The notes below the pieces were generated by a model. It was not told where the DNA came from and did no database searches. It worked only from the letters and a program-made list of their open reading frames with translations. The position numbers and the translations under genes are program-made. From positions 1 to 24,155 of the IMG/VR virus record IMGVR_UViG_3300022075_000023: a DNA stretch of 24,155 bases. The stretch is one strand, 5' to 3'. This DNA is from a virus. Of this stretch, positions 1 to 24,155 are shown in pieces. Positions within the stretch are counted from its first letter, which is position 1. Every line of letters starts with the position of its first letter.

Positions 1-195
1 GGCGCCGAGGGCCGCGCCACCGGCGGCGGGCCCCTCCAGGGGGGTGGGGGTGAGCTCGTCCACCTTCTTCAGGAGGGCGTCGAGTTCGGGGGACTGGGCG
101 TAGACGGTGACCTCACGGTGCGGGCGGTGCAGGACGTCGTCGTCGCCGCCGGCGAGCCACTCGGTGAGGTCGAAGTCGGTGGGGGAGAGGGTCAT
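1..195 (-). CDS. Tail assembly chaperone, N-terminal part (runs off window)
   Basis: The open frame starts at ATG 195 and stays open to the window edge, giving 65 residues beginning MTLSPTDFDLTEWL. I could not match a catalytic motif. The assignment rests on place and on the acidic, small N-terminus: in siphoviruses the gene right after the major tail protein is normally the tail assembly chaperone, which coats the tape measure protein during tail building. The start is supported by a TTGGAGG ribosome site about seven bases upstream. These chaperones often continue by a programmed -1 frameshift, but that part would lie outside the window. Confidence 0.6.
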   Translation of the reverse strand, partial: MTLSPTDFDLTEWLAGGDDDVLHRPHREVTVYAQSPELDALLKKVDELTPTPLEGPAAGGAALGA

Positions 196-225
196 TGGGT
201 GCCTCCAAGGGGGCGGGCGTGCAGG

Positions 226-274
226 GTGTGCGTGGGGGTGGGGTGGTGCCGCCCTCCCCACCCCACACGCACAC
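226..274 (-). terminator. Long GC-rich hairpin after the major tail gene
   Basis: Positions 226-243 and 256-274 form a nearly perfect inverted repeat of about 18 pairs with one bulged base and a 12-nt loop. It lies between the stop of the major tail gene (336) and the start of the next gene (195). There is no T-run, so it may act as a partial terminator or an RNA-stabilising hairpin that lets the tail tube protein be made in excess over the chaperone. Confidence 0.6.
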
Positions 275-335
275 ACGTTTGGGGAGGGCGACACCGGTCT
301 CAGGGGCCCGTCACCGGGTCCAAGTTGTTCACTTG

Positions 336-890
336 TCAGGCGACGACGCCGTTGAGCTCGCCGTCCTTGACGATCAGCGGGACGGTGGCCTTCACGTAGC
401 CGGCGGAGGTGTCCTCCTGCTGGATCCAGTTGTCGGACTCGACCTGGAACGCGGAGTACTCGTCGCCGGCGGCCCAGGGCTCGTCCCACTTCTTGTTCAC
501 GAGGCGGGTCACGAACACGCCCGTGGACCCCTTCTGCCGGAGGGCCGCGAACAGGGCGTCACCGGAGGGGTCGGCGGAGCCGGTCGTGGTCTCGGAGAAG
601 TACCGGAACACGTTGGCCTGGGCCTCGTAGTTGGACGGGCCGAGGGCCTGGGTGGAGGCGGGCTCGCAGATCGCGGCCTCGTTGATGTTCTCCGAGGCGG
701 CGGCCCGGAAGTACGTGCCGTCCTTGGCCAGCCGGCAGGACACGTCCAGGGCGGCGTTGAGCTCCGCGGCGGTCAGGTCCTCGAGGCCGCCGGCGGGGAC
801 GGTCGCGAGGAACGCGACCTTCATGCGCTCGTCGCCGAGGGTGCGCGGGGGCAGCGGGGCGGTGGGGGTGGTCTCAGGGGTGACGGTCAT
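336..890 (-). CDS. Major tail (tail tube) protein
   Basis: This 184-residue protein is predicted to polymerise into the tail tube. The length, the lack of cysteine pairs or membrane segments, and a beta-rich C-terminal half (VFVTRLVNKKWDEPW, then short strands ending DGELNGVVA) fit the tail tube family. Position is the stronger argument: it follows head-tail joining and tail-completion genes and precedes the chaperone-like gene. The start ATG at 890 overlaps the previous stop (ATGA) and has a GAGGAGG site. The large hairpin at 226-274 just after the gene suits a highly expressed structural gene. No enzyme function is expected. Confidence 0.75.
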   Translation of the reverse strand: MTVTPETTPTAPLPPRTLGDERMKVAFLATVPAGGLEDLTAAELNAALDVSCRLAKDGTYFRAAASENINEAAICEPASTQALGPSNYEAQANVFRYFSETTTGSADPSGDALFAALRQKGSTGVFVTRLVNKKWDEPWAAGDEYSAFQVESDNWIQQEDTSAGYVKATVPLIVKDGELNGVVA

Positions 891-1102
891 CGGGTGGCCT
901 CCTCAGCCTTGGTCTTGGTGGTGGTGCGGGCGGGCTCGGTGGCCCGGGCGGTGGTGGCGCCCTTGGCGGGCTCCTTGGCGCGCTCGAGCGGGGTCTTGCG
1001 GAGCCCGAACTCGGGGATGTCGAGGTAGTGGGCGGGGACGTGGACCTTGTGGCCGTCCGAGGTGCGGTAGGCCCACACCTTCTTCAGGGGGTTGTCAGCC
1101 AT
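887..1102 (-). CDS. Small basic protein before the tail tube gene
   Basis: The 71-residue product begins MADNPLKKVWAYRTSDGHKVHVP and ends in a low-complexity Lys/Ala/Thr/Glu tail (about residues 40-71). Small proteins of this size between the tail terminator and the tail tube gene are common in actinophages and have no settled function. The start at 1102 has an AGGAGG site inside the motif CCTAGGAGG, whose TAG is also the stop codon of the upstream gene. Its stop overlaps the tail tube start by four bases, so the two are probably translated together. Function unknown. Confidence 0.7.
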   Translation of the reverse strand: MADNPLKKVWAYRTSDGHKVHVPAHYLDIPEFGLRKTPLERAKEPAKGATTARATEPARTTTKTKAEEATR

Positions 1103-1116
1103 GCGGGGTGTGCCTC

Positions 1117-1563
1117 CTAGGCGTGGTCGGTGAGGGTCCAGGTGAGGGGGACGTAGAACCGGGCGGGCCGTTCGGCGGGGTCGGTCATGATCTGCGCGAT
1201 CGACTGCTGCACCCGTTGGGGTTTGACGCGGCCGTCGAGGGCGTCGGTGAGGGTGTGCTTCACGTCGCGGGCCGCGGCCGCGGTCCACGCCCAGTCACCG
1301 GAGGCGACCGTGGTGGTGAGCTCACCGGTCTGGGCGGCCTGGTAGATGCGCCCGGACATGTCGTCGTCCATGACAGGGGTCAGGACGCCGGGCCAGATCA
1401 CGACGTACGGGAGGGTGCGGCCCTGGGGGTCCGAGGGGAGGGTGGAGGGCACCCGGCCGATGTGCACACCGCCCCGGAGACCGGGAAGGCCGTCAAGGAG
1501 TTCCTTGACGGCCTGGTATTGGGTGCCGGGGTCGGGGCCCGGGTGGTGGTGCCAGTCGGTCAC
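1117..1563 (-). CDS. Tail terminator / tail completion protein
   Basis: The 148-residue protein starts at GTG 1563, forming GTGA with the previous stop. The layout is that of phage tail terminator proteins: an N-terminal helix (QYQAVKELLDGL), a central strand-rich part with PYVVIWPG, then a segment rich in short helices and a C-terminal strand (ARFYVPLTWTLTD). These proteins form a ring that caps the tail tube and joins the head. The call rests on size, predicted fold and the slot between the gp10-like gene and the tail tube region. I saw no diagnostic motif, so a related minor head-tail role is possible. Confidence 0.6.
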   Translation of the reverse strand: MTDWHHHPGPDPGTQYQAVKELLDGLPGLRGGVHIGRVPSTLPSDPQGRTLPYVVIWPGVLTPVMDDDMSGRIYQAAQTGELTTTVASGDWAWTAAAARDVKHTLTDALDGRVKPQRVQQSIAQIMTDPAERPARFYVPLTWTLTDHA

Positions 1564-1907
1564 CGGGGTCCTCCGATCTGTCCGATCATCTGCACGAACA
1601 CGCCCTTGGCCTGCTCGAACGCGGGCCGCATGAACGGTTGCGGGGCCTGGGTGGAGGTGCCGTACTCCACGTAGGCGGCGTACTCGGCGCCCACACTGGT
1701 CTCGGCCCACACTCGGGTGCCCTGGATGCCGGAGCGTTCCGCGATCGAGGCACGCATGTACCCGGTGTCCACGGGGGCGCGTCGGCGTGCCTCGGCCTGC
1801 GTGTCCAGGGCGGCCTTCACCGCGGCGGTGTGCGCCATCCGTGTGGCCTGCGAGGACGCGCCGGTCAGGTCCGCGGACAGGGCGCGGAGCCCGTCACCGG
1901 GCCTCAC
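1560..1907 (-). CDS. HK97 gp10-like head-tail / tail component
   Basis: This 115-residue protein carries the hallmark order of the HK97 gp10 family: an N-terminal helix, then RRRAPVDTGYMRASI (around residues 47-61), then EYAAYVEYGTSTQAPQPFMRPAFE (around 77-100). The PVDTG...YVEYGT...PFMRPA pattern is typical. The family is a structural neck component. The start at GTG 1907 overlaps the upstream stop (GTGA). Upstream in-frame sequence to 2375 is antisense-type noise over the neighbour and was not included. The identification is among the firmer ones in the neck region. Confidence 0.85.
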   Translation of the reverse strand: MRPGDGLRALSADLTGASSQATRMAHTAAVKAALDTQAEARRRAPVDTGYMRASIAERSGIQGTRVWAETSVGAEYAAYVEYGTSTQAPQPFMRPAFEQAKGVFVQMIGQIGGPR

Positions 1908-2359
1908 GGGCCGTCCACCACCTCGGACAGGTCGATCGTGCAGTACAGGTCCCGCTCGAACCGGAGCGTGCCGTGCAACACCTGCTCCACCATGAGACGC
2001 CTGCCGACAAGGTCGGCGTCCCCGGCGTGCCCAGCCTCGTACCCGGTGACCACCACGATGGGGCCGGTGTCGTCCACGACAGTCCCGGCCGGCCAGGCGT
2101 CCGCGGGGAGCGTCACCAGGTAGTCGCGGGTGTCCACGAGCTGCCCCTGAGCGTCCTCCCGACCGGACCGGTTCTGCTGCTGCACCCGGCACACCGTCTC
2201 CACCAGGACCGTGTCCTCGGTGGGCGTGAAGTCCGGGTACCCGCCCGGGGCGCCGGGCCGGATCACACGACACCGGCCCGTCATGGACGAGACCAGGGCG
2301 GGCCGGTGATGGGCCTCCCAGCCCGGGGGGATGATCCGGGTCCCGGTCAGTCCCACCAT
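1904..2359 (-). CDS. Head-tail connector (stopper-like) protein
   Basis: The 151-residue product is beta-rich (CRVIRPGAPGG; VETVCRVQQQN; RDYLVTLPADAWPAGTVV) and looks like the small barrel proteins that plug the head-tail channel. The ATG at 2359 overlaps the upstream gene by 13 bases. It sits second among the connectors after the capsid gene, the usual slot for a head-closure stopper. The family call is by position and general composition rather than by a conserved motif. Confidence 0.6.
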   Translation of the reverse strand: MVGLTGTRIIPPGWEAHHRPALVSSMTGRCRVIRPGAPGGYPDFTPTEDTVLVETVCRVQQQNRSGREDAQGQLVDTRDYLVTLPADAWPAGTVVDDTGPIVVVTGYEAGHAGDADLVGRRLMVEQVLHGTLRFERDLYCTIDLSEVVDGP

Positions 2360-2730
2360 GTGCGCCGCTCCTCACCCTCGTACCGGACGCCCTGCCCCGT
2401 GGTCACGTACCCGATGAATCCCCCGCCGTCGGCGGGGGCCTCGAGGGCGTCGGCTTTCGCGTCCCACTCCCGGGCCAGGGCCCGCAGCTCCGCGGACACC
2501 GCCGGGCCGTCGGTCTGAAGGTCCTGGGAGCGGATCTTCTTGGAGACGAGGACCTCGGACGCCGCGATCGTGCGCAGCGCGGACGCGACCGTGCGCTCCA
2601 CGGACCCGCCCGCCGCCGCGTACAGGGCCGTCAGGTCATTCCGGGACAGCAGCTCCGTGTCCCCGGCCGGGTCGGCCAGGTGCAGACGGAGGAGGGTCTC
2701 CACCGTCGGGTCCAGGCTCAGCAGCTCCAC
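2347..2730 (-). CDS. Head-tail adaptor (first connector)
   Basis: This 127-residue protein is mostly helical in its first 100 residues (LETLLRLHL-type helix, then RNDLTALYAAAGGSVERTVASALRTIAA and SAELRALAREWDAKADAL), followed by a short Gly-rich tail ending in RRTWWD. Four-helix adaptors of this size bind the underside of the portal in siphoviruses, and this is the first gene after the major capsid gene, the usual place for the adaptor. The GTG start at 2730 has a strong GAGGAGG site five bases away. A small non-adaptor virion protein cannot be ruled out. Confidence 0.6.
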   Translation of the reverse strand: MELLSLDPTVETLLRLHLADPAGDTELLSRNDLTALYAAAGGSVERTVASALRTIAASEVLVSKKIRSQDLQTDGPAVSAELRALAREWDAKADALEAPADGGGFIGYVTTGQGVRYEGEERRTWWD

Positions 2731-2760
2731 GGTGGCCTCCTCAGTCAGCGGGGGTGAGGT

Positions 2761-2795
2761 GACCGGCCCAACCCCGTTGACGGGTTGGGCCGGTC
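2761..2795 (-). terminator. Perfect 14-bp hairpin after the capsid gene
   Basis: GACCGGCCCAACCC (2761-2774) and its exact complement (2782-2795) enclose a 7-nt loop, starting eight bases past the capsid stop codon (2803). No T-run follows on the minus strand. It probably ends part of the transcripts or protects the 3' end of the capsid message, as with the hairpin after the tail tube gene. Confidence 0.7.
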
Positions 2796-2802
2796 AGTGG
2801 GG

Positions 2803-3879
2803 TCAGGCGCCGTTGGACGCCCACACGCCCGGGGTGAACCCCGGGTCGATGCCCAGCACCGAACGACCCCGGTAGGTGATCGTGTCGTCCTTGATGGACC
2901 CGTCGGTCGGGGACAGGGCACCGCCGCCCAGGGACTGGCCCTGCGCGTTCTCCATGCGGATGTCGACCTCGGGGTGGCCGGCCAGGTTGGTGCGGATGAT
3001 CGAGGGCAGGTCCGAGCCCTTGCCCTGCACGAGCGCCCACGCGGTACCGGAGCCGGTGCCGAGCCGCTTGCCCACAGCACGGGACTCCAGCGGCCGGACC
3101 ACGTTGCGGAACGGGTTGTCCTGGACCTGCTTCGTGGACTTCGTGCCCTCGGTGTTGGTGATCTCCACCTTCTCCAGGTGCACGAGCAGCGCCTGCACCT
3201 GGGTGCGCAGCGCGGGGCCGTGCACCAGGTACAGGTCGGACACGTCCACGAGCTCGCCGCGGTGGTTCTCGCGGACGGCGAGCTCCTGGATCGCGGCCTG
3301 CAGGGTGTCCGCGTTCAGCGGGACGGTCTTCACGTCGCCGAAGAAGTCGCCGTTCCAGGCGCCGTCCTTGACGAGCAGGTCCGCGGCGGCGGAGTTCTGC
3401 GTCTTGATCGCACCCTGGGCGAGGTCGCGGGGGAAGTCCGCGATGTCGGAGAACCGACGATCCAGGAACAGCTCCCAGGTGATCTTGATGACGCGACCGT
3501 ACTTCCCGAGGCCGTGCTCCAGGTCGGTGGTCTGCTTGGTGCCGCCCTTGTACTCTTCGCCCTCGTGGACGCGCTCGAACTCATCGGCACCCCACAGGTC
3601 CACCAGGCGGCGGCGGTTGAAGTCGGGGACGGTGACGTCGACGACGACGTTCTCGAACTCCTTCGGGGTGTCCTTGTAGGTCTGCACGGCCTTGGCCTGA
3701 AGGCCCTTGCCGAGCAGGACGGGGAAGTCCGAGGTGCTGAACGCCTCACGGAGGGTGCCGATCGCGGAGATGTTGCCGGACTGGGCGCGCTTGAGGAGCT
3801 GCCCGGCCTCGTAGACGCGCTCGTCCTCCTTGGGGGCGGCGCGGAAGCCCTCGCGGGCCAGGTCGATGCTGACGGTCAT
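2803..3879 (-). CDS. Major capsid protein
   Basis: This 358-residue protein is predicted to form the head shell. It follows protease/scaffold and decoration genes and is followed by connector genes, the standard slot. The N-terminal 50 residues are helical and charged, then come segments such as FENVVVDVTVPDFNRRRLVDLWG (about 75-97) and KYGRVIKITWELFLDRRFSDI, with C-terminal TITYRGRSVLGIDPGF. The pattern resembles capsid proteins that travel with MuF and a prohead protease and adopt the HK97 fold. The start at 3879 has AGGAGG in CCTAGGAGG. No cleavage site was assigned, and the fold is inferred rather than seen. Confidence 0.88.
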   Translation of the reverse strand: MTVSIDLAREGFRAAPKEDERVYEAGQLLKRAQSGNISAIGTLREAFSTSDFPVLLGKGLQAKAVQTYKDTPKEFENVVVDVTVPDFNRRRLVDLWGADEFERVHEGEEYKGGTKQTTDLEHGLGKYGRVIKITWELFLDRRFSDIADFPRDLAQGAIKTQNSAAADLLVKDGAWNGDFFGDVKTVPLNADTLQAAIQELAVRENHRGELVDVSDLYLVHGPALRTQVQALLVHLEKVEITNTEGTKSTKQVQDNPFRNVVRPLESRAVGKRLGTGSGTAWALVQGKGSDLPSIIRTNLAGHPEVDIRMENAQGQSLGGGALSPTDGSIKDDTITYRGRSVLGIDPGFTPGVWASNGA

Positions 3880-3907
3880 GATGTGGTGCCTCCTAGGCGA
3901 AGTCGGG

Positions 3908-4252
3908 TCAGGCCGCAGCCGGGGCCAGGTGGTGGCCGAGGGGGGCCACATGGGCGGGTCCGGTGCCGGTGCCCTTCGGGGTCACGGCGGACCCGAAGGG
4001 CTTTGCGCCGGTGGCGGTCGCGGTGAGGGTGCCGTCGGTCTTGAGGTAGACGGTCTGCCCGACGGTCAGGGCACCGGTGACGGTCACCCCCTTGGCGGAA
4101 CCGATCAGCTTGACCGTGGCCAGGCCGTCGGGCTGCCGGTCGATCAGCGCGAACCCGGCGAAGTTGCCGACGACTACGGGGTCACCGGACTTGGTGCCCT
4201 CGGGGACGGGGATGGCCGGGGTGTCGAAGTGGGTGTATCCCATGTTCAGCAT
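3908..4252 (-). CDS. Head decoration (cement) protein, DUF2190-like
   Basis: The 114-residue, cysteine-free, strand-rich protein contains KSGDPVVVGNFAGFALID (about residues 21-38) and alternating GxVTVTG / VGQTVYLKTDG segments. This resembles the DUF2190 and gpD-like small capsid-stabilising proteins often coded between protease and capsid. It would sit on the outside of the head lattice. The ATG at 4252 has an AGGAGG site within CCTAGGAGG. A second ATG three codons further in (MGYTHFD) is an alternative start. Some relatives are instead called head fibre proteins. Confidence 0.65.
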   Translation of the reverse strand: MLNMGYTHFDTPAIPVPEGTKSGDPVVVGNFAGFALIDRQPDGLATVKLIGSAKGVTVTGALTVGQTVYLKTDGTLTATATGAKPFGSAVTPKGTGTGPAHVAPLGHHLAPAAA

Positions 4253-4271
4253 GATGTGGACCTCCTAGGGG

Positions 4272-4661
4272 TCAGAAGCTGGCGGCGATGTCGGCGTCGG
4301 TGTACGTGCGGGCGGCCGGGCCGTAGGACTCGGTCACCTGGGCGGGGGCGACGTTCGGGGCGGCGGGGTCGGTGTTGGTCGCCTGGGCGGCTTCGGTGAC
4401 CTCGGCGCGCAGCGCGGCCGGGTCGAAGTCCTCCGCGGTCGCGGCGGACTCGGCGGCGCGCACGATGAACGCCGGCGCCTGCTCGCCGAACGTCTCGGCC
4501 ACGATCGCCCGGGCGTCGGCCAGGGCACGCTCACGCACCGACTTCGCGGCGGCCTCCGCGGCCTCCTTCAGCGCCGTGTTCTCCTGGGCCAGGGTGTCGG
4601 CCCGGCCGGCGGACTCGCGGAGCTGGTTGAGCTCCTGCTCGTCGATCTCGATCTTCGCCAT
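4272..4661 (-). CDS. Nested scaffold protein (internal start)
   Basis: An in-frame ATG at 4661 (Met253 of the longer protein) is preceded by GAGGAGG with a 5-nt gap, one of the best ribosome sites in the window. It would give a 129-residue scaffold starting MAKIEIDEQELNQL, with a coiled coil over its first 45 residues. The arrangement is like lambda C/Nu3, where the scaffold is the in-frame C-terminal part of the protease gene and is needed in excess. The GAGGAGG spells codons for Glu-Glu in the fusion, so chance is possible. Confidence 0.55.
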   Translation of the reverse strand: MAKIEIDEQELNQLRESAGRADTLAQENTALKEAAEAAAKSVRERALADARAIVAETFGEQAPAFIVRAAESAATAEDFDPAALRAEVTEAAQATNTDPAAPNVAPAQVTESYGPAARTYTDADIAASF

Positions 4662-5417
4662 GGTGTCCTCCTCAGACTCGGTGGCGGGGGTGGTCGCTTC
4701 GGCCGGGCTGGCGTCAGCGGTGGTGGGGTTGTAGGTCACCGTGCGGGTGACGGGCTCGGGGGTGCCGAGCGTGGGGATGGGCGCCTGGTCGTAGGTGGCG
4801 CGCACGAGGTTCGTGGGAGTCGTCTGCCAGGGCTCGTAGATCACGTGCTGCTCGTCGTGGTCCACGTAGTAGCCGACGTCGGCGGCGCGCAGCGCGGCGA
4901 TGAGCCGGTCCCGGACGTCGGAGGCCAGCGCTTCACGGGCGGACTCGAGGACCGCGGCGACCCTGCCACCACGTCCGGGCACGGTGACGAGGTCGACCCG
5001 GTTGAACGGGTCCGGGATCAGACGTTCGATCACGCCCCCGTCACCGATGGCCGCGGCGGCGCTGATGGACACCCCGATGAAGTCTGCGAACTCGTCCACG
5101 AGGTCCCGGTACGCGGAGCGGACTCGGGCCTCGGCGACCAGCGCGGTCCCGTCCCAGCGGGCGTCCTCGGTGAGCACCAGCGCGAGGTTGTGCAGGGACC
5201 CCTCGGGCCGGTCGGCGCCCTCGGTGAGGGTGGGGTGGTCGACCATGCCCTGCGTGCCGCGGGGGAACACCTTCTCGGTGGCGGCACGCTCGAGGACCTC
5301 GGGGGTGTAGACCCCGGAGGATCCCTGCCCGGGGGTGATGATGGTCAGCAGGACCCGGCCGGGCCCCTTCGGTGTGGCCGTCGCGGTGACGGCCTCGGTG
5401 ATCCGGGTGACGGTCAC
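4272..5417 (-). CDS. Capsid maturation protease fused to scaffold
   Basis: The 381-residue protein starts at GTG 5417, supported by TAGGAGT. Residues about 20-160 look like a phage prohead protease: GMVDHP with a candidate catalytic His61, FIGVSIS with candidate Ser117, then NRVDLVTVPGRGGRV (139-153). The last 130 residues form a charged coiled coil (254-300) and a linker, as in scaffold proteins that shape the procapsid and are then degraded. The linker (about 200-253) is rich in Thr, Pro, Ala and Glu. A strong internal ribosome site at 4665-4672 suggests the scaffold is also made alone. The catalytic assignments come from pattern, not alignment. Confidence 0.78.
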   Translation of the reverse strand: MTVTRITEAVTATATPKGPGRVLLTIITPGQGSSGVYTPEVLERAATEKVFPRGTQGMVDHPTLTEGADRPEGSLHNLALVLTEDARWDGTALVAEARVRSAYRDLVDEFADFIGVSISAAAAIGDGGVIERLIPDPFNRVDLVTVPGRGGRVAAVLESAREALASDVRDRLIAALRAADVGYYVDHDEQHVIYEPWQTTPTNLVRATYDQAPIPTLGTPEPVTRTVTYNPTTADASPAEATTPATESEEDTMAKIEIDEQELNQLRESAGRADTLAQENTALKEAAEAAAKSVRERALADARAIVAETFGEQAPAFIVRAAESAATAEDFDPAALRAEVTEAAQATNTDPAAPNVAPAQVTESYGPAARTYTDADIAASF

Positions 5418-5439
5418 GGGTACTCCTAGACTGGGTGGC

Positions 5440-5595
5440 ATGGATGGGTGCGCGGCCGGAGAGCACAGCTGGGTGCTCACGGGTGCGCACTTCTCGTTGA
5501 CGGGCCCGTCCGTGGTCGAGCAGACGTGCCGGTGGTGCGGGGCGACCTCGCTGTGGTCACCCAGCGATAGCGGGGAGGTCCCGGACGGGCGTTGA
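5440..5595 (+). CDS. Small zinc-ribbon-like protein, opposite strand
   Basis: A 51-residue plus-strand frame starting at ATG 5440 fills the 139-nt gap between the MuF-like gene (ends 5557) and the protease (starts 5417), and overlaps the 3' end of the former by 39 bases. The product has Cys4, His9, then TGPSVVEQTCRWCGA (Cys30, Cys33), a plausible zinc site. The SWVLTGAHFSLTGPSVVEQTC stretch resembles small zinc-ribbon proteins I recall from actinophages. The ribosome site is weak (TGGGTGG), and no clear promoter was found, so expression is uncertain. It is the only plus-strand gene candidate left of 23870. Confidence 0.5.
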   Translation: MDGCAAGEHSWVLTGAHFSLTGPSVVEQTCRWCGATSLWSPSDSGEVPDGR

Positions 5596-6612
5596 CACGT
5601 ACGAGGCCCGCCACCCGGGGTTCTCCTTGAGCGTGGACAGGTCCTCCCAGGCGCCCCCCTGGCGGAGGTGGTCGGCACGGGCCTTCCCGAGGATCGTGTC
5701 CTGCGAGTCCGGGGTGAGGTTGCCCCACCAGGCATCCCGCTGGGCCGTGTAGTCGAACGGGGCCGGCTCCGTCACACCGGTGAACCCGAGTTCGGCGGCG
5801 GTCTTCGTGCGGTACACGAACGTGCACCTGCCCTGGACGTGGTCGGCGGGCCCGTACGTGTCCGGCGGGTACTCCGTGCCGTGCCGGGCCAGGCAGGACG
5901 GGCACGTGCGCCGGTCGAGGGTGGCGACCCACACGGCGGCCGCGATCACGCTGCTGTTTCGCCGGGCCATGGCCTGGTCGGTGCGCCGGTGAGCGTCGAT
6001 TAGCTCCGTGCGTGCGATCCGTTCCGCCCTGACCGCGCCCCCCATGAACGCCCCCTCGGTGCGCTTCATGATGTCCGCCGCAACCCGGCGGGGGTTCGCG
6101 CCAACGACGATGCCCTGGATCAGGGCCTGCTTCATGGCCTCGGCCTGCACGACCGGCAACGCCAGCGTCGCGGCCTCGATCTGCCCTACCGTGGCGGCGA
6201 CGATCTCGTCGGCCGCGGCCGGGTCCAGCACACCGAGCCCGAACCGGCCGGGCGCCTCCTCGGGGAGCTGCGCGGTGAGCTGCTCGTAGTGGGCGTCCGC
6301 CGCGGCCAACACAATGGGGGTGATCTCGGCGGACACAAACGCGTTCGCCTCCGCGGCGAGCTCGTCGGTCACGTCCAGGGCCCGGGCCAGCGCCTGCATG
6401 AGGCGCCGGTCTCGGGCGAGCTGGCCGGCACCGATCACGTCCCCGTCCCGGGCGTCGATCAGCCGTTGGAACGCGGCCTCGAACTCGGGTGTCAGGGTGT
6501 CCCAGGCGCGGGCCCACGCTTTCACGAGGTCCGTGGCCGTGTTGTCCGTGGCGGCTACGGTGGCGGCACGTCCAGCCCGGGCCGCGGCGATGGACGCGGG
6601 GGTCTCCGTCAC
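5557..6612 (-). CDS. MuF-like minor head protein
   Basis: The 351-residue protein ends in a MuF-type domain: RTELIDAHRRTDQAMA (about 201-216), VWVATLDRRTCPSCLARHG (228-245) with Cys237 and Cys240, and HVQGRCTFVYRT (258-269) with Cys263. The cysteines and histidines form a likely metal site. MuF proteins join the portal inside the head and help procapsid assembly and DNA ejection. The N-terminal 190 residues are helical and Ala-rich. It starts at GTG 6612, overlapping the portal stop by four bases, so translation is coupled. No toxin or other added domain is visible at its C-terminus, which ends at residue 351. Confidence 0.85.
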   Translation of the reverse strand: MTETPASIAAARAGRAATVAATDNTATDLVKAWARAWDTLTPEFEAAFQRLIDARDGDVIGAGQLARDRRLMQALARALDVTDELAAEANAFVSAEITPIVLAAADAHYEQLTAQLPEEAPGRFGLGVLDPAAADEIVAATVGQIEAATLALPVVQAEAMKQALIQGIVVGANPRRVAADIMKRTEGAFMGGAVRAERIARTELIDAHRRTDQAMARRNSSVIAAAVWVATLDRRTCPSCLARHGTEYPPDTYGPADHVQGRCTFVYRTKTAAELGFTGVTEPAPFDYTAQRDAWWGNLTPDSQDTILGKARADHLRQGGAWEDLSTLKENPGWRASYVSTPVRDLPAIAG

Positions 6613-8162
6613 AGGTCCTCCCCCTGCTTTGCACGGCGGGCCGCGTCCAGGCCGGCCGCGATCTCCGCGGTGAGGGTCGGGTTGACCCACTCACCGTCCG
6701 GGCCGGTGACCTTGTCCAGCTCACCCTCGACGTCCTCGACCTCGAGGGCCTGCAGCAGCAGGCGGGCGATCGTGGACGGGTGGAGCTTGCCGGTGCCGTC
6801 CGCGGCGACGGCGGCGTCCACGAGGGCCTGCATGTTGTCGTCCTGGATGTCGGGGAAGACGATGTCGATGACAGGTTCCTGGCCTGCGGGCCAGTCGATG
6901 ATCTTCCGGTCCCCGACCGGACGGATCGTGCCCTTGAGCGGGTGGCCGGGGGCTTCGACGCACATGCGGAGCTTGAACAGGATGGACGCCCGGTAGGCGT
7001 CGGCCCAGACCCGCTGCCTCGCCTGGAACGCGAGCCGCATGGGCCGGTCGAGGGTCTCGGCGACGGCGCGGGCGCCTTCCTGGCCGGGGTCCGCGGTGAG
7101 CACGGTCACCGGGAGGCCGACACCGGCGGCCACGAGGGACGCGTAGGGGCGGCCCAGGGCGGGGTCGACCCCGGAGAACGAGGGCGTGTCGACCTTGAGG
7201 GACGGGTCCCCGAACATGGTGCCCCCGGCGGGCCCGGTCGTGGCCTGCAGCGCGGCACGCTGTGTCGCGGCGGCGTTGGGGCCACCGGCGACGACACGGG
7301 CGATCTTCGTGAGCGACTCGTACAGGGCCGCGGTGTCCTGCAGGAACGCCGAGTAGCGGCGCACCCACGCGAGGGCGGACCAGCCGTCGCCGACACCCCA
7401 CACGGCGGACCGGCCGACCGGGTTCACACGGACCCGGAGGATCCCGGCACCGTTGCCCAAACCCGGGTAGGTGCGGCCGGGCCAGAGCACGGGGACACCG
7501 TCAACCCGGATGGGCTTGGCGACCGGGTCATAGTCCACGTCCGGGTACCACGCCTTGTGCTGGGTCGTGCCGGTGGTCCACTGCCGCAGGTACAGGTGCG
7601 GGGTGGCGTAGTCCCCGGGCGCGGTGCGGATCTCCACGATCTCGTTGAACGGGATGACCCGGACCTTCACGTCGCCGGTGCGGGGGTTCACCCAGTGGCC
7701 GGCGAACAGGTTGCCGTCGCAGAACAGGTCGTGCTCCCGCTCGAGCGCGGCGGTGTACCCGAACCAGGCGGCGCTGTTGCCGGCGTCGCCCACGAAGTCC
7801 TCCACCACGTCTTCGACGTCGGTGGGGGCGTTCTCGGTGTCGACGTGTGCGCTGATGGTGACGCCCTCACCGAACGTGTAGGCGGCGCGCACGGTCTTGG
7901 CGCGCACGAACAGCGGGTGGGAGTCCGCGAACCCGCGGACGAGGTCCGCGTTGTTCAGCAGGGTGTCCCGGCCGGGGGTGCCGGTGGTCTCGGCGCCGAT
8001 CCGGGCCCATCCGCGGTCCTCACGCTGCAGGTCCCGCAGGGACTCCTGTACCCGCTCGAGCGCGAGCTCCATGTTGGCGCGCTCGGTTGCGAGGGTCTGC
8101 GCGTCCACGAACACGGGCGCCTGCCCCATGTCGGGGACACCGGCCGGGTCGGTGCTCGTCAT
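6609..8162 (-). CDS. Portal protein
   Basis: At 517 residues this matches the usual portal length. The order terminase, portal, MuF supports it. N-terminal residues 20-55 form a helix (ANMELALERVQESLRDLQRE), followed by ADLVRGFADSHPLFVRAKTVRAAYTFGEGVTI, a typical portal wing region with an aromatic/Gly turn. Later parts show NPVGRSAVWGVGDGWSALAWVRRYSAFLQDTAALYESLTKI, like the stem/crown helices, and a C-terminal helix-rich tail. The protein forms the dodecameric ring at the packaging vertex. The ATG at 8162 sits 21 bases after the terminase stop. Confidence 0.88.
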   Translation of the reverse strand: MTSTDPAGVPDMGQAPVFVDAQTLATERANMELALERVQESLRDLQREDRGWARIGAETTGTPGRDTLLNNADLVRGFADSHPLFVRAKTVRAAYTFGEGVTISAHVDTENAPTDVEDVVEDFVGDAGNSAAWFGYTAALEREHDLFCDGNLFAGHWVNPRTGDVKVRVIPFNEIVEIRTAPGDYATPHLYLRQWTTGTTQHKAWYPDVDYDPVAKPIRVDGVPVLWPGRTYPGLGNGAGILRVRVNPVGRSAVWGVGDGWSALAWVRRYSAFLQDTAALYESLTKIARVVAGGPNAAATQRAALQATTGPAGGTMFGDPSLKVDTPSFSGVDPALGRPYASLVAAGVGLPVTVLTADPGQEGARAVAETLDRPMRLAFQARQRVWADAYRASILFKLRMCVEAPGHPLKGTIRPVGDRKIIDWPAGQEPVIDIVFPDIQDDNMQALVDAAVAADGTGKLHPSTIARLLLQALEVEDVEGELDKVTGPDGEWVNPTLTAEIAAGLDAARRAKQGEDL

Positions 8163-8183
8163 CCGTGCCCCCTCTCCTGGGGT

Positions 8184-9677
8184 CTAGTAGTCATCCCGCC
8201 AGTCGGCGGGGTCGACCTCGTCGAGGAGGTTCCCGCGGCGGGTGATCGGGTGCAGCAGCAGCTGGTTGAGCGCCTGCGTCATGGCGTCGACGGTGTCGTC
8301 ATGGGCGGCGTTGGGGAAGTTCACGATCTCCGAGTGGAGGTCCTTCACGTTCGCCAGCAGCGCCGGCTTCGGGAGGTGGACGTTCCCGGAGTGCATGAAC
8401 GGGGACACGGCGTGGGCGCGTTCGACTTTCCCCCCGGCGGGCTCCACGGGGATGAGCCCGGGGATGCGGCCCTTGAGGAGGGTGATGAGCGCGGACCCGT
8501 TGGCCTTGTCCTCCACGAACTTCGCGGCGGCCTGCGGCCACTTCGCGGACATGGTCTCCACGGCCTGGATCTGCGCGTTGAAGTCCATCCGCTTGCGGAC
8601 CATGTCGAGGAGGTATGTGTTGCCCCCGATGCGGAGCCACACCTGACCGACGGTGTAGTCCGCAGAGGGGGTGTCCTTGACGGACAGGTCCCAGGACTGC
8701 ACGAGCTCGGTGCCGGGCTGCACACCGACGGCGGGGACGCGGTGTGCGCCGCGGTCGTCCACGGTCCACAACGGCTGTTCGTAGTCGGGGACGGTGTGGG
8801 GGAACACGCCGCCCTCGGGAGGTGCTGGGCGGCCCTGGTAGAGCGCCGCCCACGTGTAGGGACCGGACGCCTGCTTGCGTTTCTCCCACTGTTCGGGGGT
8901 GGTGCCTCGGACGTCTCGCATCCACTCGCCGGGTTCACGGCCGAGGGGGTCTGTTTCGCCGGCGTCGGGGTCGTGGTCGGCTTGCGCGGGGATGCGGACG
9001 AACTCCCAGTCGCCGGGGTCGTGTTCCATGACCTGCCCGGCGAGGTCGTTCTCGGACCAGCGGGTGAGGACCATGACAACGGGGGCTCCGCGGGAGCCGG
9101 TGGCGAGGCGGGAGAGCGCGGTGCCGGTCCACCAGGACCAGGTCTTCTCCTGGATGGTCTTGGAGTTCGCTTCGGCGTGCCCTTTGACGGGGTCGTCGAT
9201 GATCATCAGGTCGGAGGGTTTGGACGTGAGGGAGCCTCCGACGCCGGCGGTGAACATGCCGCCGATGGTGCCTTCGAGGAGCCACTCGTTCTGGGATGAC
9301 ACGTCGTGGCGGACGGTGAGGCCGAGGCGGGCGGAGTGTTCCATGAACTCGTCGCGGACTTTGCGGCCGAAGGTTCGGGCGATGTTGGCCTGGTAGGAGG
9401 CCAGGGTGATTCTGGTTTCGGGGCGCTGGGTGAGGGCCCAGACGGGGAACCAGTGGGAGCAGAGTTCCGACTTGCCGCGCTGCGGTGGCATGGAGATGAT
9501 GAGCCGGGAGTCGGGGGTGTTGAAGGCTTCCACGAGCTTCTGGTTGATGAGCTCGAGGTCGGGGGAGCGCATGACTCGGGGGTCGAGTGCTTGGGCGAGG
9601 TCGAGGGGGCTGTCCCAGCCGGTGGTGGTGCGGTCGAAGTGCTGCGCGGCGAGTTCCCACACGGAGGGGGCGGTCAT
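8184..9677 (-). CDS. terL: Terminase large subunit
   Basis: The 497-residue DNA packaging motor has an N-terminal ATPase and a C-terminal nuclease. Visible motifs are Walker A MPPQRGKS (63-70), Walker B DLMIIDDP (156-163), a VLTRW coupling segment (203-207), and the nuclease acidic cluster SWDLS (Asp330), FVEDK (Glu389/Asp390) and HDDTVDA (Asp460/461). All key residues are present, so it should be active. The start at ATG 9677 has GGAGGG nearby; upstream in-frame sequence to 9881 runs through the tRNA-Trp gene and is not coding. No HNH endonuclease gene is seen next to it. Confidence 0.95.
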   Translation of the reverse strand: MTAPSVWELAAQHFDRTTTGWDSPLDLAQALDPRVMRSPDLELINQKLVEAFNTPDSRLIISMPPQRGKSELCSHWFPVWALTQRPETRITLASYQANIARTFGRKVRDEFMEHSARLGLTVRHDVSSQNEWLLEGTIGGMFTAGVGGSLTSKPSDLMIIDDPVKGHAEANSKTIQEKTWSWWTGTALSRLATGSRGAPVVMVLTRWSENDLAGQVMEHDPGDWEFVRIPAQADHDPDAGETDPLGREPGEWMRDVRGTTPEQWEKRKQASGPYTWAALYQGRPAPPEGGVFPHTVPDYEQPLWTVDDRGAHRVPAVGVQPGTELVQSWDLSVKDTPSADYTVGQVWLRIGGNTYLLDMVRKRMDFNAQIQAVETMSAKWPQAAAKFVEDKANGSALITLLKGRIPGLIPVEPAGGKVERAHAVSPFMHSGNVHLPKPALLANVKDLHSEIVNFPNAAHDDTVDAMTQALNQLLLHPITRRGNLLDEVDPADWRDDY

Positions 9678-9728
9678 CCGGTGTCCCTCCGTCCTCCTGT
9701 CCTGGTGGTGGTCTATGCCGCGCGCTGG

Positions 9729-9757
9729 GTTATTCGTTGAAATCATGCGGGTTGCAA
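9729..9757 (-). promoter_or_regulatory. Candidate promoter for the late (terminase) operon
   Basis: On the minus strand, TTGCAA (9752-9757) and AATAAC (9729-9734) are separated by 17 bases, about 50 bases before the terminase start. Each hexamer matches the sigma-70 consensus at four of six places. It lies in a locally AT-rich stretch after the tRNA-Trp gene. This is a prediction from pattern only. Confidence 0.4.
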
Positions 9758-9787
9758 CGCGATTTGGTTCCAAGCTGCGCGGCGCAG

Positions 9788-9860
9788 CGCCGACCGCAGG
9801 GCTCGAACCTGCTACCTCTGGTTTTGGAGACCAGTGCTCTACCTGTTGAGCTAGATCGAC
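9788..9860 (-). tRNA. tRNA-Trp (CCA anticodon)
   Basis: The 73-nt minus-strand sequence folds as a full cloverleaf: acceptor GTCGATC with GGTCGGC (seven pairs, two of them G-U), D stem GCTC/GAGC, anticodon stem CTGGT/ACCAG with loop CTCCAAA giving anticodon CCA, and T stem GCAGG/CCTGC with loop TTCGAGC. The discriminator base is G. The 3' CCA is not encoded, so the host would add it. A short hairpin (GCTGCG/CGCAGC) follows directly, perhaps for processing. Phage tRNA-Trp genes are known; the benefit here is unknown. Confidence 0.95.
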
Positions 9861-9918
9861 ATGCGCACCATGTCGCCTCACGGCGAGACGGTGGCGGTGC
9901 GGGTCCGTAGACCTGCGA

Positions 9919-9989
9919 TGCGTCGTGCCGGAGTTGAACCGGCCAGCCCCACGGGATCACCGGCGGCTGTGCAACCGATCGCTCGACGC
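9919..9989 (-). other. tRNA-like fold, no canonical anticodon arm
   Basis: This 71-nt sequence has a perfect T arm (GCCGG, loop TTCAACT, CCGGC) and acceptor strands GCGTCG and CGACGC that pair over six bases, with an A-A mismatch at the seventh. Discriminator is A. The 39 nt between have no 5-bp stem with a 7-nt loop, so no anticodon can be assigned. It may be a decayed tRNA or a tRNA-like domain of a larger RNA. It lies 58 bases upstream of tRNA-Trp in the same orientation. Confidence 0.45.
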
Positions 9990-10040
9990 GTCCCGCTGGG
10001 CGATGAACTCCGGCGGGGGTGTGTTGTGGGCAGGTACGCC

Positions 10041-10252
10041 TTGCCGGTTACACCGAACTTCCTACGGTGGCCGGGTCCGTCCTTCACGGTGGAAACCCGC
10101 CGGACGCAGTCCAAGACGTCCGGCGGTAAAGACCGTGTGAACCCACAAGTTTGGGGCCCTGCCGGGGGAGGCGCCGTGAACCCGTGTTGCTACGCACTAG
10201 GAGGGCCTGCAACCCCGGCAGGGAGTCTGTTTTGGGCGCGCTCGTTGCGCCC
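10041..10252 (-). ncRNA. Strongly structured non-coding segment (putative RNA)
   Basis: No protein gene is credible here. The segment has four strong inverted repeats: CACCG/CGGTG (10051-10055/10065-10069) flanked by CCGG/CCGG; a perfect 10-bp stem (10097-10106/10117-10126); a perfect 11-bp stem CCCTGCCGGGG (10157-10167/10213-10223) enclosing GTTGC/GCAAC (10186-10190/10209-10213); and GGGCGC/GCGCCC (10234-10252). The last lies at the expected start of transcripts from the promoter at 10260-10289. The motif CGTG(TG)AACCC occurs twice (10133-10144, 10173-10183). I do not recognise the RNA. It lacks visible tmRNA tag codons and RNase P signatures. A leader for antitermination or a packaging site is possible. 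Confidence 0.5.
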
Positions 10253-10259
10253 GTGTTCC

Positions 10260-10289
10260 GTTTTACCAGCTGTTACCAGGTAACGTCAA
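10260..10289 (-). promoter_or_regulatory. Minus-strand promoter with palindromic operator in its spacer
   Basis: TTGACG (10284-10289) and TAAAAC (10260-10265) are separated by 18 bases. The spacer holds the palindrome GTTACCAGGTAAC (10272-10284), whose last base is the first base of the -35 box. The -35 box matches consensus at five of six positions. The element overlaps the stop of the gene at 10286. It would drive the structured RNA, the tRNAs and perhaps the late operon, and a repressor bound to the palindrome would block it. Confidence 0.65.
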
Positions 10290-10885
10290 GTCATTTCGAG
10301 GAGGACCCGGACCACGTCGCGGGCGTGGTAGTACGGGTTCTTCCCGGGCACCTGGAGGGCCGGGGTGATCTGTCTCCGGTCTTTCCACCGTTTGATCCGG
10401 TCGGCTTGGATGCGGATCCCGCAGTGCTCGCGGAGCCAGGGCACGAGGTGCCGGGACTGCATGGGGGGCAGGGTCTCGACGTACTGCCACTGTTCGGCGG
10501 TCCACTGCTCCTGTTCGCCGTCGAGCATGGTGCGTGCGTGCTGGCAGGTGGTCCGGACCTGGTGGGTGAACCGGTGGGCGTCGGTGTGGTGGGGGAGTTG
10601 GTCGAGGTCCCCGTCCCACCTGGTGGTGAGGTTGTGGTGGGCGACGAGGGCGGACAGGTTGAGGGGGATTGCGGGCCCGTAGACGTGGGTGGTGTGCGCG
10701 GTGCGCTGCAGGGCCGGGGTGGCTTCTTTCCGGGCGATGAGGAGGAGGGTGTGGAGGTCGTCCTCGGTGAACCCGTCCACGAGGGCCATGGTTTCGGCGT
10801 GGCAGTCCCAGCAGATCCAGGTGTGCGGGGCGGGCCGGCCGCAGCGCAGCTCGCACTCGTGGGGGGCATCGTCGTCGTGGTGCAT
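10286..10885 (-). CDS. Cys-rich protein with C-terminal MerR-like HTH
   Basis: The 199-residue product has an N-terminal zinc-type cluster (Cys11, Cys15, Cys25, Cys28 in CELRCGR...WICWDC) and a C-terminal segment (about 158-198, IRIQADRIKRWKDRRQITPALQ... ARDVVRVLLEM) resembling the small winged HTH used by excisionases and MerR-type proteins to pick DNA sites. The middle is His- and Trp-rich. It is the last gene of the accessory block, just upstream of the RNA region, and may regulate that switch point. The ATG at 10885 shares one base with the upstream stop. No known family name was recognised. Confidence 0.65.
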   Translation of the reverse strand: MHHDDDAPHECELRCGRPAPHTWICWDCHAETMALVDGFTEDDLHTLLLIARKEATPALQRTAHTTHVYGPAIPLNLSALVAHHNLTTRWDGDLDQLPHHTDAHRFTHQVRTTCQHARTMLDGEQEQWTAEQWQYVETLPPMQSRHLVPWLREHCGIRIQADRIKRWKDRRQITPALQVPGKNPYYHARDVVRVLLEMT

Positions 10886-11343
10886 CAGTCGTCCTCCGTT
10901 TCGGCGATTTCTCGGGAGGTCATGGTGCCCATTGGGAGCGGCCCTTCCTGGTAGGAGAATGACCCGTGCGGGGTGGGATCCTTCGGCCGGATGCGGTCGA
11001 TGAGCTCGAGGATCTGCCGGTAGATGCGGACCCGTTCCTCGTCGCTGGTGGGGTGGATGGTGTGGATGGCGCACGCCCCGTAGGAGTGGGGGTGAATGCC
11101 GGGGCAGGTGCACTCCACGGCCAAGGTCTGGGCGACGAGCTCGTTGTACTCGCGGTCCCACTGGTGCTTCAGGGTCCGGCGTTCGGCCCGCTTCTCGGCG
11201 TAGGCGCTGGCGAGGGACGGGTCGGGGGTGCCCTCCACCTGCCGGCGGTGGTGTGAGAGCCTGGCGGCTTGCCACGCGCCGAACACGGACCACAGGACGC
11301 TCGCCACGCCGAAAGTCAGGAGGACCAAGCCCAGGAGCTTCAC
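10885..11343 (-). CDS. Small membrane-anchored protein
   Basis: Starting at GTG 11343 (GTGA overlap), the 152-residue protein begins VKLLGLVLLTFGVASVLWSVFGAWQAARL, a clear N-terminal membrane helix (about 3-23), followed by basic residues, so the bulk is likely cytoplasmic. Residues 50-75 are charged and helical, then a Cys/His part (CTCPGIHPHSYGACAIH) could bind metal. The C-terminal 50 residues include a helix EERVRIYRQILELIDRI. Function is unknown; membrane proteins in this region of temperate actinophages sometimes block superinfection, but nothing here proves it. Confidence 0.65.
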   Translation of the reverse strand: MKLLGLVLLTFGVASVLWSVFGAWQAARLSHHRRQVEGTPDPSLASAYAEKRAERRTLKHQWDREYNELVAQTLAVECTCPGIHPHSYGACAIHTIHPTSDEERVRIYRQILELIDRIRPKDPTPHGSFSYQEGPLPMGTMTSREIAETEDD

Positions 11344-11672
11344 GCGTCCTCCCCGATGTGCTGGCGGATGGCGGCCACGGTCGGGCAGGGCCAAGGGAGC
11401 GCCCAGTTCTGTTCTTCACATACGGCGCATCCGTAGGGCGTCTCCTCATGCACCTCCAGCACCGCCCGCAGTGCCGCCACGAGCGCGGGCACGTCCTGGC
11501 GGGCGTGCGCGATGAACTCGGCGTCGTTGGTGAGCACGTCGCCAGCGACCATCAGGCGGTCGTCGCCAGCAGGAGGGCCGAGAACGATGGGGGCGTAGTG
11601 ATCCACGCTCACCTCCCACGGCCCTTCGGTTGCGGCGTTGGCGCGGGCTTCGATCTCGTCCAGGCGGGTCAC
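11340..11672 (-). CDS. Phage hypothetical protein, AEFIAHAR family
   Basis: The 110-residue protein has the N-terminal MTRLDEIEARANAATEGPWEV and the central NDAEFIAHARQDVPALVAALRAVLEVHEE. This pairing of an EARANAATEGPW head and a DAEFIAHAR...VPALVAALRAV helix is widespread in actinophage and actinobacterial prophage genes, but no function is established. A CAVCEEQNW pair of cysteines lies near the C-terminus. The GTG at 11672 overlaps the previous stop, which fixes the start. Confidence 0.7.
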   Translation of the reverse strand: MTRLDEIEARANAATEGPWEVSVDHYAPIVLGPPAGDDRLMVAGDVLTNDAEFIAHARQDVPALVAALRAVLEVHEETPYGCAVCEEQNWALPWPCPTVAAIRQHIGEDA

Positions 11673-11926
11673 GGGCGGGCCTCCTTGAGCTCGACGGTGG
11701 TGGTGGGGTTCAGGCGCACGGTGACGGTGCCGCCGGCGACAGCGAGGGTGGTCTCGGGGGCGAGCGGCACATGGCGGGGTGCGACGCCGAGCATCGGCTG
11801 GTCCTCGGCGGAGTCCGCTTCGAGACGCACCAGGATGCCGGTGATGTCCAGGCCGGTGTCCTGGATGCGGATGGGCAGGCCGACGTGTGCTGGCGTGAGC
11901 GTGTGGATCGCGGGCAGGGCGGTCAC
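11669..11926 (-). CDS. Small beta-rich hypothetical protein
   Basis: The 85-residue product has no cysteine and alternates polar and hydrophobic residues (VGLPIRIQDTGLDITGILVRLEAD; TTLAVAGGTVTVRLNPTTTVEL), suggesting a small beta-barrel or sandwich. No family was recognised. GTG 11926 overlaps the upstream stop as GTGA, so it is likely co-translated with its neighbours. Confidence 0.6.
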   Translation of the reverse strand: MTALPAIHTLTPAHVGLPIRIQDTGLDITGILVRLEADSAEDQPMLGVAPRHVPLAPETTLAVAGGTVTVRLNPTTTVELKEARP

Positions 11927-12108
11927 GGGGTCTCCTTGGTGTTGAGTGCGTCGGCCTTGCCTCGGGCGTAGGCGTCGGCGCGGATCTGGGCTATGAGGCG
12001 CTCGAATGCACGGCGGGCGCGCAGGTTATCCGCCCCGCCTTTCTTCCCGCTCACGGCCCAGGCGTAGCAGTCCCGGACCTCCTTGAGCCGGGGGACCTCC
12101 AGGCTCAT
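11923..12108 (-). CDS. Small helical hypothetical protein
   Basis: The 61-residue, highly charged protein (EVRDCYAWAVSGKKGG...RRAFERLIAQIRADAYARGKADAL) is nearly all predicted helix with one cysteine. The ATG at 12108 overlaps the previous stop by four bases. It has no recognisable domain. Its last residues end at 11923 in the GTGA of the next gene. Confidence 0.6.
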   Translation of the reverse strand: MSLEVPRLKEVRDCYAWAVSGKKGGADNLRARRAFERLIAQIRADAYARGKADALNTKETP

Positions 12109-12416
12109 GCCTCCTCCATCTGCGCCATGAGGGCCTTGACGCGATGCTCTCCGGCGATCCTCGTGATCTCCGCGTCGAGCCTCTGGTAGTCCACGCCGAC
12201 CTCGTCGCAGTAGGTGCGGACGATGACGGACGCGGGGTGCTCGGCGCTGGGCTTCATGGCCCGGGCAGCGAACGCGAGGCGCACGGCGATGCGGGTGACG
12301 AAGTTGTCCAGCGGGTCCATGCTCTCGGCGGGCGTGTCGGCGTAGTCGAGGATGGCCTCCCCGGCGCGCTGCACGTCCTGATAGGTGATCTCGATGCGGG
12401 GGTTCTCGGTGCTCAT
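12105..12416 (-). CDS. Hypothetical helical protein
   Basis: The 103-residue protein starts MSTENPRIEITYQDVQRAGEAILDYADTP and continues in amphipathic helices (NFVTRIAVRLAFAARAM; YQRLDAEITRIAGEHRVKALMAQMEEA). It has no metal cluster or membrane segment. The ATG at 12416 overlaps the upstream stop by four bases. Function is unknown; it belongs to the tightly packed accessory operon. Confidence 0.65.
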   Translation of the reverse strand: MSTENPRIEITYQDVQRAGEAILDYADTPAESMDPLDNFVTRIAVRLAFAARAMKPSAEHPASVIVRTYCDEVGVDYQRLDAEITRIAGEHRVKALMAQMEEA

Positions 12417-12658
12417 GCGTCCTCCTGGTGTTCGGGGCAGTCGGGGTCGGTGAGCACGGTCCAGTGGGGGATGCCCTCGTTCCACTCCACGTCGCCCTCG
12501 CAGGTGCAGGTGGTGGGCTCGGGCGGGGTCGTGCCGGCCTCGATCAGGCGGGCCTCGGCCTGGCGGATGGTCTCGCCCAGGCGGCGGCACCGGTACACGT
12601 AGTCCTCCCACGTCTCCCCGTCGCGGATCGGGGGCGGGCCGGGCATGGGGCGGCTCAT
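12413..12658 (-). CDS. Small Cys-containing hypothetical protein
   Basis: The 81-residue product MSRPMPGPPPIRDGETWEDYVYRCRRLGETIRQ... has a helix (WEDYVYRCRRLGETIRQAEARLIEAG) then TTCTCEGDVEWNEGIPHWTVLTDPDCPEH, with cysteines and histidines that may bind zinc. The ATG at 12658 overlaps the stop of the candidate small terminase by four bases. A second ATG four codons in is an alternative start. No known family. Confidence 0.6.
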   Translation of the reverse strand: MSRPMPGPPPIRDGETWEDYVYRCRRLGETIRQAEARLIEAGTTPPEPTTCTCEGDVEWNEGIPHWTVLTDPDCPEHQEDA

Positions 12659-13341
12659 TTCTGCTCCTGGTTGTCGAGGGATCGGAGGACGGTGGGGATG
12701 ATCGTGGCGGCGGTCTGCTGCTGGGCCGCGGTGAGTTGCAGGGCCCCGATGATCTGGTGGATCGCGCCCACGAACTGCAGGGCGAGGGCTTCCTGGATCT
12801 CGAGTTGCCGCTGTTGGACGCCGGCCTTGAGTGCGGCGGTGGCGTACCGGGCGAGCGCGTCCTCCCCCACGTGCAACCAGCGGACCCAGACGTTGATGTC
12901 GGCGGTTTCGGTGGTCTGATCGATCGCGCCCATTGGTCCCACCCCGGTCTCCCGCTTGGTCACCCCCCACACGAGCGGGTTGCGGAGTGGGTCGTCCTGG
13001 TCGCCACCCTGGGCGACCTGGTCGACCATGTGCCGCAACCAGGCGACCTCGCGGGCTTTGTCGGACACGAGTCGGAGGAGCTGCTCGGCGGGGTCCAGGT
13101 TGAGGGCGTGGGGGTCGTAGCCGAGGGCCCGCAACTCCCGGTCCGCCCGCTGCGTGTTCTGCCGGCGTTCGGCTGCGGCCTTCGACTGGGGCGACTTCCC
13201 CCCGTGTGAGGGGCACCGGGTGCCGCCCTTGACGGGGTACCGGGTGCACTTCTTCCCGGCACGGTTGCGGGCGCCGCAGATGATGGTGCCGCGGGCGTTG
13301 GTCTGCCCGGGCCGGTATTCGTCAGCCTTCGGGAGCGTCAC
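12655..13341 (-). CDS. HGG-zinc protein, candidate terminase small subunit
   Basis: The 228-residue protein opens with CGARNRAGKKCTRYPVKGG and CPSHGGKS (Cys22, Cys32, Cys43, His46), the CGA...C...C..HGG signature seen in many phage proteins near packaging genes, often annotated as small terminase. The rest is helical (EQLLRLVSDKAREVAWLRHMVDQV; then a glutamine-rich helix near the C-terminus). A small terminase recognises the phage DNA end and feeds it to the large subunit. The large subunit is 3 kb further on, which is unusual, so a different DNA-binding role is possible. The start at ATG 13341 is the first methionine. Confidence 0.5.
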   Translation of the reverse strand: MTLPKADEYRPGQTNARGTIICGARNRAGKKCTRYPVKGGTRCPSHGGKSPQSKAAAERRQNTQRADRELRALGYDPHALNLDPAEQLLRLVSDKAREVAWLRHMVDQVAQGGDQDDPLRNPLVWGVTKRETGVGPMGAIDQTTETADINVWVRWLHVGEDALARYATAALKAGVQQRQLEIQEALALQFVGAIHQIIGALQLTAAQQQTAATIIPTVLRSLDNQEQK

Positions 13342-13615
13342 TGGGGGCCTCCGTTCGGTAGGGGTTGCCCTCGTCGGCGAGGTGTTTGGCGTCGGAGCTG
13401 TCCGCCCATGCCATGTGGATCACCTTGCGGCACGCAGCGTCCCACCCTTCGGCCATGAGCGCTCGCCCGGCGGGGGTGCGGCGCAGGTCGTCGGCGGTGA
13501 GGAGGGGGAGGGCGTCGCGGATGACCTCAGCAAAGGTCTCGGCCATGATGACGTGAGGGTCGATGTTGCCGTCCGGGAAGCAGCGGGTCACGGCGAGGTG
13601 GTTGCGGTCGATCAC
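13322..13615 (-). CDS. Hypothetical protein
   Basis: Starting at GTG 13615 (GTGA overlap with the previous stop), the 97-residue protein has helices MAETFAEVIRDALPLLTADDLRRTPAGRALMAEGWDAACRKVIHMA. It overlaps the next gene by 20 bases. One cysteine near the start and one in the C-terminal helix are too few for a clear zinc site. No family was recognised. Confidence 0.6.
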   Translation of the reverse strand: MIDRNHLAVTRCFPDGNIDPHVIMAETFAEVIRDALPLLTADDLRRTPAGRALMAEGWDAACRKVIHMAWADSSDAKHLADEGNPYRTEAPSDAPEG

Positions 13616-13980
13616 CTGTTGTCTCCGTTCAGTGCGGTGCGGGTGGCGCACGCCTGGTCCTGGGGGACGCCCTTGTGGTCGCCCTTGTGGTCGGCGCACT
13701 CCAGCGGGTGCTCTCCGTAGTAGCAACACCTGGCGCACGCCCAGCCGATGGCCGAGTCCTCACATGCGACGGTGTCCGCGACCCACACGTGATCATTCAG
13801 GCACTCGGGGTCGCCGCAATCGTCGTAGACGCGGATAGGCCGGTGCAGTTCCGAGACGGCGAGCACGGCGCGGGCGAGGGCGGCGGCCTTGTTGTCGGGG
13901 ATCGAGCAGACCGTGATGGTCTCGTCCTCGTGGGCGGCGTCCAGCACCTCGCGGGCGAGGGCGGTGGGGTCGGTGCTCAT
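13612..13980 (-). CDS. Cys-rich hypothetical protein (possible zinc site)
   Basis: The 122-residue protein has a helical N-terminal half (LAREVLDAAHEDETITV, KAAALARAVLAV) and a C-terminal half with many cysteines: DDCGDPECLNDH, then VACEDSAIGWACARCCYYGEHPLECADH. These could hold one or two zinc ions. The ATG at 13980 overlaps the previous stop by four bases. It is one of several Cys/His-rich proteins in this block and its role is unknown. Confidence 0.65.
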   Translation of the reverse strand: MSTDPTALAREVLDAAHEDETITVCSIPDNKAAALARAVLAVSELHRPIRVYDDCGDPECLNDHVWVADTVACEDSAIGWACARCCYYGEHPLECADHKGDHKGVPQDQACATRTALNGDNR

Positions 13981-14864
13981 GCTTCCTCCTTGGTCTTGAC
14001 GAATCGGGGCTCGCCGTCGGGGCGCAGCCCGTAGCGGCGGGCGCGGGTGCCGTCAGGGAGGGTGAAGGCGGTGATGAAGTGCGGGGTCCAGTCACGAGGA
14101 ACCCCGACCTGGTCTACGCCGCGCCAGCGGCCGAAGCGATCCAGCGCCATGTGATCGCACACGGCACCGTCCACGCCCTTCACGTCGGGCAGGTGCGCGG
14201 GGTGCATGGCCGGCAGCTGCACCTCTTCGGCGGGCGGGGTAGGGGCGGGCCAGACGGTGAGCGCGTCGGGGCTGTCAGCACGACCGGCGGCATTGGTGAT
14301 GAGCAGGCCGCGTTCGTCCTCCCAGTCGCCGTCCTGGTCCTGGTGGTGGGCGCGGCCGACGCGGATACAGCCGTCCGAGTCCACCTGCGCCACGTAGTCC
14401 CCGGGGTTGATCCGGCTCGCGTCGTGGTGGGGTGCGCCGCACCCGTCGGGCACGGCGAGGAGGGTGCGGGCCAGCGGCTCGGCGGGGGTGGGGGTCTCGG
14501 TCATGGTGGTGCCCTTCTCGGCGGTGTGGGCGGGGATGCGGCGGAGGGGCCAGCGGTCGCCGCAGGTGAGGACCCAGCCGTTCCTCGCCCGCCAGTCGCC
14601 TTCCTCGTCCTGGTGGTGGGCGACGCCGACGCGCACCACGCCCAGGCAGGGCCTCTCCACGAGGTCTCCCTCCCGGATGCCGGCCCGGGTGCAGTCCTGC
14701 CAGGGGCGGGGGTCGTGGTGAGGGTTAGCGGGGGTGGCGGTGCGCTCGTGCTCGCGGCCCGCGTCGAACCAGTAGCGGGCGTCCCGGAACCACTCGCCCG
14801 AGCCGGGGAGCTCGTGGTAGCCCATGATCTGCTCATCGGTCAGGGGGTGCTGGGTGGTGCTCAT
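13977..14864 (-). CDS. Repeat-containing hypothetical protein (internal duplication)
   Basis: The 295-residue protein holds two copies of a domain of about 40 residues: IREGDLVER...VRVGVAHHQDEEGDW (63-91) and INPGDYVAQ...IRVGRAHHQDQDGDW (152-181), each followed by a short strand (GWVLT, GLLIT). The shared core is GD-V...RVG-AHHQD--GDW. Between them, Met121 at 14504 has GAGAAGGGC eight bases upstream, so a second, shorter protein may be made or an old fusion may be preserved. The C-terminal 65 residues (AVCDHMALDRFGRWRGVDQ) differ. The function is unknown; the start ATG 14864 overlaps the previous stop. Confidence 0.65.
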   Translation of the reverse strand: MSTTQHPLTDEQIMGYHELPGSGEWFRDARYWFDAGREHERTATPANPHHDPRPWQDCTRAGIREGDLVERPCLGVVRVGVAHHQDEEGDWRARNGWVLTCGDRWPLRRIPAHTAEKGTTMTETPTPAEPLARTLLAVPDGCGAPHHDASRINPGDYVAQVDSDGCIRVGRAHHQDQDGDWEDERGLLITNAAGRADSPDALTVWPAPTPPAEEVQLPAMHPAHLPDVKGVDGAVCDHMALDRFGRWRGVDQVGVPRDWTPHFITAFTLPDGTRARRYGLRPDGEPRFVKTKEEA

Positions 14865-15100
14865 GCTCGGTTCTCCTTCTCTGCGGCTTGCCGGGTGGCG
14901 TGCCGGGTGGTGGTGGTGATCGTCTTGCCGTTGATGACGGTCAGTGGGGCGACGCGGATCCAGGGGAGTTCCCCTGACCCGTGGGCGATGACGGGTTGCC
15001 CGGTGGCGCAGACCTGGGTGATGGCTTCGGCGATGGTGGGGTGGTCGGCCCTGTCGGCGGCGCGGGCACGGGCGATGAGACGGGCGCGGGTGGCGGTCAT
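14861..15100 (-). CDS. Small hypothetical protein
   Basis: The 79-residue protein MTATRARLIARARAADRADHP has an Arg/Ala-rich N-terminal helix, a central GQPVIAHGSGELPWIRV segment and a Thr-rich strand (VINGKTITTTTRHATRQ). The ATG at 15100 overlaps the preceding stop by four bases. No known family; it is too small to infer a function. Confidence 0.6.
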   Translation of the reverse strand: MTATRARLIARARAADRADHPTIAEAITQVCATGQPVIAHGSGELPWIRVAPLTVINGKTITTTTRHATRQAAEKENRA

Positions 15101-15372
15101 GACTGCCCCCTGCGGATGATGGCGGTCCACTCGTTGGTGTCGAAGCCTTCGGTGTAGGTGGTGGCGTCGGGGCCGGCGTGGACCGTGAACTCGATGATCT
15201 GACCGGGGTCGATGGTGGTGGTGTTGGTGTGCCAGGCGCCGTCGGAGCCGAACCATGCGCCTTCCGTGTAGGCGGTGCGGGTGCCGTCGAAGTAGGAGAC
15301 GGCGGTGATGCGGGCCCCGGGCGTATCGGGCAGCAGGTCCAGGATCAGCGGGCGGATGGTGGCGACGGTCAT
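15097..15372 (-). CDS. Small beta-rich hypothetical protein
   Basis: The 91-residue product has alternating strands (ITAVSYFDGTRTAYTEGAWFGSDGAWHTNTTT; IIEFTVHAGPDATTYTEGF) rich in aromatic and Thr residues, without cysteine. The ATG at 15372 overlaps the stop of the gene before it. I do not recognise it. It forms a pair with the HTH-like gene upstream. Confidence 0.6.
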   Translation of the reverse strand: MTVATIRPLILDLLPDTPGARITAVSYFDGTRTAYTEGAWFGSDGAWHTNTTTIDPGQIIEFTVHAGPDATTYTEGFDTNEWTAIIRRGQS

Positions 15373-15707
15373 GCGACGACCTCCCAGGTGCCTTCCACGA
15401 GCCCGTAGGTGATCTTCCGGATGCGGTACCCGCCCGAGTGGTCGCTGTGCCACACGCCCCGCCACCCGTTGTCCTCCCAGACGGCCTCCAGGGCGGTGTA
15501 GGTGACGCCCCAGATGACCGCCTCGATCCGACCGCCGTCGATACCGCGAATGACCCGACCATGGAACTCCAGCGGGGCGTCCCCATTCTCGATAGCTTTC
15601 CGCAGGGCTTGGCTGTGGTTCATGCGGCGGGCGGACTCGGACTGGGAGAGGCCGGCCAGGTTGCGGGCGTCCTGGATGTTCTTGCTGATGGTGGTGCGGT
15701 CGATCAC
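15369..15707 (-). CDS. HTH-like N-terminus with unknown C-terminal domain
   Basis: The 112-residue protein begins at GTG 15707 with a GGAAGGA site. Residues about 7-40 (ISKNIQDARNLAGLSQSESARRMNHSQALRKAIEN) resemble an XRE-type helix-turn-helix, though the usual spacing is loose. The remainder is strand-rich (GRIEAVIWGVTYTALEAVWEDNGWRGVWHSDHSGG) and unlike known effector domains. It is the first gene after a promoter carrying GTTAC elements (15741-15773), so it is likely under repressor control. Whether it binds DNA is unproven. Confidence 0.6.
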   Translation of the reverse strand: MIDRTTISKNIQDARNLAGLSQSESARRMNHSQALRKAIENGDAPLEFHGRVIRGIDGGRIEAVIWGVTYTALEAVWEDNGWRGVWHSDHSGGYRIRKITYGLVEGTWEVVA

Positions 15708-15740
15708 GGGGGTTCCTTCCTGTGGTGCGTAGCAGACCCC

Positions 15741-15773
15741 AGGTTACTACCTGTTACCGGCAAAAGCAAGCAA
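15741..15773 (-). promoter_or_regulatory. Promoter with GTTAC operator half-sites
   Basis: On the minus strand two overlapping TTGCTT boxes (15764-15769 and 15768-15773) pair with TAACCT (15741-15746, 17-base gap) or TAGTAA (15744-15749, 18-base gap). The spacer contains GGTAACAGG, and a second GTAAC overlaps the -10. This is the same sequence element as at 10272 and 23717. It would serve the gene starting at 15707. Confidence 0.5.
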
Positions 15774-15788
15774 CACCCAGCAACAACC

Positions 15789-16196
15789 TCAGACCCCGGT
15801 GAGCCGCTTCCCCACCTGGGCAGGCTCACGCATCCCCGCCCGCACATCACCCCAGCAGCACCGGCAATGCCGGCCCACCTCCTCCGGGTGATCCTCACAC
15901 GCCGGCTCACCACCCACCGGCGCCGCACCAGGCCCAGGACGCCGCACCGTCACGTCCCAGTGCCGGCCAGGCTCCCCGTAGAACGCCGGGGTGAGCTTCG
16001 CGGGCTTCCCGTCCGGGGTGCGGGCCGTCGCGTACTCGATCAGGGCTTCCACGGCGTGGAGGTAGTTGGTGGCGGGGAAGGTGCCGGAGGCGTGGAAGGC
16101 GTGGAGTTTGGTGTGGAAGCTGGTGGGGTTCCATTCGGGGCGGAGGGTGGTGGCGAGGTTGGTGAGGGTGGTGGCTCGTTGGGGGGTGAGTTCCAT
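15789..16196 (-). CDS. Zinc-containing hypothetical protein next to the origin
   Basis: The 135-residue protein has a helical N-terminus (MELTPQRATTLTNLATTLRPEWNPTSFHTKLHAFHA) and a C-terminal CEDHPEEVGRHCRCCWGD cluster that could bind zinc. The order helix-rich head, linker with WDVTVRRPGPG, then Cys/His cluster recalls small proteins coded beside replication genes in actinophages. It lies just after the candidate origin. The ATG at 16196 has only a weak ribosome site (AAAAGG); the upstream A-rich region may help translation. Function unknown. Confidence 0.6.
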   Translation of the reverse strand: MELTPQRATTLTNLATTLRPEWNPTSFHTKLHAFHASGTFPATNYLHAVEALIEYATARTPDGKPAKLTPAFYGEPGRHWDVTVRRPGPGAAPVGGEPACEDHPEEVGRHCRCCWGDVRAGMREPAQVGKRLTGV

Positions 16197-16206
16197 GGGG
16201 TGGGGC

Positions 16207-16312
16207 CTTTTCGTTTTTGCTGTTTTTGCTGTTTTTGTGTGTTTTTCTCGCGTGTACTGTGGTTAGGTATTTTGCTTGATTTTTTATGGAGATTTCTTTT
16301 AGAAGAGCAAGC
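16207..16312. other. AT-rich stretch with phased A-tracts
   Basis: In a genome near 70 percent G+C this stretch has long runs of T: GTTTTTGCT twice (16213-16221, 16222-16230) then GTTTTTG (16231) and GTTTTTC (16241). Their spacing of 9, 9 and 10 bases suggests intrinsic bending. A further run of six T lies near 16280. It fits a DNA unwinding element and includes promoter-like sequence. No gene was found in it. Confidence 0.6.
16282..16310 (-). promoter_or_regulatory. Candidate promoter for the gene at 16196
   Basis: TTGCTC (16305-16310) and ATAAAA (16282-16287) are 17 bases apart on the minus strand, inside the AT-rich segment. If used, transcripts would cross the A-tract region before reaching 16196, and transcription could help to open the origin. 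AT-richness makes chance matches likely. Confidence 0.35.
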
Positions 16313-16345
16313 AAACCTGTACCGAGCTGGGAGGTGAGGGGCGGC

Positions 16346-16449
16346 CACTCACGTGAGTGAGTGCTTCTTACCTTCTATGTCATCCGGCACTCATCCAGAA
16401 CGTAAGTGCACTCATGAGTGATGGATGAGTGATCTGTAAGTGCACTCAT
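16346..16449. repeat. Iteron cluster (CACTCAT/ATGAGTG), candidate replication origin
   Basis: At least seven copies of CACTCA(T/C) or its complement lie within 104 bases: 16346, 16353, 16388, 16409, 16414, 16425 and 16443. GTAAGTGCACTCAT occurs twice exactly (16402-16415 and 16436-16449). CACTCACGTGAGTG (16346-16359) and CACTCATGAGTG (16409-16420) are perfect palindromes. GGATGAGTG at 16584-16592 inside the adjacent gene is a further copy. The cluster lies between the AT-rich stretch and the replisome-organiser-like gene, the classic layout of an initiator-binding origin. Confidence 0.7.
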
Positions 16450-16464
16450 TCACTTAGATGTGGT

Positions 16465-16917
16465 CTAGAACGGCGGCGGGCCGGGGGAATCCAGGTCCGG
16501 GGTGCCCTGGCAGAGGGGGCAGTCGGGGTTCACGACGCCCTCGTTGACGTGCCACCGCTTGTGGGTTCCGATGATGCCGCCCTTGGATGAGTGCTGACGC
16601 TTCTCCGCGACGGTTGCCCGGACCTTGGCTGCGGCGGTCTGGTGGGCGGTGTAGTCATGGAGGTAGTAGCGGCCGGCGTCTTTGTGCACGAGTCCTGCGG
16701 CGAGGAGTTCCTTGCCGTGTTTGGGGCCGAACATGTTGAGGTCGGCTTCGAGGATGACGCCGTCGCTTTTCTCCTCGGCGGCGAGGGCGAGGAGGGTGAT
16801 GTGGAGGCGGAATGCGCGGTCGGAGAGGCCACGGATTTTCCGGTGGCGGGGGTACTCGATGGTGAGTTTGATCCAGGGGCGGGGGTCCCGCTCGGGCTGG
16901 TCTGTGTCGGGTACCAT
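16465..16917 (-). CDS. Replisome organiser-like / replication initiation protein
   Basis: The 150-residue protein contains WIKLTIEYPRHRKIRGLSDRAFRLHITLLALAAEEKSDGVILEADL (around residues 15-60) followed by GLVHKDAGRYYLHDYTAHQ, the pattern of the N-terminal winged-helix domain in many phage replisome organisers. The end has CPLC and a Pro-rich tail. It is shorter than full organisers, which carry a helicase-loader-binding domain. It starts at ATG 16917 with GGAAGGAG upstream; the in-frame ATG at 16974 lies within a likely promoter and is less likely. Next to an iteron cluster, it is the best candidate for origin-binding protein. No helicase or primase gene is in this window. Confidence 0.6.
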   Translation of the reverse strand: MVPDTDQPERDPRPWIKLTIEYPRHRKIRGLSDRAFRLHITLLALAAEEKSDGVILEADLNMFGPKHGKELLAAGLVHKDAGRYYLHDYTAHQTAAAKVRATVAEKRQHSSKGGIIGTHKRWHVNEGVVNPDCPLCQGTPDLDSPGPPPF

Positions 16918-16989
16918 GGGGGTACCACTCCTTCCGTGTGAGGTGTGGTCGTGGCCCCGGGGTGTTGCCTGCACCGCCGGGGCTTCTAC

Positions 16990-17011
16990 GTTACCGGGTG
17001 TTGCCGGTAAC
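16990..17011 (-). promoter_or_regulatory. Operator-like inverted repeat upstream of the replication gene
   Basis: GTTACCGG (16990-16997) and CCGGTAAC (17004-17011) form a perfect inverted repeat with a 6-base centre. Within it, GTTGCCGGTAAC (17000-17011) is the switch palindrome with one change. It lies 70 bases before the start at 16917. A promoter must be near, but no good -35/-10 pair was identified, so placement relative to RNA polymerase is not known. Confidence 0.55.
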
Positions 17012-17026
17012 AGGTGGTAAGGGTTG

Positions 17027-17057
17027 GGCCCCCGCCCATGTGTGTGGTGCGGGGGCC
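17027..17057 (-). terminator. GC-rich hairpin after the resolvase-like gene
   Basis: GGCCCCCGC (17027-17035) and GCGGGGGCC (17049-17057) form a 9-bp stem with a 13-base loop, starting twelve bases past the stop at 17069. It lacks a T-run. It likely ends the upstream early operon before the operator-bearing promoter region at 16990. Confidence 0.6.
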
Positions 17058-17068
17058 AGTGGGTGGGG

Positions 17069-17413
17069 TCAGTGCTCGGTGGGGTTGGTCATGTCGAGGA
17101 CGGGCCAGTGGCGGGGGGTCGTGTTGCAGACGAGCCGGTAGGTGACCTTCCCGCGGTGGACGATCGCTTCGATGGGGAGCGCCCCGGTGATGTGGGCGGC
17201 GCGCAGGAATCGGGCCCGGTCGGTGGGGCCGAGGTGCTTGGAGCGGGTGCCGACCTGCACGAGGGCGCCCCCGTAGGTTTCGTGCCCCATGAGCAGGTCG
17301 GCGGCGCCCTTGGAGGCGGCGGCGCGCATGATGGGTTCCCAGCCGAGGTCGGTGAGGTGGTCGCGGACAAGGTACTCGCGGGCGCGTCCGGCGGTAGCGG
17401 TGCTCATGGTCAC
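17069..17413 (-). CDS. Holliday-junction-resolvase-like protein, active site altered
   Basis: The 114-residue protein (GTG 17413, or 112 from ATG 17407) has the order seen in Hjc-like phage resolvases: GRAREYLVRDHLTDLGW (Glu13), a Ser-Lys-Gly turn then AADLL (Asp39), ALVQVGTRSKHLGPTDRARFLRAA. The usual E/Q-x-K of this PD-(D/E)xK fold would be Gln53-Val-Gly55, so the catalytic lysine appears replaced by Gly; Lys59 is four residues away. It may be a divergent or inactive member, or a DNA-structure binder. It overlaps the dUTPase stop and ends in front of a hairpin. Confidence 0.6.
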   Translation of the reverse strand: MTMSTATAGRAREYLVRDHLTDLGWEPIMRAAASKGAADLLMGHETYGGALVQVGTRSKHLGPTDRARFLRAAHITGALPIEAIVHRGKVTYRLVCNTTPRHWPVLDMTNPTEH

Positions 17414-17850
17414 TTCACCCCGGTGGAGCCGAACCCGTTGGTGCCGCGGTCGGTGTGGTCGAGGGCGTGGACGGGCACGAAGCGGGCGGTCACGACCGGC
17501 TGGATGATGAGCTGCGCGATCCGGTCACCGGCCTTGAACGTGGCCGAGTGGTTGGGGTCGTGGTTGATGAGGCACACGGCGATCTCTCCCCGGTAGCCGG
17601 CGTCGATCGTGCCGGGCGCGTTGAGGACGGTGACCCCGTGGTTGTTGGCGAGCCCGGAGCGGGGGTGGATGAACCCGGCGTACCCCTCGGGGATCGCGGC
17701 GGCGACACCAGTGGGCACGAGGAGGCGCTGTCCGGGGTGGAGGGTGAACGGGGCCCGGGTGCGGAGGTCAGCGCCGGCGTCCGCGTGGCGGGCGTAGGCG
17801 GGGCCGGTGTGGCCGGGCTCCACGGTGACGTCGATGGGCAGGATGGTCAT
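17410..17850 (-). CDS. dut: dUTP diphosphatase
   Basis: The 146-residue enzyme converts dUTP to dUMP and pyrophosphate, limiting uracil in phage DNA and feeding dTMP synthesis. All five conserved motifs of the trimeric family are visible: DAGADL (24-29), PRSGLA (63-68), GTIDAGYRGEI (80-90, with Asp83 and Tyr86), AGDRIAQLI (107-115) and the C-terminal RGTNGFGSTG (135-144). Length is standard. The ATG at 17850 has AAGGAGT upstream. It sits three bases after the preceding stop, in the DNA metabolism operon. Confidence 0.95.
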   Translation of the reverse strand: MTILPIDVTVEPGHTGPAYARHADAGADLRTRAPFTLHPGQRLLVPTGVAAAIPEGYAGFIHPRSGLANNHGVTVLNAPGTIDAGYRGEIAVCLINHDPNHSATFKAGDRIAQLIIQPVVTARFVPVHALDHTDRGTNGFGSTGVK

Positions 17851-17853
17851 GGG

Positions 17854-18336
17854 TCACTCCTTGGTGAGGTCGTGGGTGGTGAGGCCGGCGGCCTCGAGGC
17901 GGGGGGTGATCTGGGCGTGGAGCCGGTCGAGGTGGTTCCGCCAGATGTGGGAGGCGCGGGCCCACGACCTGTGCAGCTCCGCGGTCCAGTGGGTGCGGTT
18001 GCGTTCCACCTGCCGGGCCGTGAGGGGCCCGGACCCGCCCACGCCGTGCGCCAGGCACACGTAGCCGCGCTTGTTGGGGCAGGTCGTCCCGTGCTGGTGC
18101 AGGCAGGCGAGGGCGTCGAGGGCGGTGAGGGCGTGGTTCCGGGTCAGGTACATGGGGGTGCACTCGCCCCGCGGGTCCGGGTGGCCGTAGTGGTCGATGG
18201 AGTGGCCGGCCGTGTCGTAGGCGGCGACGTCAGCGATCGGCTCACCGCAGTCCGGGCACTCGCCGGGGCCGGTCAGGCGCGGCGGCCGGGACTGCTCCTC
18301 GAGAAGCTCGAGGAGGTCCAGCTGGACGGCGCTCAT
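17854..18336 (-). CDS. Zinc-ribbon-like hypothetical protein
   Basis: The 160-residue protein has an N-terminal helix (MSAVQLDLLELLEEQ), a CPDCGEP ribbon at about 27-33, further Cys/His residues (HYGHPDPRGEC; CLHQHGTTCPNKRGYVCLAHG), and a helical end with several Trp residues. The metal cluster suggests a DNA- or RNA-linked role. The ATG at 18336 overlaps the upstream stop by four bases; a start five codons earlier is possible but would cross that stop further. No family is recognised. Confidence 0.65.
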   Translation of the reverse strand: MSAVQLDLLELLEEQSRPPRLTGPGECPDCGEPIADVAAYDTAGHSIDHYGHPDPRGECTPMYLTRNHALTALDALACLHQHGTTCPNKRGYVCLAHGVGGSGPLTARQVERNRTHWTAELHRSWARASHIWRNHLDRLHAQITPRLEAAGLTTHDLTKE

Positions 18337-19244
18337 GCGGCGTCCTTCCACACCTGGTGGGCGTGGGCGACCTCGGCGGCGAGGTCCTCCCGGCCGGCGG
18401 TGGTGAGGATGCGCTGCAGGTTCTTCACGGACACGCCGAGCCGGTCGGCCACCAGGGTGGGGGCGACACCACCGGCGATCAGGTCCACGGCGTCCTGACG
18501 GCGGCGCTCGGACAGCGACACCACCCTGTCATCCGCTACAGCCGGGGCCTCGTCCAGGTCGATGTCATCCCACCCAGCCGGCGGCACCCACCCCTCGCGG
18601 CGGGCCCGGTTCAAGGTCCGCGAGATGGACTGCTTCTCCGCGTGCATGTGGCCGACGCGGGGCGTGTCCCCGACCTGCTGGTACACGGCGTCCACCTTGA
18701 GATGCGTGCCCGGGCTGGTGCGGCCGGTCCGGGTGATCCGGTGCAGGTCGGACATGCGGATCCCGGCCTGGTCGCAGGTCCACGTCATGGAGTAGCCAAG
18801 CGCGGCGAGGGCGTGGACACGGCGGATGAGACCGGTCGCCGGGTAGGTGCGCCCGTCAGCCATGACGTCGACGCTCGGCCGCATCCCCAGGATCCGGTCC
18901 GCGGTCTCACGGCGCACCCTCTTGCGGGGGCGCCCGCCGGTGCGGGTGCTGCCGACGACGATGTCGAGGATCGCGGTGTGCGCGACGCCGGCGTACTTGG
19001 CGACCTGACGGTACGAGACGCCCTCCCGCGCCAGGTAGGTGATGTGCTCCCGGACGGGGGCGGCGTCGGTGAGGGCGTCCCACCGGCCGAAGGCGTGGTC
19101 GATGCGACGCTTCTTCTCGTAGGCGGTGGCGGCCTTGGTGCAGTCGTCGCATCGGCACCGGTCGATGACGTAGGCGGTGCGGGTGCCGTGCTGGTGGTTG
19201 GCGCGCGGATGCTGGCAGTCGCGTGTGGGGCGGTCGGTGTTCAT
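18333..19244 (-). CDS. Multi-HTH DNA-binding protein with zinc-type N-terminus
   Basis: The 303-residue protein begins with a Cys/His motif common in actinophages: DCQHPRANHQHGTRTAYVIDRCRCDDCTKAATAY (9-42), which may bind zinc. It then shows several helix-turn-helix-like stretches: HITYLAREGVSYRQVAKYAGVAHTAILDI (68-96), ALAALGYSMTWTCDQAGIRMSDLHRI (about 145-170) and RRRQDAVDLIAGGVAPTLVADRLGVSVKNLQRIL (around 254-287). Repeated HTHs suggest a DNA-binding regulator or architectural protein. The start at ATG 19244 has AGGGAG nearby. It is large for this operon; target unknown. Confidence 0.65.
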   Translation of the reverse strand: MNTDRPTRDCQHPRANHQHGTRTAYVIDRCRCDDCTKAATAYEKKRRIDHAFGRWDALTDAAPVREHITYLAREGVSYRQVAKYAGVAHTAILDIVVGSTRTGGRPRKRVRRETADRILGMRPSVDVMADGRTYPATGLIRRVHALAALGYSMTWTCDQAGIRMSDLHRITRTGRTSPGTHLKVDAVYQQVGDTPRVGHMHAEKQSISRTLNRARREGWVPPAGWDDIDLDEAPAVADDRVVSLSERRRQDAVDLIAGGVAPTLVADRLGVSVKNLQRILTTAGREDLAAEVAHAHQVWKDAA

Positions 19245-19264
19245 GCTGGTCTCCCTTCTGTGGG

Positions 19265-19579
19265 TCAGGTGCCGGTGGTCTTGGTTCGCCGGCGGCGGTC
19301 GGTCCAGGTCGCGGCCTCGGCGTCCGCGGCGAGGAGACGGGCGTAGCCGTGGTGGTCGCCGTGCCGGTGGTGCAGCTCCTCGTCCGTGAGGGTCAGGTAG
19401 TACGGGGGCCGGACCGCGGCGGTCTCCTCCCGGATGCGGGATGCGCGGGCCAGAGTGGCGACCTTCGCCCGCAGGTGCGCGTTCTCCGCGGCGAGTTCCT
19501 GGATGCGCTGCTGGGCGCGGGCGTGCTTGTCGCGGAGGGCGCTGGTGGCCAGGGTCGTGCCGTGCTGGTAGCTGCCCAT
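19265..19579 (-). CDS. Coiled-coil hypothetical protein
   Basis: The 104-residue protein starts at ATG 19579 (ATGA overlap). Residues 17-50 (LRDKHARAQQRIQELAAENAHLRAKVATLARASRIREE) form a clear coiled coil, probably for dimerisation. The C-terminal part has PPYYLTLTDEELHHRHGDHHGYARLLAADAEAATW, rich in His. Such proteins may bridge or regulate partners, but nothing indicates a partner. Confidence 0.65.
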   Translation of the reverse strand: MGSYQHGTTLATSALRDKHARAQQRIQELAAENAHLRAKVATLARASRIREETAAVRPPYYLTLTDEELHHRHGDHHGYARLLAADAEAATWTDRRRRTKTTGT

Positions 19580-19854
19580 CAGCGTGCCCGTTCGGTCTGG
19601 TAGGTGCCCGCGGTGCCGGGGGCGCCACGCCAGGTGTAGGCCTGCTCGTGGAGTCGGTCGGCGGTGTCGGTGTGGCCGCGGTGGTAGTCGCAGGCGTGGA
19701 GGTGGTGGCAGACGGGGAACGGGCGGCGGGGCCCGGTGCCGTGCGGGCGGGGGCAGCACCGGCCGTCACAGGCCAGCGCGGGGGCGCCCTCGACGCCGGG
19801 CACACCGGCCAGGGACTGCGCGCCGTGGAACGCGGCTTCCTGCTTGTTACTCAC
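19579..19854 (-). CDS. Cys/His-rich small protein
   Basis: The 91-residue protein starts at GTG 19854, overlapping the redoxin stop as GTGA. A central CDGRCCPRPHG...PVCHHLHACDYHRGH cluster (about 29-61) has six Cys and many His, consistent with zinc binding. The N-terminal 20 residues are helical and Ala-rich. It is co-translated with the NrdH-like gene, but no link to redox chemistry is shown. Confidence 0.6.
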   Translation of the reverse strand: MSNKQEAAFHGAQSLAGVPGVEGAPALACDGRCCPRPHGTGPRRPFPVCHHLHACDYHRGHTDTADRLHEQAYTWRGAPGTAGTYQTERAR

Positions 19855-20102
19855 GCCGCGACCTCCGGGGTGCAGTGCTCGGCGAGGAGGTCGGGGCGGA
19901 ACCCGGACCAGACGACCTCGTATCCCTGGCCGACGGCCACGACGGGGGCGGAGGTGTGGCCGAGGGCCCGGATGGCCTGGTAGTCGTTGATGTTCGCCGG
20001 GTCCGTGAGGTCCACGCTCTCGAACGGGATGCCCCGGCTGGTGAGCCACTTCTTGGTGAGCATGCAGCCCATGCACTTCGGGGTGGTGTAGACGGTGACC
20101 AT
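19851..20102 (-). CDS. NrdH-type glutaredoxin-like redoxin
   Basis: The 83-residue protein MVTVYTTPKCMGCMLTKKWLTSRGIPFESVDL is a thioredoxin-fold redoxin with the CxxC active site CMGC (10-13), a conserved TSAPVV cis-proline strand (50-55), and Gly-Trp-Ser-Gly-Phe-Arg-Pro-Asp near the end (about 66-71), as in NrdH. NrdH gives electrons to class Ib ribonucleotide reductase, so it likely helps to raise dNTP supply together with the nearby dUTPase. NrdH more often has CVQC or CPQC, so CMGC is a variant. No reductase subunits are in the window; host NrdE/F may be used. Confidence 0.88.
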   Translation of the reverse strand: MVTVYTTPKCMGCMLTKKWLTSRGIPFESVDLTDPANINDYQAIRALGHTSAPVVAVGQGYEVVWSGFRPDLLAEHCTPEVAA

Positions 20103-20193
20103 GGGGGGTCCTTCCTGTCGGGGGGTCTGGGTGCCCGCCCGGGCGTTGCACCCGGGGCGGCCGCTGGTCCGGTCGCGGGCTGTCACGAAACCG

Positions 20194-20214
20194 CTGATAC
20201 CTGGCGGGTATCAG
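20194..20214 (-). promoter_or_regulatory. 21-bp palindrome CTGATACC/GGTATCAG
   Basis: A perfect 8-bp inverted repeat with a 5-base centre lies in the 128-base gap between the SSB stop (20231) and the redoxin start (20102). Only three T follow the stem on the minus strand, so it could be a short terminator for SSB or a protein-binding site for the redoxin operon. Its half-site GATACC is one base from the GTTACC element found elsewhere. Confidence 0.45.
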
Positions 20215-20230
20215 TAGTTCTGTGACGGGA

Positions 20231-20686
20231 TCAGAACGGAGGGTTCTGGGTGCCGGTGGCCCCGCCGCCCCAGGTCTGCTCGGGGGGCTGGGCGCCCCAC
20301 CCGTCCTGGGTGCCGCCCCAGCCGCCGGACTGCTGCGGGGTGCCGCCGCCCTGCTGGGTGCCGCCGCGGGAGGGGAGGACCTTGATGCCCGTCGCGGTCA
20401 CGTCGTTCGACACGCCGGGCCCGTTCTTGCCCTCGTACTCCCGGGTGTAGAACTCGCCGGCCACCCGGACCCGGGAGCCCTTCGTGATCTCGTGCTGCTG
20501 GGCCTCCGCGGCGGGCCCGTAGAGCGCGACGTTGTACCAGGTCTCCGCGAGGGTCTCCCACCCGCCGTTCCCGTCCGAGCGGGACTTCGAGTCGCAGACC
20601 CGGACCGACAGGATCGGGGTCCCCTGGCGGGTGTGCCGCAGCTCCGGTGCGTTGCCGACGTTGCCGGTGAACGTGATCTCAGCCAT
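20231..20686 (-). CDS. ssb: Single-stranded DNA-binding protein
   Basis: The 151-residue protein has an N-terminal OB fold (MAEITFTGNVGNAPELRHTRQGTPILSVRVCDSKS... WYNVALYGPAAE...KGSRVRVAGEFYTREYEGKNG) through about residue 105, then a Gly/Gln/Trp-rich flexible linker and a NPPF tail that recalls the acidic-Pro-Phe tip used by host SSB to recruit replication partners, though here it lacks acidic residues. It would coat single-stranded phage DNA during replication and RecT annealing. The start at ATG 20686 has AGGAGG nearby. Confidence 0.93.
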   Translation of the reverse strand: MAEITFTGNVGNAPELRHTRQGTPILSVRVCDSKSRSDGNGGWETLAETWYNVALYGPAAEAQQHEITKGSRVRVAGEFYTREYEGKNGPGVSNDVTATGIKVLPSRGGTQQGGGTPQQSGGWGGTQDGWGAQPPEQTWGGGATGTQNPPF

Positions 20687-20716
20687 GGGTGGCCTCCTTC
20701 TGTGTGGGGTGGGTGG

Positions 20717-21679
20717 TCAGGCCTGGAGGGCGTTCCAGATGGTGTTGCCGGCGTCCCGGTCGATGTCGTCGATCGACTCCCAGGTGTTCTCCGTGAGGGT
20801 GTTCGCTACCTGCAGCCACGCCGCGTCCTCGTCCTCCGAGTCGTCCGGGATCGTCAGGCCCACGTCACACATGAAGCCGACGACCTTCTCCCACACCTCG
20901 TTCCCGCCAGCGGGCTCCCCCGCCTCGGGCTCCACCTCGACGGGGGCGTCCTCCACCACCGGGGGCTTCACCGGGTCCGGCACCTGCGACTTCCGCGGCC
21001 GCCGAGTGACCTTCGTCTTCGGCTTCTCCGGAACCTGGGCCGATTCGTTCATGTCCGGGTCCAGCTCCAGGTCCTCCACGCTGTACGGCATGCCCAGCAG
21101 CACGTCCGGGAACACCAGCCGGCACGCCTCGGCCAGAGCCTTCGCGGTGAGCATGCCGATCGGGTCGGACTTGTACTTCGAGTTGGCCGTATATCCGGCC
21201 TTGGTCGCCCGCTGGATCGTCCAGGTGAACGCCTGCCACCGGTCGCCCCCCTTTCGGCGGGCCTGCACGGTGACGGACTGCTCGGTTGCCTCGGAGCGGA
21301 CCAGCTCGTGGCCCTTGGAGATCACCAGGGCGGACATGGTGCGGGCGTACATGGACGGCATGCCGTGGACCGGGAAGATGTTCTGCACGGACTGCATGGG
21401 GTCCAGGCCCACGGACTTGCCGGCAAGGATGACGGCCGCGGCGTCGGCGGACAGCTCGTCGATGGTCTTGTAGGAGTTCTTGCCCTTCATGCGGAGTCCG
21501 TTGGGCAGGAAGTTGGAGTTCGCGAGAGCGACGCCGAGCTGGTGGGCGGCGTTGAGCTCGGCGGCCCACTCGTGGATCTGGATGACGTCGGCGGTCTGGA
21601 TCTGCGCGATCGGCTGGGGCACCGGGGTGGGGTTGGTGATCTCGCCGGTGGACGGGTTGAACGGCTGGACAGCGGTCAT
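20717..21679 (-). CDS. recT: RecT-like single-strand annealing protein
   Basis: The 320-residue protein fits the RecT family: SNFLPNGLRMKGKNSYKTIDELSADAAAVILAGKSVGLDPMQSVQNIFPVHGMPSMYARTMSALVISKGHEL (around 55-125) and LTAKALAEACRLVFPDVLLGMPYSVEDLE (near 180-208) are the conserved core, where KS-VGLDPMQS and the Met-Tyr-Ala motif stand out. The last 110 residues are an acidic Pro/Glu-rich linker and a helical end. RecT pairs single strands in phage recombination, here with the exonuclease coded just upstream. The start at ATG 21679 has AGGAGC; upstream in-frame sequence is antisense noise. Confidence 0.88.
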   Translation of the reverse strand: MTAVQPFNPSTGEITNPTPVPQPIAQIQTADVIQIHEWAAELNAAHQLGVALANSNFLPNGLRMKGKNSYKTIDELSADAAAVILAGKSVGLDPMQSVQNIFPVHGMPSMYARTMSALVISKGHELVRSEATEQSVTVQARRKGGDRWQAFTWTIQRATKAGYTANSKYKSDPIGMLTAKALAEACRLVFPDVLLGMPYSVEDLELDPDMNESAQVPEKPKTKVTRRPRKSQVPDPVKPPVVEDAPVEVEPEAGEPAGGNEVWEKVVGFMCDVGLTIPDDSEDEDAAWLQVANTLTENTWESIDDIDRDAGNTIWNALQA

Positions 21680-21707
21680 GGTGTGTGTGCTCCTAGGTGG
21701 GGGTTGG

Positions 21708-22523
21708 TCAGGCGGCCTGGGGGAGGGCCACGGTCGGGGTGAGGGGATCGCCGATGACGGCGTCCCGGAGTCGGGCGGTCTTGGCCGTGTACGCGGCGGC
21801 CTGGAACCAGCCGAAGTGCACGTCGATGGCGTCCTGGTCGGGGGCGACCATGTAGAGGGACGTGCCCAGGGGGGCGTCGCCGTAGCGGGCGTGCTCCCCG
21901 TCCCGGTCAGTGGGGGTGACGTGGGCGACCAGGTTCGCGGCGATCTCCGGCATCTGCTGCTCGGTCCCGTCCGCGTCGACGTAGAAGTCCGCACGGGCGT
22001 ACGCGGCGGTCTGCAGCGCCACCTCGGAGCGGGGCCGCTTGGAGGTCTTCAGGTCGATCTGCACCGGGCGGCCCTCACAGATCAGCGGGGACGTGGCGAT
22101 CAGGTCGAACGTTCCCGCGTACCAGTGAGTCCGGGACGCGCACGGCCGCTCCGCGAGCACGGGGGTGATCTGCCAGACGTCCAGGAAGTCGAGGTACCCC
22201 GTGATGAACGGCATGTGCTCGTCGTCCACGACGGCTTCGCCCGTCTCGTGGATCTCCTGCGCGATGCCGTGCACGGTGGTGCCCTTGAGCGCGGCGGCGT
22301 CTCGGACGGCCTTGTGGGCGAACTTCATCTCGCGGACGGCCTGGTCGGGGTCCATGTGCGGCAGCTCGGTCAGGTGCTCGATCGCCCAGAGGCCGGCCTG
22401 CTCGGCGGCCCAGTTGATGAGGGTGTCCTTGGGGGTGCCGGCGCCGATGAGGCCGGTGACGCCGCGGACGGGCTTGCCGTCGAGCCGGTACTGGTGGTTG
22501 TTGGGGTTGAACGTCAGAGACAT
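21708..22523 (-). CDS. RecB/Cas4-like PD-(D/E)xK exonuclease
   Basis: The 271-residue protein carries the motifs of the RecB-type nuclease fold: TTVH (His85), YAGTFD (Asp140), VQIDLKT (Asp157, Lys159) and the QTAAY motif (Gln171, Tyr175). These make a complete active site. It likely trims 5' ends of phage DNA to make single strands for the RecT protein next door, as RecE and lambda Exo do. The ATG at 22523 has a modest ribosome site (GAGGAAA). No cysteines for an iron-sulfur cluster as in Cas4 are visible, so it is of the cluster-free type. Confidence 0.88.
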   Translation of the reverse strand: MSLTFNPNNHQYRLDGKPVRGVTGLIGAGTPKDTLINWAAEQAGLWAIEHLTELPHMDPDQAVREMKFAHKAVRDAAALKGTTVHGIAQEIHETGEAVVDDEHMPFITGYLDFLDVWQITPVLAERPCASRTHWYAGTFDLIATSPLICEGRPVQIDLKTSKRPRSEVALQTAAYARADFYVDADGTEQQMPEIAANLVAHVTPTDRDGEHARYGDAPLGTSLYMVAPDQDAIDVHFGWFQAAAYTAKTARLRDAVIGDPLTPTVALPQAA

Positions 22524-22555
22524 GGGGGTTTCCTCGGGTGTGTGTTGGGGTGGGG

Positions 22556-22657
22556 TCAGAGGATGAGGTTGATGAGGCCGGGGAGGGCGAACAGGGCGGC
22601 GGCCAGGCCGGCACCGGTCAGGTGGTCACGCCACGTCGGGGGCTGGTCCGGGTTCAT
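22556..22657 (-). CDS. Tiny putative membrane peptide
   Basis: A 33-residue frame starts at ATG 22657, overlapping the previous stop as ATGA. The sequence MNPDQPPTWRDHLTG is followed by AGLAAALFALPGLINLIL, a single predicted membrane helix to the last residue. It could be a real small membrane protein of the early operon. Evidence is limited to the overlap and the hydrophobic segment. Confidence 0.45.
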   Translation of the reverse strand: MNPDQPPTWRDHLTGAGLAAALFALPGLINLIL

Positions 22658-22845
22658 GCGGCGCAGTCCTTCTCGACCGTGGGGCGGGTGATCTCCACGT
22701 ACGCGTCAATCGCCCGCTCCATGTCCCGCACCGCGGCGACCGGGAAGTCGTCCAGGTCCGTGCCGGAGTCCCCGAACCATGCGCGGAGGGCGGCGGCCAG
22801 GCCGGCGTCGTGCAGCGTGGGGTCCGTGTGCTGGGGGATGGTCAT
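22654..22845 (-). CDS. Small acidic hypothetical protein
   Basis: The 63-residue protein MTIPQHTDPTLHDAGLAAALRAWFGDSGTDLDDFPVAAVRDMERAIDAYVEI is largely helical and acidic. The ATG at 22845 forms an ATGA overlap with the stop of the HTH gene. Some small acidic early phage proteins mimic DNA or bind host enzymes; here no function can be claimed. Confidence 0.6.
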   Translation of the reverse strand: MTIPQHTDPTLHDAGLAAALRAWFGDSGTDLDDFPVAAVRDMERAIDAYVEITRPTVEKDCAA

Positions 22846-23024
22846 CGGGTGCTCCTCGTGATGTAGGCGTCCAGGGCCTTCTCGGTGATGAGCCACGGGG
22901 CGCGGTCGCCCTTGGCCTTCTTCACGCCGCGCAGCTCGCCTCGGCGGAGGCGCTGGCGGGTGGTCTGCGGGTGCTCACGGAGGATGGCCGCGGCCTCCTC
23001 GACGGTCAGCAGGCGGGTCGGCAT
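22842..23024 (-). CDS. Excisionase-like small HTH protein
   Basis: The 60-residue protein MPTRLLTVEEAAAILREHPQTTRQRLRRGELRGVKKAKGDRAPWLITEKALDAYITRS matches the short winged HTH of excisionase and MerR-type families: LTVEEAAAIL, TTRQRLRRGEL, W-x-I-T-E-x-A-L-x-A-Y. Phage proteins of this type act as excisionase or as regulators. The ATG at 23024 overlaps the upstream stop. No integrase or attachment site is in the window, so excision itself is unproven. Confidence 0.75.
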   Translation of the reverse strand: MPTRLLTVEEAAAILREHPQTTRQRLRRGELRGVKKAKGDRAPWLITEKALDAYITRSTR

Positions 23025-23362
23025 CAGACGGACCTCCCCATGAGGCGGGCCAGGTTCTCGCCCGCCTTGAAACGGCGGCCCGTGGGGGTCCGGTGCTGGT
23101 GGTGCAGGACCCACACCCGGTGGTCCCCGCCCTTGCGCGCCCGACACGTCGACCGGGACCACATGACCTGCTCGATCAGGCCGCGGCGGGAGAGGGCGGC
23201 GAACGCCTGGCCGACGTGGTTCGGGTGCACGGGCTCGGGAAGGTCACGGCGGACGTCGTCAGCGGTGACCTGGTGGCCGGCGCGGACGCGGGCCTCGATG
23301 TAGGCGATCGCGTCGGCCCGCCATGCCTGGGGGTCGGCCTCGAGGACAGCGGGGCGGCTCAT
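23024..23362 (-). CDS. Winged-helix-like early protein
   Basis: The 112-residue product has a winged-helix-like core: DAIAYIEARVRAGHQVTADDVRRDLPEPVHPNHVGQAFAALSRRGLIEQV (18-66), then a basic segment (SRSTCRARKGGDHRVWVLHHQHRTPTGRRFKAG). This resembles early phage DNA-binding proteins with a role in regulation or replication. The ATG at 23362 overlaps the stop of the Cro-like gene by four bases (ATGA), so it is the second gene of the early lytic transcript. Confidence 0.65.
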   Translation of the reverse strand: MSRPAVLEADPQAWRADAIAYIEARVRAGHQVTADDVRRDLPEPVHPNHVGQAFAALSRRGLIEQVMWSRSTCRARKGGDHRVWVLHHQHRTPTGRRFKAGENLARLMGRSV

Positions 23363-23676
23363 GCGGCCACCCCCAGGTGGTCGCGCTCGGCGGGGAGCTC
23401 GTCGACGTGGGCGATGAGGCCGGGGTTCACGGCGAGCAGCTCCGCGAGGGTGTGGAGGTGCTTGCGCTGGAGGGGCTTGTCGCCGTTGACGATGCGGGAG
23501 AAGTAGGCGCGGGAGATGCCGAGCTTCTCGGCGATCGCTTCGTAGGTGATGGGGTTGAAGGCGGGGGCGGCGGTCTGGTTGCGGATCGTGATGAGTCCGG
23601 CGATGCGCTGGCCGACGCGGCGGTCGATTTCTCGGGCGGTGAGGTTGTCCGCCGTTACTGCTCGTTTGCTGCTCAT
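23359..23676 (-). CDS. Cro-like XRE-family regulator
   Basis: The 105-residue protein has an N-terminal extension and an HTH of XRE type (about 42-68): NPITYEAIAEKLGISRAYFSRIVNGDKPLQ, followed by helices LHTLAELLAVNPGLIAHV. Placed divergent to a second XRE gene at the start of the early operon, it probably acts as the lytic-side switch protein. The ATG at 23676 is only eight bases from the -10 box, so the message would be leaderless, and no ribosome site is present. Which of the two regulators keeps lysogeny is not proven. Confidence 0.8.
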   Translation of the reverse strand: MSSKRAVTADNLTAREIDRRVGQRIAGLITIRNQTAAPAFNPITYEAIAEKLGISRAYFSRIVNGDKPLQRKHLHTLAELLAVNPGLIAHVDELPAERDHLGVAA

Positions 23677-23683
23677 GCCAGTA

Positions 23684-23713
23684 AGCGTAGGTAACGGTGC
23701 GTACCCCTGTCAA
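23684..23713 (-). promoter_or_regulatory. Early promoter for the cro-like operon
   Basis: Consensus -35 TTGACA (23708-23713) and TACGCT -10 (23684-23689, TAnnnT form) are 18 bases apart on the minus strand. The start point would fall at or next to the ATG at 23676. The spacer contains GTTACC directly before the -10. It is the strongest promoter match in the window. Confidence 0.75.
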
Positions 23714-23716
23714 CAG

Positions 23717-23730
23717 CGTTACCGGTAACG
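23717..23730. promoter_or_regulatory. Perfect palindromic operator CGTTACCGGTAACG
   Basis: A perfect 14-bp palindrome lies three bases upstream of the cro promoter -35 box. Further half-sites are GGTAAC at 23690-23695, GTAAC near 23735, GTTACC at 23815-23820 and GTTACC at 23839-23844, making a cluster over the whole intergenic region as in CI/Cro switches. The TGTAATTACA palindrome (23777-23786) may be a different site. Confidence 0.7.
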
Positions 23731-23778
23731 GGACGTAACCACGCGCAAGAACGGCGGAATCATGGGGCCGCAGCCCTG

Positions 23779-23808
23779 TAATTACACGGCCACGGCCACC
23801 ACTACGCT
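23779..23808 (+). promoter_or_regulatory. Candidate repressor-gene promoter
   Basis: TACGCT (23803-23808) is identical to the -10 of the facing promoter and lies about 60 bases before the ATG at 23870. No good -35 is present at 17-18 bases (TAATTA at 23779), so the promoter may be weak or need activation. A GTTACC element at 23815-23820 lies at the expected start point. Confidence 0.4.
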
Positions 23809-23869
23809 GGCCCCGTTACCACCCCGCGACCTGTTGCCGTTACCAAACTCACCGGAGCAACCTGCACCC

Positions 23870-24155
23870 ATGAACACCACACCCCGCCACGCCCTCGCCC
23901 GCCTCATCCAGCAGGCCCGAACCCGCAACGGTTGGTCCCAGGCCGACCTCGCCACCCACGCCGGCATCGGCGCCAAGACCGTCACCAACATCGAGACCGC
24001 GGCCCATCCACCCCGCCCTGCCAGCCTCACCAAGCTCGAGGAGGCCTTCGGGTTCATCCCCGGCGTCCTCACCGACGTCCTCAACCACGAGCATCCCGAC
24101 ACCATCACCCTCGACCAGATCACCGACACCGCCCCCACCCAGGACGCCGCCACCC
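23870..24155 (+). CDS. XRE-family repressor-like gene (runs off window)
   Basis: The plus-strand frame starts at ATG 23870 and is open at the window end after 95 codons. Residues 8-60 (ALARLIQQARTRNGW...SQADLATHAGIGAKTVTNIET...LEEAFGFIPGVL) form a typical XRE helix-turn-helix DNA-binding domain. The rest (HEHPDTITLDQITD...) is incomplete. Its divergent place opposite the cro-like gene, with palindromic operators between, makes it the best candidate for the lysogeny repressor. GGAG lies 16 bases before the ATG, too far for an ideal ribosome site. Confidence 0.8.
   Translation, partial: MNTTPRHALARLIQQARTRNGWSQADLATHAGIGAKTVTNIETAAHPPRPASLTKLEEAFGFIPGVLTDVLNHEHPDTITLDQITDTAPTQDAAT

Follow-up and report, generated by a model that had tools for sequence, protein, structure and literature searches.

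An anticodon-less tRNA-like element between the HTH and terminase genes of a viral genome, with counterparts in Arthrobacter phages

The window analysed here is the whole 24,155-nucleotide stretch of the IMG/VR virus record IMGVR_UViG_3300022075_000023. Its minus strand carries, at 9989-9919, a tRNA-like element (TLS) of 70 nt plus a discriminator A, whose fold is real and has no tRNA-type anticodon arm. Folds of a similar kind occupy the corresponding position in related viruses, so sequence comparison suggests that the TLS probably acts as a functional RNA signal and is not the remnant of a broken gene. Tentatively, we read it as a domain of the late-transcript leader that corresponds to the upper half of a tRNA and would most likely be cut by host RNase P, or else be released as a tRNA mimic.

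Read from 9989 to 9919, the minus strand contains an acceptor strand, a 40-nt middle, a T arm, an unpaired A, the second acceptor strand and the discriminator A. A preliminary description had placed a tRNA-like fold with a perfect T arm and six acceptor pairs at 9919-9989. The coordinates were correct and both features are present; the tRNA sense is the minus strand. The acceptor is formed by GCGTCG (9984-9989) and CGACGC (9920-9925), which gives six pairs and not the seven of a tRNA acceptor, with A facing A at 7:66. The unpaired A is at 9926 and the discriminator A at 9919. The T arm, GCCGG-TTCAACT-CCGGC (9927-9943), has the five-pair stem and TTCRANY loop of a decoding tRNA. The minimum-energy fold (-36.4 kcal/mol, z -2.26, equally good folds in 7/200 shuffles) contains the acceptor, the T arm and two further hairpins. 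The first, GCGA-UCGG-UUGC (9971-9982), resembles a D arm and has GG within its loop. The second, CAGCC...GGCUG (9944-9969), sits where the anticodon arm would be. The earlier statement that the middle cannot form an anticodon stem of five pairs needs one correction: a five-pair stem, CAGCC/GGCUG, is possible there. With its 16-nt loop and no gap between it and the T arm, this stem does not qualify as an anticodon arm. The length, 70 nt plus discriminator, equals that of a normal tRNA, and the 3' side reads A-TCG, not ACCA.

The anticodon-arm test asked for five pairs closing a 7-nt loop, positioned as in a tRNA. It was passed by 66/71 control viral tRNAs and failed by the window TLS; U33 was present in 61/71 controls. 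At its normal cut-off ARAGORN made a single call, tRNA-Trp at 9860-9787, and did not report the TLS. Relaxed to 80%, it offered nothing convincing for the TLS, only a low-quality fold of 91 nt whose anticodon has two bases. The overlooked full cloverleaf that the preliminary description had allowed for is ruled out by ARAGORN at both settings and by the anticodon-arm test. Rfam gave no RF00005 match at the TLS; the top match on the same strand was tRNA-Sec, with 16.4 bits against a cut-off of 47. Plastid-ycf2 (RF04354) was rejected: it reached 24.2 of the 65.7 bits needed and lay on the opposite strand, and the antisense of Faja's tRNA matches this family too.

The combination of acceptor and T loop is tRNA-specific. 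A pattern made from the window acceptor and a T loop matched at least 71 distinct sequences on viral contigs, and among the matches listed 70/71 are tRNAs according to ARAGORN, three of the 70 with an undetermined anticodon. A scanner for acceptor plus T arm, run over both strands of the 24-kb window, found two places, the TLS and tRNA-Trp. Shuffled windows gave 0.1 matches each, and 0.01 when a full T stem was demanded. When the 608-nt intergenic strand was shuffled 20000 times, a strict match appeared in 18 shuffles, and in 2 if G-U pairs were disallowed, as in the window TLS.

The TLS lies in sense orientation downstream of a gene for a 199-aa HTH-type protein (10286-10885, minus strand). 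It is followed by an intact tRNA-Trp(CCA) (9787-9860, minus strand), identified by ARAGORN and Rfam, and then by the terminase large subunit gene (8184-9677, minus strand; Pfam Terminase_6C and 6N). This place, 3' of the HTH gene and before the terminase gene, is called the slot below. By tblastn the HTH protein has relatives in 18 records (best E 1e-8); these are HTH-type proteins encoded close to the right end of the genomes of Arthrobacter phages. It matched phrog_908 with an E of 0.001, and the TripleJ HTH protein did so with 3e-34. The terminase shares 54% identity with those of TripleJ and Kukla and at most 56% with phage terminases of the collection. Megablast of the whole window against the phage collection gave no match, and searches for direct relatives with the 81-nt TLS segment (E 0.7 or worse) and the 297-nt leader gave chance-level matches only. 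Close relatives were also sought by pattern and by HTH protein, which yielded only a second IMG/VR record of the same virus, 100% identical over 13,650 nt and carrying the only other copy of the TLS. The last 54 nt of this twin contig (L083 13651-13704) diverge after the 13,650 identical nt in a manner reminiscent of a sequencing adapter. A promoter match was sought on the window stretch and none was found.

Anticodon-less tRNA-like elements were found 3' of the HTH gene in 25/25 Arthrobacter phage records (12 collected through the HTH protein, 2 through the terminase and 11, which are not independent, by blastn with TLS-region queries), 22 of them by a pairing scan and three by covariance model. 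The three missed by the pairing scan, in ArV2, Richie and Auxilium, were seen by eye and matched there by R2, a model of the phage tmRNAs discussed below. A strict scan of the slot gave a match in 10/24 further loci taken from the HTH alignment. Omitted from this set were L241, whose sequence stops at the HTH gene; L247, which is the ArV2 genome; L256, which is the window's own virus; and L257 and L258, which duplicate L232 and L233. L234 and L235 within it have near-identical elements. Strict non-tRNA matches numbered 15 in 22.0 kb of slots in the Arthrobacter records and 10 in 21.1 kb in the HTH loci. Off the slot, with both strands counted, the Arthrobacter records had 0 in 110 kb and the HTH loci 3 in 229 kb. 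Pooled, this amounts to 25 matches in 43 kb of slots versus 3 in 339 kb elsewhere. Variant-like elements were seen in the slot, by eye only, in L239, L244, L253 and L254. None was seen in the slots of L238, L245, L250, L259 and L260, and those of L242, L248 and L251 held tRNAs only. L250 has a perfect anticodon-less element with a AAUCCCCCCAU loop at 56-139, about 3 kb upstream of the slot and outside the usual place.

The elements vary in size from 47 nt (L233, L246) through 52-54 nt (Shoya, TripleJ, Kukla, L243) to 89 nt (L237), and the middle between acceptor and T arm from 18 to 58 nt across the family. Richie has an anticodon-less element followed by tRNA-Trp, which is the order in the window. 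TripleJ and Kukla, which are also terminase relatives of the window, carry the TLS; the closest terminase relatives (L004-L009, LuckyBarnes, Montesquieu and D_HF5_3) had none in the DNA examined. Slot elements are often annotated as tRNA-OTHER or Undet, and one as a tRNA-His with a presumed intron. In Gordonia phage Smoothie an undetermined-type tRNA (L002 2427-2504) lies just before tRNA-Trp; its acceptor, D arm and T arm are present and its anticodon region is broken. Rfam searches of 12 Arthrobacter phage loci gave no families beyond tRNA, tRNA-Sec, Plastid-ycf2 and a weak beta_tmRNA. In the titles and abstract openings of the open-licence papers retrieved we found no description of anticodon-less elements in actinophage late leaders.

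The interval between the HTH and terminase genes is where the genome ends are located in linear Arthrobacter phages. In TripleJ and Kukla the slot is near the genome end and the terminase starts from nt 13, as might be expected of a DNA-level element, either a cos/packaging signal or an attachment site, with palindromes that mimic a T arm. We consider this very improbable. The elements have a single orientation relative to transcription, an RNA-type T loop (partly required by the scanner) and a tolerance for G-U pairs, and they exist in many versions of unlike sequence.

Pairing was examined in 22 distinct elements. Of the acceptor and T-stem cells, 92.4% were paired, compared to 62.3% after shuffling and at most 46.2% after sliding. 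The observed percentage is partly built in, because the scanner insists on a paired acceptor and tolerates a single mismatch in the T stem. All of 500/500 shuffles and every slid version were far below the observed pairing. The covariation score was 0.743 versus 0.161, and 11/12 stem pairs had changes on both sides. The scanner requirement does not account for the range of pair types or for the enrichment at the slot. The covariation table leaves out elements whose acceptor has 6 pairs and that lack a spacer base, along with ArV2, Richie and Auxilium; Persistence was re-registered by hand. Alanine identity was rejected as a common function, G3:U70, the mark of alanine tRNAs, being present in just 3/22 elements.

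The preliminary description had offered two readings, a decaying tRNA or a tRNA-mimic domain, the latter as the putative 3' end of the structured RNA upstream. In the former, a tRNA beside tRNA-Trp would have lost its anticodon and D arms by mutation. The intact tRNA in tandem and the tRNA-like length fit such a history, and if the standard register is imposed, 3/5 stem pairs and a GAU loop like that of tRNA-Ile can be made out by eye. Decay would, however, have left the acceptor and T arm free of mismatches save 7:66 while all else was lost, and the same pattern, with stems that covary, recurs among the relatives. Of the 22 distinct elements, 13 lack the 7:66 pair, the window TLS included. 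A perfect anticodon stem with U33 is found in 0/32 distinct elements versus 6/7 standard tRNAs in the same loci; with one mismatch allowed the count is 6/32. 14/32 elements are shorter than 66 nt. Decay of a single tRNA does not explain the family. The check proposed in the earlier account, for relatives in which an intact tRNA occupies precisely this position, found none. For the window copy we judge decay unlikely. The mimic reading is strongly backed by the recurrent, covarying relatives in the same slot, and on these comparisons it is favoured over decay. The window TLS is tied to the family by its slot, orientation, fold, 7:66 mismatch and adjoining hairpin, and by HTH and terminase kinship; the closest terminase relatives, which had no TLS in the DNA examined, do not strengthen this tie.

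The adjoining hairpin, CCCGC...GCGGG-AC (9990-10017, minus strand), ends 2 nt before the TLS. A simple hairpin ending no more than 4 nt from the 5' side accompanies 18/44 distinct elements, the window's included, compared to 13.8% of control positions. In Arthrobacter phages it has a GNRA loop (GCCGCU-CGCC-GNRA-GGCG) or a AACAUGAG-type loop. C-rich hairpin loops (AUCCCCCCAU, ACCCCCAUA) recur in the leaders of L207, L208, L212, L214, L220, L225, L226, L234 and L240; the same loops are found in the TripleJ and Kukla terminators and in the loop that stands in place of an anticodon loop. By eye and alignment, the leader stretch at 10022-10101 (minus strand) resembles a leader motif of Arthrobacter phages (GAAGGACGGACC...GGCAAGG...ACCTGC). 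Model R1 hit the right place in the window with 9.4 bits and an E of 0.84, which is not significant and leaves the suggested homology unsupported by the model. R1 finds the motif in the slots of L214, L226, L230, L233, L237 and L239. The motif (GCGAAGG...CCGGG hairpin...GCCAAGGAC..ACCTGC) is conserved in Arthrobacter phages, for example at L207 1781-1854 and L208 2850-2927, and has no Rfam match. The same leader of the window holds a strong hairpin, CCGCCGGACG...CGTCCGGCGG (10088-10129, minus strand), which a CRISPR repeat model matches weakly (20.9 bits, cut-off 39). Two strong hairpins elsewhere in the window, at 222-273 and 2759-2797, gave weak matches to unrelated Rfam microRNA models and are perhaps terminators.

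The acceptor and T-arm part of a tRNA is the grip of RNase P, the 3' processing enzymes, the CCA-adding enzyme, EF-Tu and SmpB. The TLS appears to keep this upper half (acceptor stem, T arm and a D-like loop with GG) and to drop the decoding half. It would be transcribed within the leader of the late operon for packaging and structural genes, between the HTH gene and the terminase. RNase P measures the acceptor together with the T arm, and for this reason the host enzyme would be the most likely to act here, cutting the late transcript 5' of the TLS at 9990/9989. Such a cut would leave the upstream leader RNA with a stable hairpin at its end, and the acceptor would become the start of the downstream message or of the released TLS. 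Trimming of the 3' side and CCA addition may follow, and late gene expression would presumably benefit. Given the fixed leader position and the hairpin just upstream, we favour a cleavage site in cis, with a released mimic as the second choice.

A released, trans-acting mimic would occupy a host factor that grips the elbow and acceptor, such as SmpB, EF-Tu, RNase P or a tRNA-targeting defence enzyme. The topology of the TLS (acceptor, GG-containing D-like loop, one hairpin, T arm) is that of tmRNAs reduced to the tRNA-like domain (TLD) and without a messenger part. One of these was found at L077 1675-1755 (Rfam tmRNA, E 3e-22). A pattern scan of viral contigs for the TLD-only layout gave at least 120 stretches, with acceptor pairing in 105/120 listed. 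TLD-only tmRNAs comprise at least 81 distinct sequences; among the matches listed G3:U70 is present in 79/81 and GGAC before the T stem in 62/81. The Rfam tmRNA cut-off was passed by 7/9 TLD-only loci tested. Neighbours that were checked, L276 and following loci among them, include a small terminase, a DnaB-like helicase, a head protein, an RNA ligase and tRNAs. PMC4131195 lists mycobacteriophage DS6A as TLD only and reports inhibition of tmRNA by a similar molecule, perhaps through titration of SmpB, a precedent for a mimic; occupation of a host factor has been proposed for the DS6A domain. The kind is known from one phage in that article; its breadth appears larger.

R2, which models these phage TLD-only tmRNAs, picks the TLS in most loci, with 37.3 bits in L226 and 27.2 bits in L208, but gives the window TLS only 10.3 bits (E 0.018 in 801 nt). 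Because ordinary tRNAs score 15-20 bits, R2 matches to the Arthrobacter elements do not prove kinship with TLD-only tmRNAs. The window TLS was itself rejected as a TLD-only tmRNA: its Rfam matches do not include RF00023, it has G3-C70 rather than G3:U70, its D loop is not GGNUUCGAC, and the R2 score is low. With GGUUUCGAC also missing and a fixed slot that points to a role in cis, we regard a released mimic as possible but doubtful. Short GGGCTG-type elements turned up in 15 stretches of viral sequence; four of these have AT-rich contexts that look very unlike Arthrobacter phages. Those of the AT-rich contigs L263, L267, L268 and L272 are 63-66 nt long, and three share upstream sequence.

Looking beyond this virus, we propose with some reserve that actinobacterial tailed phages, and perhaps others, carry widespread minimal tRNA-like RNAs, down to 47 nt and consisting of elbow and acceptor only, as late-transcript punctuation or released mimics. 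Together with TLD-only tmRNAs these would form an anticodon-free layer of tRNA mimicry in DNA phages. If so, phages exploit the part of a tRNA that enzymes grip and discard the coding half, and many "undetermined" tRNAs of actinophage genomes would be explained. The TLS would be a natural minimal RNase P substrate, and why phages keep aberrant tRNAs would become testable. The wider family of TLD-only tmRNAs suggests that phages may also target ribosome rescue.

Several known RNAs invite comparison. The tRNA-OTHER or Undet genes of MidnightRain, Phrank15, Isolde, Tiff81, Hestia and Seahorse resemble the window TLS in slot, acceptor, T arm and odd anticodon region, but keep a tRNA-type D arm where the TLS has a short hairpin. 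MALAT1/mascRNA and the tRNA-like structures of plant viruses also place a tRNA-like fold on a long transcript, but they are eukaryotic and of other architecture. RNase P substrates named in PMC11143913 include phage M3 RNA, the phage-derived C4 antisense RNA and tRNA-like structures of viruses. According to the same article, the enzyme can be directed by nothing more than short guide RNAs that restore the acceptor and T stem. M3 RNA and C4 antisense RNA are, like the TLS, non-tRNA phage RNAs offered to RNase P; their cleavage is reported there, whereas that of the window TLS is inferred. The TLD-only ssrA of DS6A, as given in PMC4131195, shares with the window TLS an acceptor, a T arm, a D-like loop, the missing anticodon arm and an actinobacterial phage as its source. 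Unlike the tmRNA TLD and DS6A of that article, the window TLS has neither G3:U70 nor a GGUUUCGAC loop, and it occupies a fixed slot before the terminase.

Follow-up and report, generated by a model that had tools for sequence, protein, structure and literature searches.

In phage lambda, the iterons of the origin lie inside the gene for the initiator O (PMC7466680), and SPP1 combines the replisome organiser gp38 with repeats and an AT-rich unwinding region, oriL lying in the gene and oriR being intergenic (PMC6316719). The 24,155-nucleotide stretch of viral DNA analysed here (the window) includes, at approximately 16207-16460 together with the gene at 16465-16917, what is read from sequence comparison, with a probability of roughly 0.85, as a replication origin module belonging to a tailed phage whose host is a high-GC actinobacterium. 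Compared by layout, this segment resembles lambda O and ori-lambda in the N-terminal DNA-binding part of the initiator, in the iterons placed beside AT-rich DNA, and in the tie between origin and initiator gene. The in-gene array of lambda is shared by long-type relatives (PMC7466680), whereas in the window the array comes after the stop codon, the iterons point both ways, hairpins follow, and the initiator has no C-terminal domain. The likeness to SPP1 consists of a replisome organiser, repeats with an AT-rich region, and the existence of in-gene and intergenic forms (PMC6316719); however, oriR is about 13 kb away, whereas the noncoding origin of the window directly follows the gene. Iteron plasmid origins of the RepA type have tandem iterons in one orientation, unlike the five ATGAGTG copies of the window, which occur in both. 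Direct homologues are the PHROG 3926/2447 proteins of Arthrobacter phages TripleJ, DrYang and Hestia, most with the same layout of gap and partner gene (Table 1). The records of these actinophage proteins annotate the gene only; no description of an origin was found in the records or literature searched, nor was a paper mapping an origin for these phages found in that literature.

Table 1. Features of the putative origin module and its surroundings in the window.
Feature	Position	Strand	Basis or remark
Partner gene, 135 aa; three helices and a Cys-rich end	15789-16196	-	a relative follows the gap in most loci of the short type
AT-rich stretch, candidate unwinding region	16207-16330		composition
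Diverged copy of element C (TACCTAACCACAGTACACGCGAG)	16245-16271	-	conserved in L091
Hairpin CACTCAC-TCAC-GTGAGTG, probably equivalent to element B in relatives	16346-16363	-	geometry
Purine-rich spacer on the minus strand, where relatives carry strand-biased tandem repeats	16364-16387	-	position and composition only; weak
Core iterons, five ATGAGTG in both orientations	16388-16449		heptamer count and local shuffle
Single ATGAGTG copies	16388-16394, 16409-16415, 16414-16420, 16425-16431, 16443-16449	-, -, +, +, -	
14-mer GTAAGTGCACTCAT, first copy; two half-sites face each other	16402-16415	+	exact match
14-mer GTAAGTGCACTCAT, second copy	16436-16449	+	exact match
Extra TAAGTG half-site beside the initiator-gene stop codon	16451-16456	-	
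Initiator gene, 150 aa; winged-helix DNA-binding domain (predicted), long helix, H-x3-H...C-x2-C	16465-16917	-	PHROG, tblastn, model
In-gene repeat copy GGATGAGTG	16585-16593	+	
CGGTAAC pair upstream of the initiator gene; probable operators rather than origin	16990-17011		

The product of the initiator gene matched PHROG 3926 (E 5e-20) and 2447 (E 5e-10), both replication initiation families, in its N-terminal part only, covering profile positions 2-129 of 312, and the C-terminal domain is absent, as it is from the short-type relatives. The gene had been described in the first-pass annotation as replisome-organiser-like, which holds for its homology to replication initiators, but the gene encodes no more of a replisome organiser than its DNA-binding part. 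Relatives were found by tblastn in 77 phage records (Arthrobacter, Propionibacterium, Mycobacterium, Gordonia, Glutamicibacter), and the H-x3-H...C-x2-C motif was invariant across the aligned short-type relatives. In the structure model (pLDDT 82), a long helix comes after a predicted winged helix. A Foldseek search with this model returned no significant match, and VIA-align matches with Z of 5-6.5 (plasmid Rep, DnaD N-domain, ORC/MCM8 winged helices) were at background level and were discarded. The window protein did not match PF09681 (Phage_rep_org_N), which two relatives matched weakly (best E 0.009), and used alone as query it found no close relative in IMG/VR or in species genomes.

The sequence CACTCAY/RTGAGTG occurs ten times in the whole window. 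Eight copies lie within 16346-16449, so the cluster reported previously over these 104 bases is real although its count of seven was one short; the further copy reported within the gene is indeed present at 16587-16593, and the tenth is distant. The two 14-base copies noted before are exact, as are both palindromes, CACTCACGTGAGTG at 16346-16359 and CACTCATGAGTG at 16409-16420. Five exact ATGAGTG copies fall within 62 bases, a number reached in none of 2000 local dinucleotide shuffles, and the eight copies of the hexamer CACTCA compare with a maximum of five in 2000 such trials. When whole-window shuffles were scored for any heptamer, clusters of at least five appeared in 64 of 100 and did not set ATGAGTG apart; this comparison is uninformative because GC-rich heptamers cluster by chance in a 70% GC sequence. 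With the half-site widened to TRAGTG, 11 of the 15 copies in the window fall in 16346-16456. The 19-base iteron string of the window was absent throughout IMG/VR.

Three of the eight copies belong to the hairpin at 16346-16363, which has a 7-bp stem and a 4-nt loop and shares its 7+4+7 geometry and AC/GT closing pairs with GACCTAC-TTAC-GTAGGTC and GTCTCAC-CACC-GTGAGAC of relatives. Owing to this agreement, element B is probably a better reading of the segment than iterons, and the palindrome at 16346-16359 would then be part of a separate hairpin element, although a perfect hairpin B is missing from some relatives. Some relatives have a distinct element of this geometry, so the three copies probably do not count among the iterons proper, which would consist of the five ATGAGTG copies (16388-16449) together with three TAAGTG half-sites and the in-gene copy. 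The initiator may bind hairpin B as well, since its arms contain TGAGTG.

The AT-rich stretch reported earlier was recovered, with 62-67% AT in 60-base windows at 16211-16330 as against 30% across the whole window; judged by composition, it is a candidate unwinding region. The entire gap has about 54% AT, and the gap was AT-richer than its own locus in 35 of 37 lineages. Positions 16250-16314 are conserved with relative L091 (79% over 67 bases). Hairpin C is represented in the window by a diverged copy only. Among relatives, its left and right arms paired better within a locus than when mixed (permutation P 5e-5), this arm permutation having replaced a MAFFT alignment, which aligned the arms poorly; 7 of 19 arm classes had no clear stem.

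Relatives were collected from phage records, from 63 IMG/VR loci and from 13 loci in species genomes. Initiators of the short type, of about 120-176 aa, form a set of 56 loci from Arthrobacter, Glutamicibacter and Propionibacterium phages and IMG/VR, in which a noncoding gap, mostly of 160-320 nt, lies directly 3' of the gene; the 89-nt gap listed for PrincessTrina is an artefact of an ORF running through the repeats. Most gaps hold visible, lineage-specific repeats in a common order: iterons, often with one palindromic pair (TAAGCAGGTGCTTA, TAGCACCTGCTA, GGCAATTGCC), then strand-biased tandem repeats (ACCATTA, ACCAAC), then element B, and then AT-rich DNA with element C. The first-pass annotation had named the lack of repeats in relatives that keep the gene as evidence against an origin; for most relatives the outcome favours an origin, since repeats stand at the same place, but their sequence is lineage-specific, and at some loci the degeneracy of the repeats keeps them within the range of shuffled sequence. 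A single-hexamer test at 0.01 was passed by 23 of 57 loci, the others having visible but degenerate repeats. The closest relative of the module, L091 (NZ_MQMF01000012.1), lies on a 10.5-kb contig labelled Fictibacillus arsenicus, whose high GC content (68%) suggests an actinobacterial phage contaminating that assembly.

A second arrangement was found in long initiators (236-329 aa). In most of those examined, the linker that joins the DNA-binding part to the C-terminal part contains iterons and then tandem repeats, which appear in the protein as DTDTDT or ETETET. Many have next, still in the linker, a hairpin centred on CTAAAG, whose arms vary by lineage yet pair (CTCTCTACC, ACACCACC, GAAGTACC, GAAGAAGC, ACAGAAGC). 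This in-gene placement is that of lambda O (PMC7466680) and SPP1 oriL (PMC6316719). The window-type origin is noncoding because the stop codon precedes the array; one origin architecture thus exists both in-gene and as noncoding DNA. In the initiator genes of L049, L056 and L062-L078, the DTDTDT/ETETET protein tracts coincide with the DNA tandem repeats of the in-gene origin, and the protein tract may be no more than a side effect of what the DNA does.

Iteron k-mer similarity followed initiator identity across 37 lineages, defined by initiators less than 90% identical (Spearman Mantel r 0.51, P 0.0005), and the partial Mantel value with downstream-gap similarity controlled was 0.48 (P 0.0005); kinship among the phages inflates this correlation, and iteron zones were cut at fixed distances, with rough repeat alignments. 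A natural exchange was seen in the Propionibacterium phages Doucette and Anatole, where flanks on both sides are 92-93% identical and the initiator (23% identical) and the iterons have been exchanged together as a cassette, with the right junction at the TTACGTAAGTG element. The paper on these genomes does not discuss the origin. The window and L091 present a similar pattern, as judged from their alignment: DNA similarity extends up to about 16621 and resumes from 16314, with none across the iterons. Initiator and repeats therefore appear to change together, in lock-and-key fashion. The initiator-iteron origin layout suggested by the first-pass annotation is thus supported by gene homology and the conserved position of the repeats in relatives, and further by co-variation, the cassette swap and the element order of the in-gene version.

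The repeats could instead form an operator array that serves a phage regulator, perhaps the product of 16465-16917 itself, in controlling downstream transcription. That the gap precedes the partner gene, that dyad repeats are typical of operators and that the protein is a predicted winged helix would all fit, but long-type relatives carry the same elements within coding sequence, the gene family is annotated as replication initiation, and likely repressor sites are marked by another motif, CGGTAAC. No sigma-70-like promoter was found in 15700-17100 either, though actinobacterial promoters may escape such a search, and overall this explanation is considered improbable. It is still harder to regard the conserved hairpins as an RNA leader or attenuator of the partner gene, with the repeats being secondary. 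Hairpin C does lie directly before that gene and its arms co-vary, but only this hairpin would be accounted for, motif C is also found within an initiator ORF (L074) and before unrelated genes (L040, L043), and the co-variation of iterons and initiator would be left unexplained. Equally slight is the chance of a packaging (pac/cos) or recombination site, for which terminase-like ORFs, read from ORF sequences, lie a few kb off; the repeats are linked to the initiator gene, and the site sequence follows the initiator in swaps. Each of the three explains parts of the data, yet none accounts for the co-variation, for the swap or for the in-gene version.

Under the preferred origin reading, the winged-helix initiator would bind ATGAGTG/TAAGTG half-sites cooperatively, the strand-biased and AT-rich DNA beside the iterons would open, and loading of the replicative helicase would be assisted by a further factor, perhaps the partner gene product, after which host enzymes would copy the phage genome. 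Several observations count against an origin: only 23 of 57 relatives pass the single-hexamer test, the iterons are in mixed orientation, the initiator has no C-terminal domain, the part that in longer homologues would contact the helicase machinery, and neither a helicase nor a known loader could be recognised in the 24-kb fragment. In favour, genes annotated as helicase loader or DnaB adjoin some of the long initiator homologues. The partner protein (model pLDDT 90) had no family match, and a fold search gave no PDB match and no significant viral match, so that a role as helicase loader, like that of SPP1 gp39, stays a guess. Other members of its family match PHROG 16038, which carries no function, and, outside the Klausavirus group, most loci have a relative of the gene after the gap.

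More speculatively, and with limited confidence, the module might represent a widespread type of actinophage origin organised as an exchangeable cassette. Its components would be an initiator limited to DNA binding, the iterons cognate to it, tandem repeats with a strand bias, and one or two hairpins, with one branch carrying these elements in coding sequence and the other in noncoding DNA. The hairpin arms differ yet still pair, and the loops or centres are conserved (TYAC, CTAAAG, TCACCTAAGTAACGCG); such hairpins might then function within the origin as single-stranded DNA, for example in helicase loading or priming, a part that is absent from the lambda and SPP1 schemes. The comparison predicts where the origin lies in dozens of sequenced phages of Arthrobacter, Glutamicibacter and Propionibacterium, the Doucette/Anatole swap makes initiator-iteron specificity directly testable, and the module could be a source of small replicons for use in actinobacteria. 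Two circular actinobacterial 'plasmids' of ~40 kb, from Propionimicrobium (L086) and Amycolatopsis (L087), include an initiator homologue among phage genes and are possible phage-plasmids; being prophage-like circular elements, they were set aside as proof of an origin.

The motif CGGTAAC has five copies in the window, found only at three intergenic spots (15753-15759, 16990-17011 and 23718-23729) that include a divergent regulator promoter (GTTACCGGTAAC), and these sites are candidate repressor operators. A tRNA-Trp gene (CCA anticodon) lies at 9787-9860 on the minus strand, directly upstream of a terminase-like ORF, and an Rfam search of 15 loci gave a tRNA as the sole match.
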